This document shows, one piece after another, positions 1-64,000 of a stretch of 64,000 bases of DNA. The stretch is from an uncultured Allomuricauda sp. Lineage in GTDB: Bacteria > Bacteroidota > Bacteroidia > Flavobacteriales > Flavobacteriaceae. The DNA lies in assembly GCF_947495325.1 (NCBI RefSeq), contig NZ_CANLYK010000002.1, positions 806,001 to 870,000 on the forward strand, given 5' to 3'. How positions within the stretch are numbered: position 1 is the first letter of the stretch; each line of letters begins with the position of its first letter. A program made the translations under genes and the position numbers. Under the pieces are notes generated by a model that saw nothing but the letters and a program-made list of their open reading frames with translations, was not told the origin of the DNA and searched no databases.

Positions 1-17
1 TGCCATTCTAGTCCGCT

Positions 18-1394
18 TTGGATCTTACCAAGGTAATAGAACATGTATTTAGAAGGTATTTACCTTCACCCTTTACTATTGCAGTGCTTTTAACAGTACT
101 GACTATTGCGCTTGCTTTAATTTTTACGGATAACACTTCGGATAAAAATCATTTGTTTACTGTTCTTTCCTATTGGGAAAATGGAATTTGGAACAATGGT
201 CTTTTGGTGTTTGCGTACCAAATGATGCTCATTTTGGTTCTGGGCCACGTCTTGGTTTTGAGCAAACCCATGGAACGGATTATTCTGGGAATTACCAAAC
301 TTGTAAAAAATACCTCTAACGCAGCTGTATTGGTGGCATTGCCAACAATGTTGGTTTCCTTTTTTAATTGGGGGCTTGGGCTCATATTCGGGGCTATTTT
401 GGCAAGAAAAGTAGGCGAATATGCCCAAGCGAACAATATCCCCATCAATTACCCATTAATAGGAGCATCTGGATATGTGGGCTTAATGGTCTGGCATGGG
501 GGAATCAGCGGATCGGCACCAATAAAGGTTTCGGAAGCAGGACATATTAAAAGCTTGTTGGAGGGAATTTCCAACGTAGGGTTGTTGGCGCAATTGCCAG
601 AAACCATTTCCACCTCGCTAACGGTGTTTAGTTATTGGAATCTACTGCTTTTTATTATTGTGGCTTTGTCAATTACCATTACAGTGTATTATTTGGGCAA
701 AAAGGTTAGGCCAAAAACTATTGCCTTGAAAGAGTACGGATTTAAATCTGTTGACAGAGAAAATCTGCAAGGCGCAGAAAAATTGGATTACTCAAAAATT
801 GTTGCCTCTTGTTTTGGAGCATTAATAGTAATTACTTTTTTACTTCAGTATTTGCCTTCGCTCAAAGCCCTAAATATCACTCCAAATATGCTCAACTTTT
901 TTATGTTGGGTTTGGCAATTATTCTTCACGGAAGTTTTAAAAGTTTTTTGGTTGCCGTAGAAGAAGCAATTGGGGACACAGCTGGTATTTTGATTCAGTT
1001 TCCATTATATTTTGGAATTATGGGCATCATGGGAAGCAGTGGAATGGTCAATGATATTTCCGACTTTTTTGTATCCATAAGTACCTCAGTTACCTTGCCC
1101 ATTTTCACCTTTTTGAGTGCAGGACTTGTTAATATTTTTGTTCCAAGTGGCGGAGGTCAATGGGCCGTTCAAGGACCTCTTGTTTTGGAATCTGCCATAC
1201 AGTTGGGTGTTCCTTTGCCAAAGGCAATTATGGCTTTGGCCTATGGCGACCAAGTGACAAATATGCTACAACCTTTTTGGGCTTTGCCCCTTTTGGGAAT
1301 AACTAAATTAAAGGCCAAGGAAATTTTACCGTATACCTTAATTTTTATGTTGATAGGAAGTCTGATTTATATAGGAGGACTTCTTATTTTATAA
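18..1394 (+). CDS. Short-chain fatty acid permease (AtoE/SCFA_trans family)
   Basis: Predicted inner-membrane permease of the AtoE family, which imports small carboxylates such as butyrate or acetoacetate. The 458 residues match the usual family length, hydrophobic segments run through the whole protein, and a C-terminal loop VPSGGGQWAVQGP (about residues 375-387) is typical of the family. An in-frame stop at 9-11 and the absence of a nearby in-frame ATG make TTG at 18 the best start. The gene is followed after 31 bases by aat on the same strand. The actual substrate cannot be read from sequence. Confidence 0.85.
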   Translation: MDLTKVIEHVFRRYLPSPFTIAVLLTVLTIALALIFTDNTSDKNHLFTVLSYWENGIWNNGLLVFAYQMMLILVLGHVLVLSKPMERIILGITKLVKNTSNAAVLVALPTMLVSFFNWGLGLIFGAILARKVGEYAQANNIPINYPLIGASGYVGLMVWHGGISGSAPIKVSEAGHIKSLLEGISNVGLLAQLPETISTSLTVFSYWNLLLFIIVALSITITVYYLGKKVRPKTIALKEYGFKSVDRENLQGAEKLDYSKIVASCFGALIVITFLLQYLPSLKALNITPNMLNFFMLGLAIILHGSFKSFLVAVEEAIGDTAGILIQFPLYFGIMGIMGSSGMVNDISDFFVSISTSVTLPIFTFLSAGLVNIFVPSGGGQWAVQGPLVLESAIQLGVPLPKAIMALAYGDQVTNMLQPFWALPLLGITKLKAKEILPYTLIFMLIGSLIYIGGLLIL

Positions 1395-1425
1395 CCTTTT
1401 CCGTAATTTTATTAAAAATTGCACC

Positions 1426-2088
1426 TTGGAAAAAGACTCAAAAAAACTTCCCCTATTTTTTTTGGGGGATAGATTGGAATTTCCTCCAGTTGAAGCTGCT
1501 AATGAAGAAGGTCTGTTGGCAGTAGGCGGGGATTTATCTCCAGAACGTCTCTTATTGGCATACAAAAGTGGCATCTTCCCTTGGTTTAATGAAGACAACT
1601 TAATTTTATGGTGGAGTCCAAATCCAAGAATGGTTTTATTCCCAAATAAAATCAAAATTTCAAAAAGTATGCGAAAAGTAATACGAACCGATCAATTTAA
1701 CTTGACGCAGAATACTTGTTTTGAAAAAGTATTGGATAATTGCGCAAAAGTTCAGCGAAAAGGGCAGGACGGAACATGGATTACACCAAAAATGAAATTG
1801 GCTTATTTGGACCTCTTTGAAAAGGGTTTTGCCAAATCTTTTGAAGTATGGGAAGGAAACAATTTAGTCGGTGGTCTTTACGGGATTGATTTAGGTCATG
1901 TTTTCTGTGGAGAAAGCATGTTTTCAACTGTTCCTAATGCTTCCAAGTTTGCATTCATAAAATTGACTCAGGAACTGGAGCAAGAGAAGTATAAACTAAT
2001 TGACTGCCAAGTTCATACAAAACATTTGGAGAGTTTAGGCGCAGAGCAGATATCAAGAGAAGATTTCATGAATATTTTACAGGGATAA
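1426..2088 (+). CDS. aat: Leucyl/phenylalanyl-tRNA--protein transferase
   Basis: Transfers Leu or Phe from aminoacyl-tRNA to proteins with N-terminal Lys or Arg, marking them for ClpS/ClpAP (N-degron pathway). The full family pattern is visible: FPPVEAANEEGLLAVGGDLS near the N-terminus, then GIFPWF, WWSPNPRMVL, GTWIT and GGLYGIDLGHVFCGESMF, ending in the DCQVHTKHLESLGA segment. The length of 220 aa is normal. The start is TTG at 1426, since there is no in-frame ATG before the conserved region. The 3' end overlaps the convergent DUF2490 gene by 12 bases. Confidence 0.93.
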   Translation: MEKDSKKLPLFFLGDRLEFPPVEAANEEGLLAVGGDLSPERLLLAYKSGIFPWFNEDNLILWWSPNPRMVLFPNKIKISKSMRKVIRTDQFNLTQNTCFEKVLDNCAKVQRKGQDGTWITPKMKLAYLDLFEKGFAKSFEVWEGNNLVGGLYGIDLGHVFCGESMFSTVPNASKFAFIKLTQELEQEKYKLIDCQVHTKHLESLGAEQISREDFMNILQG

Positions 2089-2766
2089 TTGCAGGCTTGT
2101 CAATACGAAAAATACATTTTGGGGAAAGTCTGAAGCATAGTCCTCCATGCGATATTCTATTCCTGTTTGAAGTTTTAGCCCTTCCTGAAGCTGCCATCCC
2201 ACTTGGCCGCTGATTCTAGTATCATATTCTGGCGAATTACTTTTGGCCACACTTAATAAATTCTCAAACGCACCAATAAAATATGGTTCCCCAATATTCA
2301 AAACCTCACCTTTTAAGGGGAAATCAACAGCAAACCGATATCTAAATCTATGCACTGTCAATGCTTTGGTAATTCGTTGCTCTGCTCGGAATCTATGTCC
2401 AAACCTGACCACAAACGGTCTTTTTGAGAAGTTGAACTGCTGGGTTAATCTAATTTCATCGTTCTCGTCCTCAAAAATATTTCGAAACCGATATTGCACC
2501 CCAAAGGCCAAACTTTGATTAACCGAAAGACTAAATTTGGAAAAATGCACTAAATCAATTTGTCTTGCCTCATATCCAGAATCTCCATTTTTTATGAAAT
2601 AACCTCTATGTGCCAATGAAAAATTATGTGAATAGGTATCAGATACATTGTAATTGATTGCTACCTGTGGTTGCAAAAATCCGGTAAGGTTGTCTTGCGC
2701 TTTCAGGGACGATAGCCCTAAGAAGCAAATGAAGAACAAAACCCATCTAATACAAGACATGGTCAT
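2077..2766 (-). CDS. DUF2490-type outer-membrane beta-barrel protein
   Basis: A 229-aa exported protein with a signal peptide (hydrophobic residues 8-22, cleavage likely after SLKAQ). The rest is built of alternating short strands rich in Tyr, Phe and Arg (GVQYRFRNIF, RFGHRFRAEQR, HRFRYRFAVD) and ends in a beta-strand, as in DUF2490 barrels. Family function is unknown. The start overlaps the end of the upstream secreted-protein gene by 20 bases, so the two are probably co-transcribed and translationally coupled. Confidence 0.75.
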   Translation of the reverse strand: MTMSCIRWVLFFICFLGLSSLKAQDNLTGFLQPQVAINYNVSDTYSHNFSLAHRGYFIKNGDSGYEARQIDLVHFSKFSLSVNQSLAFGVQYRFRNIFEDENDEIRLTQQFNFSKRPFVVRFGHRFRAEQRITKALTVHRFRYRFAVDFPLKGEVLNIGEPYFIGAFENLLSVAKSNSPEYDTRISGQVGWQLQEGLKLQTGIEYRMEDYASDFPQNVFFVLTSLQLSL

Positions 2767-3331
2767 ATGTTGATGAGAGGGATTTACGCAAGTTTAGAAA
2801 CTTGCCATCTGCATTGAAAAGCGCCTCATAGGTTTGATAACCTGCACTGTTTTTAGAGGTAAAAACGATTTCATAATTAATGTAGGGTAGTATGAGATTT
2901 TGCAGAGCTTGTTTTATGACTTTTTCTGGAGATAAATCGCCTACCGGATGTTGTTGCTGAATTTTTACAATACGTACTTTTTGAAAACCCTTGTTAAGAT
3001 AGTTACTGATTTTTTCCCAACTGTCATCTGGAATATCAACTTCCTTAATTTTGAACTCAACATCTTCCAATTCTCCATGTTCATCAAACTCAATACTATA
3101 ATGTAATCGCCTTTTTTTGAATTTTACTTCAAAACTCTTTTTAATGCTGTCTATTTCTTTATAATAGCGAACCCGTTTTGAAGATTCAAGTTGTTCCGAA
3201 ATAAGTTCATATGCATTGGAAGGAAATTCGGATTGGGAAATTCGATACTCCTGCTCAAACTTGTTCTGTGACCAAAGAGAAAAGAATGGCAATAAAAAAA
3301 ACAGGGTCAATATATACTTAGACTTCGTCAT
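2747..3331 (-). CDS. Secreted protein of unknown function
   Basis: A 194-aa protein with a clear signal peptide (MTKSKYILTLFFLLPFFSLWSQ). The mature part is charged, with an EFDEHGELEDVEFKIKEVD stretch that loosely recalls PepSY-like or BLIP-like folds. I cannot name the family. It sits between tag (overlap of 14 bases at its start) and the DUF2490 gene (overlap of 20 bases at its end), so all three form a tight minus-strand unit. Confidence 0.65.
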   Translation of the reverse strand: MTKSKYILTLFFLLPFFSLWSQNKFEQEYRISQSEFPSNAYELISEQLESSKRVRYYKEIDSIKKSFEVKFKKRRLHYSIEFDEHGELEDVEFKIKEVDIPDDSWEKISNYLNKGFQKVRIVKIQQQHPVGDLSPEKVIKQALQNLILPYINYEIVFTSKNSAGYQTYEALFNADGKFLNLRKSLSSTYDHVLY

Positions 3332-3881
3332 ATCTAAAACAACCTACCTCATGATCATTTACCATTCCAGTTGCCTGCATATGCGCATAAACCACCGTAC
3401 TGCCAACAAATTTGAATCCGCGTTTTTTTAAATCCTTGCTGATTTTATCCGAAAGGGGGGTGTTAGCCGGAGCATTTTTATAATTTTTAAGAGTATTTTT
3501 GATTGGTTTTCCGTCCACAAAACCCCATATATAGCTACTAAAACTTCCAAACTCTTTTTGAACTGCGATAAAGGCCTTGGCATTGGAAACAGTGGCGTTC
3601 ACCTTTAACTTATTTCTAATTATACCAGGATTTTCAAGAAGTTCATCAATCTTGTCCTGATTGTATAGTGCAATTTTCTGGTAATCAAAATTGTCAAAAG
3701 CATTTCTGAAATTTTCTCTTTTTCGAAGCACGGTTATCCAGCTTAACCCAGCTTGAAACGTTTCCAAAATCAGGAATTCAAATAAAGTATCATCATCCTT
3801 AACCGGAACTCCCCATTCCTTATCATGATATGCTTCATATAATGAATCACCTTCACACCAACCACAACGATGTTTATCCAT
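3318..3881 (-). CDS. tag: DNA-3-methyladenine glycosylase I
   Basis: Base-excision repair enzyme that removes 3-methyladenine from alkylated DNA. Nearly every family landmark is present: RCGWC at the N-terminus, AYHDKEWGVPV, FQAGLSWITVLRKRENFR, GIIRNKLKV, LKKRGFKFVG and GMVNDHEVGCF. The zinc-snap ligands expected from E. coli Tag have counterparts here (Cys6, His19, and the His and Cys of NDHEVGC). The length of 187 aa is normal. The gene lies 37 bases downstream of the SbtA-linked operon and may receive read-through from it. Confidence 0.95.
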   Translation of the reverse strand: MDKHRCGWCEGDSLYEAYHDKEWGVPVKDDDTLFEFLILETFQAGLSWITVLRKRENFRNAFDNFDYQKIALYNQDKIDELLENPGIIRNKLKVNATVSNAKAFIAVQKEFGSFSSYIWGFVDGKPIKNTLKNYKNAPANTPLSDKISKDLKKRGFKFVGSTVVYAHMQATGMVNDHEVGCFRYDEV

Positions 3882-3918
3882 TATTAGTTTTTGTCTAAAG
3901 ATACTGGAAAAGGATTTT

Positions 3919-4281
3919 TTATAGTGGGATTACCTCTTTTGCTATAATGGCATCGTTAATATCAACATATATTCTTCGTAGCCCCGCATAAAAATCAGTT
4001 TTGTCCCTTCGCTCCAGAATGGCTTTTTGTTTGGAGTTGGAAAGTTCAAGAATCCCAGTTGCAACAACAATTTGATTAAACAGTTTTTTTGGATGCAACA
4101 CGTTTAAGTTGGATTTTTTGCTTGTCATTGATTCCTGGATATAAAGGTAGGATTGATTTGCAGGCATCCCTATTCTAAAAGAGGCTCCCAGCTTTAGTAA
4201 ATATGGTTTGTTAATAGATTCTTTAGGTGACCCATACGTATCTAGTTTCGGAAATAAGTTTGGATATTCTTTCTTCTTCAT
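3919..4281 (-). CDS. Conserved small protein downstream of sbtA, unknown
   Basis: A 120-aa soluble protein beginning MKKKEYPNLFPK. The open frame runs further upstream (to 4572), but that part lies inside sbtA on the same strand and is compositionally unlike protein, so ATG at 4281, 11 bases after the sbtA stop, is the real start. No domain is recognised. It does not resemble the PII-like SbtB that accompanies cyanobacterial SbtA. As the last gene of the four-gene sbtA operon it may act in the same process, which is inference from position only. Confidence 0.6.
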   Translation of the reverse strand: MKKKEYPNLFPKLDTYGSPKESINKPYLLKLGASFRIGMPANQSYLYIQESMTSKKSNLNVLHPKKLFNQIVVATGILELSNSKQKAILERRDKTDFYAGLRRIYVDINDAIIAKEVIPL

Positions 4282-4292
4282 AAACAAGTGAT

Positions 4293-5261
4293 TTAGGGTT
4301 TGAAACATTGAATGATAAATAGATATAAAGGCATGCCTAGTGTTATATTGAAGGGAAAGGTAAACGCCAAAGCCATAGGAACGTATAAACTTGGATTTGC
4401 CTTTGGAGCGGCTATGCGCATTGCGGCGGGTACGGCAATATATGATGCACTTGCAGCTAAAATAGAAAACAAGAAACGATTTCCTACGCTTTCCGTTATA
4501 AACTGACTGAACCAAGCTACAACACACCCATTCAAAATGGGTAATCCTATAGAGAAAATAAGGGCAAACCATCCCTTCTTTAAAAAATCGTTTAGTTTTT
4601 TACCGCTGGTAATCCCCATATCTAAAAGGAAAACAGCAAGAAATCCTTTAAAAATGTCCGTTGTAAAAGGTTTGATGCCCTCCGCTTGATGTTCATTGGC
4701 CAAAAAACCGATTGCCAAACTGCCAAGTATTAATAAAACACTGCCATTGGTAACAGAATGGTGCAGTACTTTCTTAAAATTGTTGTTCTCTTTTTTGTTC
4801 TTTTTGAAAAAGGCCATTAGCAGAACTCCTATAATTATTGATGGAGCTTCCATTAAGGCCATAACAGCTACCATGTGTCCTCCAAATTCTATATTCTCAA
4901 TTTCAAGAAAAGAAATAGCGGTCACAAATGTGACCGCACTAACTGATCCATATGCAGCGGCTATGGCACCTGAATTTTCCACACTGAACTTTCTTCTTAG
5001 TATGAAATAAGCAAAAATGGGTACAGAAATGGCCAAAAAAACACCAAACAGCAGGGACCATATGATTTCCATACTAAATTGGCTGTGCGATAGTTCAAGG
5101 CCACCCTTAAATCCTATGGCAAAAAGTAGGTAAAGAGAAATGAACTTTGATGAATTTTCTGGGATTTCAAGATCACTTTTCAATTGTACTGCAATGATTC
5201 CCAAAAAAAAGAAAAGTAAAGCAGGGTTGGTAAGGTTGTCAAATAAAAGGTGTAAATCCAT
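4293..5261 (-). CDS. sbtA: Sodium-dependent bicarbonate transporter, SbtA family
   Basis: A 322-aa integral membrane protein of the SbtA (DUF897) family, Na+/HCO3- symporters of the inner membrane. It has two inverted halves of about five hydrophobic helices each, linked by a basic loop (FFKKNKKENNNFKK). The landmarks AAYGSVSAVTFVTA in the first half and SYIAVPAAMRIAAPKANPSLY in the second are typical. It sits in an operon with small proteins before (6-base gap) and after (11-base gap), divergent from a LysR regulator. This suggests regulated bicarbonate uptake for anaplerotic carboxylation in a heterotroph. Confidence 0.88.
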   Translation of the reverse strand: MDLHLLFDNLTNPALLFFFLGIIAVQLKSDLEIPENSSKFISLYLLFAIGFKGGLELSHSQFSMEIIWSLLFGVFLAISVPIFAYFILRRKFSVENSGAIAAAYGSVSAVTFVTAISFLEIENIEFGGHMVAVMALMEAPSIIIGVLLMAFFKKNKKENNNFKKVLHHSVTNGSVLLILGSLAIGFLANEHQAEGIKPFTTDIFKGFLAVFLLDMGITSGKKLNDFLKKGWFALIFSIGLPILNGCVVAWFSQFITESVGNRFLFSILAASASYIAVPAAMRIAAPKANPSLYVPMALAFTFPFNITLGMPLYLFIIQCFKP

Positions 5262-5267
5262 TAAATT

Positions 5268-5561
5268 TTAATCTTCCAAAGAGATTTTCAAGATTCCATC
5301 GATTCTCAATCTTTTACCTTCACTTCTAATACTATTGATAAAATTTTTGGCGATGGCCTTTTCATTTTCCAGTTCCTGGATTCTGTCGTCAGGATATTTT
5401 GTATTGGCCCCTCCGTTTCCTTCGCACCAAGATAGACGTTGCAGTTTGTGAAAGTTTATTTTTTCATCCAGCAGTGCGGTAATCACATCACATGCTTCAG
5501 ATGGGGTAAAAGAGCCATCTACCAATTGAATTTTCTGTTTTGTTTCGATTAAAGTTTCCAT
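5268..5561 (-). CDS. Small conserved protein, paralogue of the 117-aa protein at 6824-7177
   Basis: A 97-aa soluble alpha/beta-looking protein without signal or membrane segment. It aligns without gaps over about 80 residues with the product of the gene on the other side of the LysR regulator: shared GxFT, A-DV, KI-FH, RI-EL and GK-L-I positions. No known domain is recognised. It lies 6 bases before sbtA and 23 bases after the 78-aa membrane-protein gene, so it is firmly within the sbtA operon. A regulatory or accessory role in bicarbonate transport is conjecture. Confidence 0.65.
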   Translation of the reverse strand: METLIETKQKIQLVDGSFTPSEACDVITALLDEKINFHKLQRLSWCEGNGGANTKYPDDRIQELENEKAIAKNFINSIRSEGKRLRIDGILKISLED

Positions 5562-5584
5562 TTTGTTATTTTTTAAAGATTACG

Positions 5585-5821
5585 TTAGACTTTTGTTGTT
5601 AATTTTTTTCCAATAAGGTTAATGGACAACAGACCAAATACGATGGACATTGAAATACATAACCATCCAAAAAACAGAAAACCGTTAAGTGCGGAAAGTA
5701 TTAAAACACCAGTAAATAAAAACCCCATTAAGGCATAGTAAATAGGGTAAAATTTTTCTACATCTCCTGACTTTTCTTTCTTGGCCAAGAGATTTTGGGA
5801 TTGTGAGAGTTTGTGTAACAT
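5585..5821 (-). CDS. Small two-helix membrane protein
   Basis: A 78-aa protein with a charged N-terminus (residues 1-24) and two adjacent transmembrane helices (about 27-47 and 49-70), ending in a basic tail. It is the first gene of the four-gene operon leading to sbtA and starts 82 bases from the divergent lysR start. I do not recognise a named family. It could be a membrane partner of SbtA, but nothing in the residues proves it. Confidence 0.55.
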   Translation of the reverse strand: MLHKLSQSQNLLAKKEKSGDVEKFYPIYYALMGFLFTGVLILSALNGFLFFGWLCISMSIVFGLLSINLIGKKLTTKV

Positions 5822-5903
5822 GGATGTAAATTTTTTACAAAGATGTACGCTTTAATTTATATATTTTTATTTATATTTATTATGTTTTATATAAATATTA
5901 TTT
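5822..5903. promoter_or_regulatory. Divergent lysR / sbtA-operon intergenic region
   Basis: An 82-base, extremely A+T-rich spacer between the divergent starts of lysR and the 78-aa membrane-protein gene. It contains a perfect TTTATATAAA palindrome near 5885-5894 and several TTTAT/ATAAA half-sites. LysR regulators commonly bind A+T-rich dyads between themselves and a divergent target, so this is the expected operator region. With this base composition the dyads could also arise by chance. Confidence 0.4.
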
Positions 5904-6827
5904 ATGAATTATACATTACACCAGTTGAGAATTTTTTTGAAGATTGCTGAAAAGCAGAGTATTACAAAAGCTTCGGAAGAATTGTATTTAACCCAACCGG
6001 CGGTGTCTATTCAACTTAAAAATTTTCAGGATCAATTTCCCATTCCCTTAACCGAAATTGTTGGGCGAAAGCTTTTTATAACCGATTTTGGCAATGAAAT
6101 AGCACATGCGGCCGAGCGTATTTTAAGTGAAGTGGATGAAATAAATTACAAAATGCAATCCTATGATGGGAAACTCGCCGGGCGACTTAAAATCTCTGTG
6201 GTTTCTACCGGAAAATATGTTATGCCTTATTTCCTGTCCGGTTTTATGAAATCCAATACGGGGATTGATTTGGTAATGGACGTGACCAACAAGGCTAGTG
6301 TGGTACAGAGTCTTGAAAACAATGAGGTTGATTTTGCCTTGGTTTCCGTATTGCCGGAACACTTAAAACTAAATACAATAAGTTTGATGAAGAACAAGTT
6401 GTACCTGGTTGCAAACCCGAATCATTTTAAAAGAATCCTATTGTCTAAAAATATGTTTGTAAAAGACACCCCCCTTATATTTAGAGAACCGGGTTCAGCA
6501 ACTCGTTTTGCAATGGAAAATTACCTAAAAAAATCGCAAATACAGGTTGGAAAGCGCATAGAGCTTACCTCTAATGAAGCTGTAAAACAGGCAGTTATTG
6601 CTGGATTGGGGTGTTCCATAATGCCGTTGATCGGAATAAAAAATCAACTAAAAAATGGAGATTTAAAAATTTATCCAAAAAAACAACTTCCTATACAAAC
6701 CACATGGAATTTGGTATGGCTCAGGTCAAAGAAACTTTCTCCGGTTGCTTCGGCTTTTTTGGAATATTTAGAGAATGAAAAAGCCAAAATAATTCATCAA
6801 GATTTTGATTGGTTTGAAAAATATTAA
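5904..6827 (+). CDS. LysR-family transcriptional regulator (CbbR/CysB-like)
   Basis: A 307-aa LTTR. Its winged helix-turn-helix occupies residues 1-60 (LHQLRIFLKIAEKQSITKAS, then TQPAVSIQLKNFQ), followed by a linker helix and a periplasmic-binding-protein-like effector domain from about residue 90 (GRLKISVVSTGKYVMP). Sequence style is close to the CbbR/CcmR group that controls inorganic-carbon genes. It is transcribed divergently from the sbtA operon, the classic arrangement for an LTTR and its target, so control of bicarbonate uptake is a reasonable inference. Its stop overlaps the convergent 117-aa gene by 4 bases. Confidence 0.9.
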   Translation: MNYTLHQLRIFLKIAEKQSITKASEELYLTQPAVSIQLKNFQDQFPIPLTEIVGRKLFITDFGNEIAHAAERILSEVDEINYKMQSYDGKLAGRLKISVVSTGKYVMPYFLSGFMKSNTGIDLVMDVTNKASVVQSLENNEVDFALVSVLPEHLKLNTISLMKNKLYLVANPNHFKRILLSKNMFVKDTPLIFREPGSATRFAMENYLKKSQIQVGKRIELTSNEAVKQAVIAGLGCSIMPLIGIKNQLKNGDLKIYPKKQLPIQTTWNLVWLRSKKLSPVASAFLEYLENEKAKIIHQDFDWFEKY

Positions 6828-7177
6828 CTCGGGGAATCTGTTGTAGAAACTTCAATGGTGCTGTGGATTTTTAAATGCTTGCCTTGGGTTCTAGCATCCA
6901 ATATAATCTTAGTGATCTGATTCTTGGCTTCTTTTAGTTCACGTATTCGATGTTCAGAATTCAAGAAATCCATTTGATTTATATCTTTCAGGTTGAGCAA
7001 CTGAACCGTATGGAATTTGATTTTGTCATTTATGAGCGATAAAAGGACATCGGCTGCTTGTGGGGTAGTGAAAGTTCCTTCAATCAACAGAAAAGAATCC
7101 ATCTTGCTTGTTTGGGCAACTGGCACTTTTTTGTTTTGTGTATTGGAGCGTAACCAGACAGGCAACCAGTTTTTCAT
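6824..7177 (-). CDS. Small conserved protein, paralogue of the 97-aa protein at 5268-5561
   Basis: A 117-aa protein whose residues from about 30 onward align without gaps with the 97-aa protein of the sbtA operon (GTFT, A-DVL, KIKFH, RIRELKEAK, GKHLKI). It differs by a roughly 28-residue N-terminal extension containing WLPVWLR and a short Ser/Thr-rich C-terminus. It is convergent with lysR and overlaps its stop by 4 bases. Having two paralogues on either side of one regulator suggests a local duplication and shared function. No known domain is recognised. Confidence 0.65.
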   Translation of the reverse strand: MKNWLPVWLRSNTQNKKVPVAQTSKMDSFLLIEGTFTTPQAADVLLSLINDKIKFHTVQLLNLKDINQMDFLNSEHRIRELKEAKNQITKIILDARTQGKHLKIHSTIEVSTTDSPS

Positions 7178-7204
7178 ACATTAATCTTTTAATTGACTTA
7201 AATA

Positions 7205-7561
7205 CTAACGTGTATATAGTGCCATTTCACCTGTGCTAATAGCACCATTAAGTTCAGCAGTCAAGGTTCTGTATGCTCTAAAAAATTTTCTTCCATCAGA
7301 TTTTTTGAAAGTAATTGTCGGATTGTCACTATGGGATATTTTGGTAACTGTAACCACAGAATTTTCTAAGGTTGAGATATTGGGAATACCACCTCGTTTA
7401 ATAATAAAGTTTTTACGTGGAACATTAATATTTTGATATAAGATGCCAGATGGTTCACCTATGATAAGTTCATCACCAATTTTCACTGAATCTTGGTGAT
7501 TTTGTGCATTTATAGTACCGATTAGGAAGTAAAAGATTACTAAAAAAAGGATAGGTTTCAT
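7205..7561 (-). CDS. Small secreted protein with DGRKFF motif
   Basis: A 118-aa exported protein with signal peptide MKPILFLVIFYFLIGTINAQ. The mature part is beta-rich with conserved-looking GDELIIGEPSG and TITFKKSDGRKFFRAY segments. It resembles the next upstream product in size, signal peptide and the DGRKF(F/Y)-Y signature followed by a T-x-x-A strand, so the two are probably paralogues. Only 2 bases separate the genes. Function is unknown. Confidence 0.55.
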   Translation of the reverse strand: MKPILFLVIFYFLIGTINAQNHQDSVKIGDELIIGEPSGILYQNINVPRKNFIIKRGGIPNISTLENSVVTVTKISHSDNPTITFKKSDGRKFFRAYRTLTAELNGAISTGEMALYTR

Positions 7562-7563
7562 AA

Positions 7564-7938
7564 TTACATTGACTTTTCATTTCCAGCTTTCTCTTTAACC
7601 AAAATGGCTTTTATGGTAGATTTATAGCCATAAAACTTCCTTCCATCTTCCCTTCTCAAAACAACTTGTGTGCTTCCATCGGGCATTGTATCCATTTGAT
7701 CTATGACAACAATGTTGCCATGAAAATTCATAGTAAGGCCAAATCCCGATGATGAGTTTAGGGAGTTGTTGAGTACTACAATATCTGAATATGGGATTTC
7801 CAAGAGCATTCCCAACTCACTATCTCCCCGGCTCTCAACAAAGTGTTTAAATTTTATGTGTTGTGTCTTTTCTTGAGCTATAGTTTGAAAACCTAACAAC
7901 AGCATACAGAATATGCAAAATGGTAAAAGTTGTTTCAT
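7564..7938 (-). CDS. Small secreted protein with DGRKFY motif
   Basis: A 124-aa exported protein with signal peptide ending in FQTIAQ. The mature region is beta-rich (MLLEIPYSDIVVLNNS) and carries STQVVLRREDGRKFYGYKS, matching the signature of its downstream neighbour. The pair is divergent from the tetR-ABC-HlyD-TolC operon across 151 bases, so a link to that exporter is possible but unproven. Confidence 0.55.
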   Translation of the reverse strand: MKQLLPFCIFCMLLLGFQTIAQEKTQHIKFKHFVESRGDSELGMLLEIPYSDIVVLNNSLNSSSGFGLTMNFHGNIVVIDQMDTMPDGSTQVVLRREDGRKFYGYKSTIKAILVKEKAGNEKSM

Positions 7939-8025
7939 GGGCTTAGGTTTTAAGTTAAAAACTTTACTATAAAGATAGGATTAATCTCATAACAAAAAGC
8001 ATTACTATTGTTAATAAGTAGTTAA

Positions 8026-8060
8026 ACTATTATAATTTAATAGTATTACTGTTATATTTG
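8026..8060 (+). promoter_or_regulatory. tetR promoter with overlapping operator-like dyad
   Basis: A perfect inverted repeat ACTATTA (8026-8032) / TAATAGT (8038-8044) with a 5-base spacer lies immediately upstream of a Bacteroidota -7 box TATATTTG (8053-8060), 30 bases ahead of the tetR start. A further half-site ACTATTG is at 8004-8010. The dyad sits where it would cover the -33 region, which is what is expected of an autoregulatory TetR operator. Binding itself is inferred. Confidence 0.5.
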
Positions 8061-8089
8061 TTTTAAAATTATTTAAAGGCATACATAAT

Positions 8090-8764
8090 ATGGAAAGATT
8101 AATGCAATCTATACGAATAGGAATCAACGAAAAAATCTATGTGAAAGACCCTGAATCATCTGATCTGGGAAAAAGGATTGTTGAGCAAAGTATTTTAATG
8201 ATTGATGATATGGGTTTTGAAAGCTTTACCTTCAGAAAGTTGGGGGAACGCATAAAGTCCAATGAAAGTTCCATTTACCGCTATTTTGAAAACAAGCACA
8301 AATTATTGCTCTATTTGGCCTCATGGTACTGGGGATGGTTGGAGTACAAAATGGTCTTTGCCACCAATGCAATATCAAATCCAAGTGAAAAGCTTAGAAA
8401 AGCCATCGATATTTTAACACAAACGGTTGAAGAAGATGTCTCGTTTTCCCATATAAATGAGGTTTTACTTAATAAAATCGTAATAAATGAATACTCTAAA
8501 TCGTATTTGACCAAAGAAGTTGATCAAGAAAATAAGGACGGTTATTTTGTTATTTATAAAAGACTTGTAAATCGCCTGCATGATATGATTGTGTCAATGG
8601 ACGGCGAATATGAGTTCCCTTCAAGTTTGGCAAGTACTATTTTAGAAGGTTCGCTACATCAATATTTTCTTAGAGAACATTTTCCAATATTAACCGATTG
8701 CAATAAAACTACAACCCCAACTCATTATTTCACCGACCTAGTCTTCAAGACTTTAAATTCATAA
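8090..8764 (+). CDS. TetR/AcrR-family transcriptional regulator
   Basis: A 224-aa one-component repressor. Residues 27-70 hold the TetR helix-turn-helix (IVEQSILMIDDMGFESFTFR, then SNESSIYRYFENKHKLLLYL). The C-terminal ligand domain is helical and unrelated to any family I can name. It is the first gene of an operon: the ABC gene begins 4 bases after its stop, followed by HlyD and TolC partners. It therefore most likely controls this exporter in response to an unknown compound or envelope signal. Confidence 0.85.
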   Translation: MERLMQSIRIGINEKIYVKDPESSDLGKRIVEQSILMIDDMGFESFTFRKLGERIKSNESSIYRYFENKHKLLLYLASWYWGWLEYKMVFATNAISNPSEKLRKAIDILTQTVEEDVSFSHINEVLLNKIVINEYSKSYLTKEVDQENKDGYFVIYKRLVNRLHDMIVSMDGEYEFPSSLASTILEGSLHQYFLREHFPILTDCNKTTTPTHYFTDLVFKTLNS

Positions 8765-8768
8765 ACCT

Positions 8769-10436
8769 ATGTCAAAAAATATTCTTACCGCCTGGCAACG
8801 CCTAATGGGAATGCTGGCACTGGATAAGAAAGATGTTATGCAAGTTTTTTACTATGCCATATTTGCTGGCTTAGTAAACCTTTCACTTCCTCTTGGGATT
8901 CAGGCAATAATAAACCTAATACAAGGGGCACAAGTTAGTACATCATGGATTGTTCTGGTTGTTTTGGTTACTTTGGGTGTTGCATTTGTAGGAGTTTTGC
9001 AACTGATGCAAATACGTATTATTGAAAACGTTCAGCAAAAAATATTTACCAGGGCATCCTTTGAGTTTGTGTATCGATTTCCAAAAATAAAGATGAGCCA
9101 ATTGCGCGATTTCTACCCACCAGAACTGGCGAATCGCTTTTTTGATACACTAACAATACAAAAAGGGCTTTCAAAGATATTGATCGACTTTCCAGCTGCT
9201 TTTCTACAAATTGTTTTTGGATTATTGCTATTGTCTTTCTACCATCCGTTTTTTATCATATATGGCTTGCTTTTGATTCTTCTGATATATGTGGTATTCA
9301 AGTTTACTGCACAGAAAGGATTGGAAACCAGTCTTGATGAATCTAAGAACAAATATCGTGTAGCACACTGGATTCAGGAAATAGCTAGATCCCTAGTAAG
9401 TTTTAAACTTTCAGGAAAAACCACACATGGCATTGATAAAAATGACACCTTGGTAGCCGATTATTTAGATGCCAGGGAAAGTCATTTTAGAATCTTGGTG
9501 ATTCAGTTTATCCAAATGATCGGCTTTAAGGTTTTGGTTACGGCCGGACTTTTATTGATAGGTGGATTACTCGTTCTTAATCAAGAAATGAACATTGGGC
9601 AATTTGTTGCCGCTGAAATTATTATTCTTTTGGTCATTAGCTCTGTTGAAAAAATGATATTGGGTCTTGAAACTTTCTATGACCTATTGACCTCATTGGA
9701 AAAATTAGGACAAGTAGTGGATAAGGAGTTGGAGCCACAAGATGGGGAAAAACCTTTTACTGAGCATGAAGGGTTTATAGTTGAACTTCAAGACGTTTCC
9801 TATAATGTACCTGACAGGGATAAAAAAATCATAGACAATGTTTCTATGACGATTACCCCCTCCTGTCAAATTTTATTGCAGGGCCCAAGTGGTTCCGGGA
9901 AATCTACCTTGTTGAGGCTTATCGCAGGAATCTTGGAACCGGACGCAGGTAAAATCTTTGTAAACAATATTGCTCTGCAAGGTTTGAACCTTAGTTACTA
10001 TCGTTCACATTTGGGACAATCGTTGAGTGAGGAATCCCCATTCGAAGGAACTATACTAAACAACATCACTTTTGGGAACAAGGACATCTCCCAGGAAGAC
10101 GTGTATTGGGCTTTGGAAAAAACGGGACTTACCAATTTTGTAAAGGAACAACCAAAAGGATTAAAAACCGTTTTGTACCCAGAAGGGAGACAGATTCCAT
10201 ATACCATTTCCAAGAAAATAGTTTTGGCACGAAGTATTGTTACAAAACCCAAACTTTTAATCCTTAAGGACCCATTAGATCAATTTGGAGATAAAGAGGC
10301 TGAAAAAATAATGAATTTTATTACGGACCCTTCCAATGGATGGGCCTTGGTTATAGTGAGTGAAAACCCTAAATGGATAGAACGTTGCGGGCGTATTATT
10401 ACGATTGAGAACGGAAAATTGATTAACGAAAGATAA
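8769..10436 (+). CDS. ABC exporter-like membrane protein with degenerate ATPase domain
   Basis: A 555-aa half-transporter. Residues 1-310 form an exporter-type membrane domain of about six helices, without a C39 peptidase, and residues 330-555 form a nucleotide-binding domain. Walker A is intact (GPSGSGKST, 372-380). Against the canonical ABC protein at 52303-54042, the Q-loop Gln is Ser420, the LSGGQ signature is IPYTI (476-480), the Walker B Asp and catalytic Glu are Lys500 and Asp501, and the H-loop His is Glu532. ATP may be bound, but hydrolysis by the usual mechanism seems unlikely. HlyD- and TolC-type genes follow directly, as in type I secretion. Confidence 0.85.
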   Translation: MSKNILTAWQRLMGMLALDKKDVMQVFYYAIFAGLVNLSLPLGIQAIINLIQGAQVSTSWIVLVVLVTLGVAFVGVLQLMQIRIIENVQQKIFTRASFEFVYRFPKIKMSQLRDFYPPELANRFFDTLTIQKGLSKILIDFPAAFLQIVFGLLLLSFYHPFFIIYGLLLILLIYVVFKFTAQKGLETSLDESKNKYRVAHWIQEIARSLVSFKLSGKTTHGIDKNDTLVADYLDARESHFRILVIQFIQMIGFKVLVTAGLLLIGGLLVLNQEMNIGQFVAAEIIILLVISSVEKMILGLETFYDLLTSLEKLGQVVDKELEPQDGEKPFTEHEGFIVELQDVSYNVPDRDKKIIDNVSMTITPSCQILLQGPSGSGKSTLLRLIAGILEPDAGKIFVNNIALQGLNLSYYRSHLGQSLSEESPFEGTILNNITFGNKDISQEDVYWALEKTGLTNFVKEQPKGLKTVLYPEGRQIPYTISKKIVLARSIVTKPKLLILKDPLDQFGDKEAEKIMNFITDPSNGWALVIVSENPKWIERCGRIITIENGKLINER

Positions 10437-10443
10437 TAAGGCC

Positions 10444-11796
10444 ATGTTAAATATTTCACCAAACAAGTTGAATGAAAAAGTTGATTTAAGCAAGTATAAA
10501 GCGGTCAAAAAAGTCTTTTATAGAACACATTACAAACAATTCAATAGACTTCTGGCATTATTCTTTATCATTGCTTTTATTGTAATGTTTTTGCCTTGGA
10601 CGCAGAATATTACAGGGAAAGGGTATTTAACCACCCTAAAACCGGACCAACGTCCACAGACCATTCAATCACCAATTCCAGGGCGAATAGAAAAATGGTA
10701 CGTACAAGAAGGGGATTATGTAAAGAAAGGAGATACCATTCTCTTTATTTCAGAAGTGAAGAGCGAATATTTTGACCCAAATTTAGTTGAGCGTACAGGG
10801 CAACAAATTAGGGCAAAATCCATGTCCGTGACCTCGTATGAAGAAAAGGTAAAAGCGCTGAATGCCCAAATTGGTGCACTGTCCAATGAGCGTGTTTTAA
10901 AATTGGAGCAGGCCAAGAACAAACTCATTCAATCCAGGTTAAAAGTACAGAGTGATAGTATAGATTTTGAAGCGGCAAAGACCAATATTTCCATTGCAGA
11001 GCGACAATATAATCGAATAGATCAGCTTCAGAAAGAAGGGTTAAAAGCGGTTACCGATGTGGAGGAAAAACGATTGAAGCTCCAAGAGACGCAGGCCAAA
11101 TTAATTTCTCAGGAAAACAAGTTGTTGGCCAGCGAGAACGAAGTTATCAATGCCCAAGTAGAAATCAACAGGGTACAAGCAGAATACACTGATAAAATTT
11201 CCAAGGCACGTAGCGATATGTACACCGCACAATCCAATCAGTTTGATTCAGAGGCGCAAGTTACCAAGTTGGAAAATGCTTATACCAACTATGAAATGCG
11301 CAACAGTATGCTTTATATAAAAGCACCTCAGAGCGGTTTCATCAACAAAGCAATACAATCAGGGCTTGGTGAAACCTTTAAAGAAGGTGACCGTTTGGTG
11401 GGAATTATGCCCTCTGATTATGATATGGCCGTAGAAACCTTTGTGGAGCCTATAGATTTACCATTGATCCACATTGGAGAAAAGGTTAGGATACAATTTG
11501 ATGGCTGGCCTGCAATAGTCTTTAGTGGTTGGCCCAATGTTTCCTTTGGAACCTTTGGGGGCGAAGTAGTGGCCATAGAAACTTTTATAAGTGACAATGG
11601 AAAGTATAGAGTGTTATTGGCTCCGGATAAAGAGGATGGGCCGTGGCCAAAGGATATTCGGGTAGGCTCCGGAGCAAATACCATGGCACTATTGGAAGAC
11701 GTTCCCATCTGGTTTGAACTTTGGAGACAATTGAACGGTTTCCCCCCAAACTATTATCAACCTGAAAACGGAATAGCCAATGTTAAAAAGAAATAA
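10444..11796 (+). CDS. HlyD-family periplasmic adaptor (membrane fusion protein)
   Basis: A 450-aa adaptor linking the inner-membrane ABC protein to the outer-membrane channel. A single transmembrane helix lies at about residues 34-54, followed by a biotinyl-lipoyl half-motif (SPIPGRIEKWYVQEGDYVKKGD), a long alpha-helical hairpin (about 115-285, repeated KLE/QAK heptads), the second lipoyl half (IKAPQSGFINKA) and a beta-barrel domain. It starts 8 bases after the ABC gene and overlaps the tolC-like gene by 17 bases, so translation is coupled. Confidence 0.88.
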   Translation: MLNISPNKLNEKVDLSKYKAVKKVFYRTHYKQFNRLLALFFIIAFIVMFLPWTQNITGKGYLTTLKPDQRPQTIQSPIPGRIEKWYVQEGDYVKKGDTILFISEVKSEYFDPNLVERTGQQIRAKSMSVTSYEEKVKALNAQIGALSNERVLKLEQAKNKLIQSRLKVQSDSIDFEAAKTNISIAERQYNRIDQLQKEGLKAVTDVEEKRLKLQETQAKLISQENKLLASENEVINAQVEINRVQAEYTDKISKARSDMYTAQSNQFDSEAQVTKLENAYTNYEMRNSMLYIKAPQSGFINKAIQSGLGETFKEGDRLVGIMPSDYDMAVETFVEPIDLPLIHIGEKVRIQFDGWPAIVFSGWPNVSFGTFGGEVVAIETFISDNGKYRVLLAPDKEDGPWPKDIRVGSGANTMALLEDVPIWFELWRQLNGFPPNYYQPENGIANVKKK

Positions 11797-13195
11797 GTAT
11801 GGAATCTGTCTTTGGGGATTCTTATTTGTAGCTGTCTTTGGGCTTCATGCACAGCAAGATACATTGGTGCTTAATTTTAAGGAGTATTTGGGTTATGTAA
11901 AAAAATATCATCCCATTGCAAAACAGGCACAGCTTACCATAGCCATGGGGCAGGCCAATCTAATGAAGGCCAGGGGAGGTTTTGATCCTAAAATTGAAGT
12001 GGATTACGATAGAAAGGAATTTAAAGGCATCGAATACTGGGATAGACTCAATACTACCTTTAAAATTCCAACATGGTTCGGAATTGAGCTCAAAGGAAAT
12101 TTTGAACAAAATCAAGGAGCGTTTACAAACCCTGACGAATCACTTCCTGACGATGGACTGTATAGCGCAGGGGTATCCATGTCATTGGGGCAGGGTTTTT
12201 GGGCCAATGAGCGTATGGCAACCCTTAGGAAAGCCAAATTTTTTAGGGAACAATCAAAAGCAGATCAAGATTTGTTGGTCAATGAGGTGCTGTACAATGC
12301 ATCCCTGGCGTATTTTGATTGGCTAAGAGCGTATAAAGATGCCTTGATTTTTGATGACTTTCTTCAAAATGCCGAAATACGTTTTCAAGGAGTAAAGCAA
12401 AGGGCACTTTCTGGAGATATAGCTATTATAGATACCGTAGAGGCCAAAATCATAGTGCAAGACAGAGCGCTGAATTTGGAACAGGCTAAAGTAAAGCTCA
12501 TGAAAAAGTCTTTGGAGCTTTCCAACTTTTTATGGATAAATGATGTGCCGGTTGAATTACAGCCACAAGTTATTCCCGATGAGAATGTGGAAAATGACAT
12601 TGATATGACCTTGGAGATTATGGGCAAACCTTTAGATAGTTTTACATTGGAAAACCATCCCAAGTTGAGGTCTTTGGAATACAAGATTGATGGTTTGGTG
12701 GTTGACAAAAGGCTCAAGGCAAATAAATTATTGCCCAAGTTGGATGTGGAGTATAATTTTTTGACCGAATCTCCCGATCAAATCAATTCATTGGATATTG
12801 ATCAGTACAAGGGAGGGCTCAGTTTTCGGTTGCCACTTTTTTTGAGAAAGGAACGGGGCGATCTTAAATTGGCAAAGTTTAAATTACAAGATGCACAATT
12901 TGACCGGGACAATGCCCAGGTCGAGATTCAAAATAAGGTTGTGGCAATTTATCGAGAGTTGGATTCCTATACGACCCAAAATCAATTAATAGATAATATT
13001 GTGAGGGATTACAACACACTTTTGACCGCTGAAGAACGTAAATTCAGTTTTGGGGAAAGTTCACTATTTTTAATCAATTCACGAGAAAGCAAACTCATAG
13101 ATTCATCCCTAAAACAAAATGAGGTGCAGAATAAATTTTTCTATACAAAAGCTCTATTGTTTAAGAGCTTGGCCATTAACCCAGAAGCCCTATAG
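11780..13195 (+). CDS. TolC-family outer-membrane efflux protein
   Basis: A 471-aa outer-membrane factor with signal peptide (cleavage near GLHAQ). It has two internally related halves of paired helices and strands typical of TolC channels: NEVLYNASLAYFDWLRAYKD in the first and NKVVAIYRELDSYTTQNQL in the second. It completes the tetR-ABC-HlyD-TolC operon. No dedicated substrate gene is visible next to it, so the cargo could be small molecules or a remotely encoded protein. Confidence 0.87.
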   Translation: MLKRNKYGICLWGFLFVAVFGLHAQQDTLVLNFKEYLGYVKKYHPIAKQAQLTIAMGQANLMKARGGFDPKIEVDYDRKEFKGIEYWDRLNTTFKIPTWFGIELKGNFEQNQGAFTNPDESLPDDGLYSAGVSMSLGQGFWANERMATLRKAKFFREQSKADQDLLVNEVLYNASLAYFDWLRAYKDALIFDDFLQNAEIRFQGVKQRALSGDIAIIDTVEAKIIVQDRALNLEQAKVKLMKKSLELSNFLWINDVPVELQPQVIPDENVENDIDMTLEIMGKPLDSFTLENHPKLRSLEYKIDGLVVDKRLKANKLLPKLDVEYNFLTESPDQINSLDIDQYKGGLSFRLPLFLRKERGDLKLAKFKLQDAQFDRDNAQVEIQNKVVAIYRELDSYTTQNQLIDNIVRDYNTLLTAEERKFSFGESSLFLINSRESKLIDSSLKQNEVQNKFFYTKALLFKSLAINPEAL

Positions 13196-13244
13196 CTGAT
13201 TTAGCATAAGACTAAGCAACTACGGAGTTTTAATCATAAGCAAA

Positions 13245-14102
13245 ATGACAGTAAACCCGATAATCAAGGATACTTTTTTTATTGTAACAGGAATCTTTTC
13301 AGCAGCATTTGGCTTAGAAAGTTTTTTACTGCCCAACAGGTTTATTGATGGCGGCGCCACAGGAATTTCACTTTTGGTTACAGAACTTACTTCCGTACCG
13401 TTATGGGTTTTGATTATTTTGGTGAACATCCCATTTCTGTTTTTGGGATATCGTGTATTGGGGAAACAATTTACCATAAAAGCTATTTTGGCAATTTTAG
13501 GATTGGCTTTGGTATTGCTATTTGTTCAGTTTCCAGAAGTGACCCAAGACAAGCTATTGGTTGCGGTTTTTGGCGGATTCTTTTTAGGTGCGGGAATAGG
13601 GCTTTCCATTAGAGGTGGCAGCGTCTTGGACGGAACAGAAGTTTTGGCCATTTTTTTGAGCAGAAAAATGGGAGCCAAAATTGGGGATGTTATCATTTTA
13701 ATCAATATTCTGATTTTTTTGGCCGCCGCATATCTACTGTCGATTGAAGCTGCTTTATATTCCATGTTGACCTATTTGGCAGCCTCCAGAACCTTGGATT
13801 TTGTACTTGAAGGTATTGAGGAGTATACCGGTGTTACCATTATATCTGAAAAAAGCGAAGAAATCAGGGTAATGATCACAGAGAAGTTGGGAAGGGGATT
13901 AACGATCTATAAAGCAAGTGGCGGTTATGGAAAGAAAGGGGAGCATAATGAATATGACGTTATCTATACCGTAATCACAAGGTTGGAGATACGAAAATTG
14001 AATATTGAGCTCAATAAAATCGATGCCAATGCTTTTGTGGTCATGAATAGTATAAACGACACCAAAGGCGGCATGGTAAAGAAAAGAATACTGAATCAAT
14101 AA
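13245..14102 (+). CDS. YitT-family membrane protein (DUF161 + DUF2179)
   Basis: A 285-aa protein with five to six transmembrane helices in residues 1-190, including the family segment GGATGISLL and GIGLSIRGGSVLDGTEVLA, and a C-terminal soluble DUF2179 domain (about 200-285; RGLTIYKASGGYGKKGE). YitT proteins are widespread but their transport role is not settled. A hairpin terminator follows at 14170-14193. It lies on the same strand 50 bases after the TolC gene but need not belong to that operon. Confidence 0.85.
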   Translation: MTVNPIIKDTFFIVTGIFSAAFGLESFLLPNRFIDGGATGISLLVTELTSVPLWVLIILVNIPFLFLGYRVLGKQFTIKAILAILGLALVLLFVQFPEVTQDKLLVAVFGGFFLGAGIGLSIRGGSVLDGTEVLAIFLSRKMGAKIGDVIILINILIFLAAAYLLSIEAALYSMLTYLAASRTLDFVLEGIEEYTGVTIISEKSEEIRVMITEKLGRGLTIYKASGGYGKKGEHNEYDVIYTVITRLEIRKLNIELNKIDANAFVVMNSINDTKGGMVKKRILNQ

Positions 14103-14169
14103 GAAAGGCTATTTTTTCACTTACCCAAGGTGCCCTGTAAGTTTTCAACAGAGAATACAACCAATGATA

Positions 14170-14193
14170 AAAATCAGCTTATAGGCTGATTTT
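14170..14193 (+). terminator. Hairpin terminator after the YitT gene
   Basis: Perfect 9-bp arms AAAATCAGC (14170-14178) and GCTGATTTT (14185-14193) with a 6-base loop, ending in a short T-run. It is placed between the YitT stop and the thioredoxin-like start, consistent with Rho-independent termination. Confidence 0.65.
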
Positions 14194-14222
14194 GAGGCTT
14201 AATTTTGAAAAAAGTATTGACC

Positions 14223-14849
14223 ATGGAAGTAGCTGAAAAAAAATCAAAAAAGGAACGTTTAAATCTTGTGCAAAACGGTATTTCAAGCAGCATGGGTTAT
14301 CGGGAATATCGTGATTTGGTGCAGTATTTGGCCAAGAATAGGCAAACCACGGGTATAGAGCAATTGGAATCGCTTATCAATTATACGGAACTCAATGATC
14401 GTAGAATGAATCGTTGGGACAAGACCTTAAAAGTATCGCCAGAAACTGAAGCCAAAATTTCCAATAGTAAAGCAAGACTTACCCTTTTGGTATTGAGTGA
14501 AAGTTGGTGTGGCGATGCTTCACCCAGCTTGCCTGTAATGAACAAGATAGCTGAGTTGAACCCAAATATTGAATTAAGAATACTCCTAAGGGATGAAAAC
14601 TTGGAGTTGATGGACGAATTTTTAACGAATGGTTCCCGGTCTATTCCAAAATTGATTGTTCTGGACAGGGAGACTGAAGAAATAGTTGGTGAGTGGGGGC
14701 CTAGGTCAAGTATTGCCACAGAAATGGCCGAAGCGTATAGAAAAGAGCATGGCACACTTACCTCTGAGTTTAAACAAGACCTTCAGCTGTGGTATAACAA
14801 AGATAAAGGCCAGGATATTTTAAAGGATTTGTTGGGATTGCTTTTCTAA
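14223..14849 (+). CDS. Thioredoxin-fold protein with single active-site Cys
   Basis: A 208-aa cytoplasmic protein. A thioredoxin-like fold spans about residues 75-165, with LLVLSESWCGDASPSLPVM in place of the WCxxC site (one Cys, then Gly-Asp-Ala) and the cis-Pro segment SRSIPKLIVLD. I chose ATG at 14223 over an in-frame TTG at 14205. This WCGDA type is common in Bacteroidota; with one Cys it may work in a bacillithiol-like or peroxide-sensing role rather than as a dithiol reductase, which is inference. Confidence 0.75.
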   Translation: MEVAEKKSKKERLNLVQNGISSSMGYREYRDLVQYLAKNRQTTGIEQLESLINYTELNDRRMNRWDKTLKVSPETEAKISNSKARLTLLVLSESWCGDASPSLPVMNKIAELNPNIELRILLRDENLELMDEFLTNGSRSIPKLIVLDRETEEIVGEWGPRSSIATEMAEAYRKEHGTLTSEFKQDLQLWYNKDKGQDILKDLLGLLF

Positions 14850-14867
14850 TAAGCATTTTTTGAGGGC

Positions 14868-14920
14868 TCACTTATCGGTCTCGTATAACTTTCAATTGCG
14901 GTTATACATTGTTGGGCAAT
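14868..14920 (+). repeat. Left boundary repeat of cassette-like unit
   Basis: A 53-base element that begins CACTTATCGGTC and ends GTTGGGCAAT. It is matched in inverted orientation by the element at 15899-15954 (GATAAGTG at its outer end, ATTGCCTAAC at its inner end). Inside is a hairpin with perfect arms GTATAAC (14883-14889) and GTTATAC (14901-14907). The inner GTTGGGC fits the GTTRRRY core of integron attC sites, but no integrase is present in the window. Confidence 0.6.
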
Positions 14921-14934
14921 GTTCTTCATTTAAA

Positions 14935-15162
14935 TTAATTTTTAATTGATCGTTTTAAATATGATGTTGAATTTTTCGAAATATCCTCAGCCAATTCAAT
15001 AATATATGATTCTCCATGGTTCAAAAACTTTTCTATTTCTTTCTGATTTAATAATATTTTTAATTCGTACAATGCTATCGAACCACATATGACTTCTAAC
15101 CTGTATGACTCATTATTACTGTAAAGTGTATAACACCAATCTTTTTCTAGTAAAACTTTCAT
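14935..15162 (-). CDS. Hypothetical protein inside repeat-bounded cassette
   Basis: A 75-aa protein of unknown function, starting at ATG 15162 (an in-frame TTG lies just upstream). It is acidic to neutral, without signal or membrane segment. It is the second gene of a two-gene minus-strand unit, 13 bases after the 236-aa ORF. Base composition is more A+T-rich than in neighbouring genes. A toxin-antitoxin or immunity-like pair is conceivable, but nothing in the residues identifies one. Confidence 0.5.
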   Translation of the reverse strand: MKVLLEKDWCYTLYSNNESYRLEVICGSIALYELKILLNQKEIEKFLNHGESYIIELAEDISKNSTSYLKRSIKN

Positions 15163-15175
15163 CAATAATTTGAAA

Positions 15176-15886
15176 TTAATTTAGCACAATATTGTAAGGT
15201 TGTACATTTTGTAACTCTGCCCGTAGTTCTAAAAGAACATCAACACAATTTTGATAGTATTCTTTTTCATTGTTGTCCACTTCTTGCTCTAAGCATTTCA
15301 TATGCATCTCCATAATGTATTTGAACAACATTTCATAATTGCCCGAGTCTGACAGCTTGGAAATTATAATTTTTTGAATCCAAAATACATTGCCCCATAA
15401 TGGCTTAGCATTATTTATTTCTTTGTTTACTGCCGCTTCCAAATGGTGGATGGTTTTGTATCGAGTTAAGGATTTTAGAACAATGCTTTCTACAAATTTT
15501 TGGATTCTATCTAAAAATAATTCTATATCCTTCTGAATTTCCGAAATGGGAATAAGTCTTATATCTTCCAAAAAGCCACTAAAGGTTTGAATAGTATAAT
15601 TTTCTCCTCGCGAATCCTGAAGTAACTTTCGTCTTTTATTATTAATATAGACCTCTACATCGTTTATTCTCTTTCTTGCAATAAAAAGAATAACTAGATT
15701 GTGTCTTTTGGAGTCTGATTGTACACTTACATGAACCAAGTCTTTTTTTAAATCATTGGTCTTTTTGAATTGAATGATAAAATTATCTATATCCGATATG
15801 TCTTGATTTCTTTCCGCGACAAAACCTCTTTGTTCGAAAATTGATATTAGATAATCTTGTATTCTTTTGTATTTAGTATTTTCCAT
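15176..15886 (-). CDS. Hypothetical protein inside repeat-bounded cassette
   Basis: A 236-aa predicted soluble protein. The N-terminal half looks alpha/beta (YLISIFEQRGFVAERNQD, then HVSVQSDSKRHNLVILFIARK), loosely reminiscent of nuclease-like or DUF domains; the C-terminal half is helical. I recognise no catalytic motif. The gene is strongly A+T-rich (23% G+C in one 60-base line counted by hand) and lies within the inverted repeats at 14868-14920 and 15899-15954, as expected for an acquired accessory gene. Confidence 0.55.
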   Translation of the reverse strand: MENTKYKRIQDYLISIFEQRGFVAERNQDISDIDNFIIQFKKTNDLKKDLVHVSVQSDSKRHNLVILFIARKRINDVEVYINNKRRKLLQDSRGENYTIQTFSGFLEDIRLIPISEIQKDIELFLDRIQKFVESIVLKSLTRYKTIHHLEAAVNKEINNAKPLWGNVFWIQKIIISKLSDSGNYEMLFKYIMEMHMKCLEQEVDNNEKEYYQNCVDVLLELRAELQNVQPYNIVLN

Positions 15887-15898
15887 TTATTTGGAAAT

Positions 15899-15954
15899 AT
15901 TGCCTAACGTCAAGCTAAGGATTGTTTTAATTGTCTTTAGCGACTGATAAGTGA
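15899..15954 (-). repeat. Right boundary repeat of cassette-like unit
   Basis: A 56-base inverted partner of the element at 14868-14920. The inner end is ATTGCCTAAC and the outer end GACTGATAAGTGA. An internal imperfect hairpin pairs GCTAAG (15914-15919) with CTTTAGC (15935-15941). GCCTAAC fits the RYYYAAC core of attC-type sites. The two elements keep the same ends and an internal hairpin at the same place while the hairpin sequence itself differs, which argues for selection on structure. Confidence 0.6.
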
Positions 15955-16052
15955 AGTTCGGGAAATTTAGCCTAAGATTCAAAAGGAATTTAGTGTATAA
16001 ATGCCTTGGATTGATGAATCATTATGCTTGGGGTAAACCTAAAATGGATACC

Positions 16053-16772
16053 CTACTTTCGTTGGAATAGATACGTAATAGTTCCAATTTGAGAAACCTT
16101 GGAACCTGGGTTAAATCTAGCTTTTAGGGCATAAGCGATTGCATTATCTACCAAACAGCCATTACTGGTCCCTGAACTTTGGTCATTAAAGTCTGCATGG
16201 GTAACATAGCCAGAAGCATCTACCTTAATATTGATTACAACTTTTCCGCCTTCAATACAGGTGTAAATTGGTGGGGGTAAAGAATACGCATTTCTATCGA
16301 TTAGGGAATACGAAATAGAGGTACGTTTATCCTTTAAATTGTTGGTAAACTCTTCTTTTTGTGCTTCGCGCTCTCCCAAGAGTTGTTTTTTTTCTTCGCG
16401 TTTGGCGGCCAATTCCTTCAACTGTTCCGCGAACTCACCATCGGCATTTGCTGGGTCTCCTTGATCATTGTTCAAAGCGCGTTCTTCCAACAGTTCTTCC
16501 AAGGTTTTTAAGGGTTCTGGATTTCCAACAGATGGTTTGGCCGTTTCGTTAAAGGCCATATGGCTTTTTATAGGGTCGTTATTTGCCATTTCTTCCAGTC
16601 GTTCCTCTTCTTCCCGCAACAGTTCTTCGATATCCTCATCTGCCAAACTCATTTCAATAACATATTCTTCCTCTTTTACACCTCCCAGATGAATGTTGAA
16701 CAACAACAAAATCACAAGAGACATAGAGAAAAAAGTTATTAGAAAAGATAACTGGTTTCTGTTTAGGTTCAT
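16053..16772 (-). CDS. TonB-like energy transducer
   Basis: A 239-aa protein with one N-terminal transmembrane helix (about residues 9-28), a long acidic coiled-coil-like stalk (EEEERLEEMANN and KREEKKQLLGEREAQKEE), and a C-terminal TonB/TolA-like domain (about 165-239: GGKVVINIKVDASGYVTHAD, then AIAYALKARFNP). It would couple the inner-membrane proton gradient to an outer-membrane receptor or act in envelope maintenance. No ExbB/ExbD genes are next to it. It follows truB on the same strand after 84 bases. Confidence 0.75.
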   Translation of the reverse strand: MNLNRNQLSFLITFFSMSLVILLLFNIHLGGVKEEEYVIEMSLADEDIEELLREEEERLEEMANNDPIKSHMAFNETAKPSVGNPEPLKTLEELLEERALNNDQGDPANADGEFAEQLKELAAKREEKKQLLGEREAQKEEFTNNLKDKRTSISYSLIDRNAYSLPPPIYTCIEGGKVVINIKVDASGYVTHADFNDQSSGTSNGCLVDNAIAYALKARFNPGSKVSQIGTITYLFQRK

Positions 16773-16856
16773 GGTGATACTATAACCGCTTTTTTTTAAA
16801 AATATTTTATCCCAATGTTCATGCCTTATCTGTTTTTTTAAAGGAATTTAACTTCT

Positions 16857-17546
16857 TTACGACAGATTTTCCTTGAAAACCGTTGGGGTAACGGCATTAT
16901 TTACGTTGAAATCACCTATTTTGGTTCTTCTTAGGGTAGATAAATGGGCGCCAGATTGCAGTGTTTTTCCGAAGTCATGTGCCAAAGAACGAATGTAGGT
17001 GCCTTTGCTACAAACCACCCTAAAATACACATTTGGCATGTTTACTTGGGTAATTTCAAATTCCAGGATTTCAATTTTCCTGGATTTTATTTCAATTTCC
17101 TTTCCTTCGCGTGCAAATTCGTACAGCCGTTTACCATCTTTTTTTAGGGCTGAAAAAATTGGTGGGACCTGGTCAATTTCACCCAAAAAGTGTTCTGTGG
17201 CTTGCTTAATGCCATCAAGGGTTATATGTTCTGTTGGGAAGGTCTGATCTACTTCAGTTTCCAGATCATAAGACGGTGTGGTTGTACCCAAGGTAAAAGT
17301 TCCGGTGTATTCTTTGACCTGCCCCTGAAGTTCGGGAATTTTCTTGGTGAATTTTCCGGTACAAATAATTAAAAGCCCGGTGGCTAGCGGATCCAAGGTG
17401 CCTGCATGCCCTATTTTGAATTTTTTTAGGCTGAATTTTTTCCGAATGGTCCATTTTAAGGCATTGACCGCCTGAAAAGAACTCCACTCCAGTGGTTTGT
17501 CAATCAATAAAATCTGACCATTTAAAAAGTCCTCTTTGGTTTTCAA
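16857..17546 (-). CDS. truB: tRNA pseudouridine(55) synthase
   Basis: Isomerises U55 to pseudouridine in the T-loop of tRNAs. The catalytic motif GHAGTLDPLATG is at residues 46-57 with nucleophile Asp52. LLIDKPLEWSSFQ near the N-terminus, the VKEYTG motif and VVCSKGTYIRSLAHDFG are all typical. The length of 229 aa matches Bacteroidota TruB, which lacks the extended C-terminal PUA region. It is downstream of uppP, DUF3098 and ftsX in the conserved Bacteroidota order. Confidence 0.95.
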   Translation of the reverse strand: MKTKEDFLNGQILLIDKPLEWSSFQAVNALKWTIRKKFSLKKFKIGHAGTLDPLATGLLIICTGKFTKKIPELQGQVKEYTGTFTLGTTTPSYDLETEVDQTFPTEHITLDGIKQATEHFLGEIDQVPPIFSALKKDGKRLYEFAREGKEIEIKSRKIEILEFEITQVNMPNVYFRVVCSKGTYIRSLAHDFGKTLQSGAHLSTLRRTKIGDFNVNNAVTPTVFKENLS

Positions 17547-17591
17547 GCCGGATTGAATTTTAAATTAATAGGGGTTACTTTCTGAAAGAAC

Positions 17592-18386
17592 TTATCCCCA
17601 AACACTCCAAGCAATGGCAATAAGACCTATAATCAAACAATAAATTGCAAAATACGTAAGCTTGCTTTGTTTTACCAACTTGATCATCCAAGTACAGGCC
17701 GCAATACCGGTAATAAAGGCGGCAATAAAACCAACACCCATGGCAATGGCTTGATCTCCAACAAAATTGATGTCGCCACTTAAGAGGTCTTTGGCCACTT
17801 TTCCGAATATCAAGGGAACCACCATTAAAAATGAGAAACGGGCAGATTTTGTTTTATCAACACCTAAAAGCACGGCTGCGGATATGGTAGCGCCACTTCG
17901 GGAAATTCCAGGTAATATGGCAACGGCTTGGGCCATTCCAATAACAAATGCACTGCGATAGGAAACTCCTTTTTCGGTTGTCTTGGCTAAATCTGCCAAG
18001 TACAAAAGAATTGCGGTAATGAGCAACATGATACCTACAATAATGATGGCTCCATCAAAAAAGACCTCTAGGAAATCCTGTAAAAAAAAGCCTATCAAAG
18101 CGGCGGGAATCATTGAAATAATGATCTTGAGCGAGAATTGCGTTTCTTCATTCCATTTAAATTGAAAAAGCCCTTTAAAAATTTCCGCAACATCTTTTCT
18201 AAAAACCAACAGGGTACTTAAGGCAGTTGCAAAATGTAGAATAACCGTAAATAAAAGACTTTCCTCAGGAAGTGAATCCGCACCTAGAATAGCTTTTCCC
18301 AATTCTAAATGTCCGCTGGATGATACTGGTAAAAACTCAGTCAGTCCTTGAATAATTCCAAGGATAATGGCGTCAATGATTTCCAA
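17592..18386 (-). CDS. uppP: Undecaprenyl-diphosphate phosphatase
   Basis: Inner-membrane enzyme (BacA/UppP) that recycles undecaprenyl diphosphate to the monophosphate carrier for peptidoglycan and other envelope polymers. It shows the two family signatures: IIQGLTEFLPVSSSGHLELG near the N-terminus and LPGISRSGATISAA around residue 155. The 264 residues form about eight membrane helices. The start is 1 base after the stop of the DUF3098 gene, implying coupled expression with ftsX. Confidence 0.95.
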   Translation of the reverse strand: MEIIDAIILGIIQGLTEFLPVSSSGHLELGKAILGADSLPEESLLFTVILHFATALSTLLVFRKDVAEIFKGLFQFKWNEETQFSLKIIISMIPAALIGFFLQDFLEVFFDGAIIIVGIMLLITAILLYLADLAKTTEKGVSYRSAFVIGMAQAVAILPGISRSGATISAAVLLGVDKTKSARFSFLMVVPLIFGKVAKDLLSGDINFVGDQAIAMGVGFIAAFITGIAACTWMIKLVKQSKLTYFAIYCLIIGLIAIAWSVWG

Positions 18387-18387
18387 A

Positions 18388-18651
18388 TTACTTTTTGTTT
18401 TTGTTAGGATTCAATAAAATGGCGTAGACCTGTATCCCCAAACCTATTAATATCAAGGTAGGAGCCAAGCGTATTCTTCTAAAATTGTAGATATCCGGAT
18501 TAAACACATTTGGGTCATCACTTCCACCACCACTCATTAAAATAAACCCCAAAGCAATAAAGGCGAGTCCAATAAAGAGAAACGTATAATTTCTTTTTTG
18601 AAAAATAAATTCCTTGCTCGGCTTTTGTATATTCTTATTTTTCTTACTCAT
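18388..18651 (-). CDS. DUF3098 small membrane protein
   Basis: An 87-aa protein with two transmembrane helices (about 24-41 and 62-80) separated by a polar loop (GGGSDDPNVFNPDIYNFRRI), the hallmark of DUF3098, a Bacteroidota family of unknown function. Its place between ftsX and uppP is conserved, which suggests a link to cell-envelope assembly or division. Confidence 0.85.
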   Translation of the reverse strand: MSKKNKNIQKPSKEFIFQKRNYTFLFIGLAFIALGFILMSGGGSDDPNVFNPDIYNFRRIRLAPTLILIGLGIQVYAILLNPNKNKK

Positions 18652-18660
18652 GTTGTAAAG

Positions 18661-19539
18661 TTAATAATAAAGGTCATCAGTTCTTAAATTCAGGAAACGC
18701 TGTGTTGCAATATGGGTGCTTGCCCATGAAATAACGACTCCAAGGCCAAAAATACCAACAAACAATGCGATTAGAACAACGAAATCCTTGAATAAATCCA
18801 ATTCCGGAAAATTGTTGTTAACGTAATATAATACAATGGCCAAAGCAATCAAGGCCAACGAGGCCCCAAACATTCCCAGTTTAATGTTTGTCCAAATAAA
18901 AGGTTTTCTAATAAAAACTTTAGTTGCGCCCACCATTTGCATGGTCTTTATGATAAAACGTTTGGAATAGATGGAAAGGCGAATGGAACTATTAATCAAC
19001 AGCACGGCGATAAAGGTGAAAATTGCACTTGCAATAAGAATCCATAGACTTATTTTACGCACGTTATTGGTAAGCAATGAAATCAAGGGTTTATCATAGC
19101 TCACTTCGTCCACATAAGTTTTGGCAGCGATGCTTTCAGCAATTTCTTCAATCTGTTCAGGAGAAACAAAGTCGGCCTTAAGATTCACATCAATTGCATT
19201 TTTTAATGGATTGTATCCCAGAAAATCTGTAAAATTTTCCCCGATATCTTCGCTATATTGCTCAGCTGCATCCTCTTTGGAAACATAATCGGCCGATTTT
19301 GTATAATCCGCCAGCGCCAAACTTTTCTGCAACTGGTCAATTTCCACAGGTTTTGCATTGTCCTTTAAAAAAACGGAAATGGTAATCTGCTCCTTAAAGT
19401 GATCCGCCAATTTTTTGGTGTTCAAAACAAGGAGCCCCAAAACCCCAAGCAGGAAAAGGACCAGAGCTATGCTCAAAACCACTGAAAAATAAGAGGAAAT
19501 CAGCTTTCTACGTTGATATCGTTCAATATATTGACTCAT
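18661..19539 (-). CDS. ftsX: Cell division protein FtsX
   Basis: A 292-aa permease-like subunit that, with the ATPase FtsE, activates peptidoglycan hydrolases at the septum. Topology is classic: a cytoplasmic N-terminus, TM1 at about 19-39, an extracellular domain (40-165, including ITISVFLKD), then three helices at the C-terminus (about 170-192, 220-242, 258-280). FtsE is not adjacent, as is common in this phylum. It is the first gene of the ftsX-DUF3098-uppP-truB unit. Confidence 0.93.
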   Translation of the reverse strand: MSQYIERYQRRKLISSYFSVVLSIALVLFLLGVLGLLVLNTKKLADHFKEQITISVFLKDNAKPVEIDQLQKSLALADYTKSADYVSKEDAAEQYSEDIGENFTDFLGYNPLKNAIDVNLKADFVSPEQIEEIAESIAAKTYVDEVSYDKPLISLLTNNVRKISLWILIASAIFTFIAVLLINSSIRLSIYSKRFIIKTMQMVGATKVFIRKPFIWTNIKLGMFGASLALIALAIVLYYVNNNFPELDLFKDFVVLIALFVGIFGLGVVISWASTHIATQRFLNLRTDDLYY

Positions 19540-19629
19540 ACAGCAAAATCAGTATGTAAAAATAGAAAAGTAAATCGTAATTAGGGGATTAAAGCTATTT
19601 TTGCAATTCGAAAAGTTAGACACTATAGG

Positions 19630-19710
19630 TGTCATTTTGAGCTCCAATGCTATTGGAACGAGAAATCTTTGGGTTTAATTTGAGACATCTCGACTATGCT
19701 CGATATGACA
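19630..19710. repeat. REP-like composite palindrome upstream of leuS
   Basis: An 81-base intergenic element. The ends are an imperfect inverted repeat, TGTCATTTTGAG (19630-19641) and CTCGATATGACA (19699-19710), with 10 of 12 positions pairing. It also contains a perfect hairpin TCCAAT-gct-ATTGGA (19643-19657) and the words GAGAAATCT and ACATCTCGACTATGCTCGA. This vocabulary is familiar from short dispersed intergenic repeats in Flavobacteriaceae. A related half-element is translated inside leuS at 20602-20640. Confidence 0.65.
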
Positions 19711-19729
19711 TTATAAATTGATTGGTACT

Positions 19730-22672
19730 ATGAACTACGATTTTCAAAAAATCGAGGAGAAATGGCAGAAGTATTGGAAGAAAAACGAAACCTTCAAGGC
19801 TTCAAACAATTCAGATAAACCAAAGTTCTATGCGCTTTCCATGTTTCCTTACCCCTCAGGGGCGGGATTGCACGTGGGGCATCCGCTTGGTTATATAGCT
19901 ACGGATATCTATGCCCGCTACAAAAAGCATAAAGGGTTTAATGTATTGCATCCAATGGGATACGATTCTTTTGGTCTGCCGGCCGAACAGTATGCCATCC
20001 AAACGGGACAACACCCTGCAATTACTACAGAAACCAATATAAAAAGGTATCGAGAGCAGTTGGACCAACTTGGTTTTTCATTCGACTGGAGTCGCGAAGT
20101 GCGAACCTCAGATCCCAAGTATTACAAATGGACGCAATGGGTTTTTATCCAATTGTTCAACTCATGGTATAATAAGGATACGGATAAGGCTGAATCTATT
20201 TCGGACTTGATTTCCATTTTTGAAAAAGAAGGAAATGCGGCAGTGCATGCGGCTTCTGATAGTGATACGCCAATTTTCAGTGCAGAAGATTGGACCAGTT
20301 TTTCGGAAAAAACCAAACAAGAGTTACTCCTAAAATATAGATTGACCTATTTGGCGGATACCGAAGTAAACTGGTGTCCCGCTTTGGGTACAGTTTTGGC
20401 CAACGATGAAATCGTGAACGGCGTTTCAGAACGCGGGGGACATCCCGTTATCCGTAAGAAAATGACGCAATGGAGCATGCGGATTACGGCCTATGCCCAA
20501 CGTTTGTTGGATGGGTTGGACACGATTGATTGGCCACAACCACTCAAAGATTCGCAAACCAATTGGATAGGTCGCTCCGAAGGAGCATCAGCAATTTTTA
20601 ATGTCATTTCGAGAGAGCACAGCGACGAGGAATCTCATCAAATAGAAGTCTTTACCACCCGCCCAGATACGATTTTCGGGGTAAGTTTTATGACCTTGGC
20701 ACCAGAACATGAGTTGGTGTCGCAAATTACCACCCCAGAACAGAAAGAAGCTGTAGAAGCTTATGTGGAAGCTACGGCAAAGCGCTCGGAGCGTGACCGA
20801 ATGGCCGATGTAAAAACCATATCGGGTGCCTTCACGGGTGCCTATGCGGAACATCCCTTTACCAAAGAACCCATTCCTATTTGGATTGGCGACTATGTGT
20901 TGGCAGGATATGGAACAGGGGCCGTAATGTCCGTTCCTTGTGGTGATCAACGCGACTACGATTTTGCAAAACACTTTAACATCCCTATTCCCAATATTTT
21001 TGAAGGGATAGATATTTCTGAAGAAGCATTTACCGATAAGGAGAAAACCATCATTGCCAATTCTGACTTTTTAGATGGGTTGCCCTATAAAAAAGCGGTG
21101 AAGCGCGCAATTTTTGAGTTGGAACAACTGGGTCAAGGAGAGGGTAAAATAAATTACCGTTTACGCGATGCCGTTTTTAGTCGCCAACGGTATTGGGGTG
21201 AACCCTTTCCGGTGTATTATGTGGATGGAATGCCACAAATGATTGCTGATGAGCATTTGCCATTGGAACTGACCGAAGTTGAAAAATACCTTCCTACGGA
21301 AACGGGCGAACCGCCTTTAGGAAATGCAACCGTTTGGGCTTGGGACACTCAACAATGTGCAGTGGTCAATAATCAATTGATCAATCACAAAACGGTGTTT
21401 CCTTTGGAATTGAACACCATGCCGGGTTGGGCAGGAAGTTCCCAGTACTTTAATAGGTATATGGATGCCCATAATGATGAAGCCATTTATTCCCAAGAAG
21501 CAATTGACTACTGGGAAGACGTGGATTTATATATAGGAGGTAGCGAACATGCCACAGGGCATTTGTTGTATTCCCGTTTTTGGCAGAAGTTTTTGTTTGA
21601 TAGAGGGATTGCCCCAAAAGATGAGTTTGCCAAAAAGTTGATCAATCAGGGAATGATTACGGGGACGAGTGCTTTTATTTATAGATGGTCACAAAAGCAT
21701 AACGGGAACCCAGTAATTGTATCAAAAGGAATAATTGACAAAGCAATTAAGGAAAGAGGGTTTCTTTATGATTACTCTGAGGATTTAGACATGATGTTTT
21801 CTGATTTGAAAACCATGGAATTGGGGGGAAGGAAAATTGCTGAAACTTCTTGGCATCAATTTACTCCAATCCATGCGGATGTTTCTTTAGTAAATTCTTC
21901 TGATGAATTGGATATAGAAGAGTTTAAAAAGTGGCAACCAGAATATAAAGATGCGGAGTTCATTCGTGAAGATGGGAAATATATTGTAGGCCGCGAAATC
22001 GAAAAAATGTCCAAATCCAAATACAATGTCGTCAACCCAGATGCCATTTGTGAGGAGTACGGGGCAGATTCCCTTCGCTTGTATGAAATGTTTTTGGGGC
22101 CTTTGGAGCAATCCAAACCTTGGAACACAGCAGGGATTACGGGCGTACATTCCTTCCTTAAAAAATTATGGAAGTTATATGGTGCTATTGATGAAGGTTC
22201 AGAGCCATCAGCAGAAAATTTAAAAACGCTGCACAAAACCATCAAAAAAGTGGAGGAGGATATTGAAAATTTCTCCTTCAATACTTCGGTATCCACTTTT
22301 ATGATCTGTGTAAATGAATTGACAGCCCAAAAATGTACCAGCAAGGCAATTTTAGAGCCATTGGCCATCTTGGTTTCGCCCTATGCTCCCCATATTTCCG
22401 AGGAGCTTTGGGAAAGGTTGGGACATTCAACATCTATTGCAGAAGCTCCGTTTCCAATATTTGAAGCTAAATATTTGGTAGAAAGTAGCAAAGAGTATCC
22501 CATTTCTTTTAACGGTAAAATGCGATTTACCATTGAACTTCCCTTAGATTTGGATAAAGATGCTATTGAGGTTGCCGTTATGGCCCATGAAAAAACCCAG
22601 GCACAACTACAGGGACGCACTCCCAAAAAGGTAATTGTGGTTCCCGGAAAGATTGTGAATATTGTTGGGTAG
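19730..22672 (+). CDS. leuS: Leucyl-tRNA synthetase
   Basis: Class Ia synthetase charging tRNA-Leu. The HIGH motif is HVGH (residues 48-51) and KMSKS is at 759-763; the CP1 editing domain lies between (TTRPDTIFG after about 309). ATG at 19730 is preferred over an in-frame TTG at 19718. At 980 aa it is long. Part of the excess is a loop at residues 292-304 encoded by a copy of the dispersed repeat TGTCATTTCGAG, and part is an apparent insert near residues 650-705 before the KMSKS region. Neither interrupts a catalytic motif, so the enzyme should be functional. Confidence 0.96.
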   Translation: MNYDFQKIEEKWQKYWKKNETFKASNNSDKPKFYALSMFPYPSGAGLHVGHPLGYIATDIYARYKKHKGFNVLHPMGYDSFGLPAEQYAIQTGQHPAITTETNIKRYREQLDQLGFSFDWSREVRTSDPKYYKWTQWVFIQLFNSWYNKDTDKAESISDLISIFEKEGNAAVHAASDSDTPIFSAEDWTSFSEKTKQELLLKYRLTYLADTEVNWCPALGTVLANDEIVNGVSERGGHPVIRKKMTQWSMRITAYAQRLLDGLDTIDWPQPLKDSQTNWIGRSEGASAIFNVISREHSDEESHQIEVFTTRPDTIFGVSFMTLAPEHELVSQITTPEQKEAVEAYVEATAKRSERDRMADVKTISGAFTGAYAEHPFTKEPIPIWIGDYVLAGYGTGAVMSVPCGDQRDYDFAKHFNIPIPNIFEGIDISEEAFTDKEKTIIANSDFLDGLPYKKAVKRAIFELEQLGQGEGKINYRLRDAVFSRQRYWGEPFPVYYVDGMPQMIADEHLPLELTEVEKYLPTETGEPPLGNATVWAWDTQQCAVVNNQLINHKTVFPLELNTMPGWAGSSQYFNRYMDAHNDEAIYSQEAIDYWEDVDLYIGGSEHATGHLLYSRFWQKFLFDRGIAPKDEFAKKLINQGMITGTSAFIYRWSQKHNGNPVIVSKGIIDKAIKERGFLYDYSEDLDMMFSDLKTMELGGRKIAETSWHQFTPIHADVSLVNSSDELDIEEFKKWQPEYKDAEFIREDGKYIVGREIEKMSKSKYNVVNPDAICEEYGADSLRLYEMFLGPLEQSKPWNTAGITGVHSFLKKLWKLYGAIDEGSEPSAENLKTLHKTIKKVEEDIENFSFNTSVSTFMICVNELTAQKCTSKAILEPLAILVSPYAPHISEELWERLGHSTSIAEAPFPIFEAKYLVESSKEYPISFNGKMRFTIELPLDLDKDAIEVAVMAHEKTQAQLQGRTPKKVIVVPGKIVNIVG
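20602..20640 (+). repeat. Dispersed-repeat copy translated within leuS
   Basis: Starts TGTCATTTCGAG, then contains GACGAGGAATCTCATCA, matching the layout of the intergenic element at 19630-19710 (TGTCATTTTGAG, then GAGAAATCT). It lies in frame and encodes residues 292-304 (VISREHSDEESHQ), immediately before the conserved EVFTTRPDTIFG of the editing domain. It looks like an in-frame repeat insertion tolerated in a surface loop. Confidence 0.6.
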
Positions 22673-22691
22673 CATCCTTAAATAAATCAAT

Positions 22692-22946
22692 ATGGAGTTA
22701 ATTGAAATAATAGGTCTTGTGGCAGCCACACTGACCACAAGCGCTTTTGTGCCACAAGTCTACAAAACTTGGAAGCATAAATCCACTAGGGACATTTCCT
22801 TTACCATGTATCTCGCATTCTTTGTAGGGACCATGCTTTGGTTGTATTATGGGATTCAACACCAAAGTTTGGCTATTATTTTGGCCAATGCCATAACGGG
22901 AATTCTGGTACTGTTCATGCTTTTTTTAAAACTTATATATAAATGA
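22692..22946 (+). CDS. SemiSWEET sugar transporter
   Basis: An 84-aa protein with three membrane helices forming a single PQ-loop triple-helix bundle, the bacterial half of eukaryotic SWEETs. Signatures visible are GLVAATLTTSAFVPQVYKTW with the PQ motif, then STRDISFTMY and LWLYYGI. SemiSWEETs work as homodimers for passive sugar movement. It follows leuS by 19 bases and may be co-transcribed. Confidence 0.88.
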   Translation: MELIEIIGLVAATLTTSAFVPQVYKTWKHKSTRDISFTMYLAFFVGTMLWLYYGIQHQSLAIILANAITGILVLFMLFLKLIYK

Positions 22947-22997
22947 ACCCTAAAAATAATAGGGCATAAAATTTATAATCACATATATATTTGGATA

Positions 22998-23021
22998 TAC
23001 CCCCTAAAAAAATAGGGGGTA
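22998..23021. terminator. Perfect hairpin between the SemiSWEET gene and ald
   Basis: Nine-bp arms TACCCCCTA (22998-23006) and TAGGGGGTA (23013-23021) around an A6 loop. A weaker CCCTA/TAGGG pair is found at about 22948-22964 and a lone CCCTA near 23053. It lacks a clean downstream T-run, so it could be a terminator for leuS-SemiSWEET or an operator for ald. Confidence 0.45.
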
Positions 23022-23097
23022 ATCGTCAAAAAAATGTATTTTTTATCATTTTACCCTATTTTTCATCGATATTATTTCGTAGTTTGTTTTTTTTGTA

Positions 23098-23112
23098 ACA
23101 CTTTTGAAGTGT
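23098..23112 (+). promoter_or_regulatory. Operator-like dyad upstream of ald
   Basis: A perfect inverted repeat ACACTT-ttg-AAGTGT ending 20 bases before the ald start codon. ald genes are often controlled by Lrp/AsnC regulators, and one is encoded at 25105-25575, so this is a candidate binding site. No experiment or comparison supports it here. Confidence 0.3.
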
Positions 23113-23132
23113 AAATCAAAAAAAGCAACAAA

Positions 23133-24233
23133 ATGATTGTAGGTATTCCAAAAGAAATCAAGAATAACGAAAGCCGAGTTGGAATGACTCCAGCTGGAGT
23201 TTTCGAATTGGTAAAGAATAACCATACCGTTTATGTGCAGTCTGGAGCAGGTGAAGGCAGCGGTTTTTTCAATCAGGATTATCAACAGGTTGGTGCAAGT
23301 ATTTTAGAGACAATAGATGAGGTATACGCTGCAAGCGACATGATTGTAAAAGTAAAGGAGCCCATCGAAACAGAATATCGATTGATTAAAGAGGGTCAGA
23401 TCGTATTTACCTATTTCCATTTTGCTTCCAGTGAAAGATTGACCAAAGCTATGGTTGATAGTAAATCGGTCTGTATTGCCTATGAAACGGTTGAGGATGC
23501 AGAAGGAACATTGCCTTTGCTAACACCAATGTCGGAAGTAGCTGGAAGAATGGCAATTCAACAAGGAGCAAAATATTTGGAGAAACCCGTAAAAGGTAGA
23601 GGAGTACTTTTAGGAGGTGTTCCTGGAGTGGCACCCGGCAGGGTTTTGGTATTGGGCGCAGGTACCGTAGGTATTCAAGCTGCTAAAATGGCAGCCGGAT
23701 TGGGTGCCCATGTAACCATACTGGATGTTAATATGAAACGATTGCGCTATGTCAATGATGTAATGCCCAGTCATGTAGTCACCGAATTTTCAAATGAATT
23801 TAATATCAGAAAGCATATAAAAACCCATGACCTTATTGTTGGAGGAGTGCTCTTAAAAGGAGCAAAAGCCCCGAACCTTATCACTAGGGATATGCTCAAA
23901 GAAATGCGCCCAGGAACCGTAATTGTGGATGTTGCGGTAGACCAGGGTGGTTGTATTGAAACAACAAAAGCCACAACCCATGAAGACCCAGTGTACATTA
24001 TAGATGATATTGTACACTATTGCGTAGCTAATATGCCTGGGGCAGTCCCTTACACATCTACGGTTGCCTTGACTAATGTAACACTGCCCTATGTATTAAA
24101 ATTAGCCAATATGGGATGGCAAAGTGCCTGTAATTTGGATAAAGCCCTTTCTAAAGGGCTTAACATTGTTGAAGGAGAAATTGTATATAAAGAAATTACA
24201 GAAGCCTTTAATTGGGAGCCTGTGTTTGCTTAA
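23133..24233 (+). CDS. ald: Alanine dehydrogenase
   Basis: NAD-dependent interconversion of L-alanine and pyruvate plus ammonia. The 366 aa match the family length. Catalytic residues expected from characterised enzymes are present: Lys75 (VKVKEP) and His96 (FTYFHFAS). The nucleotide fold is at VLVLGAGTVGIQAAKMA (about 170-186), followed by the closing helix motif NMPGAVPYTSTVALTNVTLPY. A strong terminator follows. The long leader contains two dyads that may be regulatory. Confidence 0.95.
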   Translation: MIVGIPKEIKNNESRVGMTPAGVFELVKNNHTVYVQSGAGEGSGFFNQDYQQVGASILETIDEVYAASDMIVKVKEPIETEYRLIKEGQIVFTYFHFASSERLTKAMVDSKSVCIAYETVEDAEGTLPLLTPMSEVAGRMAIQQGAKYLEKPVKGRGVLLGGVPGVAPGRVLVLGAGTVGIQAAKMAAGLGAHVTILDVNMKRLRYVNDVMPSHVVTEFSNEFNIRKHIKTHDLIVGGVLLKGAKAPNLITRDMLKEMRPGTVIVDVAVDQGGCIETTKATTHEDPVYIIDDIVHYCVANMPGAVPYTSTVALTNVTLPYVLKLANMGWQSACNLDKALSKGLNIVEGEIVYKEITEAFNWEPVFA

Positions 24234-24256
24234 CACGCATTTTGTCAGTAAAATAG

Positions 24257-24283
24257 CCCCGCCCAAAAATGGCGGGGTTTTTG
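24257..24283 (+). terminator. Rho-independent terminator of ald
   Basis: G+C-rich arms CCCCGCC (24257-24263) and GGCGGGG (24271-24277), a 7-base loop, and a T5 run directly after the right arm. Position 24 bases after the ald stop makes the assignment clear. Confidence 0.85.
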
Positions 24284-24357
24284 CTTTTCAAGGGGTATGA
24301 TATTTCTGTGTAAATGGGAATGTTTAGTATCTTTAAATAATTTCAAAAGCTAAAACT

Positions 24358-25053
24358 ATGATGACATATTATATATTAATTGGTGCCGTGGCCCTAATCA
24401 GCTGGGTTGTCAGCAGTCGATTAAAAAGTAAATTCAAAAAATATTCCAAGGTTCATCTTCGCAATGGCATGAGCGGAGCTGAAATTGCGCAAAAAATGCT
24501 GGATGATCATGGTATTAGGGATGTTAAAGTGATTTCCACAGCTGGAATGCTCACAGACCATTACAATCCTAAAAACAAAACTGTAAACTTGAGCGAAGGG
24601 GTGTATAGCCAACGCAATGCATCTGCAGCTGCGGTTGCTGCGCACGAAGTTGGTCATGCCGTGCAGCATGCCCAAGCCTATGAATGGCTGACCATGCGAT
24701 CTAAGTTGGTTCCTGTGGTTAGCGTTACGTCTGGAATGTCTACTTGGGTAGTTTTTGGTGGATTGATGTTAGGCGCCGCAGCGGGAGTTGGAATTGGCTA
24801 CTATATTGCCATTGCAGGTTTGGTGATGATGGGCTTTGCAACAATTTTTAGTTTTATCACTTTACCTGTGGAATATGATGCAAGTAACCGCGCATTGGCA
24901 TGGCTAAAGCAAAAAAACATGGTAAGTCAAGAGGAGTATGCCGGTGCTGAAGATGCCTTAAAATGGGCGGCCAGAACCTATTTGGTTGCGGCTTTGGGAG
25001 CCTTGGCTTCATTGGTGTATTGGGCTTTCCAAGTTTTTGGCGGAAGGGACTAA
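24358..25053 (+). CDS. Zinc metallopeptidase, YugP/Zn_peptidase_2 family
   Basis: A 231-aa membrane-bound putative protease. An N-terminal helix (3-21) is followed by the zinc site HEVGHAVQHA (His96, Glu97, His100) and three further helices (about 115-175 and 205-226). PVEYDASNRALAWL after the helices is conserved in the family and supplies a further acidic ligand. Substrates of the family are unknown. It is convergent with the Lrp/AsnC gene and ends at a shared terminator. Confidence 0.87.
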   Translation: MMTYYILIGAVALISWVVSSRLKSKFKKYSKVHLRNGMSGAEIAQKMLDDHGIRDVKVISTAGMLTDHYNPKNKTVNLSEGVYSQRNASAAAVAAHEVGHAVQHAQAYEWLTMRSKLVPVVSVTSGMSTWVVFGGLMLGAAAGVGIGYYIAIAGLVMMGFATIFSFITLPVEYDASNRALAWLKQKNMVSQEEYAGAEDALKWAARTYLVAALGALASLVYWAFQVFGGRD

Positions 25054-25073
25054 ATTTATTGGAACAAAATATG

Positions 25074-25107
25074 AGCCCGTTTGAAGCAATTCAAATGGGC
25101 TTTTTTA
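25074..25107. terminator. Terminator between the Zn-peptidase gene and asnC-type gene
   Basis: Twelve-base arms AGCCCGTTTGAA (25074-25085) and TTCAAATGGGCT (25090-25101) with one G-T pair and a GCAA tetraloop, followed by T6. It serves the plus-strand peptidase gene and overlaps the 3' end of the minus-strand regulator. Confidence 0.8.
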
Positions 25108-25575
25108 TATTGAAATCTGTCGGTCTATCTGCTGATTTAATGAAATAAAGGTTTCAGTTCTGGAAACCCCATCAATTTGTTGAATTTTTTTGTTCAATAC
25201 CATCATCAAATGTTCATTGTCCTTGCATAAAACCTTAATGAGGATAGACCAGTTTCCGGTTGTATAATGGCATTCCAGCACTTCAGGGATTTTTTCCAAA
25301 GCTTTGACCGCTTGAGGGTTGGCCATGGCCTTGTCCAGAAAAACACCAATGTAGGCCATTGTGGTATATCCCAAAACTTTGGGGTTGATGATGAATTTAG
25401 ATCCTGCAAGCAATCCAGATTTTTCCAATTTACGAAGTCGCTGGTGTATCGCGGCTCCAGAAATACCGATGTTTCGGGCAATTTCTAAAATGGGCCTACG
25501 GGCATCTTCCATCAAATATCTTAGTATTTTTTTATCAATACCATCAATTTTAACTGAACTGTTAGGAGTCTTCAT
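25105..25575 (-). CDS. Lrp/AsnC-family transcriptional regulator
   Basis: A 156-aa feast/famine regulator. The helix-turn-helix is in residues 12-60 (DGIDKKILRYLMEDARRPIL, then ISGAAIHQRLRKLEKSGLL) and the RAM ligand-binding domain in 65-150 (LGYTTMAYIGVFLD, then ECHYTTGNWSILIKVLCKD). Such regulators respond to amino acids. Flanking ald and saccharopine-dehydrogenase-like genes make amino-acid metabolism a likely target, by inference. Confidence 0.92.
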   Translation of the reverse strand: MKTPNSSVKIDGIDKKILRYLMEDARRPILEIARNIGISGAAIHQRLRKLEKSGLLAGSKFIINPKVLGYTTMAYIGVFLDKAMANPQAVKALEKIPEVLECHYTTGNWSILIKVLCKDNEHLMMVLNKKIQQIDGVSRTETFISLNQQIDRQISI

Positions 25576-25623
25576 AGGAATAATTAAAAATTGTAGTTAA
25601 AGATACCTAGAAACTATAAAACT

Positions 25624-26997
25624 TTAACTTCCAATAGAATTTGGGTTGTACCCTAGGTAGGGCACTTCGTATTCCTTAAAGTTAATTCCATACTGTTTTA
25701 GTTCAGAAAGTATGGGGCGGTAAACTTCACTTTTTATTGGAATCTGTACGCCAGGAGTCTTGATTTTGCCATTTAGAATTTGGAGTGCTGCCATTGCGAC
25801 CGGTAATCCAACGGTTTTTGCCATGGCAGTATAATTTTGATTTTCACCCAAAACGACCATGTTGGCATCTATTTGCTTTTTCATACCATCAATTTCATAA
25901 CCAAATTTGTGGTACATTACTATCATGTCCTTCTCATCAGCTTCAAGGGTCCAATTATCTTCAAGGATGTATTGCAGCATTTGGGCCGGACTGGCATTTT
26001 TTAATGGAATTAGTTTCGTGTCGTCAAAAAGATTCAATTCCAATAGTTTTCCCCATTTAATATCATCTTGGTCAATTTTAAGGTAATGGCGCAATTTCAA
26101 CTCAACCGAATCAGTTGGTGAGTAGGGTAAAAATAAGTTTACAAATTGTCGGTAAGACATGCCTTCAGAATTTTCAATGTTGTAACTATCATCCGTCATG
26201 CCAAGTAACACAAACATTTGCCATGCTTTGGAGAAGCCCACTCTGCGCATGGTACCGCGATAAAGTGTCAAAACATCCTGAAGACCGTAAGCGTCCCTAT
26301 ATTTTAAGGAATCCCTATTGGGATATACCTCAAAAGAACCATACCCGTCAATATTTAAAAGTTCAGTACGGCGAAATAGTTTTTGGTACGGAATATATTT
26401 ATAAGATCCTTCTTGGATAAATTTTGCAGCTCCACCTTGACCGGCCAGTACCACATTTCTTGGGTTCCATGTAAATTTATAGTTCCAAAGATTTGAATCG
26501 TGTTCAGGGGCAACCAAACCACCCGTAAAGGATTCAAAAAGCAACATTTTTCCACCCTGATTGCGAATACGATCAATAACTTCCATGGCACTCATATGAT
26601 CTATGCCAGGATCCAGTCCTATTTCATTCATAAAAACAAGACCGCTTTTTCTTGCGTCATTGTCCAGTTTTTGAATCTCTTTACTTATATAAGATGCAGT
26701 AACAAGATGTTTTTTATAGTGGATACAGTCTTCCGCTATTTTTATATGAAGTCTTGGGGGCAGCATTGAAACCACAATTGATGCTGATGCTATAGCCTTC
26801 CTTCTTTCGTCATCATTAAATATGTCCAAAGCAATAACAGCACAATTTTTATGGGAGGAAATGGATGTAGAAATGTTCTCAGGGTTGATGTCGCCAATTA
26901 ACAAATAAAGATTCTCCTCTTTTGATTTTTTTAGGATATAATCCAATAGATATGAGGTAGATTTTCCTGCTCCAAAGACCAAAATAGTGCGGACCAT
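25624..26997 (-). CDS. Saccharopine dehydrogenase-family protein
   Basis: A 457-aa NAD(P)-dependent oxidoreductase. The Rossmann start is MVRTILVFGAGKSTSYLLDY, and the family segment NEIGLDPGIDHMSAMEVID is around residues 124-142. The C-terminal domain resembles saccharopine reductase (LYS9-type), including GLPVAMAALQILNGKIKTPGV. In Bacteroidota it probably takes part in lysine degradation or a related C-N bond reduction. It lies 48 bases upstream of the Lrp/AsnC gene on the same strand. Confidence 0.85.
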   Translation of the reverse strand: MVRTILVFGAGKSTSYLLDYILKKSKEENLYLLIGDINPENISTSISSHKNCAVIALDIFNDDERRKAIASASIVVSMLPPRLHIKIAEDCIHYKKHLVTASYISKEIQKLDNDARKSGLVFMNEIGLDPGIDHMSAMEVIDRIRNQGGKMLLFESFTGGLVAPEHDSNLWNYKFTWNPRNVVLAGQGGAAKFIQEGSYKYIPYQKLFRRTELLNIDGYGSFEVYPNRDSLKYRDAYGLQDVLTLYRGTMRRVGFSKAWQMFVLLGMTDDSYNIENSEGMSYRQFVNLFLPYSPTDSVELKLRHYLKIDQDDIKWGKLLELNLFDDTKLIPLKNASPAQMLQYILEDNWTLEADEKDMIVMYHKFGYEIDGMKKQIDANMVVLGENQNYTAMAKTVGLPVAMAALQILNGKIKTPGVQIPIKSEVYRPILSELKQYGINFKEYEVPYLGYNPNSIGS

Positions 26998-27077
26998 AGG
27001 TTTTAGTTACTTTTGATTAAAACGAAATACTAAGGTATCAAATTGTTATATTTTTAAAAATAAAGGTAATTTAAGTT

Positions 27078-27470
27078 ATGAACAAAACAATTTTATTGAC
27101 AGCAACACTACTAGGACTGCTAGCAATTCTTTTGGGTGCTTTTGGGGCACATGGATTGGAGAAATTAATTACTGGAGATGCTATTGATACCTTTGAAGTT
27201 GGGGTACGCTATCAAATGTACCATGCACTTTTTTTGTTGATTTTGGGAGTTTGGGATGGGCTTCGTAGCAAGCAAAAAAGAACAGTGTTCATTTTGATTC
27301 TTGCAGGTGTTATTTTATTCTCTTTTTCAATTTATGCCCTGTCTATCAATAGTTTATTCACTTTTGAATTTATGAAAATAGCAATATTAACTCCAATAGG
27401 TGGCACTTTTTTAATTTTAGGGTGGTTTCTTTTTGGGTATTACATTTTAACCAAGAAATCGATTAAATAA
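27078..27470 (+). CDS. DUF423 membrane protein
   Basis: A 130-aa protein with four hydrophobic helices. The N-terminal motif LLAILLGAFGAHGLEK and RYQMYHALFLLIL are diagnostic of DUF423 (YgdD-like). Role unknown. It is divergent from the saccharopine-dehydrogenase-like gene, with 80 bases between. Confidence 0.88.
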   Translation: MNKTILLTATLLGLLAILLGAFGAHGLEKLITGDAIDTFEVGVRYQMYHALFLLILGVWDGLRSKQKRTVFILILAGVILFSFSIYALSINSLFTFEFMKIAILTPIGGTFLILGWFLFGYYILTKKSIK

Positions 27471-27504
27471 ACTATAATAAAGCCTTTTAGAGATTATATT
27501 TTTC

Positions 27505-27512
27505 TAGTTTTG
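27505..27512 (+). promoter_or_regulatory. -7 box of pckA
   Basis: TAGTTTTG at 27505-27512 matches the Bacteroidota TAnnTTTG -7 consensus and lies 23 bases upstream of the pckA start codon, giving a short untranslated leader. Confidence 0.55.
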
Positions 27513-27534
27513 TACCAACTAAAAAAACTAAACT

Positions 27535-29151
27535 ATGGATACGTCCACTCCGATTACGAAAACGATTTCGTTAAATGAATATGGGATAAAAAACGAGCAT
27601 ATTCATTACCAACTTTCTTCTGAGCAATTGCATGACCTTGCCATTGAAATGGATATGGGTAAAGAAGCCTCATCAGGCACCTTGGCCGTTAATACGGGTG
27701 AGTTTACTGGAAGGTCTCCCATGGATCGTTTTATCGTGAAGGATTCTATTACAGAAGAGAAGATTTGGTGGGGGGATATAAACATACCTTTTGAAACCGA
27801 AAAATTCGATAAACTTTATGATAAGGTAATAGCATATCTAAATGAAAAAGAACTATTTGTTCGCGATTGCTATGCCTGTGCTGATGCAGCCTATAAGTTG
27901 AACATACGGGTAATCAATGAATATCCATGGTCCAATATGTTTGCGTACAATATGTTTTTAAGACCAACAGAAGATGAATTGGCCGCTTTTAGTCCTGAAT
28001 GGACTGTGATCAATGCACCCGGGTTTATGGCAGATGCCGAATTGGATGGAACCAGACAGCATAATTTTGCAATTCTTAATTTTTCTAGAAAAATTGCCCT
28101 GATTGGGGGTACCGGATACACAGGAGAAATTAAAAAGGGGATTTTTTCTGCATTGAATTTCATCCTTCCTGTTTTCAAAAATACCTTGCCCATGCATTGT
28201 TCGGCCAATGTGGGAGAAGCTGGGGATACCGCAATTTTCTTTGGACTTTCAGGAACAGGAAAAACCACACTGTCCACAGACCCAAACCGTAAATTGATTG
28301 GAGATGATGAACATGGTTGGACAGCGGACAATACCGTATTTAATTTTGAAGGAGGTTGTTATGCCAAAGTAATAAACCTTTCCAAGGAACAGGAGCCAGA
28401 AATTTACGGAGCAATAAGGAAAGGAGCTATTTTGGAAAATGTTATCATGAATGCTGACGGAGATGTTGACTTTGGAGATACTTCCATTACTCAAAATACC
28501 CGAGTTAGCTACCCCATTCATCATATTGATAATATACAGCGACCTTCAATAGGAAAAAATGTCAAGAATATTTTCTTTTTGACTGCTGATGCCTTTGGGG
28601 TTCTTCCTCCTATCTCCAAATTAACTCCCGCTCAAGCGGCATATCATTTTATTTCCGGATATACTGCAAAGGTAGCCGGGACCGAGGCTGGAGTTGTTGA
28701 ACCGCAACCTTCGTTTTCTGCATGTTTTGGAGCACCATTTATGCCTCTACATCCAACTAAATATGCAGAAATGTTAAGCAATAAAATGCAAGAATCTGGA
28801 GTTGATGTTTGGTTGATAAACACAGGATGGACTGGAGGACCATATGGAGTTGGAACCCGAATGAAACTAAAATATACACGGGCCATGATCAGTGCTGCCT
28901 TAAGCGGAGAACTTGGACTGTACAATTATGACAAGTACCATATCCATTCTGTTTTTGGCGTAGCCCAACCCAGAGAATGCCCTGGAGTTCCTACCAGTGT
29001 GTTGAGTCCGCGAGCAACTTGGAACAATGATGAAGCTTATTATAAAACGGCGTTTAAATTGACCAATGCTTTTAGGGAAAACTTTAAAAAATTTGAAGCC
29101 CATGCCAGTGAGGAAATTAGGAGAGGTGGACCACAACGATATGCTTTCTAA
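27535..29151 (+). CDS. pckA: Phosphoenolpyruvate carboxykinase (ATP)
   Basis: Converts oxaloacetate and ATP to PEP and CO2 in gluconeogenesis; in Bacteroidota it may also run in the carboxylating direction. The 538 aa are full length. Recognised sites are NTGEFTGRSPMDRF (substrate), the kinase-1a P-loop GLSGTGKTTLS (237-247), and kinase-2 and metal residues in IGDDEHGW. The gene ends at a very strong terminator shared with hemD. Confidence 0.97.
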   Translation: MDTSTPITKTISLNEYGIKNEHIHYQLSSEQLHDLAIEMDMGKEASSGTLAVNTGEFTGRSPMDRFIVKDSITEEKIWWGDINIPFETEKFDKLYDKVIAYLNEKELFVRDCYACADAAYKLNIRVINEYPWSNMFAYNMFLRPTEDELAAFSPEWTVINAPGFMADAELDGTRQHNFAILNFSRKIALIGGTGYTGEIKKGIFSALNFILPVFKNTLPMHCSANVGEAGDTAIFFGLSGTGKTTLSTDPNRKLIGDDEHGWTADNTVFNFEGGCYAKVINLSKEQEPEIYGAIRKGAILENVIMNADGDVDFGDTSITQNTRVSYPIHHIDNIQRPSIGKNVKNIFFLTADAFGVLPPISKLTPAQAAYHFISGYTAKVAGTEAGVVEPQPSFSACFGAPFMPLHPTKYAEMLSNKMQESGVDVWLINTGWTGGPYGVGTRMKLKYTRAMISAALSGELGLYNYDKYHIHSVFGVAQPRECPGVPTSVLSPRATWNNDEAYYKTAFKLTNAFRENFKKFEAHASEEIRRGGPQRYAF

Positions 29152-29152
29152 A

Positions 29153-29186
29153 ACAAAAGGCCCAGTCAACTGACCGGGCCTTTTGT
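29153..29186. terminator. Bidirectional terminator between pckA and hemD
   Basis: Perfect 11-bp arms ACAAAAGGCCC (29153-29163) and GGGCCTTTTGT (29176-29186). The loop itself can extend the stem with GTCA/TGAC, and T-runs are found on both strands. It lies between the convergent stops of pckA and hemD, 22 bases short of the latter. Confidence 0.88.
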
Positions 29187-29207
29187 TTTATTATTTTTAG
29201 CAACCGA

Positions 29208-29951
29208 TTATTTATTCACACTGGTTATGTATTTCTGCAATGCCATTGTCATTGAAGGAGTCTCCGGTGTTGGAGCTTTTATGTCTATTCGTAATCCTGC
29301 TTCTGTGGCAGCATTTACAGTGCTATTTCCAAATACGGCGATGCGCGTACTGTTTTGTTCAAAATCTGGAAAGTTTTTAAGTAATGATTCAATTCCAGAA
29401 GGGCTAAAGAAAACTAAAACATCATAAGTTACTTCCCTTAAATCAGAAAGATCGCTAATGACCGTTTTATAAAAAATTCCACGTTTCCAATCTAATTTAA
29501 GTTCGTTTAGGGCTTGGGGAACAATTTCTTTAAGTGTATCAGATGAGGGCAACAAGAACTTTTCATCCTTGTATTTTTTAATAAGCGGAACAAGCTCATT
29601 AAAAGTTCTTTTGCCTACATATATTTTCCGTTTTCTGTACACCACATATTTCTGTAAATAATAGGCTACGGCTTCTGATTGACAGAAATACTTCATGGAA
29701 TCTGGCACTTTAAATCGCATTTCTTCCGCAATTCTAAAAAAGTGATCCACAGAATTTCTGCTGGTAAGGATTATAGCAGTAAAATTATTTAAATCAATTT
29801 TTTGCTGCCTTACATTTTTAGCTTCAACTCCCTCAACATGGATAAAAGGTCTAAAATCTACCTTTACCTTTTCTTTTTCAATTAATCTTGAATAGGGAGA
29901 ATTTTCTATTTTGGGTTCTGGTTGGGAAACCAAAATTGTTTTTACTTTCAT
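29208..29951 (-). CDS. hemD: Uroporphyrinogen-III synthase
   Basis: A 247-aa HemD-family protein that cyclises and rearranges hydroxymethylbilane to uroporphyrinogen III in tetrapyrrole synthesis. HemD diverges fast. The support is the two-lobe pattern with FTAIILTSRNSVDHFF (about 55-70), then the hinge and VLVFFSPSGIESLL, then RIAVFGNSTVNAATEAGL, which mirror known HemD cores. It lies 6 bases after the DUF4271 gene, an arrangement typical of Bacteroidota. Confidence 0.87.
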   Translation of the reverse strand: MKVKTILVSQPEPKIENSPYSRLIEKEKVKVDFRPFIHVEGVEAKNVRQQKIDLNNFTAIILTSRNSVDHFFRIAEEMRFKVPDSMKYFCQSEAVAYYLQKYVVYRKRKIYVGKRTFNELVPLIKKYKDEKFLLPSSDTLKEIVPQALNELKLDWKRGIFYKTVISDLSDLREVTYDVLVFFSPSGIESLLKNFPDFEQNSTRIAVFGNSTVNAATEAGLRIDIKAPTPETPSMTMALQKYITSVNK

Positions 29952-29957
29952 AAGCTT

Positions 29958-30617
29958 TCAATCTTTAAGATAGCTTCCAATTATGACCAAGGGTGCAATT
30001 TCGAGTGTGCAAAGGTACAAAATAAAATAGAAAAAATAGGGGATTATAGCTTTTTGATAGTTCTTCAACAGGTTGATTAATCCAATCGTATTAATGGAAA
30101 CAATTAAGATAATTGTAACATAAATCAAGGGTTTTGAGTCTTTTAGAATGTATATAAGAATAACATTGCTTACAAACATAATTAGGCTACTGTAGTTAAA
30201 ATAGGAACTTTTATTGAAGATTACATCAGAAATTAAAACCGTTGTATTAAAAATAACCCCTTTCCCATATTGGAGCAATATTTTAAGCAGTTGGAAGAGA
30301 ATTAAAAAACCCATGGTGATCAGAAAGAAGAAAAATTGGCCATAACTTGGAATACCCCAAAATGTTTTTTGAAACAAAAAAATAAACAAAGAAAAATTTA
30401 TTAGTTGGAATAGTGTAAGTAGGATATGAAACCAGTTTAGAAGCCTCCTCCCTTTTTTACTATTCAGGACAATATATTTATTGTTGAAAGGCAAAATGAT
30501 AAAACTAAGAAACCTATTTCCAAACAGATATTTGACAAGGGCAAGCACTACCATACTTAAAAAAAGCACTAGTGTCATCCAATCCAAAGACTCAATTGTG
30601 TGGTGAATAGGATTCAT
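29958..30617 (-). CDS. DUF4271 membrane protein
   Basis: A 219-aa protein with about six to seven membrane helices, the first at 15-30. The segment GNRFLSFIILPFNNKYI after TM1 is typical of DUF4271, a Bacteroidota family commonly next to hemD. Function is not established. Its start overlaps the stop of the GT39 gene by 4 bases, so the three minus-strand genes are probably one transcript. Confidence 0.8.
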   Translation of the reverse strand: MNPIHHTIESLDWMTLVLFLSMVVLALVKYLFGNRFLSFIILPFNNKYIVLNSKKGRRLLNWFHILLTLFQLINFSLFIFLFQKTFWGIPSYGQFFFFLITMGFLILFQLLKILLQYGKGVIFNTTVLISDVIFNKSSYFNYSSLIMFVSNVILIYILKDSKPLIYVTIILIVSINTIGLINLLKNYQKAIIPYFFYFILYLCTLEIAPLVIIGSYLKD

Positions 30618-32272
30618 TCCTTTATTTTAATTGGCATGCCGTTTAATCCCGGCGGTAAGTCGTTTTCCGATATTCCAATCCTAAAATACTCTAAACCTTC
30701 CATTTTGGGCTTTATTAGTTCAAAGGTATACATTGTGGTATCCTTTGATTTTAGCATAGTTTGGTTCTTTGTCAATAGTTCCACTTTAAGGGGAATAATT
30801 TTCTTCACTTGCTTATGTGCATTGGAGAAGGCAATAGTATAGTTAAGGTTATCAAGTGGAATATCAAACCCATAAGGATTATATACTTTTAATATGCTGT
30901 TGGCGATATCTTTAGAATCTTCCACAATATATTTTAGCTTTCTGTAGGATTGAAAGTTATCTATAAAATTTCCATAAAAAACGGTGCTGTCCAAATGCAT
31001 ATAGTTAATATCTCCACTATTAGTGTATTTTGTAACATTCATAACTTTTTTGCCACGCGTCCTTTCCTCGGAATTATCAATGGAATATTGATTTTTTCTA
31101 TAAAATCCATTGTTAAGGGAAAAGGATGGTTTCCTGGAATAAAACTCATACATGGCAGCACGTCTGTACGAATTATCAAATACTATGGGAATATCCCCAG
31201 CTTTTGAATTTAGTTCCTTTACCCACTGTTTGTTACCGTGGGTTTCAAAAACCATTGGCAGCAAAGGCTTGTATACAAGCCATACCCTTGCATAAAGAAG
31301 TAATACAAAACTTAAAATTCCTATTCTGTACATCCATTTTCTGCTTCTCGCATTTTCAATTAGATGATTAAAAGCCATTAGTGCCATTGGAATGGAAATA
31401 ACAATTGCCCATTGCGCTTGAACCCGTCTATTAAAACTGGAAATGAAAAAGAAAATAATAACCCCGTATGTTAAATATAACAGTGACTTGGAAAATTTAT
31501 CGGTCACTTTGTATTTAAAAAGTGAAAAATATATCCAATAAAAAAGTAAACCTATAATTACAATAAGGTTCAAAAAATAACCCAAAGTGAATTTTTCAAA
31601 AGAATACGCCTGATTGGGCCGCTCATATAAATGAAAAGTGATGGACACAAAATCGTTTTGGTACAACCATAAAAAGTGTGGTGTATAGCAGATGAGTGCA
31701 ATTGCGACTGCCAACCAAGCCTTCCAGTTTTTTATAAGCTTCAGATTGGAAAAAAAGACAAATAGGATCACTAAAACTGCATGATATTTACTGTACATCA
31801 ATGCTGCCATGACAATTCCCATAAAGATGGAAATCCAAATGGAAGGATTGTTCAAAAAACGCTTATATAATAGCAAGAAAAGTGCGGTAAAAAACAAAAG
31901 GGGAGTGTCTGGCAACATCAAAAACCCATAAGCATTCATTAATGTGAATGAGGATACAAGCAGAAAAAAATGGATGATATAGTCCTTCTTTTTCGGGTTT
32001 TCAATGAGCTCCCATAAAATTAAATAAGTGCCTACTGAAAGCACACAACTCATAAGACGAACACCTAACTCACCTTCAAAAAACAAGCTTCCTATCTTTA
32101 TCAAAAAAGCAACCATTGGTGGATGGTCAAAATAACCCCAATCCAGATTTTGGGCGTAATACCAATAGTACGCTTCATCATAAATGAGTTCCGTAAAATA
32201 ACTTTGAACAAGATTGAGAACAAAAAGAACAGCCAGAAGAATAAGAAAAAGCCTGGGAAACTTTTGGGTCAT
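30614..32272 (-). CDS. ArnT-like glycosyltransferase, family GT39
   Basis: A 553-aa polytopic membrane glycosyltransferase using a polyprenyl-phosphate sugar donor. The first periplasmic loop has ELIYDEAYYWYYAQNLDWGYFDHPPMVA, an extended version of the GT39/ArnT acidic motif, with the catalytic Asp-Glu pair. About 10-11 helices follow, then a soluble C-terminal domain. ATG at 32272 is preferred; the frame extends to 32314 but into the promoter region of the divergent DPM-like gene. That neighbour makes polyprenyl-phosphate sugars, so the two may act together on envelope glycans. Confidence 0.85.
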   Translation of the reverse strand: MTQKFPRLFLILLAVLFVLNLVQSYFTELIYDEAYYWYYAQNLDWGYFDHPPMVAFLIKIGSLFFEGELGVRLMSCVLSVGTYLILWELIENPKKKDYIIHFFLLVSSFTLMNAYGFLMLPDTPLLFFTALFLLLYKRFLNNPSIWISIFMGIVMAALMYSKYHAVLVILFVFFSNLKLIKNWKAWLAVAIALICYTPHFLWLYQNDFVSITFHLYERPNQAYSFEKFTLGYFLNLIVIIGLLFYWIYFSLFKYKVTDKFSKSLLYLTYGVIIFFFISSFNRRVQAQWAIVISIPMALMAFNHLIENARSRKWMYRIGILSFVLLLYARVWLVYKPLLPMVFETHGNKQWVKELNSKAGDIPIVFDNSYRRAAMYEFYSRKPSFSLNNGFYRKNQYSIDNSEERTRGKKVMNVTKYTNSGDINYMHLDSTVFYGNFIDNFQSYRKLKYIVEDSKDIANSILKVYNPYGFDIPLDNLNYTIAFSNAHKQVKKIIPLKVELLTKNQTMLKSKDTTMYTFELIKPKMEGLEYFRIGISENDLPPGLNGMPIKIKE

Positions 32273-32366
32273 CAAATAAATTTTAGATGCGGCAAAGTTA
32301 CAAATATTGACCAACTTGATACTTAACAGTGCAAAAGATGACTTGGGGTAGGAACCAAGAAAACGT

Positions 32367-32374
32367 TATTTTTG
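32367..32374 (+). promoter_or_regulatory. -7 box of the polyprenol-phosphate mannose synthase gene
   Basis: TATTTTTG fits the TAnnTTTG consensus and is 18 bases before ATG 32393. It argues against the longer TTG start at 32372, which would lie inside the promoter. Confidence 0.5.
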
Positions 32375-32392
32375 CGCTCTAATCTTTTGATA

Positions 32393-33121
32393 ATGGCAGA
32401 CGGTCTAGTGATTATACCCACTTTCAATGAAATTGAAAACATTGAGGCCATTATAAAAACGGTTTTCGATCTTAAAAAGGATTTCCATGTTCTTGTTGTT
32501 GATGATAATTCACCAGATGGAACTGCAGAAAATGTTAGCGCTTTACAAGAGCAATATTCTGACCGTCTATTTCTTGAAGTTAGAAAAGAGAAATCAGGAT
32601 TGGGCACGGCCTATATCCATGGTTTTAGATGGGCTTTGAAACAAGGGTATGACTACATTTTTGAAATGGATGCTGATTTTTCCCATCGCCCTGCTGATTT
32701 ATCCCGTTTGCACAGAGCCTGTGTGAATGGAGCCGATGTTGCAGTGGGATCTAGGTATAAAAAAGGGGTGAACGTAGTAAACTGGCCTCTTTTTAGAATT
32801 TTACTGTCCTACGGCGCATCATTTTATGTGAAGATCATTACGGGAATGCGAGTTCATGACCCCACTGCGGGATTTGTTTGCTACAAGAGAGAAGTACTTG
32901 AGAGCATAAACCTGGATGCAGTACGATTTATTGGTTATGCATTTCAAATAGAAATGAAATACAGGGCCTACCTCAAAGGATTTAAGATAGAAGAAGTATC
33001 CATCATTTTTACGGATAGAGTCAATGGAAAGTCCAAAATGAATTCAGCAATAATAAGAGAAGCCATTTTTGGTGTAGTTGCCATGAAGCTCAGAAGTATA
33101 TTTTTCAAAAAGACGTTTTAA
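32393..33121 (+). CDS. Polyprenol-phosphate mannose/glucose synthase (GT2, Dpm1-like)
   Basis: A 242-aa cytoplasmic-face GT2 enzyme that charges a polyprenyl phosphate with a sugar. Signatures are LVIIPTFNEIENIE at the start, VVDDNSPDGTA, and the DxD-type DADFSHRP around residue 90. The C-terminus has DPTAGFVCYKR and GKSKM. There is no C-terminal membrane domain, as in Dpm1-type single-domain enzymes. It probably supplies donors for the divergent GT39 enzyme; pyrC starts 1 base after its stop. Confidence 0.9.
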   Translation: MADGLVIIPTFNEIENIEAIIKTVFDLKKDFHVLVVDDNSPDGTAENVSALQEQYSDRLFLEVRKEKSGLGTAYIHGFRWALKQGYDYIFEMDADFSHRPADLSRLHRACVNGADVAVGSRYKKGVNVVNWPLFRILLSYGASFYVKIITGMRVHDPTAGFVCYKREVLESINLDAVRFIGYAFQIEMKYRAYLKGFKIEEVSIIFTDRVNGKSKMNSAIIREAIFGVVAMKLRSIFFKKTF

Positions 33122-33122
33122 A

Positions 33123-34457
33123 ATGCCAAAAACCCTCCTAAAGAATGCAAAAGTTGTCAATGAGAACAACATTTTGGAGACAGATGTACTTGTAGATGGA
33201 GATTTCATTACCAGAATTGATGGTGATATTTCAGATGCCAATGCTAAAACAATAGATTTGGATGGAGATTATCTGTTACCTGGAATTATAGATGATCAGG
33301 TACATTTTAGGGAACCGGGGTTGACACATAAAGGAACCATTGCCACCGAAAGTAAAGCTGCATTGGCGGGCGGGATAACTACTTTTATGGAACAACCCAA
33401 TACAAACCCGCAAACCACAACCATAGAAAAACTCGAGGAAAAGTTTGCCATCGCTTCAAAAGATGCTTATGCCAACTATTCATTTCTTTTTGGTGGAACC
33501 AATGACAATTTGGAAGAATTAAAACGATTGGATAAAAATGCATGTTCAGGTGTTAAATTGTTCTTGGGGTCATCTACGGGAAATATGTTAGTGGATGATG
33601 AAGCTGTTTTGGAGAAAATTTTCAGGAATACCGACATGGTCATCTCTACCCATTGCGAAGATGAGGGAACAATACGTGCAAACATGGATACCTACAAAAA
33701 AATGTATGGGGATGATATTCCAATAAAATTCCACCCAATAATAAGAAGTGAGCAAGCTTGCTATCTGTCCTCTTCAAAAGCAATTGCTTTAGCAAAAAAA
33801 ACAGGGGCACGGTTGCATGTATTTCATGTTTCCACAGGAATTGAAACTGATTTGTTCACCAATACAATTCCCTTGGAAGAAAAGAAGATTACGGCCGAAG
33901 TATGCATACACCACCTTTGGTTTTCAGATGAGGACTATACTGAGAAAGGGACTTTGATAAAGTGGAACCCAGCCGTGAAGACAGCCTTAGACCGTGAAAA
34001 ACTTTGGGAAGCACTTTTGGATGACAGAATTGATGTGGTCGCAACAGATCATGCCCCACACACTTTAGCGGAAAAGGACAATCCCTATACCAATGCACCT
34101 TCAGGAGGCCCTTTGGTGCAACATGCACTGTTGGCAATGCTCCAGAAAGAGAAAGAAGGAAAGATTAAACTTGAAAAGATTGTGGAGAAAATGTGCCATA
34201 ATCCTGCAAAGCTTTTTGATATTGATAGACGAGGGTTTATTCGCGAAGGGTATTATGCAGATTTGGTTCAGGTAAACCGAAATTCCCAAACTGAGGTTAA
34301 AAAATCAAATATTTTTTATAAATGTGGGTGGTCACCATTTGAAGGGGTTACTTTTGATTCAGAAGTGGTACGTACTTTTATCAATGGCCATTTGGGTTAT
34401 GAGAAAGGTGTTTTTTCTGAAAAAAAGAACGCCCGAAGGCTTACATTTAATAGATAA
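33123..34457 (+). CDS. pyrC: Dihydroorotase
   Basis: Third step of pyrimidine synthesis, closing carbamoyl-aspartate to dihydroorotate. This 444-aa class I amidohydrolase has DDQVHFREPGLTHKG (57-71), SGVKLFLGSSTGNM with the bridging Lys, STHCEDEG, LHVFHVST and VATDHAPH. The first His of the usual HxH metal motif is Gln59. To my recollection this QVH form is common in Bacteroidota dihydroorotases and may imply a changed metal site. It sits in an operon between the DPM-like and DUF4296 genes. Confidence 0.88.
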   Translation: MPKTLLKNAKVVNENNILETDVLVDGDFITRIDGDISDANAKTIDLDGDYLLPGIIDDQVHFREPGLTHKGTIATESKAALAGGITTFMEQPNTNPQTTTIEKLEEKFAIASKDAYANYSFLFGGTNDNLEELKRLDKNACSGVKLFLGSSTGNMLVDDEAVLEKIFRNTDMVISTHCEDEGTIRANMDTYKKMYGDDIPIKFHPIIRSEQACYLSSSKAIALAKKTGARLHVFHVSTGIETDLFTNTIPLEEKKITAEVCIHHLWFSDEDYTEKGTLIKWNPAVKTALDREKLWEALLDDRIDVVATDHAPHTLAEKDNPYTNAPSGGPLVQHALLAMLQKEKEGKIKLEKIVEKMCHNPAKLFDIDRRGFIREGYYADLVQVNRNSQTEVKKSNIFYKCGWSPFEGVTFDSEVVRTFINGHLGYEKGVFSEKKNARRLTFNR

Positions 34458-34459
34458 AA

Positions 34460-34891
34460 ATGAAAAAGATAGTTCTGTTCTTGTTTGCGGTATTTCTTTT
34501 TTCATGTGGTGAAGAGGTAGTGGAAAAGCCAAAAAACCTTATACCCAAGGAAAAAATGATTGTTATTTTGCATGATTTGGCCATATTGAATTCCGTAAAG
34601 TCATCTTCCAGCACCCTGCTTGCTGAACATAAAATTGAGACCATGCCGTTTCTGTTTCAAAAACATCAAATAGACAGCACCCAATTTTCCCAAAGTGATT
34701 TATACTATGCTTCAATACCTCTAGAATATCAAGCTATATATGAAAAAGTGGAGGAAATGTTGGAAGAAAGAGTAAAGGTTTTGGAAGATGTTTCCAAGAG
34801 AAAAAAGGATAGTCTTGCAAACTCAAGAAAAAAGAAAGCGGACTCCATCACTAAATCAAAAGAAAAGAAAAAAAGCGTTCCAAACGCTTAA
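34460..34891 (+). CDS. DUF4296 lipoprotein
   Basis: A 143-aa lipoprotein: signal peptide with lipobox FLFSC and Cys16 as the lipidated residue. The central LIPKEKMIVILHDLAILNS and FQKHQIDSTQFSQSDLYYAS are diagnostic of DUF4296. The C-terminus is a strongly basic Lys/Ser tail with coiled-coil character (KRKKDSLANSRKKKADS). Function unknown. It starts 2 bases after pyrC and overlaps the convergent epimerase gene by 4 bases. Confidence 0.85.
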   Translation: MKKIVLFLFAVFLFSCGEEVVEKPKNLIPKEKMIVILHDLAILNSVKSSSSTLLAEHKIETMPFLFQKHQIDSTQFSQSDLYYASIPLEYQAIYEKVEEMLEERVKVLEDVSKRKKDSLANSRKKKADSITKSKEKKKSVPNA

Positions 34892-35886
34892 CCCTTAAAT
34901 TTTGAACAACAAAAACCTATTGCTGAATCTAGGTTTTCGAATTTAAAACCTAAAGCCTTTATTATTTTTTCACTAGAATATATTTCTCTTTTATAAAGTC
35001 CTTTGGTAACGCTCTTTGTAAGCTTTCTACTTTTTCCAAAAAGCTTGCTTCTTAACCAATCCAAACGCCAAAAACATTCCAAAACCCAGAAAGGAATTCT
35101 TTTAATTGGGGCCTTTGAACCCAAATTGGAGGCAATTTTTTGAAGTATTTCTTGATAGGACAGATTTTCATTTACTAAAATGAACCGTTCACCTTCAATT
35201 TCGGACTCCATGAGTTTCATCATGGAAGAAGTTACATCAGAAACGGTCACAAAACCTGTCCCGCCAGGGATAAAGGACTTTTTGCCTTTGGCAGCATAAG
35301 TGAACAATGAACCACTTCCAGATTTCCAAAATCCTGGTCCTAAAACTACTCCCGGGTTAACAATGACTACCGACAAACCCTCCTGGGAACCACGCCATAC
35401 CTCCAACTCAGCATCTTGCTTGGTAAGACCGTAGACTGAAATATTGGTGTCATTCCACTCATTTTCCTCGTTTGCTTCCTTTCTTGGAGCACTGGGGCCA
35501 ATTGTGGCAATAGAGCTTATGTAACAAAGTTTTTTTATGTGGCGTTCCAGACATTGGTTAACAATATTGGCTGTGCCAACAGAGTTATTTTTAACCAAAG
35601 CAGGATAATCATTCGGGTCAAAAGAAATCATTGCTGCACAGTGATACACATATTCAATATCCTCAAAAAGTAGCTCTAGCGAACCAATATCTACAAAATC
35701 AGCCTGTACCCAATCTATTTTTTTAAATATATCGGATGGATTGTCCGTATAGTATCCAAAGACTTTTAAAACATTCTGTAGTCTGTCTTTATTTCGGTAA
35801 CTGGCCTTTACGTTTTTTCCATTTTTGACCAAACGAAACAACAAATGTGAACCTATTAAACCCGTACCTCCCGTAACCAAAATCAT
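34888..35886 (-). CDS. NAD-dependent epimerase/dehydratase (extended SDR)
   Basis: A 332-aa extended short-chain dehydrogenase. The Rossmann motif VTGGTGLIGSHL is at the N-terminus, VYHCAAMISF mid-way, and the active-site YxxxK is YGLTK (about residue 150). It resembles the dihydroflavonol-4-reductase/3-beta-HSD-like group. I chose ATG 35886 (MILVTGG) over the in-frame ATG at 35910, since the fold begins right there. Substrate unknown. Confidence 0.82.
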   Translation of the reverse strand: MILVTGGTGLIGSHLLFRLVKNGKNVKASYRNKDRLQNVLKVFGYYTDNPSDIFKKIDWVQADFVDIGSLELLFEDIEYVYHCAAMISFDPNDYPALVKNNSVGTANIVNQCLERHIKKLCYISSIATIGPSAPRKEANEENEWNDTNISVYGLTKQDAELEVWRGSQEGLSVVIVNPGVVLGPGFWKSGSGSLFTYAAKGKKSFIPGGTGFVTVSDVTSSMMKLMESEIEGERFILVNENLSYQEILQKIASNLGSKAPIKRIPFWVLECFWRLDWLRSKLFGKSRKLTKSVTKGLYKREIYSSEKIIKALGFKFENLDSAIGFCCSKFKG

Positions 35887-35941
35887 GCTATAAAAGTACC
35901 TATTTGCCATGGATTTATTAAGGGATGTAAGAACTTCATTT

Positions 35942-35949
35942 TATATTTG
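35942..35949 (+). promoter_or_regulatory. -7 box of tyrS
   Basis: TATATTTG, an exact TAnnTTTG match, 21 bases upstream of the tyrS start codon. Confidence 0.55.
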
Positions 35950-35970
35950 CAGCTATTCTAAAAGATTATC

Positions 35971-37266
35971 ATGACAAAGAATTTTGTTCAAGAGTTACAA
36001 TGGAGAGGTATGGTACATGATATTATGCCTGGCGCGGAAGAACATCTGATGAAAGAAATGCAAGCCGCTTATGTTGGAATTGATCCAACTGCTGATTCAT
36101 TACACATTGGACATTTGGTAAGTGTTATGATGCTCCGGCATTTTCAACTAGCAGGACATAAGCCGTTTGCCTTGGTAGGTGGAGCTACGGGCATGATTGG
36201 AGATCCTTCCGGAAAATCGGCCGAGCGTAATCTGCTGGATGAAAAAACACTTCGGCACAACCAAGAAGCCCTAAAATCGCAACTAGGTCGGTTTTTGGAT
36301 TTTGAAAGTGATGAACCAAATGCAGCTGTTCTGGTGAACAATTACGATTGGATGAAAGATTTTTCCTTTCTTGATTTTATTCGCGATGTTGGCAAACATA
36401 TTACGGTCAATTACATGATGGCGAAGGATTCGGTTAAAAAGCGCCTTTCTTCGGATGCCAAGGAAGGTATGTCATTTACCGAGTTCACCTATCAATTGGT
36501 GCAAGGATATGATTTCTTGTACCTGTTCCAAAACCACAATTGTACCCTTCAAATGGGTGGGAGCGATCAGTGGGGAAATATCACCACAGGAACCGAGCTT
36601 ATCAGAAGAATAGGCGGAGGTAAAGGCTTTGCCATGACATGTCCTTTAATTACTAAAGCTGATGGTACTAAATTTGGGAAGACCGAAGGTGGAAATGTTT
36701 GGTTGGATGCAGAAAGAACTTCACCATATAAGTTTTATCAATATTGGTTGAACACTTCAGATGAAGACGCCGAAAAGTATACAAAAATCTTTACGTTTTT
36801 AAATCAACAAGAAATTCAAGATTTGGTAATCATCCATCAAGAAGCTCCCCACCAAAGAGCACTTCAAAAAAGATTGGCAGAGGAAATTACAACTATGGTA
36901 CATTCTAAATCCGATTTAGAAAATGCCATAAAAGCAAGTAACATTTTGTTTGGAAAATCAACTTCGGAAGATTTGAAACAACTTGATGAAAAAACCTTTT
37001 TGGATGTCTTTGATGGTGTACCACAGGCGCAGGTTTCCAAGGATGAAATAGATGCTGGCTTGGATATGATAGGCGCATTGGCTGCCAAGACGGATTTCCT
37101 ATCTTCAAATGGTGAAGCACGAAGAGAATTAAAACAGAATTCCATTTCCGTAAATAAGGAAAAGGTAAAAGAAGATTACAAAATCACCTCTTCTGATTTA
37201 ATCAATGGCAAATTTGTATTGCTCCAGCGCGGCAAGAAAAACTATTTTGTGTTGGTAGTGGATTAA
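35971..37266 (+). CDS. tyrS: Tyrosyl-tRNA synthetase
   Basis: Class Ic synthetase of 431 aa. [18 protein letters not shown] contains the HIGH motif (45-48). The amino-acid pocket shows [10 protein letters not shown] and [12 protein letters not shown], and KFGKTEGGN serves as KMSKS. The C-terminal S4-like RNA-binding region is residues 365-431. A single complete gene with a clear promoter; no T-box or other leader structure is visible. Confidence 0.97.
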
Positions 37267-37335
37267 GTGTTAATTCCAAACAATTTGCGCAACCAAAAAG
37301 GATTTTTTTGCTCTTTGTTCTGAAAAACTGATACA

Positions 37336-37773
37336 ATGAAGGCATCAACACTCTTTTTTTGCATGATTATTTTACTAAGTGCATGTAATTCCAATTCTGA
37401 TAGTGAAGCAGAAGTACCATTAAAAAATGGAATAGAGAAATGGGAATTGGTTCGCATGACCGGAAGTTTTATCAATTCTGAAACCGTTGGAGAGGATATG
37501 GAATGGCAAGAATATTATCTTTTTAATCCTAACGGGACCTTTTTTAAATCCAGAAAGAGAGATGAGGTTATTACCCAGGCAATGGGAACATATGAGGTAT
37601 TGGAAGAAGGGGATAACAAATATTATGAACTTACCTATGAAACAGGGAAAAGCCTTATTGCCAGTTGCTATGGCAACGGAAAGGAAATTCTCTTTTATGC
37701 TAGAGGTGCTTTAAATGGTACTTGGAATGCATGCGATGGACCAGGTCTGGAGTATAAACTTAGTTCAGAATAG
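37336..37773 (+). CDS. Small lipoprotein, lipocalin-like
   Basis: A 145-aa lipoprotein with lipobox LLSAC. The mature part is beta-rich with KWELVRMTGSFINSET, YYLFNPNGTFFKSR and GTYEVLEEGDNKYYELTYE, the pattern of Bacteroidota lipocalin-like/DUF proteins that report W-x-L...NGTF...G-Y. No ligand can be inferred. It is convergent with the LuxE-like gene, ending 1 base from it. Confidence 0.65.
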   Translation: MKASTLFFCMIILLSACNSNSDSEAEVPLKNGIEKWELVRMTGSFINSETVGEDMEWQEYYLFNPNGTFFKSRKRDEVITQAMGTYEVLEEGDNKYYELTYETGKSLIASCYGNGKEILFYARGALNGTWNACDGPGLEYKLSSE

Positions 37774-37774
37774 G

Positions 37775-38764
37775 TTATAGTGCCATTAAATTACAGCCCC
37801 TAACATCAGATTGGTCAAACCTTCCCAAAATTTCAAAAGACCCATCTGCATAAGTTTTGCCTAAATCTTGTGTGGCAATAAAAGAGCAGGAGTTTACATT
37901 GGCCAAATCAATAACATTTACCCCACCGGTTTTCCCATGAGATTGTGTGGTGAAAGGGTCTTCCGGATCACGAGTTTGGATTTTCATCCAGTTTGGAGTT
38001 CTAAACAAGCCATCACCTTGGGAATACGCTTGGGAAAGTAATTCGGTCATTCCATATTCTGAATGTATTTTTGGAACCCCAAATGCAGCTTTAAGGATAT
38101 TGTGCAATTCTTCCCGTATTAGCTCATTTCGTCTTCCCTTCATTCCTCCAGTTTCCATAATCGTGGTGTGTTTCAATGGCAACGGATATTGTTCTGCCAA
38201 ATCCAAAAGCGCAAAGGAAACCCCAATTAAAAGGGTCTTTGTTTTTTCTTTTTCCAGTTGCAGCAGTTTTTCATAAAGCGCTTTAAAATCATAAAGATAA
38301 AATCCACTTGACGGGTGTTGTGATTGGGTCACTAAATCATCTGCCATATATAGCAAAGAAGAACCTTTTCTTTCAAGATACGAAGGAAGTAAGGCCAGAA
38401 TACAATAGGATTCAATAGGGTCATAAAATGAAGTAAATCCTTTTTGATAGCTTTTTTGGTATAGGGAGAGGTTGTGCACATAGTGCTTACTTGTAAGACT
38501 TCCGGTTGTTCCACTACTTTCAAAAACTGTTTGCGGAGCTTCGTTGGAAGCTACTATCACTTTATGGGACTTAAAAAACTCAATGGGGAGAAACGGAATT
38601 TCTTCAACATGATGAACATTTGAAGGTGACTTCTTTACGTATTGACAAAAAGTTTGGTAAACAGGATTATTTTCAAATTGAAAAGAAAAAATTTTCAGTG
38701 CCAACGACTCAAATTCAGCCTGGGTTGAAATTGAAAAGATATTTTGAATCTGTACGTTGTTCAT
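37775..38764 (-). CDS. LuxE-family acyl-protein synthetase / acyltransferase-like
   Basis: A 329-aa protein related to LuxE and ANL-type adenylating enzymes. VFESSGTTGSLTSKHYVH is the phosphate-binding P-loop-like motif and HSEYGMTELLSQAYS the adenylate-site motif, followed by ILGRFDQSDVRGCNLMAL. The family's usual job is to activate a fatty acid or aryl acid and pass it on. No other lux or NRPS genes are near. ATG 38764 is chosen because a -7 box lies directly upstream; the longer TTG start would fall within it. Confidence 0.75.
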   Translation of the reverse strand: MNNVQIQNIFSISTQAEFESLALKIFSFQFENNPVYQTFCQYVKKSPSNVHHVEEIPFLPIEFFKSHKVIVASNEAPQTVFESSGTTGSLTSKHYVHNLSLYQKSYQKGFTSFYDPIESYCILALLPSYLERKGSSLLYMADDLVTQSQHPSSGFYLYDFKALYEKLLQLEKEKTKTLLIGVSFALLDLAEQYPLPLKHTTIMETGGMKGRRNELIREELHNILKAAFGVPKIHSEYGMTELLSQAYSQGDGLFRTPNWMKIQTRDPEDPFTTQSHGKTGGVNVIDLANVNSCSFIATQDLGKTYADGSFEILGRFDQSDVRGCNLMAL

Positions 38765-38782
38765 TGGGCAATAAAAAGTACC

Positions 38783-38790
38783 CAAAAATA
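38783..38790 (-). promoter_or_regulatory. -7 box of the LuxE-like gene
   Basis: TATTTTTG on the minus strand (38790 to 38783), 18 bases upstream of ATG 38764, immediately next to the terminator hairpin of the preceding gene. Confidence 0.5.
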
Positions 38791-38791
38791 G

Positions 38792-38818
38792 AAAAGCCCT
38801 TTTATTAAAAGGGCTTTT
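38792..38818. terminator. Terminator downstream of the T9SS mini-protein
   Basis: Perfect 12-bp arms AAAAGCCCTTTT (38792-38803) and AAAAGGGCTTTT (38807-38818) with a 3-base loop, 14 bases after the stop of the minus-strand gene at 38832. Confidence 0.8.
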
Positions 38819-38831
38819 TTGATAGCAATTC

Positions 38832-39155
38832 TTATTTAATGACCAGTTTTCGGGTCATCGTCTTTTTCTGTTCCGTTACTTGGAGTACATAAACTCCTGG
38901 AACTAATCTGGATATGTTCAACGTGTTGGTCGCAATTCTGTCCGTAAGTACAACTTCTCCAAAAACATCGTAGATTTTAATTTGTTTGTTACCGTTAGTG
39001 GCAGTCGTAAGATAGACTTCATCGCCATAAACAGGATTGGGATACATCTTAAAACCTTTAAGTTCTTGTGCTTGTTCAGTATTTACACTGACCAATTCTT
39101 GACCGAAGCTAAATACAGGAAACGCCATAATGAGAATAAAGTAGATTTTCTTCAT
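38832..39155 (-). CDS. T9SS type A sorting-domain mini-protein
   Basis: A 107-aa protein consisting only of a signal peptide (cleavage near FSFGQ), a linker of about 12 residues, and a type A T9SS C-terminal domain (GFKMYPNPVYGDEVYL, then IKIYDVFGEVVL, ISRLVPGVYVLQV, MTRKLVIK). Such domains normally end much larger cargo proteins. Here there is almost no cargo, so it may be a peptide carrier, a remnant of a lost cargo, or a structural surface protein. A second such gene lies upstream on the same strand. Confidence 0.8.
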   Translation of the reverse strand: MKKIYFILIMAFPVFSFGQELVSVNTEQAQELKGFKMYPNPVYGDEVYLTTATNGNKQIKIYDVFGEVVLTDRIATNTLNISRLVPGVYVLQVTEQKKTMTRKLVIK

Positions 39156-39297
39156 ACATGCTGATTTGGGATAATAAGCAATATAAAAGTAAATAAACCT
39201 GTTAGAGTAGGCTATAAAATGTTGTGAAACAAAGAATTATGTAGGTAAAGCGGGAAAAGTAGGTGTTTTGGACCCTTTTTCAGGACGAAAAGTATAA

Positions 39298-39606
39298 TTA
39301 TTTGATAATTAGCTTTCTAGTAGCTACATTGTTATTTTCAATTACTCGAAGGATATAAACGCCTTTATCAAAACCTGAAAGATTGAGTTCTTTCCCTAAA
39401 ATTGTAGTTTGAAGCACTTTAGTGCCCAGCACATCAAAAATAAATATTTGCTTTGGTGAATTTTCGGCAGTCTCTATAAAAACCTTTCCTTGGGTAACGG
39501 GATTGGGAAACAATTTAAAACCTTGTATATCTGCACTAGCCTGGGCATTTTGGGAAAATCCAAGGGTAGAAACAAAAAAGAATAACACAAGGTAAATATG
39601 CTTCAT
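39298..39606 (-). CDS. T9SS type A sorting-domain mini-protein
   Basis: A 102-aa protein from ATG 39606 (the longer frame to 39636 is less likely, because MKHIYLVLFFFVSTLGFSQ is a complete signal peptide). It has a short linker and then a T9SS C-terminal domain (GFKLFPNPVTQGKVFI, IFIFDVLGTKVL, LSGFDKGVYILRV, ATRKLIIK). It is similar in design to the neighbour at 38832-39155 but not near-identical, so this is an older duplication. It is separately spaced by 142 bases. Confidence 0.78.
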   Translation of the reverse strand: MKHIYLVLFFFVSTLGFSQNAQASADIQGFKLFPNPVTQGKVFIETAENSPKQIFIFDVLGTKVLQTTILGKELNLSGFDKGVYILRVIENNNVATRKLIIK

Positions 39607-39704
39607 AAAGTATTGGTTACAAAGGTTATGCCGCAAATATAAAAAAAATGGGGCCTGTATTGACTTTGTCTACGGAAAATACCCACACTTTTCGATGAAA
39701 TGCA

Positions 39705-39737
39705 AAAGAAAAGCCCCGCATTGCGGGGCTTTTCTTT
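39705..39737. terminator. Terminator of the beta-helix lipoprotein gene
   Basis: Arms of 16 bases, AAAGAAAAGCCCCGCA (39705-39720) and TGCGGGGCTTTTCTTT (39722-39737), form a very stable hairpin 15 bases past the minus-strand stop at 39753. The apical bases will open to make a loop. Confidence 0.85.
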
Positions 39738-39752
39738 ATCTATATCACCTTA

Positions 39753-40946
39753 TTAATTAATGCCCACGGTCCATCCGCCCCCCCATGTTGCAATATCTGT
39801 ACCAGTTCCGTTACCTACTCCTGAGATAATATCAGCTTCGTCAAAAACTGAACCAGTATCATTTTTTAGGTTAGTTGTAACAGTATTAAAGGTTACATCA
39901 ATAATGTTGGAATCATCGTTTACTACACCAACGCCTGTATCGGCATCGTCCAAGTCGAAACCTTCATCAAAATCATTGATTACAATATTGTTAAAAGTAA
40001 ACCTAGTTCCGGCGCGAAGTCTGATGGCCTCGCTTTCGTTAGCAATATCAGCTGGATTTCCAACAATAGTTGCATTAGTAACTGTTGGAGCGGAAAAATA
40101 ACCTGCCTCATTACTAAAGTCCGTGTTGAATCCATCACATTCAAAAGCTTTGTCGTGCGAAGTTCCATGCTGTACGTAAACATCGGTCAATGTGCCCACG
40201 AAACCTTCTGTCCAGTCAATAGAGTCATCTTCAGCGTTTACCACAACCAAATGACTTGCATTTACAGTTCCTCCAAAGAATTCAAAACCATCATCAGATC
40301 CTTCAAAAACTTGTACATAATCAATTGTAGTACCCGTTCCAACGCCATAAACTGATAAACCATTCAATTCTGCGTTTCCGTCAATTGCTCCACCAGCATA
40401 TTCAATACGTACATACTCAACATTTCCAGAGTTATCTGCAGGGATGTTACCTCCAAAAGCCAAAGCTCCAACTTCTGATGTAGCAATATCATCTGAACCA
40501 TCAGGTGTAGAGTTGATAGGAGCCTTTCCACAAAGAACCAAACCTCCCCAGTCACCTGAAGAAGGCGCTGTAGCGTTGGAAGTAAGTATGATTGGCTCGC
40601 TCGCTGTGCCTATCGCATTGATTCTAGCCCCCTGTTGAATAGCTATATATGCATTTACTCCAATAGGTTCTGCCTTTATTGTCATACCTGCGGGAATGGT
40701 CAACGTAGTACCATTTGCCATAAGTACCGGTCCGGTAATGATATACTCAACATCTGAATCTAAAGTAAGATTGGTTGTGTATAATCCATTAAGGTTTACC
40801 GTTGTCTCGGTTGGTGTTTCTCCACCAGAATTATTGTTGGTTGTAGTAACACTATTATCATTAATAACAATGTCTGAGGTATCGTCGCTCTCACAAGCAA
40901 TGAATAAAGCAGCGGCTATACCTAAAAATAAAAACTTGTTTTTCAT
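39753..40946 (-). CDS. Secreted beta-helix-like lipoprotein, partner of the TonB receptor
   Basis: A 397-aa lipoprotein with lipobox LFIAC followed by a low-complexity Asp/Asn/Thr linker (residues 21-48). The remainder has right-handed beta-helix character: LTIPAGMTIKAEP, SEPIILTSNATAPSSGDWGG, YVRIEYAGG, DGFEFFGGTVNAS. Asp-rich turns may bind calcium. It starts 22 bases after the TonB receptor gene, in the place usually held by a SusD-like protein, so a ligand-capture role at the cell surface is plausible. Ligand unknown. Confidence 0.72.
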   Translation of the reverse strand: MKNKFLFLGIAAALFIACESDDTSDIVINDNSVTTTNNNSGGETPTETTVNLNGLYTTNLTLDSDVEYIITGPVLMANGTTLTIPAGMTIKAEPIGVNAYIAIQQGARINAIGTASEPIILTSNATAPSSGDWGGLVLCGKAPINSTPDGSDDIATSEVGALAFGGNIPADNSGNVEYVRIEYAGGAIDGNAELNGLSVYGVGTGTTIDYVQVFEGSDDGFEFFGGTVNASHLVVVNAEDDSIDWTEGFVGTLTDVYVQHGTSHDKAFECDGFNTDFSNEAGYFSAPTVTNATIVGNPADIANESEAIRLRAGTRFTFNNIVINDFDEGFDLDDADTGVGVVNDDSNIIDVTFNTVTTNLKNDTGSVFDEADIISGVGNGTGTDIATWGGGWTVGIN

Positions 40947-40968
40947 TTGTCCTTAGTTTAAAAAAAAA

Positions 40969-43794
40969 TTAAAATTTATATTTAAGGGTTAGCCCAATGT
41001 TAACCCCAAGATTGTACTCTCTTATTACAATGTCTCCTATATCGGTTCCTTCTCTTATAAAAGAAATATCTGGATCTAGAATATTTTTGGCTGTAAGATT
41101 TGCTTCAAAGTGTTCTCCAAATGAGTTCTTCCAAACAAAATTCAATGTAGGAACAGCTTTTTCCACAATATTCCCTAGACTTCCTGATCCCAAAGAGAAA
41201 ATCCGATCTGAGAAATAGGAAAAAGCAATTGTGGCTTTTGGTTTGTAATTACCAAATACAGGGCTATAATTCAAATCTGTATTGATAATAAAAGGTGATG
41301 CTCCTTCTAATTCGTCTGAGTCACGGTCGAAAGCCGTTCCGAATGTATTTTCTGTACCCCCGGGGATATCTTTAAGGTCCTGATCAGTTTTGGTATACGC
41401 TGCGTTTAGGCCAACGGATAGTATTGCATTATCATCAGAATCCATATAGAGATTCTTTCTCACTTCCATTTCTATTCCATATACATCTGCTTGGTCCCCA
41501 GTTCTAAAATAACGTTGGGTTCCTGTAGCATCCGCAGCAACTACCCTGTTTACAGGGTCTTTGATTGTTTTTGCGAATGCAGCTATGGAAATTATTTCCC
41601 CACGCTCTAAAAACCACTCATATTTTAGGTCGTAGTTGAATATATCCGAGTAAGTTGGTCCATTTCCATCTAAACCTCCCAAGAGGTCTGGGTTACCACC
41701 TATACGCTGTGTTACGGATTCATAGACAAAGGGAGCAACTTCTTTAAATTCTGGAAAGGATGCTGTTTTACTGAAACCAAGTCTAAGATTGGAATTGTCA
41801 TTTAGGGCATAACGAACATTTAAACTTGGTAGGAAGATATTCTCATATACATCCCTGAACCCCGGATCCGTGGCGCTAATGTTGATTACATCATATTCAA
41901 CCTTTTGACTATATGATTCTGCTCTGATACCAGGTATAACACTTAATTTTTCACTAAGTTCTAGTTCGGCTGTTGCATAAACCGCGTGAATGCCAAGATT
42001 TCCTTTATATGTGTTCTCAGCCAATCCAGGTCTGTTTCGATTGCCAATGTCATTATTTATTGGGTTTAAGACGAGCAAATCCCATAAACCTTCACCAGCT
42101 GGAATATTGATATTACTTACATCAAATATGGTATTGAAATCAGTAACATCTGTTACTGGCGTGTTATTCCTGTCCTGAATTTCATATCCATAGCGTATAC
42201 TATTAAATCTACGTTCCTTTCTTCGGCCGTTGTATCCAAAGTTAAATTTTACCTTTTCTGATACTTGATAACCTAAATTGATAAAACTATTTAATTCATC
42301 ATCTTCAATACTTTGAAAAAACCGCTGGTTATCAAATGGAATATTGGTGTAAAATACTGGATTTGTTGAATCATCGCCATCCAATGCAAGTTGGTAGTTC
42401 TCCAATGTAATCCTTTTTCTATCTGGCTCATCTGAAAAGACTTTGTTAAAGCCTGTTCCCCAATCCAAAGACAGTTTTTCATTAAAAATGTGCTGTCCCG
42501 TCAACTGGTTTACAAAAATCATATCTTGGTTAAACTGAACGTTCATCACATAAAATCCTTCATCAGTGGTAATGATTGCATCCCTGTTTGTACCCAATCC
42601 ATTTACTCCGTAGAAACCAACCGCATCGGTGGAGCTGTTTATAAAGAGTGAACTATATTTAACTTTGTGTTCATTGTTTATTTTATAGGTGACATTGCCC
42701 AAAGCAGTAGTGTTTGTAGTATAGGCAAATTCTTTTACATTGGGGAAATCTACTTTTAAAACGTTTGTGAAATCTCTGGCTGGGCCCTCCCATAACTCAT
42801 AACCATTACTAAAGCTTGCTGCTGCAAAAAAACTTAGTCTGGATTTGTCGTCATTAAAATTGAAAGAATAGCCACCTTCACCGGCCAAGGATAAATTTAT
42901 TGGGCTCCATGCGTCTTGAGGGTCAACGCCATGGGACAATACAATAGCAAAAGGATCATTATCATATCTGTTGTAGAACCCAAAATTGCTTGGTCCTTCA
43001 CTGCGCACAAAATCTTCACCTGAAGCATTGGTATTTATACCACTTCCAACAGAAATTTCAAAATAGCCATTTCCAGTATATTCCTTGGAATCAACATTTA
43101 CATTACCTGCGGCAAAATCACCATAAAAGGTTGGGCTATATGCTTTACTTACAGATACATTTTCTATAATACTGGAAGAAAATAAATCAAGGTCAATATT
43201 CTTTTTGCTGACATCATTGGAAGGAAGCGAAAGCCCATTCATTGTTGTATTTTGGTAGCGATCTCCCAAACCCCTTACATAAACATTGCTAGAACCTTGT
43301 TGTTTGGAAATACCAGAAATTTGCGCAACCGCCGCCGCCGCATCATCAATACCTTTAAGGGTTAAGGCTTCGGCACTAATTGCTTCTTGAATTACCAAAG
43401 CATTTTTCTGTTGTAGTAAAAGTGCGACTTCAGAATCCTTTCTAGCGGTTGTTGTTACCACAACCTCATCCAAACCCACGCTGCTTGCACCCAAACCAGC
43501 ATTTATTTCAGTAACCTTTCCAGTTTCAACAAGAACATTGGGAACCTCAAGCGTTTCATATCCCAAGAAACTAAATACCAAGGTGTATGTACCAGGCTCA
43601 ACATTGGTAATTTCAAATAGACCGTCAAAGTCTGAAGTTGTGCCATTTGTTGTTCCTTTTATTATAACGTTGGCAAAAGGTAATGGGTCATTGTTGAGTT
43701 CTTTATCCGTTAACTTACCTACAATGCTACCGTTCTCTTGAGCAAAACCAGCTAGAGTGAAAAACGAAAAGAGTAAGATCAAATAAGTTTTCAT
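40969..43794 (-). CDS. TonB-dependent outer-membrane receptor with CarboxypepD_reg-like domain
   Basis: A 941-aa SusC-like receptor. Signal peptide (cleavage after GFAQ), an N-terminal carboxypeptidase-regulatory-like beta-sandwich (about 20-105: SIVGKLTDKELNNDPLPFANV), the plug (SNVYVRGLGDRYQNTTMNGL), and a 22-strand barrel ending in a terminal Phe (LTLKYKF). ATG 43794 fits the signal peptide; the upstream in-frame extension to 43827 does not. It is transcribed divergently from a PhoB-like regulator across a phased TGTTA array, so phosphate-regulated uptake is a possibility. Confidence 0.9.
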   Translation of the reverse strand: MKTYLILLFSFFTLAGFAQENGSIVGKLTDKELNNDPLPFANVIIKGTTNGTTSDFDGLFEITNVEPGTYTLVFSFLGYETLEVPNVLVETGKVTEINAGLGASSVGLDEVVVTTTARKDSEVALLLQQKNALVIQEAISAEALTLKGIDDAAAAVAQISGISKQQGSSNVYVRGLGDRYQNTTMNGLSLPSNDVSKKNIDLDLFSSSIIENVSVSKAYSPTFYGDFAAGNVNVDSKEYTGNGYFEISVGSGINTNASGEDFVRSEGPSNFGFYNRYDNDPFAIVLSHGVDPQDAWSPINLSLAGEGGYSFNFNDDKSRLSFFAAASFSNGYELWEGPARDFTNVLKVDFPNVKEFAYTTNTTALGNVTYKINNEHKVKYSSLFINSSTDAVGFYGVNGLGTNRDAIITTDEGFYVMNVQFNQDMIFVNQLTGQHIFNEKLSLDWGTGFNKVFSDEPDRKRITLENYQLALDGDDSTNPVFYTNIPFDNQRFFQSIEDDELNSFINLGYQVSEKVKFNFGYNGRRKERRFNSIRYGYEIQDRNNTPVTDVTDFNTIFDVSNINIPAGEGLWDLLVLNPINNDIGNRNRPGLAENTYKGNLGIHAVYATAELELSEKLSVIPGIRAESYSQKVEYDVINISATDPGFRDVYENIFLPSLNVRYALNDNSNLRLGFSKTASFPEFKEVAPFVYESVTQRIGGNPDLLGGLDGNGPTYSDIFNYDLKYEWFLERGEIISIAAFAKTIKDPVNRVVAADATGTQRYFRTGDQADVYGIEMEVRKNLYMDSDDNAILSVGLNAAYTKTDQDLKDIPGGTENTFGTAFDRDSDELEGASPFIINTDLNYSPVFGNYKPKATIAFSYFSDRIFSLGSGSLGNIVEKAVPTLNFVWKNSFGEHFEANLTAKNILDPDISFIREGTDIGDIVIREYNLGVNIGLTLKYKF

Positions 43795-43852
43795 ATAATG
43801 TTCTGTTGGATTAGAATTCGGTGGCAAAGAACGCTACGACCTGTAAAAGCGA

Positions 43853-43920
43853 TGTTAGGTGCGTGTTAAGTATTTATTTGAAAACTGTTACAATATTGTT
43901 ATGACATTAAATGAATGTTA
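43853..43920. promoter_or_regulatory. Helically phased TGTTA direct-repeat array (Pho-box-like)
   Basis: TGTTA occurs at 43853, 43864, 43886, 43897 and 43916, all in the same orientation. The first four are spaced exactly 11, 22 and 11 bases, whole turns of the helix; the fifth is 19 bases on. Enterobacterial Pho boxes are TGTCA-type direct repeats with an 11-base period bound by PhoB. The array lies between the divergent TonB-receptor and PhoB-like genes, so binding by that regulator is a direct prediction. Confidence 0.6.
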
Positions 43921-43948
43921 AGCATTAATGCCGTTATAGTATTATATT

Positions 43949-43956
43949 TACATTTG
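43949..43956 (+). promoter_or_regulatory. -7 box of the response-regulator gene
   Basis: TACATTTG matches TAnnTTTG and is 27 bases before ATG 43984. The TGTTA array ends 28 bases upstream of this box, in a position suited to activation by a bound regulator. Confidence 0.55.
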
Positions 43957-43983
43957 GGCGATCAACACAAAAAATACCATCCC

Positions 43984-44670
43984 ATGAAAACAAAGGACAT
44001 TAAGATTCTACTTGTTGATGATGAACCGGATATTCTAGAAATTGTGAGCTATAATCTTTCTTCGGAAGGGTATGAAGTTTTTACAGCAAAAAACGGAGTA
44101 GAAGGAGTCGCAAAAGCAAAAAAGAAAAGCCCTCATCTTATTATTTTGGATGTAATGATGCCCGAGATGGATGGCATTGAGGCATGTGAGATTATTAGAA
44201 GTACCCCAGGTTTGGAAAATACAATAATCACTTTTCTAACAGCTCGTGGAGAGGATTATTCCCAAGTGGCCGGTTTTGATGCAGGAGCAGATGATTATAT
44301 CACCAAACCCATAAAACCAAAGGTATTGGTCAGCAAGGTGAAAGCATTGCTCAGAAGATTAAAAGAAGACAAAGCTGAGGTTGAAGACATTGTAAAAGTG
44401 GGCAATATTGTAATCAATAGGGAGGAGTACAAAATTGTTAATGATGGAAAAGAGATAGTACTCCCAAGAAAAGAATTTGAGCTTTTATCATTGTTGACTT
44501 CCAAACCCAATAAGGTATTTAAACGGGAGGTGATATTAGATAAGGTTTGGGGTAATGAGGTCGTTGTAGGTGGTAGAACCATTGATGTGCATATTAGAAA
44601 ACTACGTGAGAAAATAGGCGACCATCATTTTAAAACAGTCAAAGGCGTAGGGTATAAGTTTGTCTTGTAA
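43984..44670 (+). CDS. OmpR/PhoB-family response regulator
   Basis: A 228-aa two-domain regulator. The receiver domain (about 5-120) has ILLVDDEPD acidic residues, the phospho-acceptor Asp in IILDVMMPEMDG, Thr in FLTARGE, and the Lys in DYITKP. The DNA-binding winged helix (about 135-228) has REEYKIVNDGKEIVLPRKEF and GRTIDVHIRKLREKIG. ATG 43984 is preferred to the frame-opening ATG at 43915, which precedes the -7 box. It shares a TAATG stop-start overlap with the kinase. PhoB is the nearest type by feel. Confidence 0.92.
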   Translation: MKTKDIKILLVDDEPDILEIVSYNLSSEGYEVFTAKNGVEGVAKAKKKSPHLIILDVMMPEMDGIEACEIIRSTPGLENTIITFLTARGEDYSQVAGFDAGADDYITKPIKPKVLVSKVKALLRRLKEDKAEVEDIVKVGNIVINREEYKIVNDGKEIVLPRKEFELLSLLTSKPNKVFKREVILDKVWGNEVVVGGRTIDVHIRKLREKIGDHHFKTVKGVGYKFVL

Positions 44671-45725
44671 TGGCCATTAAGCTAAGGAAATCTTATAAGT
44701 TTGCCTTAAGGTCATCCTTTTTGATAACCATTTTACTTACCGGGGTTTTTGTTTCATTTCTCATGTATAAAGAACAGCAAGATTGGTTGTTTGTTCTCTT
44801 GTTTGCACTGACTTGTTTCGTTATTTCATTTGTTATTCTCCAGATTAGGGTAGAACGATTTATCTATAGGCGTGTTAAAAAAATATATGATGATGTTTCT
44901 CTTCTGGAATCCTCTTCATTTTCGTCAAAACCAGTAACAACAGATATGAAAACCTTGACCCAGGAGATTGAAAAATTTGCAGAGGACAAGAAAATTGAAA
45001 TAGATACGCTAAAAATCCGTGAAGAATACAGAAAGGATTTTCTAGGAAATGTTTCCCATGAATTAAAAACGCCACTTTTTACAGTGCAAGGCTACATTTT
45101 AACACTGTTGGATGGTGCAATGAACGATAAGAAAATTCGCGAAAAGTACTTGACCCGCGCCAACAAGGGAGTGGAACGGTTGATTTACATTGTAAAAGAC
45201 CTTGATTTAATTACCAAACTTGAAGTTGGAGGGTTAAAATTGGAACGAGAAGATTTTGATATAATTGAACTCATTCAAAACGTGTTTGACCTTTTAGAAA
45301 TGAAGGCCGCAAAAAAAGAAATTAGTCTTACGTTTGATATGGAATACATGGCCCCAATTTATGTGAATGCTGATAAAGAGAAGATTCAACAAGTGATAAG
45401 TAATCTTCTTGTAAACTCCATTAAATATGGCCATCCAAATGGAACAACCGAAGTAAGTGTTGAGAACCTAATTAAAAACAAAGTGATTATCAGGGTCACT
45501 GATAATGGCGAAGGTATCCCCCAAGAACATATTCCTAGGCTTTTTGAGCGTTTTTATCGTGTAGATCAAAGTGGAAGTCGGGATGAAGGAGGTTCAGGAT
45601 TGGGGCTCTCCATTGTAAAGCATATTATGGAGGCGCATGATGAGAAGATTTATGTGGAAAGTGAGGTGGATGTAGGATCTGAGTTCTCTTTCACTTTAGA
45701 AAAAACAGAGAATAGCTCTGAATAG
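44670..45725 (+). CDS. PhoR-like sensor histidine kinase
   Basis: A 351-aa kinase. Two membrane helices (about 14-32 and 39-59) with only a few residues between them mean there is almost no periplasmic sensor. A linker then leads to the HisKA domain (FLGNVSHELKTPL, phospho-His near residue 131) and a HATPase domain (NLLVNSIKYG, DNGEGIPQEH, GGSGLGLSIVKH). PhoR kinases with short periplasmic loops sense through partners such as Pst/PhoU. The last 76 bases overlap the convergent glycosyltransferase gene. Confidence 0.92.
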   Translation: MAIKLRKSYKFALRSSFLITILLTGVFVSFLMYKEQQDWLFVLLFALTCFVISFVILQIRVERFIYRRVKKIYDDVSLLESSSFSSKPVTTDMKTLTQEIEKFAEDKKIEIDTLKIREEYRKDFLGNVSHELKTPLFTVQGYILTLLDGAMNDKKIREKYLTRANKGVERLIYIVKDLDLITKLEVGGLKLEREDFDIIELIQNVFDLLEMKAAKKEISLTFDMEYMAPIYVNADKEKIQQVISNLLVNSIKYGHPNGTTEVSVENLIKNKVIIRVTDNGEGIPQEHIPRLFERFYRVDQSGSRDEGGSGLGLSIVKHIMEAHDEKIYVESEVDVGSEFSFTLEKTENSSE

Positions 45726-46762
45726 TTTATTTCGGATTCAAAACATGTTAATCCCTTGAAATTTTCTATTCTATTTAAATCTTCAATAGTAAAACTGTCC
45801 TGTACAGCATAGGGAACTAGGTTTTGCTTTTCCAGCCGTTTCGCCAAATATTCTTGTTCATATTGTCCTGGTGTAGGAATAAAAAAGGCCTTCTTTTCCA
45901 ATTTGGCCAAGTCCATAACAGTCGTATATCCTGATCGGCAAAGTATCTGGGCACTTTGGTTCAATGCCATTTGCAATTCCTGGGACTGCATAAAGTTATA
46001 GAGCGTAATTCTGACTTTTGGTATTCTCCGGATTTCCTTGGTTTGTGAATCCTCTATTTTTCCTTTCACAAAAAGCACATTTCCATGATAAGAGGATAGC
46101 TCTTTTAAAATCTTTTCTTCCAAAAAGGTTCGTTGAGGTTCTGGTCCTGAAAGCAGCACCATAAGATTGTATTCCAGTTCAACCTTCATTTTTTCGAACC
46201 GACTCAGAGGCCCTAAATACTTTATGTTGATTTTAGATTTTTTCAAGTGTCCAAGCTTTCCCGTTAAATTGGGTTTTTCCTTTACATCGGGAATCCAACA
46301 CGCATCAAATTTTCTTATGATTTTTTGATGTGCCATGGAGCTCATCCAGGTGGTGTTTCCCGAAAGTATGTTAAGCTGATGCGTAATAAAAACGCATGGG
46401 ATTTTCTTATAAAAAACACCTAATCGATTGTCAGAGATGACTCCATCAAGCTGGTATTTCTTTATCAATAGCTTTACAGTTCTTTTCTCTTTTGATATAG
46501 CTTTTAGAACCTTGGGGGAGTCCCAAATCATTTTGATTTTAAAATTCTTAGCCTTTTCGGCGTAAGTTATTTTGTAAGAAGGCAATTCAAAAGATGGAAG
46601 GTTTGGAAACTCCTTTTGTAAAAGGGTGAGTGCAACACCATCTGAGGCTATAAATGGTTGGTGTCCATCCGCCAAAAGTGCATTAATGATTGGAATACAT
46701 CGGGTAGCATGACCAAGCCCCCAGTTTAATGGGGCTATTAAAATACGTTTGGATTTTTGCAC
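45650..46762 (-). CDS. GT-B glycosyltransferase, MurG/UGT-like
   Basis: A 370-aa GT-B-fold protein. The N-terminal Gly-rich motif is APLNWGLGHATRCIPIINAL (8-27), as in MurG-like and MGDG-synthase-like enzymes; the donor-side half has LCRSGYTTVMDLAKLEKKAFFIPTPGQYEQEYLA. Substrate unknown; glycolipid or cell-wall sugar transfer is the usual role. Its last 25 codons or so lie antisense to the 3' end of the histidine kinase gene (45650-45725). Confidence 0.78.
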   Translation of the reverse strand: MQKSKRILIAPLNWGLGHATRCIPIINALLADGHQPFIASDGVALTLLQKEFPNLPSFELPSYKITYAEKAKNFKIKMIWDSPKVLKAISKEKRTVKLLIKKYQLDGVISDNRLGVFYKKIPCVFITHQLNILSGNTTWMSSMAHQKIIRKFDACWIPDVKEKPNLTGKLGHLKKSKINIKYLGPLSRFEKMKVELEYNLMVLLSGPEPQRTFLEEKILKELSSYHGNVLFVKGKIEDSQTKEIRRIPKVRITLYNFMQSQELQMALNQSAQILCRSGYTTVMDLAKLEKKAFFIPTPGQYEQEYLAKRLEKQNLVPYAVQDSFTIEDLNRIENFKGLTCFESEINYSELFSVFSKVKENSDPTSTSLST

Positions 46763-46803
46763 AACTACAAAGCAACAAAATGAATATTGCTTTTGGATTT
46801 CCT

Positions 46804-46811
46804 TAGTTTTG
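46804..46811 (+). promoter_or_regulatory. -7 box of the trmB operon
   Basis: TAGTTTTG, a TAnnTTTG match, 36 bases upstream of the GTG start of trmB. It drives the trmB-lysE-ATL gene run. Confidence 0.5.
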
Positions 46812-46846
46812 CCAAAACATTAAGTTTTGGTCAATAGAAAAGGTAA

Positions 46847-47515
46847 GTGGGAAGTAAAAACAAACTAAAACGATTTAAGGAAAACGAAACTTTTGCCAAT
46901 GTAATCCAGCCCTCAAGGGAAGAGGTTATTGCTGGATTCAAGTACAAGGGAAGTTGGGCTTCGTTCTTTAAGAACGAAAACCCAATTGTGGTGGAATTAG
47001 GCTGTGGAAAAGGTGAATATACCGTGGGACTTGCCGAGAAAAACCCTGATAAGAATTTTATAGGGATTGATATTAAAGGCGCTCGATTTTGGCGTGGAGC
47101 AAAGTCTGCCCAAGAAATAAACTTGAATAATGTTGCATTTCTCCGAAGTCAAATTGAGTTGGTGGACGGCCTTTTTGGAGAGCATGAGGTAGATGAAATT
47201 TGGATAACCTTCCCAGACCCACAGATTAAATACAAACGAACCAAACATCGTCTTACCAATCCTGTGTTCCTTAAAAAATATCAACACATTTTAAAGCCAA
47301 AAGGGGTTGTAAACCTAAAGACTGATAGTGAATTTATACACGGATATACTTTGGGACTTTTGCAAGGTGAAGGTCATGAAATCCTTTATGCAAACCACGA
47401 TGTGTATAAAAATGCAGGAAGCCCAAAAGAAGTTCTGGAAATCCAGACTTTTTACGAAAATCAGTATCTTGAGAAAGGAAAACCAATCACGTACATCCAG
47501 TTTAGGATAAACTAG
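46847..47515 (+). CDS. trmB: tRNA (guanosine(46)-N7)-methyltransferase
   Basis: SAM-dependent methylation of G46 in tRNA variable loops. Of 222 aa; the SAM motif is VVELGCGKGEYTVGLAEKNPD, then GIDIKGARFWRGAKSA, and the catalytic ITFPDPQIKYKRTKHRL. The start is GTG at 46847, giving MGSKNKLKRF, the usual Bacteroidota N-terminus. First of three closely spaced genes. Confidence 0.95.
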   Translation: MGSKNKLKRFKENETFANVIQPSREEVIAGFKYKGSWASFFKNENPIVVELGCGKGEYTVGLAEKNPDKNFIGIDIKGARFWRGAKSAQEINLNNVAFLRSQIELVDGLFGEHEVDEIWITFPDPQIKYKRTKHRLTNPVFLKKYQHILKPKGVVNLKTDSEFIHGYTLGLLQGEGHEILYANHDVYKNAGSPKEVLEIQTFYENQYLEKGKPITYIQFRIN

Positions 47516-47518
47516 CCA

Positions 47519-48148
47519 ATGACTCACGTACTTATACTGTTCTTTGCCACTTTTTCAGCTGCCTTTATGGCAACTGTGCCTCCTGGGTTGCTTAATATGA
47601 ACGCAGCTAAAACCAGTGTGGAAAAAGGCAAGTTAAATGGAATTATCTTCAGTTTGGGAGTTTCCTCAATGATAATGATCCAGGCTTATATTGCGGTGCT
47701 CATTTCCAAATTCCTGTATAACAATCCTGAGGTAATAGATCTATTGTTAAAGATTGCATTGTGGGTGTTTGCTTTTTTTGCAGTTTACTTTTTTATTACC
47801 GCCCAAAGAAACAAGAAGCAGAAGTCTAAAGAAGTCAGGGTCAGTAAAAAGAACAGCTTTTTTAAAGGAATCCTCTTGGCAGCTGTGAACCTATTGACCA
47901 TACCGTATTACAGTGGTTTAAATGCGATGTGGAACAAAGCTGGATGGATCAAGTTTGAATTAAAAGACACTTTGACTTTTGTTTTGGCAGCTGGAGCAGG
48001 TACCTTTTCGGTATTGTACCTCTATACATTTTACTTCAATAAATTGGAAACCAAAACGAATAGATTTTCTAAAAACTCCAACTATATTCTTAGTGGATTG
48101 ATGCTAGTTTTGTTGATTATCACTTTAATTCGAATTTTTTATAGGTAA
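47519..48148 (+). CDS. LysE-family translocator
   Basis: A 209-aa inner-membrane exporter with about six helices. The N-terminal segment FMATVPPGLLNMNAAKTSVE carries the LysE/RhtB family's PGP-like motif in altered form (PPG). It begins 3 bases after trmB and ends 1 base before the ATL gene. Export of amino acids or related small molecules is the family role; the substrate is unknown. Confidence 0.78.
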   Translation: MTHVLILFFATFSAAFMATVPPGLLNMNAAKTSVEKGKLNGIIFSLGVSSMIMIQAYIAVLISKFLYNNPEVIDLLLKIALWVFAFFAVYFFITAQRNKKQKSKEVRVSKKNSFFKGILLAAVNLLTIPYYSGLNAMWNKAGWIKFELKDTLTFVLAAGAGTFSVLYLYTFYFNKLETKTNRFSKNSNYILSGLMLVLLIITLIRIFYR

Positions 48149-48149
48149 T

Positions 48150-48494
48150 ATGGCGGATAAGAACTTTTTTGATAAGGTATATGAGGTCGCTAAATTAATT
48201 CCCTATGGAAAAGTCACGTCTTACGGAGCCATTGCCAAATATTTAGGAGCTGCCCGCAGTGCCAGAATGGTTGGCTGGGCCATGAACAACTCTTTGGCCA
48301 AGGATGTACCTGCACATCGAGTGGTGAACCGAGTTGGTGTACTAACAGGAAAGCATCATTTTGATGGAACCAACCTAATGCAGCAGCTTTTGGAAAATGA
48401 GGGAATCGTTGTCAAAGACAATCAAATAGTCGATTTTCAAAAGCATTTTTGGAATCCCACCACTGAGCTCAATGAAGAAGATTTCCCATATTAG
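48150..48494 (+). CDS. Alkyltransferase-like protein (ATL), MGMT family
   Basis: A 114-aa protein with the MGMT DNA-binding domain: VAKLIPYGKVTSYGAIAKYLG (helix-turn-helix and Tyr finger), GWAMNNS with the arginine-finger region SARMVG before it. The active-site PCHRV is PAHRV (Pro54-Ala55-His56-Arg57), so the alkyl-acceptor Cys is gone. ATL proteins bind O6-alkylguanine and hand lesions to nucleotide excision repair. It closes the trmB-lysE-ATL run. Confidence 0.9.
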   Translation: MADKNFFDKVYEVAKLIPYGKVTSYGAIAKYLGAARSARMVGWAMNNSLAKDVPAHRVVNRVGVLTGKHHFDGTNLMQQLLENEGIVVKDNQIVDFQKHFWNPTTELNEEDFPY

Positions 48495-48739
48495 ATCAGA
48501 AAGAAGGAATATTCTGAATAAATTTCCATAAAGAAAATAAAGTAATTTTAAACTGGCAGATTATCAATAGGTTGAAAAAATTTCAATCGATTTCGTAAAA
48601 GTGACATAAGATCGAAAAAATTGGTAGATCTAAGTGTAACTTTATGCAACCAAACTAGTCTTTAATTCTATAAGCAGAAGTAAAAATGTTAACAGTGGGG
48701 ATGGCTATAACCCACTTAGGAAAGGAATTTTAATAACAC
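48495..48739. other. Intergenic region upstream of the short lacI-type gene
   Basis: 245 bases without a gene. It holds a perfect dyad TTGAAA-aaa-TTTCAA at 48572-48586, followed by two further A+T-rich stretches with GATC words. The dyad could be an operator for the LacI-type protein that follows, or chance in A+T-rich DNA. No RNA gene is visible. Confidence 0.35.
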
Positions 48740-49288
48740 ATGAAGTCTGAAATCAATATAAGCCAAATTTCCTATTTGTCAGGATATTCAAAATCAACCG
48801 TTTCAAAGGCAATAAACAACAGCAAGGAAATCAGTGAGAACACCAAGTTGAAAATTCGAAAAATAGCCAAAGAATATGGGTATAAGCCTAATTTTTCAGC
48901 AAAGGCCCTAAAATCTAAGAAAACAAATTCCATAGGCCTTATCGTACCTAACTTCTCAAAAATATTTTGTGCCTTTATCATGGAAGGTATTGAAGAAGCG
49001 GCTGTAAAAAAAGGGTACAAGCTTGTAGTCTACCAATCCAAAAATGATTTGTTGAACAGAAAAAAAGTGGTAAAAACGTTATTTGATGGCAGTATTGATG
49101 GACTTATTTTAATTACCAATGAACGTTTTGCCCCGCAATGCGAAATTGATTATGTAAACAAAGTGGTTGAAGATACCTTGCCCACTGTAAAAGTCGATTT
49201 TTCAAATTGTCCAGAGGAAAACGGCACTCCCAATCAAATTAAAAGTAGGGGAGGGAAAATATTTGAGGACTTGGCCAAAGTCATATAG
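48740..49288 (+). CDS. Short LacI-family transcriptional regulator, C-terminally truncated
   Basis: A 182-aa protein against about 335-345 for full LacI regulators. The helix-turn-helix is intact (ISQISYLSGYSKSTVSKAIN at 7-26 and hinge KPNFSAKALKSKK), followed by the first part of the sugar-binding N-subdomain (SIGLIVPNFSKIFCAFIMEG). The frame then ends with a divergent tail. No continuation is evident in the following 170 bases. It could be a decayed gene or a genuine short DNA-binding form; the intact HTH and good spacing favour expression. Confidence 0.65.
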   Translation: MKSEINISQISYLSGYSKSTVSKAINNSKEISENTKLKIRKIAKEYGYKPNFSAKALKSKKTNSIGLIVPNFSKIFCAFIMEGIEEAAVKKGYKLVVYQSKNDLLNRKKVVKTLFDGSIDGLILITNERFAPQCEIDYVNKVVEDTLPTVKVDFSNCPEENGTPNQIKSRGGKIFEDLAKVI

Positions 49289-49406
49289 TCAGTTAAGTAA
49301 AATTTATCTTCCTACCTCAAAATCATTTCTTTTCAGGGTATAGTGCAAACCTATCCTATCATTTCCATTTTCAATCTAACTGTTTCTTATTCTAAGCTTT
49401 GGGGCG

Positions 49407-49414
49407 TATCTTTG
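49407..49414 (+). promoter_or_regulatory. -7 box of the mrp operon
   Basis: TATCTTTG, an exact TAnnTTTG match, 43 bases before the mrp start codon. Confidence 0.55.
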
Positions 49415-49457
49415 TAATTTAGAATCGGTTTAAACGACTGCAAACAAAATTGGATTA

Positions 49458-50597
49458 ATGAAGCTGAACAAAGCAGATATTCTTAAAGCACTGGAACTTA
49501 TTTCCGCTCCTGGAGAAGGGCAAAATTTGGTGCAAAGCGGAGCGGTTACCAACGTTCAGGTATTTGGGGATGAGGTAGAGGTAGATGTGACCATTAAAAA
49601 CCCAAGTCTCCAGGCCAAAAAGAAAACTGAGGTTGAGATTTTAAAAATAATCCATAGTGAGGTCTATCAAAAGGCAAAGATCAAAGTCAACCTTAAGGTT
49701 GAAGCCCCATCAAAGCCGAAAGTAAATCAGATCAAGGGAAATCCAATTCCTGGCATTCAAAATATAATTGCAATAGCTTCTGGAAAAGGAGGTGTGGGAA
49801 AATCTACGGTAACGGCAAATATTGCGGTTACCCTTTCCAAAATGGGTTTTAAGGTAGGTTTACTGGATACGGATATTTATGGTCCATCCATGCCTATTAT
49901 GTTCGATGTGGCTTTGGAAAAACCACTATCGATCAATGTAGACGGAAAGCCAAAAATGAAACCTGTTGAAAACTATGGTGTGAAACTACTTTCAATAGGG
50001 TTCTTCACACAGCCCAATCAAGCGGTAATTTGGAGGGGCCCAATGGCGTCCAAGGCCTTAAACCAAATGATTTTTGATGCGCATTGGGGAGAACTTGATT
50101 TTCTATTATTGGACCTTCCCCCGGGAACGGGAGATATCCATTTAAGTATTATGCAGTCCTTACCAGTAACGGGAGCCGTTGTGGTAAGCACTCCACAAGA
50201 AATAGCACTGGCAGATGCCCGAAAAGGGGTTGCCATGTTCCAACAAGAGGCAATAAGCGTTCCAGTATTGGGAATTGTTGAAAATATGGCCTACTTTACC
50301 CCTGCAGAACTGCCTAACAACAAATACCATATCTTTGGTAAAGGTGGTGCCAAAAACCTTGCTGAAGATCTTGAAATACCATTTTTGGGCGAAATTCCAT
50401 TGGTGCAAAGTATTAGAGAAGCAGGAGATATTGGGAGACCTGCCGCAATGCAGACCGCTTCTCCAATAGAAGAAGCCTTTGAAGAATTGACTAAAAATGT
50501 TGTCCAGGAATTGGTGCGAAGAAATACAGATCTGCCCCCAACGGAAGCAATAAAAATTACAACGATGGCGGGATGCGCTGCTGTTAAAAAGAAATGA
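49458..50597 (+). CDS. mrp: Mrp/NBP35-type Fe-S cluster carrier ATPase
   Basis: A 379-aa P-loop protein that binds and delivers Fe-S clusters. An N-terminal DUF59/MIP18-like domain (1-90) precedes the deviant Walker A IASGKGGVGKST (about 107-118) and the GLLDTDIYGPSMP and LLLDLPPGTGD motifs. The CxxC bridging motif of ApbC/Mrp is replaced by FTPAELPNN in the segment ENMAYFTPAELPNNKY; cluster ligation must differ. It overlaps nifU by 4 bases. Confidence 0.93.
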   Translation: MKLNKADILKALELISAPGEGQNLVQSGAVTNVQVFGDEVEVDVTIKNPSLQAKKKTEVEILKIIHSEVYQKAKIKVNLKVEAPSKPKVNQIKGNPIPGIQNIIAIASGKGGVGKSTVTANIAVTLSKMGFKVGLLDTDIYGPSMPIMFDVALEKPLSINVDGKPKMKPVENYGVKLLSIGFFTQPNQAVIWRGPMASKALNQMIFDAHWGELDFLLLDLPPGTGDIHLSIMQSLPVTGAVVVSTPQEIALADARKGVAMFQQEAISVPVLGIVENMAYFTPAELPNNKYHIFGKGGAKNLAEDLEIPFLGEIPLVQSIREAGDIGRPAAMQTASPIEEAFEELTKNVVQELVRRNTDLPPTEAIKITTMAGCAAVKKK

Positions 50598-50839
50598 GTA
50601 TGACATCAGAAGAGATTAAAACGAATGTTGAGAAGGCCTTGGATGAAATTCGACCATTTTTGCAGAGTGATGGCGGGGATATTTCATTGATTTCAATAGA
50701 TAATGACAGCTCGGTAAAGGTAAAGCTGGAAGGCAATTGCATAGGTTGTAGCGTTAACCAAATGACGCTTAAAAGTGGCGTGGAAATGACCATAAAAAAA
50801 TATGTTCCTCAAATTGAAGAGGTCATTAATGTAAGCTAG
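50594..50839 (+). CDS. NifU C-terminal-domain Fe-S scaffold protein
   Basis: An 81-aa stand-alone NifU/Nfu domain with LDEIRPFLQSDGGDISLISI and the cluster CxxC in EGNCIGCSVNQMTLKSGVE. Used as scaffold or carrier for [4Fe-4S] clusters. The ATGA overlap with mrp shows translational coupling, consistent with joint work in Fe-S assembly. Confidence 0.93.
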   Translation: MSMTSEEIKTNVEKALDEIRPFLQSDGGDISLISIDNDSSVKVKLEGNCIGCSVNQMTLKSGVEMTIKKYVPQIEEVINVS

Positions 50840-50907
50840 CTGATAAAAATCATAAATCTTTCCTCACACAAATTCTAAGTTGTGCAGATATCCAAAAAAG
50901 ATTCTGA

Positions 50908-51966
50908 ATGATTAAAACCGATATACTGATAATTGGAGCGGGACCTACGGGTCTTTTTGCTGTTTTTGAGGCAGGTTTGTTACAGCTTAAATGTCATTTA
51001 ATAGATGCATTGCCCCAACCAGGAGGCCAATGTTCCGAAATTTATCCCAAAAAACCCATTTATGATATCCCAGGATTTCCAGAAGTTTTAGCTGGCGAAC
51101 TGGTAGACAATTTAATGGAACAAATCAAACCCTTTCAACCTGGCTTTACCCTGGGGGAACGGGCAGAAAAAATTGAAAAATTGGAAGATGGAAGCTTTGT
51201 TGTAACTACGAACAAAGGAACCCAACATCACGCTCCAATTATTGCTATCGCAGGAGGTCTGGGGAGCTTTGAACCCAGAAAACCGTTGTTGGACAATTTA
51301 TCAAAATATGAGGATAATGGAGTCTCATATATGATTAAGGAACCCGAAGTCTATCGAAATAAAAAAATATTGATAGCTGGCGGAGGTGATTCCGCCTTGG
51401 ATTGGTCTATTTTTCTTGCAGATTTGGCTTCGGAAGTTACTTTGGTCCATCGACGAAATGAATTTAGAGGTGCTTTGGATTCAGTGGAGAAAGTACAGCA
51501 GTTAAAAAATCAAGGAAAAATCAATTTGATTACCCCATCCGAGGTGGTAGGTTTGCACGGCGATGGAAAATTGGAAAAAGTTACGATTAAAAAAACGGAT
51601 ACTTCCGAAGAAATTGAACTCGAAATAGACAACTTTATTCCTCTATTCGGACTTTCGCCAAAGTTGGGACCAATTGCAGATTGGGGCTTGGAAATTGAAA
51701 AAAATGCGATTAAAGTAGATAATACATTGGACTATCAAACGAACATCCCAGGGATTTATGCCATTGGCGATGTGAATACGTATCCTGGAAAACTAAAATT
51801 GATTTTATGTGGTTTTCATGAGGCTACATTGATGTGTCAAAGTGCTTATCAGCGAATCCATCCAGATAAAAAATATGTCATGAAGTATACCACGGTAGGT
51901 GGTGTTACAGGTTTTGATGGAAGTAAAAAAGAGGCTCCCAAAGCCGTTGTAAAAAGTATAGAATAA
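50908..51966 (+). CDS. Ferredoxin--NADP(+) reductase, thioredoxin-reductase-like (YumC type)
   Basis: A 352-aa FAD flavoprotein. The FAD motif IIGAGPTGLFAVFEAG is at 7-22 and the NAD(P) motif ILIAGGGDSALDWS follows mid-protein, with a second FAD contact GIYAIGDVNTYPG near the C-terminus. It lacks the CxxC redox site of thioredoxin reductase, as expected for YumC-type FNR. The ferredoxin gene begins 2 bases after its stop, so the two are a likely redox pair. Confidence 0.92.
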   Translation: MIKTDILIIGAGPTGLFAVFEAGLLQLKCHLIDALPQPGGQCSEIYPKKPIYDIPGFPEVLAGELVDNLMEQIKPFQPGFTLGERAEKIEKLEDGSFVVTTNKGTQHHAPIIAIAGGLGSFEPRKPLLDNLSKYEDNGVSYMIKEPEVYRNKKILIAGGGDSALDWSIFLADLASEVTLVHRRNEFRGALDSVEKVQQLKNQGKINLITPSEVVGLHGDGKLEKVTIKKTDTSEEIELEIDNFIPLFGLSPKLGPIADWGLEIEKNAIKVDNTLDYQTNIPGIYAIGDVNTYPGKLKLILCGFHEATLMCQSAYQRIHPDKKYVMKYTTVGGVTGFDGSKKEAPKAVVKSIE

Positions 51967-51968
51967 GC

Positions 51969-52301
51969 ATGTCAGATATAAAGATAAAGATAACCGACCG
52001 CGAAGGTGTGCAACACGAAGTTGATGCACCAACGGACATGAACATGAATCTCATGGAGGTGGTTCGTTCTTATGAATTAGCCCCCGAAGGAACCATAGGA
52101 ATTTGCGGAGGAATGGCCATGTGCGCTTCATGCCAATGCTATGTGAAGTCAGATCACCAACTCCCTGAAAAGTCAGATGATGAGGAAGCAATGCTTTCGG
52201 AGGCTTTTAATGTTGAAGATAACTCAAGATTAGGCTGCCAAATCCATATGACCGATGATTTGGATGGCCTTGAAGTCGAGTTGGCTCCAGAGGAACTCTA
52301 A
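51969..52301 (+). CDS. [2Fe-2S] ferredoxin, adrenodoxin-type
   Basis: A 110-aa ferredoxin with cluster ligands Cys46, Cys52, Cys55 (ICGGMAMCASC) and a fourth in LGCQIHM. N-terminal ITDREGVQHEVDAPTDMNM and the acidic helix region fit the ISC/adrenodoxin type. Paired with the adjacent reductase, it can supply electrons to Fe-S assembly or to oxygenases. It ends 1 base from the convergent ABC exporter gene. Confidence 0.93.
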   Translation: MSDIKIKITDREGVQHEVDAPTDMNMNLMEVVRSYELAPEGTIGICGGMAMCASCQCYVKSDHQLPEKSDDEEAMLSEAFNVEDNSRLGCQIHMTDDLDGLEVELAPEEL

Positions 52302-52302
52302 A

Positions 52303-54042
52303 TTATATCCGTGCCTGATACGTAAACAAATTATAATACCTTCCTTCGGAAGCTATCAATTCTTCATGGGTGCCTTGTTCCGCAATTTTACCATTTTCAA
52401 TCACTAATATCTGATCCGCTTTTCGGATGGTACTCAAACGGTGCGCAATTACAAAAGTGGTTCTGCCCTTTGTCAGTTCGGCCAAACTTTTCTGAATCAG
52501 CGCTTCCGACTCGGTATCCAAACTGGAAGTAGCCTCGTCCAAAACCAGAACTTTTGGGTCTGCCAAAATAGCTCGGGCAATGGCAATACGCTGGCGTTGT
52601 CCGCCAGATAGTTTTACACCCCGTTCGCCAATGAGCGTATCCAGACCGTCATCAAACCGATCTGTAAATTCATTTACGTAAGCAGCCTTAACGGCTTCAA
52701 GCAATCGCTCTTCCGAAGCATTGGGTCTTGGAAACAATATGTTCTCACGAATGGTGCCTTCAAATAAAAAATCATCTTGTAATACCACGCCCAGATGCTG
52801 TCTAAAACTGTTCAAGTTGATTTGGGATAAATCTTGTCCATCAACAGTAATGGTTCCAGAATTTGGATTCAAAAAGCTAGCAGCCAACCCAGCAATGGTG
52901 GATTTTCCTGAGCCAGAACTTCCTACCAAAGCAATTACTTGTCCAGACTTTACCTTAAAGCTAATGTTATGCAATACTTCTTCATCTTCATCATAGGAAA
53001 AAGAAACATTGTCAAATGTAATGTCTCCATGAATGGAATCAAGTTGAATGGTACGGTCTTTTTCGTTCGCTTCGGAGGTTTCGTTCATTAATTCTTCCGT
53101 ACGATCTAAACCTGCCAAAGCTTCGGTCAGTTGACTACCAATATTGCTCATTTGAACAATTGGAGCCACCATTAGTGCTAAAAGAAAGGTGAACTCAAAA
53201 TATTCGCCAGTGGTAAGCTCTCCATTGATCATTTTATAGCCTCCATACCCCATCATTATCCCAGTGGTTGCCAGGCCCAAAAGAAAAGTGGAAGAACTGG
53301 TCATTATTGCAGTTGCGGTTAGGCTCTTCTTTACGTTTTTGAACAAACGGTCAACCCCGGTTTCAAATACTTTCCCTTCTTGCGCTTCAGCATTGAATCC
53401 TTTTATTACCCGAATTCCGCTCAGTGTTTCCGTAAGACGACCTTTTACCTCTGCATTGATTTTTCCGCGTTCTCGGAAAACCGGCCGTATTACCTTAAAT
53501 GCTTTTAATGCAATTATGGCAAATACAATTAAAGGAATAAATGTCAAGAGCGTCATACTCGGGCTTATTCTCAGCAATAAAATCAAAGAAACAACAGCTG
53601 TTATAGTACCACCTACCAATTGAACCAGGCCTGTTCCTATTAAATTTCGAACTCCTTCCACATCGCTCATAATACGGGATACCAATGCGCCAGACTTAGT
53701 GTTGTCGAAAAAACGTATTGGTAATGATAAAACTTGTTTTTGTACCTGTGCCCGCAACTCTGATATCATGAACTGGGCTTGAATGCTCAAAACTTTGGTC
53801 AATAGAAATGACATAATCGCCTGTACCAAAAATGAAAATATGACCGCGGCCACTATGATTTTTAGAAAATCATAGTTCTTGTTGGGTACAATATCGTCTA
53901 GAAAATATCTTAGGGAAATTGGGGCAACAAAGCTTGCTGCCTTGCTAATTACTATGAGTAAAAGCCCAAGTAGAACCAGGTTTCTTCTTGGCCAAATAAT
54001 GGTTTTAAATGCTTTTAAAATGCTAACTTTTTTTTCCGCCAT
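52303..54042 (-). CDS. ABC exporter, fused membrane and ATPase domains (MsbA-like)
   Basis: A 579-aa half-transporter with six membrane helices in residues 1-320 and an ATPase domain from 335. All motifs are canonical: Walker A GSSGSGKST, Q-loop VVLQDD, signature LSGGQRQR, Walker B VLVLDEATSSLD, and H-loop VIAHRL. Probably a homodimeric lipid or drug flippase. It is a useful in-window standard against which the degenerate ABC protein at 8769-10436 stands out. Confidence 0.94.
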   Translation of the reverse strand: MAEKKVSILKAFKTIIWPRRNLVLLGLLLIVISKAASFVAPISLRYFLDDIVPNKNYDFLKIIVAAVIFSFLVQAIMSFLLTKVLSIQAQFMISELRAQVQKQVLSLPIRFFDNTKSGALVSRIMSDVEGVRNLIGTGLVQLVGGTITAVVSLILLLRISPSMTLLTFIPLIVFAIIALKAFKVIRPVFRERGKINAEVKGRLTETLSGIRVIKGFNAEAQEGKVFETGVDRLFKNVKKSLTATAIMTSSSTFLLGLATTGIMMGYGGYKMINGELTTGEYFEFTFLLALMVAPIVQMSNIGSQLTEALAGLDRTEELMNETSEANEKDRTIQLDSIHGDITFDNVSFSYDEDEEVLHNISFKVKSGQVIALVGSSGSGKSTIAGLAASFLNPNSGTITVDGQDLSQINLNSFRQHLGVVLQDDFLFEGTIRENILFPRPNASEERLLEAVKAAYVNEFTDRFDDGLDTLIGERGVKLSGGQRQRIAIARAILADPKVLVLDEATSSLDTESEALIQKSLAELTKGRTTFVIAHRLSTIRKADQILVIENGKIAEQGTHEELIASEGRYYNLFTYQARI

Positions 54043-54173
54043 GTTCAGTTCTTCAAAAGAGCGTGCAAGTTAGTCGAAATTATACGGACACAAAATGGTA
54101 AAAGGCCCCATCAATTTTTATAAAAAAGAATGCCTAACATATGGTATATTTAAATGTTGGATGATTTAATAGA

Positions 54174-55220
54174 ATGAGTAGGAAAGCACTTTTTTATTTT
54201 TTGGTTCTGGTTGCTTCGTTCAGCTTTGGTCAACAGCAATATCTTGATTTAAAAGCGATAGCAACGGATAGTGCTGGAATTTTTACACCACCAGAATTGG
54301 AAGGATTAAAGGTGAAGCTGACTAATTTTGAAACAGAGACTACCAATCAACTGGTTGTACTTACCATAAAGGATTTGGGTTATGAAACCATTGAAGAGTA
54401 TGCTAATGGAACGTTTAATCAAAACAAATTAGGACAAAAAAACAAAGACAACGGCATACTCATACTTTTTGCAAAAAATAATCGAGAAGTGCGTATTGAG
54501 GTGGGTTATGGCCTTGAACCATACATTACGGATGCTGTAGCTTCCCGTATTATCAGGAATACCATGATTCCTGAATTTAAAGAAGAGAATTATGTCATTG
54601 GTCTTAATAGGGCAACGGATCAGATTATCGATTTCCTAAACAACCCCGAAGCGCTTGAGGAATTTAAAAAAGAGATAGAGGAAGAGGGAGATATGGGCTT
54701 TGGAATCAAGCTCTTCTTTATTCTGTTTCTATCCATTTTTGTAGCCGCGGGCGGATTTATTTTTTATAAATCCTATCGAAATATCATTGAAGTTTTTCGA
54801 GGAATGATGATAGGAAAACTCAGTGTTGTTCAAGGGTTGTTCATGGCTATCTTTGGATTGATCCCTGTATTTTTTTCACTCGTTTTTGTGTTAATGCCCC
54901 TATTTTTTATGGTGACGCTCTTTGATTTTGAAATAGTTGAGGATTACGATTATTTATTCGAAAATAACACGTGGGTTTTTATTGTCATGGGTAGCTTCCT
55001 TGGGCTTACCATACTCTTGGCAGTACTAAAAATCCTGATAAAAGGAAAAGAAGAGTTTAAACTCTCGTTCCTTAAAAGTGACAAGACATACATAAGTAAA
55101 ACCTTTTCATCATCTGGCAGCCATTCCTTTGGTTCAAGTTCATCTTCGGGAGGAAGCTCAAGTAGCTTTTCCGGTGGAGGAGGTAGTTCAGGCGGTGGCG
55201 GTGCAAGTGGAAGTTGGTAA
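54174..55220 (+). CDS. TPM-domain (YgcG-like) membrane protein
   Basis: A 348-aa protein with signal peptide (cleavage at FSFGQ), an exported TPM domain (about 25-155: LKVKLTNFETETTNQLVVLT, DNGILILFAKNNREVRIEVGYGLE), three membrane helices (about 178-198, 215-250, 268-290) and a C-terminal Ser/Gly tract (about 318-348) ending in Trp. TPM proteins have been linked to photosystem II repair in plants and envelope processes in bacteria, but the role here is unknown. Confidence 0.85.
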   Translation: MSRKALFYFLVLVASFSFGQQQYLDLKAIATDSAGIFTPPELEGLKVKLTNFETETTNQLVVLTIKDLGYETIEEYANGTFNQNKLGQKNKDNGILILFAKNNREVRIEVGYGLEPYITDAVASRIIRNTMIPEFKEENYVIGLNRATDQIIDFLNNPEALEEFKKEIEEEGDMGFGIKLFFILFLSIFVAAGGFIFYKSYRNIIEVFRGMMIGKLSVVQGLFMAIFGLIPVFFSLVFVLMPLFFMVTLFDFEIVEDYDYLFENNTWVFIVMGSFLGLTILLAVLKILIKGKEEFKLSFLKSDKTYISKTFSSSGSHSFGSSSSSGGSSSSFSGGGGSSGGGGASGSW

Positions 55221-55262
55221 TTGGAAAAGAATTCGTGTATTTTCACCCAATAAAGCAAAACT

Positions 55263-55472
55263 ATGGATACAAAGGACAGTAATGGAAACCTACTTGAAGA
55301 TGGAGATAATGTTCATGTCACCAAGGATTTAAAGATTAAAGGAATGTCCAAGACCTTAAAAAGAGGTAATGTTATCAAGAATATTCGCTTGACAGGAAGT
55401 CCTCAAGAAGTTGAATGTAGGGTTGGGAAAGCCCAAATCGTTCTGAAAACACAATTTTTGAAAAAAGCGTAA
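55263..55472 (+). CDS. PhnA-domain protein without zinc ribbon
   Basis: A 69-aa protein matching the C-terminal PhnA/YjdM domain: DSNGNLLEDGDNVHVTKDLK, then SKTLKRGNVIKNIRL and KAQIVLKTQFLKK. The N-terminal zinc ribbon of full-length YjdM is absent. Despite the PhnA name, YjdM-type proteins have no proven role in phosphonate use. It lies between the TPM gene and the acylase gene. Confidence 0.82.
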   Translation: MDTKDSNGNLLEDGDNVHVTKDLKIKGMSKTLKRGNVIKNIRLTGSPQEVECRVGKAQIVLKTQFLKKA

Positions 55473-55482
55473 AGAATTTTTA

Positions 55483-57645
55483 ATGAGAATAGTAGCGGGA
55501 TTATTTTTTTTGATAGCGGTTTCATGTGCGCAAAAACCGCAAACCGAAATTGAAGAATGGCAAGCACAAGCGGAAAACATCACAATTATACGGGACGATT
55601 TTGGTGTGCCCCATATCTATGGAAAAACTGATGCTGACGCTGTTTTTGGACTACTATATGCGCAATGTGAAGATGATTTTAATCGTGTTGAGCAAAATTA
55701 TATCTGGGCTACAGGACGCTTAGCTGAGGTAGAAGGTGAAGATGCCCTGTACAGTGATTTGCGCGCCAAACTTTTCATGACCGAAGAAAAAGCGAAGGCC
55801 AATTACGAAAAAAGCCCGGAATGGTTGAAAGTATTATGTGATGCCTTTGCTGATGGGATTAATTATTACCTACATACCCACCCAGAAGTTAAGCCTAAAC
55901 TCTTAACCCGATTTGAGCCATGGATGCCCATGTATTTTAGTGAAGGAAGTATTGGGGGTGATATTGAGCGAATTTCGGTTAGAAGATTAAAAGCATTTTA
56001 TGAAAGTGGAATGCAGCTTCCCGAAATGGAAAATCTACTACTAAAAAAGAAAAAGGAAATGGCTGAGCCCCAAGGTTCAAATGGAATAGCTATTTCTGGA
56101 AAATTGACCCAATCTGGCAATGCCATGCTATTGATAAACCCGCATACTTCTTTTTATTTTAGAGGGGAGGTACATATGGTAAGCGAACAAGGTCTCAATG
56201 CCTACGGCGCGGTAACATGGGGGCAGTTTTTTGTATATCAAGGCTTCAATGAAGAAACGGGATGGATGCATACATCAACCTACACCGATGTGATGGATGA
56301 GTTCAAGGAAACCATTGTTGAAAATGATAAGAATTTGTTTTATCAATATGGGGAGGAACTACGACCTGTTGAAACATCAAAAGTGATTTTAAAATATAAA
56401 GATGGTGATATGGTGAAGGAAAAAACCTTTCCTACATATCACACGCATCACGGACCAATCACCCATGCGGTTGATGGTCAATGGACGGCTTCGGCAATGA
56501 TGTGGGAGCCCGTAAAAGCTTTGGAGCAATCGTTTATCAGGACAAAACAAGATGGGTATAAGGGCTTTCGCGAGATGATGGATATTAGAACCAACTCCTC
56601 AAACAACACGGTTTACGCCGATGCGGAGGGTAACATTGCCTATTTTCATGGAAATTTCGTTCCCAAACGCGATACCATTTTCAATTATACACTACCCGTG
56701 GATGGAAGCAATCCCAAAACGGATTGGCAGGGATTACATTCAGTGGATGAAAATATTTTGGTTTTAAACCCTGACAATGGTTGGATTCAGAATTGTAATT
56801 CCACCCCATATACATCAGCATTGGAGTATAGTCCCAAACGTGGAGATTACCCAAAATACATGTCGAGAGATCAGGAGAATTTTCGCGGAGTCCATGCGAT
56901 TGAATTGTTAACGGATAGAAGCAGCTATACTTTGGATAGCTTGATCGTTTTGGCACATGATTCGTATCTGCCTGCTTTTAAGGCGTTGATTCCGGGCTTG
57001 ATTAAGGCATATGATGAAAATCCAATATCCGAATTGAAAGAACCCATAGAAGTTTTTCGGAATTGGAATTTCAGAACCTCAAAAGAATCTGTGGCAATGA
57101 CCTTGGCGCATTTTTATGGAACGGAATGTTATAGGCAGGCAAGTAGGCCAGAAGGATTATATGCCATGCAATTAATGGAATATTGGGGCAGTGTATCTTC
57201 AGATTCTGAAAAATTAGCCTTATTTCAGGAAACAGTATATCGATTGAAGCAGGATTTTGGTACTTGGCAGATTCCTTGGGGCGAAGTAAATCGATATCAA
57301 CGGTTGAATGGTAATATCCGACAACCCTTCGATGATTCCAAGCCAAGTATTCCCATTGGTTTTGCAAGCGGCAGATGGGGTGCTTTGGCTGCTTATGGTG
57401 CGAGATACGATAATGACACTAAAAAGATTTATGGTACCCGAGGCAATAGCTTTGTTGCTGCAGTGGAATTTGGAGAAAAAGTAAAGGCGAAAACAATTTT
57501 AGCCGGAGGCCAAAGTGGAAATCCCAGTTCGTCCCATTTTGATGATCAAATCGAAATGTATGCCAATGTAAAATGGAAAGATGCTGCCTATTATAAAGAA
57601 GATGTGCTAAAAAGAGCAGTTACAACTTATAAGCCAGGAGAATAG
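55483..57645 (+). CDS. Penicillin-acylase-family Ntn hydrolase, lipoprotein-like
   Basis: A 720-aa exported precursor. The signal peptide has a lipobox-like AVSC (Cys16). After an alpha-chain region (ITIIRDDFGVPHIYGKTDADA) the autoprocessing site is QGSNGIAIS, with Ser199 the predicted N-terminal nucleophile of the beta chain. Further NPHTSFYFRGEVH and the C-terminal GGQSGNPSSSHFDDQ are typical. Family members hydrolyse amides such as beta-lactams, N-acyl amino acids or acyl-homoserine lactones; the substrate here is open. Confidence 0.9.
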   Translation: MRIVAGLFFLIAVSCAQKPQTEIEEWQAQAENITIIRDDFGVPHIYGKTDADAVFGLLYAQCEDDFNRVEQNYIWATGRLAEVEGEDALYSDLRAKLFMTEEKAKANYEKSPEWLKVLCDAFADGINYYLHTHPEVKPKLLTRFEPWMPMYFSEGSIGGDIERISVRRLKAFYESGMQLPEMENLLLKKKKEMAEPQGSNGIAISGKLTQSGNAMLLINPHTSFYFRGEVHMVSEQGLNAYGAVTWGQFFVYQGFNEETGWMHTSTYTDVMDEFKETIVENDKNLFYQYGEELRPVETSKVILKYKDGDMVKEKTFPTYHTHHGPITHAVDGQWTASAMMWEPVKALEQSFIRTKQDGYKGFREMMDIRTNSSNNTVYADAEGNIAYFHGNFVPKRDTIFNYTLPVDGSNPKTDWQGLHSVDENILVLNPDNGWIQNCNSTPYTSALEYSPKRGDYPKYMSRDQENFRGVHAIELLTDRSSYTLDSLIVLAHDSYLPAFKALIPGLIKAYDENPISELKEPIEVFRNWNFRTSKESVAMTLAHFYGTECYRQASRPEGLYAMQLMEYWGSVSSDSEKLALFQETVYRLKQDFGTWQIPWGEVNRYQRLNGNIRQPFDDSKPSIPIGFASGRWGALAAYGARYDNDTKKIYGTRGNSFVAAVEFGEKVKAKTILAGGQSGNPSSSHFDDQIEMYANVKWKDAAYYKEDVLKRAVTTYKPGE

Positions 57646-58290
57646 TTATTCCTCTTCCTCTTTTATTACGATCAGACTCGCTTTTGATCCAGTAGAAAGA
57701 TTCCAGCGGTTGTTGTGGATAATTTCACCCTTTTCATCAGCAATTACCACTTGAGCTGTATTTGGCCCAGAAGAACCTTGGTTTAAAGCTTCAAAATCTA
57801 GTCGGTTAAAACCTTTTATCAGGTCAATGTTTACACCCTTAAAAGTGCCAGCAAGTAGAAGGTTAGCTTCAATAACTTCACCATTAAGGTAGATTTTTAC
57901 ACGATCTCCATCCACATATTCATGATCACGACAAACAACCCCAACAAATTTTGCCGTAGTTTTTACATCACCTAAATACTGATCTCCAAAATGTTCTTTG
58001 GAACCCTTTTTTTCCTTTTCACCTACCTTGGGATCAATAACCATATTATGTCCTGCCTGCAATAATTCCCTATCCGGCAACATTTTTATGCCTGGCTTTT
58101 CATCTTTTGAAGTTAGATTTTCACTAAGTACTGAGGGCATGCGAAGGGCAGTTCCTTGTGTGCTCGGTGTTATATCCAAATTATTGTTACTCCCAATTGT
58201 CAGTGGGCGGGTAGTAGGGATGTCTCCTTGGGCTTGTATTGCCGTTACTCCCAAAACAAAACATGAAAGAAAAAAAACAAACTTTTTCAT
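57646..58290 (-). CDS. Secreted protein of unknown function
   Basis: A 214-aa exported protein starting at ATG 58290 with signal peptide MKKFVFFLSCFVLGVTAIQAQ; the longer frame to 58344 lies upstream of this complete signal. The mature part has a Ser/Thr/Pro-rich start, then a beta-rich C-terminal domain (about 110-214: YVDGDRVKIYLNGEVIEANL, FNRLDFEALNQGSSGPNTAQ). It is conserved-looking but unnamed. A dyad sits just upstream of the start codon. Confidence 0.65.
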   Translation of the reverse strand: MKKFVFFLSCFVLGVTAIQAQGDIPTTRPLTIGSNNNLDITPSTQGTALRMPSVLSENLTSKDEKPGIKMLPDRELLQAGHNMVIDPKVGEKEKKGSKEHFGDQYLGDVKTTAKFVGVVCRDHEYVDGDRVKIYLNGEVIEANLLLAGTFKGVNIDLIKGFNRLDFEALNQGSSGPNTAQVVIADEKGEIIHNNRWNLSTGSKASLIVIKEEEE

Positions 58291-58297
58291 AACAACT

Positions 58298-58314
58298 TGG
58301 TCGACAGTTGACCA
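58298..58314 (-). promoter_or_regulatory. Dyad next to the start of the secreted-protein gene
   Basis: TGGTC (58298-58302) and GACCA (58310-58314) form a perfect 5-bp inverted repeat around a 7-base spacer, only 8 bases upstream of ATG 58290. A -7 box TAACTTTG is at 58359-58352 on the minus strand. The dyad would lie in the untranslated leader, where a repressor or an RNA hairpin could limit translation. Low evidence. Confidence 0.3.
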
Positions 58315-58375
58315 TAAAGTTAACAAATACCTTGCCATCTTCATGATAAAGCAAAGTTAAATCGACCAGATGCAA

Positions 58376-59506
58376 TTATTTGACTTTCTTTCTTTTCAAC
58401 CCAAATAAAGGATGTAAAAATGGTATTCTTAAAATTAGTAAATCATAAATGAGCCAACTCAGTCCAAAAGTACCTACCACTAAAATGACACCTTTGGGAA
58501 GCAGCCCCCAATCCAAGTCAATCAAATAATAGGCTATGGCAACTGTAATGGTTTGGTGCAATATGTAAAAGGGGTAAACGGCTCTATTGGCGTAAGCCAG
58601 TTTTTTACTGGGCTTATTGAGGTATTGGGCTGCGTAGGCAAATAGCACCAGGATCCAGGACCAAATATTCACCACTTTAAGCATTGCTTCGGTAAAGTGA
58701 ACAACATAACCATCTTCAAAGAAGAGCCATATGATAACCTGACTTGAGAAAGCAATGATCCCTATGAACAAAGCTTTGGTTTTTATGCTTTTCAAGCATT
58801 CCCAAAAAGCATCTTTGGTTGCTATCAACAAAAAACCAAAGAAGAACAGAACAATACTAAAACTTATATTGAACCAATCATCAATCAATGCATGGGTAAT
58901 GTCGAAAAAAGGTTCTACACAGGCTTCAAGTACATATAAAGGGATAACAAAAATGTAAGGTCCATAAGGTTTTTGAATCTGTCGTTTGATCCATTGCACA
59001 AATTTTGTTTCATTTCTCCGTAAGTACACAAGAACGGGAGAGAGCACCAATGAAAACAGAAAAAGATAAGGTAAAAACCAGAGGTGGTGCCAGCTTATAT
59101 TTCCTTCGGGATAAATACCTTCAAAAGCAACCGTGGTAAAATATTTCCAATAGGGTCCAGAAAATTGACCATTGGCCAGCCTTTCAAAATACACTTGTGG
59201 AGGAACAATAAGCAACATCCCTACACCAAGTGGAATACCCAATCTTAAAAAGCGCTCTAGGTTAAATTTCCAAAGACTTCTTTTTCCCAAGGCATAATAC
59301 GTGCCCATTCCTGAAATAACAAATAGGATGGGCAAGCGCCATTGGTTTAGAAATATCATAGGCCAACGTAGCCAATCATAGGTTACATTGTTTTTAACAT
59401 GCCACCCCCAGGGTACAAAAAACATACCTACATGATAAAAAATAAGCAACCCAAAAACGATTACTCGCAACCAATCCAAGTCGTAACGGCGAATCTTTGT
59501 CTCCAT
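58376..59506 (-). CDS. Acyltransferase-3 family membrane protein
   Basis: A 376-aa protein with about ten membrane helices. RRYDLDWLRVIVFGLLIFYHVGMFF at the N-terminus contains the catalytic-type His of acyltransferase 3, and FLNQWRLPILFVISGMGTYYALGKRS is a family hallmark. Closest in feel to OpgC/succinyl-transferase-like branches. It probably O-acylates a surface glycan or lipid. ATG 59506 is preferred to the in-frame longer start at 59539. Confidence 0.85.
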   Translation of the reverse strand: METKIRRYDLDWLRVIVFGLLIFYHVGMFFVPWGWHVKNNVTYDWLRWPMIFLNQWRLPILFVISGMGTYYALGKRSLWKFNLERFLRLGIPLGVGMLLIVPPQVYFERLANGQFSGPYWKYFTTVAFEGIYPEGNISWHHLWFLPYLFLFSLVLSPVLVYLRRNETKFVQWIKRQIQKPYGPYIFVIPLYVLEACVEPFFDITHALIDDWFNISFSIVLFFFGFLLIATKDAFWECLKSIKTKALFIGIIAFSSQVIIWLFFEDGYVVHFTEAMLKVVNIWSWILVLFAYAAQYLNKPSKKLAYANRAVYPFYILHQTITVAIAYYLIDLDWGLLPKGVILVVGTFGLSWLIYDLLILRIPFLHPLFGLKRKKVK

Positions 59507-59581
59507 AGTTAAAATTGTTTGGTCAAAGATGGCAAGCAAAGAAGAAGAATTGGAATTTAAGAGGAGCCGAAGTGTATTGAA

Positions 59582-60754
59582 TTACAATTCTGGAGAAACT
59601 TTGTTTTTTGAATACTGTGATGGAGAGGTGCCCGCATATTTTTTAAATGCATTGTAAAATGCTGATTTTGAGCTAAAACCGACCAAATTCCCAATAGCTT
59701 CAATCGTTAAATGGGCATACTCTGCCTTAATCAGTTTTTCTTGGGCCAACTTTACTCTTTTTTGATTGATATAGTCGTTGAAGTTGCTTCCGGTTTCGGT
59801 ATTGATCAGTTTGGAAACCAAATTGGGGTTTGTTTCAAGCTTTTTGGCAAGGTCGTTTAGAGTTGCTTCCGAAGATTCAAAGTACTTGTTATCATGGATG
59901 AAGCTTTCAATTTCAATAAAACTTAACCCGTTGGAGGTAAGTGTTTCATATTTGTCCGCAATCCAGGAATTTTCAAAAAATCGAGATTCTGAAATGATAA
60001 AAAAAGTTGTGATGAAGGTGATTACGGTTTGCAGAATGGCAATATAGTGATCCCCACTATCATCATCATGATTTAAGAAAATAAGAAATAGGAAAATCAG
60101 CAAAAAAACAAAAAGCGCAACCGTGTTTCTGGAAAAAGCATATTTGTCAACCTTTACTTTTTTTGATGCCAATCCCTTTTTGCGCCTCGACTTAAAAACT
60201 AATCTAGCCGAAAGAACAAGGTAGAGGACAAAACTGAAAAGAATCATCCACCTAAATTCATCTTTTATAATATGATAAGAAAAATTAAAGGAGTCTGGAA
60301 CAGGCATATACCCCAGATTATCGTAGTAAGCTCCTAAGTATGCGTTGAGTTTTACGGCTAAAGGCCCCTTGTAATAATTGATTTGCGATAGTCCATAAAC
60401 GAAAGGGAGCAAGAAATGTGGCCAGTGTTTTTTTAAGGTAATTGGCTTTCTTTCCAATAGGGCATAGGTAAAAAAATAAATTGTTGGGGCTATCAGTAGT
60501 ACAAACACTTCCGTAGAATCGTTAAAATGAAGCATGTGTTTAATAAGCCCTGTATAGCACAGGTATGTATCTAAAAAAACCAGTGACTGAAAAAACAAGG
60601 ACCAACCCAAAAAGGTTATTGCCGAGTTCTTTCTTGCCCTAGCGAAAATGACAAAACTTAAAAAAAAACCTTGAACTACGCCAAGGAGCATTAAATGAGA
60701 GGCAATGTCGTGCCTTATTGGAATTTGATCTAATATGGATTGAAGTTGTTCCAA
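59582..60754 (-). CDS. Membrane-anchored AraC-family transcriptional regulator
   Basis: A protein of about 390 aa with an N-terminal seven-helix membrane region and a C-terminal AraC DNA-binding domain in the last 100 residues (LNDLAKKLETNPNLVSKLIN, then GNLVGFSSKSAFYNAFKKYAGTSPSQY). The open frame continues to 60865, across the divergent gene's start, so it cannot all be coding. TTG 60754 is the likeliest start, with ATG 60694 as the alternative. It probably senses a membrane or small-molecule signal and controls the divergent PLP-enzyme gene. Confidence 0.75.
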   Translation of the reverse strand: MEQLQSILDQIPIRHDIASHLMLLGVVQGFFLSFVIFARARKNSAITFLGWSLFFQSLVFLDTYLCYTGLIKHMLHFNDSTEVFVLLIAPTIYFFTYALLERKPITLKKHWPHFLLPFVYGLSQINYYKGPLAVKLNAYLGAYYDNLGYMPVPDSFNFSYHIIKDEFRWMILFSFVLYLVLSARLVFKSRRKKGLASKKVKVDKYAFSRNTVALFVFLLIFLFLIFLNHDDDSGDHYIAILQTVITFITTFFIISESRFFENSWIADKYETLTSNGLSFIEIESFIHDNKYFESSEATLNDLAKKLETNPNLVSKLINTETGSNFNDYINQKRVKLAQEKLIKAEYAHLTIEAIGNLVGFSSKSAFYNAFKKYAGTSPSQYSKNKVSPEL

Positions 60755-60850
60755 TTCTGGTTTATATCGTAGATTTAACAAGGGACAGCTCAATTTAGGT
60801 TTCTTTTCAATGCTTTCAAAAGATACTTTTAACCAATGAATTGAAAAATT

Positions 60851-62113
60851 ATGAAAAAAAGACAATTTTTAAAACGCTTGGGGCAAGCGGTGGCGGTCAC
60901 GCCTTTTCTTTCTATGCCGGTAAGCGCGCAAAATGAAGATACAAACTTACCTTACCCTAAAAACAATGATGATGAATTTTGGAGAAGAATCCGAAAGGAC
61001 TACTCCCTTAAACCAGACTACATAAATCTTGAAAATGGATACTACAATTTTGTGCCTACCCCAATTATGAACAACCATCTTAAGCATATTAAGAATGTAA
61101 ACTATGAAGCTTCTTTTTATATGCGAACGGTGCAGTGGGACAACAAGAAAAAAGTAGCTGCAAGACTGGCAAATTTGGTTGGCTGCCAGTCTGAAGAATT
61201 GATTATTACTCGCAATACCACGGAATCTTTGGATATGATTATTGGAGGGTATCCTTGGGAAAAAGGTGATGAAGCCATATTCGCCATTCAGGATTATGGT
61301 TCAATGCGAGACCATTTTCATCAAATTAGTGAACGTTATGGGGTTGTTTGTAAAGAAGTTTCTGTACCGAACCACCCAAATTCGGATGATGAATTGGTTT
61401 CATTGTATGAATCGCAAATCACCTCAAACACCAGATTGATCATGGTCAGCCATATGATCAATATTACTGGACATATTCTTCCCATCCGTAAAATTTGCGA
61501 TATGGCACATAGCCATGGAGTTGAGGTTTTGGTAGATGGTGCACATTGTATAGGCCATTTTGAGGTCAACATTAGTGAATTGAATTGCGACTATTACGGT
61601 TCCAGTCTGCATAAGTGGTTAAGTGCTCCTTTGGGCACGGGCATGTTGTATGTTGCCAAGAAAAATATTGGAAAAATATGGCCGCTATTGGCGGATCATG
61701 TAACTGATGCTGATAAAATCCAACGATTGAACCATATCGGAACCCACCCAGTGCATTCAGATTTAGCCATAAATGATGCCATTGATTATCTTGAAATGAT
61801 TGGATTGAAACGAAAGGAAAATAGACTGCGATTCATTCAAAGGTGTTGGAGCAATCAATTGCGAAATGTTGAAAATGTAATTATCAACACCCCGGAGGCA
61901 GAAGAACGAAGTTGCGGAATAGCGAATGTTGGTCTCACCAATATGGGAGCCAAGGATTTGGCCAAGACCTTACTGGAAGAATTTCAGATATGGACTGTTG
62001 GAATTGAATATGCCAACGTGAATGGTTGTAGGATAACCCCCAACGTCTATACTACCATAGAAGAGCTTGATAAATTTGTAACGGTAATAAAAACATTGGC
62101 AAAGAGAGCATAA
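60851..62113 (+). CDS. Exported class-V aminotransferase-fold PLP enzyme (isopenicillin N epimerase-like)
   Basis: A 420-aa PLP enzyme whose N-terminus MKKRQFLKRLGQAVAVTPFL looks like a Tat signal (KRxFLK rather than twin Arg). The fold has RNTTESLDMIIGG, DGAHCIGHFEV (cofactor Asp and His), and GSSLHKWLSAPLGTGM with Schiff-base Lys255. Related enzymes act as epimerases, cysteine desulfurases or kynureninases. Cytosolic PLP enzymes are the rule, so export with bound cofactor by Tat would make sense. Confidence 0.82.
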   Translation: MKKRQFLKRLGQAVAVTPFLSMPVSAQNEDTNLPYPKNNDDEFWRRIRKDYSLKPDYINLENGYYNFVPTPIMNNHLKHIKNVNYEASFYMRTVQWDNKKKVAARLANLVGCQSEELIITRNTTESLDMIIGGYPWEKGDEAIFAIQDYGSMRDHFHQISERYGVVCKEVSVPNHPNSDDELVSLYESQITSNTRLIMVSHMINITGHILPIRKICDMAHSHGVEVLVDGAHCIGHFEVNISELNCDYYGSSLHKWLSAPLGTGMLYVAKKNIGKIWPLLADHVTDADKIQRLNHIGTHPVHSDLAINDAIDYLEMIGLKRKENRLRFIQRCWSNQLRNVENVIINTPEAEERSCGIANVGLTNMGAKDLAKTLLEEFQIWTVGIEYANVNGCRITPNVYTTIEELDKFVTVIKTLAKRA

Positions 62114-62116
62114 AGG

Positions 62117-63013
62117 CTATTCTATTTTATAATGTGCTAATTCTTCAGGGCCTTCCAGCAAAATCCTAACAATTTGTAGCGTACCATCGGGTTTGGTTGC
62201 AATTTGCCATTTGATCAATGAAATTTTTCCATTTTCAATTTCAATTCCGGTAATGCTTCTTGGGTGAACACAACTACCATCATTAAACAAAGGAATTTGA
62301 CCTGGTTCGGGAAAGCGAGGTCTATGCGTATGCCCTACAATTGTAATTTTAAGGGTATTCTTTAAAATCCAACGCTTGATCCGCCGTTCAATTCGGATGA
62401 GTTCTTTGTAGTTTTTAGCTGGACTGGTTGGATCAGCAATACCAACCACTTGTAAAGGTTTCCAAAGAATACGAACCAAAAACCGACCAATACGCCAACA
62501 AACATAATTCCACCAATCGGCTTGGTGTCCATGGGTGCAGAACAGTTCTTGTCCACTTTCCTTATGTTTTAGAATAAGTGCTTCATGGTACGTTATGCCT
62601 TCAAAAAGGGCCTTGTCCGAATCATCAATGGGTTCAAAATAACTTGAGAGATTTTTGCTCACATAAGTCTTGTCTCTATATACCATATCATGGTTTCCCC
62701 AAACCATATGTAGCCTGTTTTCCAAATGGAATTGACGTAACAATTGAAAAACATTTTTATGAGCTTCAAAAATGGATTCAAAGCTGAGGTTTTCCCATAG
62801 CTCATCGCCATCCCCCAGTTCACAATACTCAAACCCTTCGCGATAATAATGGTTTAAGGCATGAAAATAAATGTTTCGGTTATTTGCAAAATCATCCGCA
62901 AAACTATTGTCTCCCCTATGGCAATCGCTAAAAAAGATAAACTTTGAGCTATCATCAAAAGAGATGATTTTGGCATTTTGGTAAGCGCGGTCAAGTCTTA
63001 TGGTCGATGACAT
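62117..63013 (-). CDS. Metallophosphoesterase, LpxH-like
   Basis: A 298-aa calcineurin-type phosphoesterase with all five metal blocks: FSDCHRGDN, GDGDELWE, WGNHD, THGHQAD and VGHTHRP. The arrangement resembles the UDP-2,3-diacylglucosamine hydrolase group, but it is longer and the second block is unusual (GDGDE for GDxxE). It may be a phosphatase of another diphosphate substrate. Convergent with the PLP-enzyme gene. Confidence 0.83.
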   Translation of the reverse strand: MSSTIRLDRAYQNAKIISFDDSSKFIFFSDCHRGDNSFADDFANNRNIYFHALNHYYREGFEYCELGDGDELWENLSFESIFEAHKNVFQLLRQFHLENRLHMVWGNHDMVYRDKTYVSKNLSSYFEPIDDSDKALFEGITYHEALILKHKESGQELFCTHGHQADWWNYVCWRIGRFLVRILWKPLQVVGIADPTSPAKNYKELIRIERRIKRWILKNTLKITIVGHTHRPRFPEPGQIPLFNDGSCVHPRSITGIEIENGKISLIKWQIATKPDGTLQIVRILLEGPEELAHYKIE

Positions 63014-63128
63014 TCAGCAAATTTTACTAAATATCTAAAAATTGCAGTTAAAACCATAAAGATTCCCTTAACATTGGCGCATATTTTCTTTTTGTAACTT
63101 TATAGGCTAAACCTCGTCTAATACTGGT

Positions 63129-64000
63129 ATGGAGCAAAACTACAATGCTGAAAGTCCCATGTTGCAGTTGATAAGTTTCAATAAATTATTGGAACACTAT
63201 GATAATCAGCTAGAAAGCAAGGATGTGTACTTGGTAAATAGGGCCAAGCACGTATTGGATGCACAGGCACCTTTTCCAGAACTACGGGAAGGTTTTGATG
63301 ATGTTGGGCTGTTAAAGAAGCACGAGGATGTGATTAGTACCATTCTGGCGGACACATTTGCCCCGGTACTTACCTTGAATGAAATCAAGACAGCTTCCAC
63401 GCCATTTGATAATTTGGTTTTTAACTCCTCCGAACGGTTTCAAAATATTTTGCAGAATGCAGGTGAAGGATTTGAGCTGGAAATCCGGAATTTGCCCATG
63501 GAGCTCAATTATATCATGAAATGTACCGTGGTACTGAGTTACTACTACGGCTTTAAAATGGACTTTAAAAGGCCTTTGTTTTATGATATTCCGGACGCAA
63601 ATGGGGTAATGAGACATTATAGAATACTGTACAATGCAGATTTTATGGAAATCATTCCTACAGACAAATCAAAGGAACTTTCTCAGGAAGACGTTGACGA
63701 ACTCTTGGAAAATTTTGACAATCTAGATCTTTGGAAAGAAAAAATACCGCCAAACAGTTTTATTTCAAAGGGTTTTGTAATCTCCAATATGTTCGATGTA
63801 ACTGCCGAACATTCCATTTCGGAAATAAAATCCACGCTTATTGGAAGCAATAAAAGAGGAAATGAAAACTTTATGGACAGTTTTCAGGATACCTTTAGGT
63901 CGCTTTTTAACCTTAAAAAAATCAGCGTTGGGTTTGCAGGATATGATTCCAAGACAAATCGATTTCTAAAAATATACGGGAAGGGTATCGAAAGCCATAT
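63129..64000 (+). CDS. N-terminal part of a large unknown protein, cut by window end
   Basis: An open reading frame from ATG 63129 with no stop before the window ends, giving 290 complete codons. The start is MEQNYNAESPMLQLISFNKL. Visible segments include FPELREGFDDVGLLKKHEDV, NLPMELNYIMKCTVVLSYYYG and SISEIKSTLIGSNKRGNENF. It looks like a large flavobacterial cytoplasmic protein family that carries GAF domains further downstream, from memory and not provable here. The gene is divergent from the phosphoesterase gene. Confidence 0.7.
   Translation, partial: MEQNYNAESPMLQLISFNKLLEHYDNQLESKDVYLVNRAKHVLDAQAPFPELREGFDDVGLLKKHEDVISTILADTFAPVLTLNEIKTASTPFDNLVFNSSERFQNILQNAGEGFELEIRNLPMELNYIMKCTVVLSYYYGFKMDFKRPLFYDIPDANGVMRHYRILYNADFMEIIPTDKSKELSQEDVDELLENFDNLDLWKEKIPPNSFISKGFVISNMFDVTAEHSISEIKSTLIGSNKRGNENFMDSFQDTFRSLFNLKKISVGFAGYDSKTNRFLKIYGKGIESH

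Follow-up and report, generated by a model that had tools for sequence, protein, structure and literature searches.

The unit at positions 14868–15954 of the window (the whole 64,000-nucleotide stretch analysed, from an uncultured Allomuricauda sp.) is very probably an integron cassette with two orphan open reading frames (ORFs), seated in one of many dispersed, vertically inherited docking sites and loaded there by a tyrosine recombinase. Sequence comparison identifies the two unknown genes as a mobile integron gene cassette, and shows its breakpoints, a site found both empty and filled, differing cargo, covariation in the docking hairpin and an integron in the same genome. The initial annotation had suggested that it could be a non-autonomous mobile cassette of an undescribed type. 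Non-autonomous and mobile it is, but the kind is a known one: the unit is an integron cassette rather than an undescribed mobile unit because the same cassette sits inside the integron array of a relative. It stands out by its dispersed docking site and by the type of integrase involved.

The sequence CACTTATCNGTC occurs exactly twice in the window, at 14869–14880 on the plus strand and 15942–15953 on the minus strand, as does GTTRGGCAAT (14911–14920, plus; 15899–15908, minus), and hairpins are present at 14883–14907 and 15914–15941. The ends had been described as shared, inverted and each bearing an internal hairpin. The hairpins and the paired motifs on opposite strands are there, but the two ends are non-equivalent and are not two copies of one element. 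Once mismatches are tolerated, the window shows no significant excess of either end motif (6 matches where 10.2 are expected, and 17 where 11.5 are), and taken by itself it is therefore weak evidence. Across the whole 4.1-Mb genome, CACTTATCNGTC is found exactly 9 times and its reversed-pattern control not at all; one of the nine (L002) is without partner or hairpin. The extended core of the right end, CCGWACTTCACTTATC, is found 16 times with ≤1 mismatch, and never when reversed. The search proposed with the initial annotation came out in its favour, the motif recurring at many sites that enclose different genes.

Read on the minus strand, the unit begins with a docking half-site (CCGAACTT CACTTATC AGTC, hairpin A, TTGAC), followed by G|TTAGGCAAT and a 236-aa ORF, and continues with a 76-aa ORF, ATTGCCCAAC, a hairpin, GAGACC and GATAAGTG. 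The right end joins the 5′ part of a docking site to the cassette 5′ arm. It consists of an upstream part of about 57 bp (15962–16018; consensus ..ATCCATCAATTT....TTGAATCTTAA..AAATT), weakly to moderately conserved by column over 64 sites and in alignment A1; the core CCGAACTT with the 5′ strand of the outer stem, CACTTATC (15946–15961; 16 own-genome copies, none in the control, and 64 sites); hairpin A (GCTAAAGACAATTAAAACAATCCTTAGC; 15914–15941; covariation over 55 sites); and the crossover base G (complement C–G at 15909 in plus-strand numbering) with the cassette 5′ arm R′, GTTAGGCAAT (15899–15909), placed by the breakpoint relative to the array copy and by arm matching. The left end is the cassette attC, that is, its 3′ arm and hairpin, followed by the last 8 bp of the docking site. 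Here are found the 3′ arm R″, ATTGCCCAAC (14911–14920; motif search, arm matching and array comparison); the attC hairpin L″/L′ (14883–14907; sequence, circle folds and array comparison), with a loop shorter than in the array copy; the spacer GAGACC before the crossover (14877–14882; sequence and array comparison); and the 3′ strand of the outer stem, GATAAGTG (14869–14876), which stands directly after hairpin A in empty sites.

The two ORFs (236 aa, 15176–15886; 76 aa, 14935–15165; both on the minus strand) form accessory cargo between housekeeping genes, as the initial annotation had it, and both remain without a family above cut-off in Pfam or NCBIfam and without a PADLOC match below E 0.05. 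Both have copies in the array of the relative, that of the 236-aa ORF being of identical length. The 236-aa ORF has relatives in 2 of 299 Flavobacteriaceae genomes, namely the genome under study and one with a weak partial match, and its single-sequence structure prediction was unusable (pLDDT 45.7). An Rfam scan of the unit and seven related loci gave no credible match.

The identity of the cassette comes from a close relative (G024) with a chromosomal integron array. The window cassette is found inside this array at 99.8% identity over 1009 bp, and the identity ends at the G|TT core on both sides, bearing out the earlier suggestion that the inner cores are attC-like. At the 5′ break the array reads ..CCTCTCG|TTAGGCAATATT and the window ..TTGACG|TTAGGCAATATT; at the 3′ break the array reads ..AGACCG|TTGTACATAAC and the window ..GAGACCG|ATAAGTG. 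The first array cassette of G024 is, moreover, identical over 865+1 nt (866) to a cassette docked in its own genome, again with breaks at G|TT, and one cassette docked in the genome under study matches an array cassette of G282, a genome of another genus, at 88% identity over 838 bp. In the terms used in excerpts of PMC2727003, the cassettes have complementary R″ and R′ arms, an L″/L′ stem, an unpaired spacer and a variable terminal part. Arms R″ and R′ of one cassette match at a mean of 9.0 of 11 positions, against 7.5 with the arms of other cassettes, and a score of at least 9/11 is reached by 28 of 36 cassettes compared with 7% of such controls; the remaining 8 units score lower, some of them through selection of a chance end motif. 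Joined into circles, most of 29 cassettes (7 of 36 units were excluded by rule, for an arm match below 8 or a tail ≥360 nt) form long hairpins with an asymmetric spacer at the junction.

A search with the attC start motif led to a cluster beside a tyrosine recombinase in the genome under study. The earlier statement that no integrase or transposase is present holds for the surroundings of the unit, but not for the genome: a 355-aa recombinase is divergent from a one-way array with nine attC motifs (≤2 mismatches) and an attI-like region, the latter assigned from position and repeats. The recombinase and array of G024 are arranged in the same way. A covariance model built from 45 array attCs found attC in 35 of 36 genomes of the genus and in 43 of the 59 searched.

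The 111 array attCs, which come from 19 of the 20 loci fetched, were selected with a stem score that counts A·C pairs as 0.7 at any position; general pairing is thus built into the set, but the concentration of changes at positions 7 and 12 is not. Pairing along their L″/L′ stem is 93–100%, the exceptions being both ends and three positions. Two of these, 7 and 12, carry an A-to-G (or C-to-T) change without an indel in 86% and 93%, respectively, and the third, position 8, is affected in 25%; the changes at positions 7 and 12 make G·T in the bottom strand and A·C in the top. No extrahelical base, seen as a length difference, is found in the first 18 bp of L″/L′ in these 111 attCs, and the two G·T positions are found instead. 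Greater stability of the bottom strand is found in 100 of the 111 array attCs and in 25 of 29 docked ones. In canonical attCs, strand choice is made through extrahelical bases, according to excerpts of PMC2727003.

The 355-aa integrase scores 185 bits with TIGR02249 (cut-off 265) and 202 bits with NF040815 (XerA_Arch; cut-off 220), and the TIGR02249 cut-off is reached in none of 59 relatives. Aligned with IntI4 (2a3v), it gives a two-piece match in which chain residues 211–244 of 2a3v are without counterpart, and this IntI-specific insertion is found in 0 of 23 aligned homologues. Residues R213, K238, H302, R305, H328 and Y337, the catalytic residues of the family, are invariant in all 23. A structure model (pLDDT 84.4, pTM 0.58) has XerA and IntI4 as its best structural matches, and the best sequence match in the PDB is 4a8e. 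Because the integrase is without the IntI-specific additional domain, we describe the system of this genome as integron-like and not as a canonical IntI integron. The protein resembles Xer recombinases in its matches to NF040815 and Xer models, but it heads an attC array and is longer by about 85 residues at its N terminus. Many of the integrases (L210:5404–6471, alignment A3) carry such an extra N-terminal domain of about 85 residues, with a W-S..K.W..PD motif; a 282-aa integrase in G004 (L224:9445–10293), also beside attC motifs, is without it.

Related integrases accompany attC arrays in other Bacteroidota. Among 296 Bacteroidota genomes, a homologue (E≤1e-40) is found in 93, the attC motif in 49 and both in 34 (odds ratio 7.2, P=3e-9, with the overlap counted by hand), and in at least 13 of these 34, by raw count among the matches listed, a homologue lies within 10 kb of an attC. 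The association is not a simple one, however, since 15 of the 49 attC genomes have no homologue at E≤1e-40, and 59 of the 93 homologue genomes have no attC motif. Integrase-like hits are found, on a rough reading of the matches listed, in G010, G013, G019 and G021, where the patterns used did not find the docking hairpin; G010 also has no attC by the covariance model.

The docking site is an element of about 125 bp with a covarying hairpin and an outer stem CACTTATC/GATAAGTG. When empty, it consists of this outer stem, an asymmetric internal loop and an inner stem with loop ATTAAAAC. Over 64 sites (loop motif with ≤1 mismatch), column conservation extends about 57 bp past CACTTATC; beyond GATAAGTG, on the other side, no conservation was seen by eye. 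Allowing ≤2 mismatches, 72 sites are found in ten genomes of the genus, a few of them probably degenerate, and the genome under study has 15. In the 55 sites of alignment A1 (8 of 63 were excluded by eye as degenerate or redundant), the nine pairs of hairpin A are paired in 91.5% of cells. Double changes occupy 95 cells, compared with 37.6 after shuffling and no more than 27 when the pairing is slid; the 6 pairs that show a double change are no more than shuffling gives. The outer stem compensates across the whole length of a cassette: CACGTATC is found with GATACGTG (the empty site of G004, a filled site of G024, and L366), CTTCGTTATC with GATAACGA (L364) and TTCGTTAAC with GTTAACGAA (L336). 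This covariation is imperfect, in that other sites with CACGTATC have GATAAGTG or no mate that was found. Six distinct sites are empty, with GATAAGTG or GATACGTG standing immediately after hairpin A; the bottom strand folds better than the top in 5 of these 6. L362 and L373 look empty as well.

A docking-type hairpin is found in 25 of 36 genomes of the genus (hand count, with the hairpin-less hits L018 and L020 dropped), and a separate search adds one in G008; none of 23 genomes of the same order gave a match. A 16-mer scan of named genomes returned 75 exact matches in 73 stretches. The 39 that pass the hairpin test are all in Flagellimonas or Allomuricauda records. Of the 36 that fail, many lie in unrelated phyla and look like chance, and a few in Flagellimonas or Allomuricauda look like degenerate sites. 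No credible docking motif was found near the 20 best integrase matches.

The docking sites appear from these comparisons to be scattered and vertically inherited, with cassettes that differ between relatives. The site in the window lies between trx and tonB-like genes, a junction whose comparison among relatives had been suggested in the initial annotation. The trx gene was found in 44 of 59 genomes, and 30 loci of the genus were read. In 27 of these the two genes abut or overlap (≤22 bp between match ends) with no insert, and the inserts in the other three, the genome under study, G024 and G009, are mutually non-matching. Eight docking sites of the genome under study have their upstream flank in common with G024 (89–97% identity over 500 bp); the first 640 nt of cargo match at two and differ at six, and at four of these six the far flank also aligns, at 94–95%. 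An empty site in G004 is orthologous to filled sites in the genome under study (G000) and in G009, G022 and G024, and one empty site in G035 is orthologous to a filled site in G004. With both flanks conserved around differing cargo, homologous recombination through these flanks between strains could explain some of the differences. As a general account it is unlikely, since it does not explain the two array/docked pairs, whose copies share the exact cassette, with no flank and with breaks at G|TT.

The inverted repeats at the outer ends and the dispersal of the end motif would also suit a non-autonomous transposon with passenger genes, moved by a transposase acting in trans. We consider this highly improbable: the site stays put while its cargo changes, the breaks fall at G|TT, and empty sites keep both strands of the outer stem. 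The G|TT breaks led to rejection of a transposon origin for the cassette move, yet the empty docking site, being absent from 27 of 30 trx/tonB loci, could be such an element.

Integron cassettes reportedly insert at attG sites, as described by Loot et al. in 2024. The unit may resemble such secondary-site insertions in being a cassette in the genome outside attI and attC: its docking site differs from the attI-like region, though it folds like an attC. Ordinary low-specificity insertion would make the end motifs a mere preferred target sequence. That IntI can insert cassettes at places in a genome other than attC or attI is known from excerpts of PMC2426708, PMC12444791 and PMC12901181. The target here, however, is no broadly distributed, weakly specific sequence but a dedicated, repeated and structured element of about 125 bp with covarying stems, kept at orthologous places, inherited, found empty and refilled, and this explanation is accordingly quite improbable. 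The unit is likewise similar to a CALIN or single attC lacking integrase, in that an attC-bearing cassette has no integrase adjacent, but differs in being bounded by a dedicated docking site, usually with one cassette per site.

Loading of an integron cassette into a docking site would proceed as follows. A circular cassette would carry its attC, with arms R″ and R′, an asymmetric spacer and a long L″/L′ stem, and a tyrosine recombinase would exchange strands between the two folded sites beside their common G. A site reading ..TTAATC G|ATAAGTG and a circle reading ..GAGACC G|TTRRRY would yield docking half-site, cassette, attC and GATAAGTG, which is the observed order. Both partners fold as hairpins with an outer stem, an asymmetric loop and an inner stem, so that docking would work like attC × attC recombination. 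The bottom strands presumably react, cassette exchange is probably still going on, and the integrase without the IntI-specific insertion in the same genome would be the docking enzyme. Against this explanation, the docking site is unlike the attI-like region, and the four genomes named above (G010, G013, G019 and G021) have, on the same rough reading, integrase-like hits but no docking hairpin found by the patterns used.

It is possible, if doubtful, that docking is instead carried out by XerC/XerD or another unrecognised recombinase, the integron merely supplying attC-bearing cassettes. Both G035 and G022 have filled docking sites, yet no integron integrase of the insert-less type was found in them: only two recombinases of G035 exceed the Pfam cut-off, both Xer-like, and those of G022 are Xer-like or longer and phage-like (423–462 aa). 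These genomes argue against loading by the integrase, although loss of the integrase after docking would account for them. An orthologous docking site also lies near xerD in G000, G035 and G022, but this neighbourhood is one inherited locus with a core gene; the pairing of xerD with this site as intI and attI was rejected on that ground. The array/docked pairs, furthermore, break at the same G|TT core as array recombination, as loading by the integron integrase would have it.

A sedentary chromosomal integron (intI, attI and attC array) shares with the present system a tyrosine recombinase divergent from a one-way array of short attC-bearing cassettes, R″ and R′ boxes, the G|TT crossover, bottom-strand bias and cassette exchange. 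Unlike it, the integrase here is without the IntI additional domain, the attC carries two conserved G·T pairs and is free of extrahelical bases over its first 18 bp, and cassettes are found also in dispersed docking sites. We lean slightly towards a wider reading, in which a lineage of Bacteroidota integrons has an integrase that lacks the additional domain and reads G·T wobble pairs in place of extrahelical bases, and which in Flagellimonas/Allomuricauda may form a distributed integron: in addition to the array, inherited hairpin docking sites spread over the chromosome would each accept a cassette and exchange it.

The presence of integrons in Bacteroidota is not new, because it has been reported before (excerpts of PMC8618304, PMC2426708 and PMC9024848). 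For Bacteroidetes, the IntegronFinder 2.0 paper mentions only cassette-free integrases from earlier work, and one complete integron, in Salinibacter ruber (PMC9024848). What look new are the type of integrase, its spread and the docking sites; among the titles and abstract openings of the open-licence literature, no paper was found on insert-less Bacteroidota integrons or dispersed docking sites. If the wider reading is true, a large gene-cassette system of Bacteroidota has been overlooked because integrases were selected or defined by the additional domain: an integron survey chose its integrases by this domain (PMC2426708, in excerpt), and it has been called defining (PMC9668308, in excerpt). 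One would then have to revise the idea that integron activity requires this domain, and a natural enzyme without the known reading element would allow tests of how a recombinase reads a folded attC. Dispersed docking sites would also allow cassettes to be inserted and maintained at a distance from the array.

Several sites have features of their own. The docking site of L042, L112 and L126, the one near xerD, lies between NDH-2-like and alpha-glucosidase-like genes (by eye), and its cargo differs among G000, G035 and G022. An extra stem of about 20–25 nt is found between the outer stem and hairpin A in L046 (G000:C1:1031844), L017 (G018:C1:212447) and L373. The tandem sites L040, L041 and L052 each have a half-site of their own, and flank sequence common to the sites of L040 and L052 looks like the result of a duplication of the site. 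One docked cassette of the tandem group (L041, G000:C2:920449–924301) encodes a 560-aa protein that by eye looks like an ATPase with a Toprim-like end, possibly a defence gene. Outside both the array and the docking sites found, L225 (G000:C1:419555) is a second attC in the genome under study, followed by a further cassette start. In the Flavobacteriaceae genome G282 (L212–L214, G282:C1) the attC start motif occurs 60 times, with a good part of the copies in long arrays, which amounts to a superintegron-like load.
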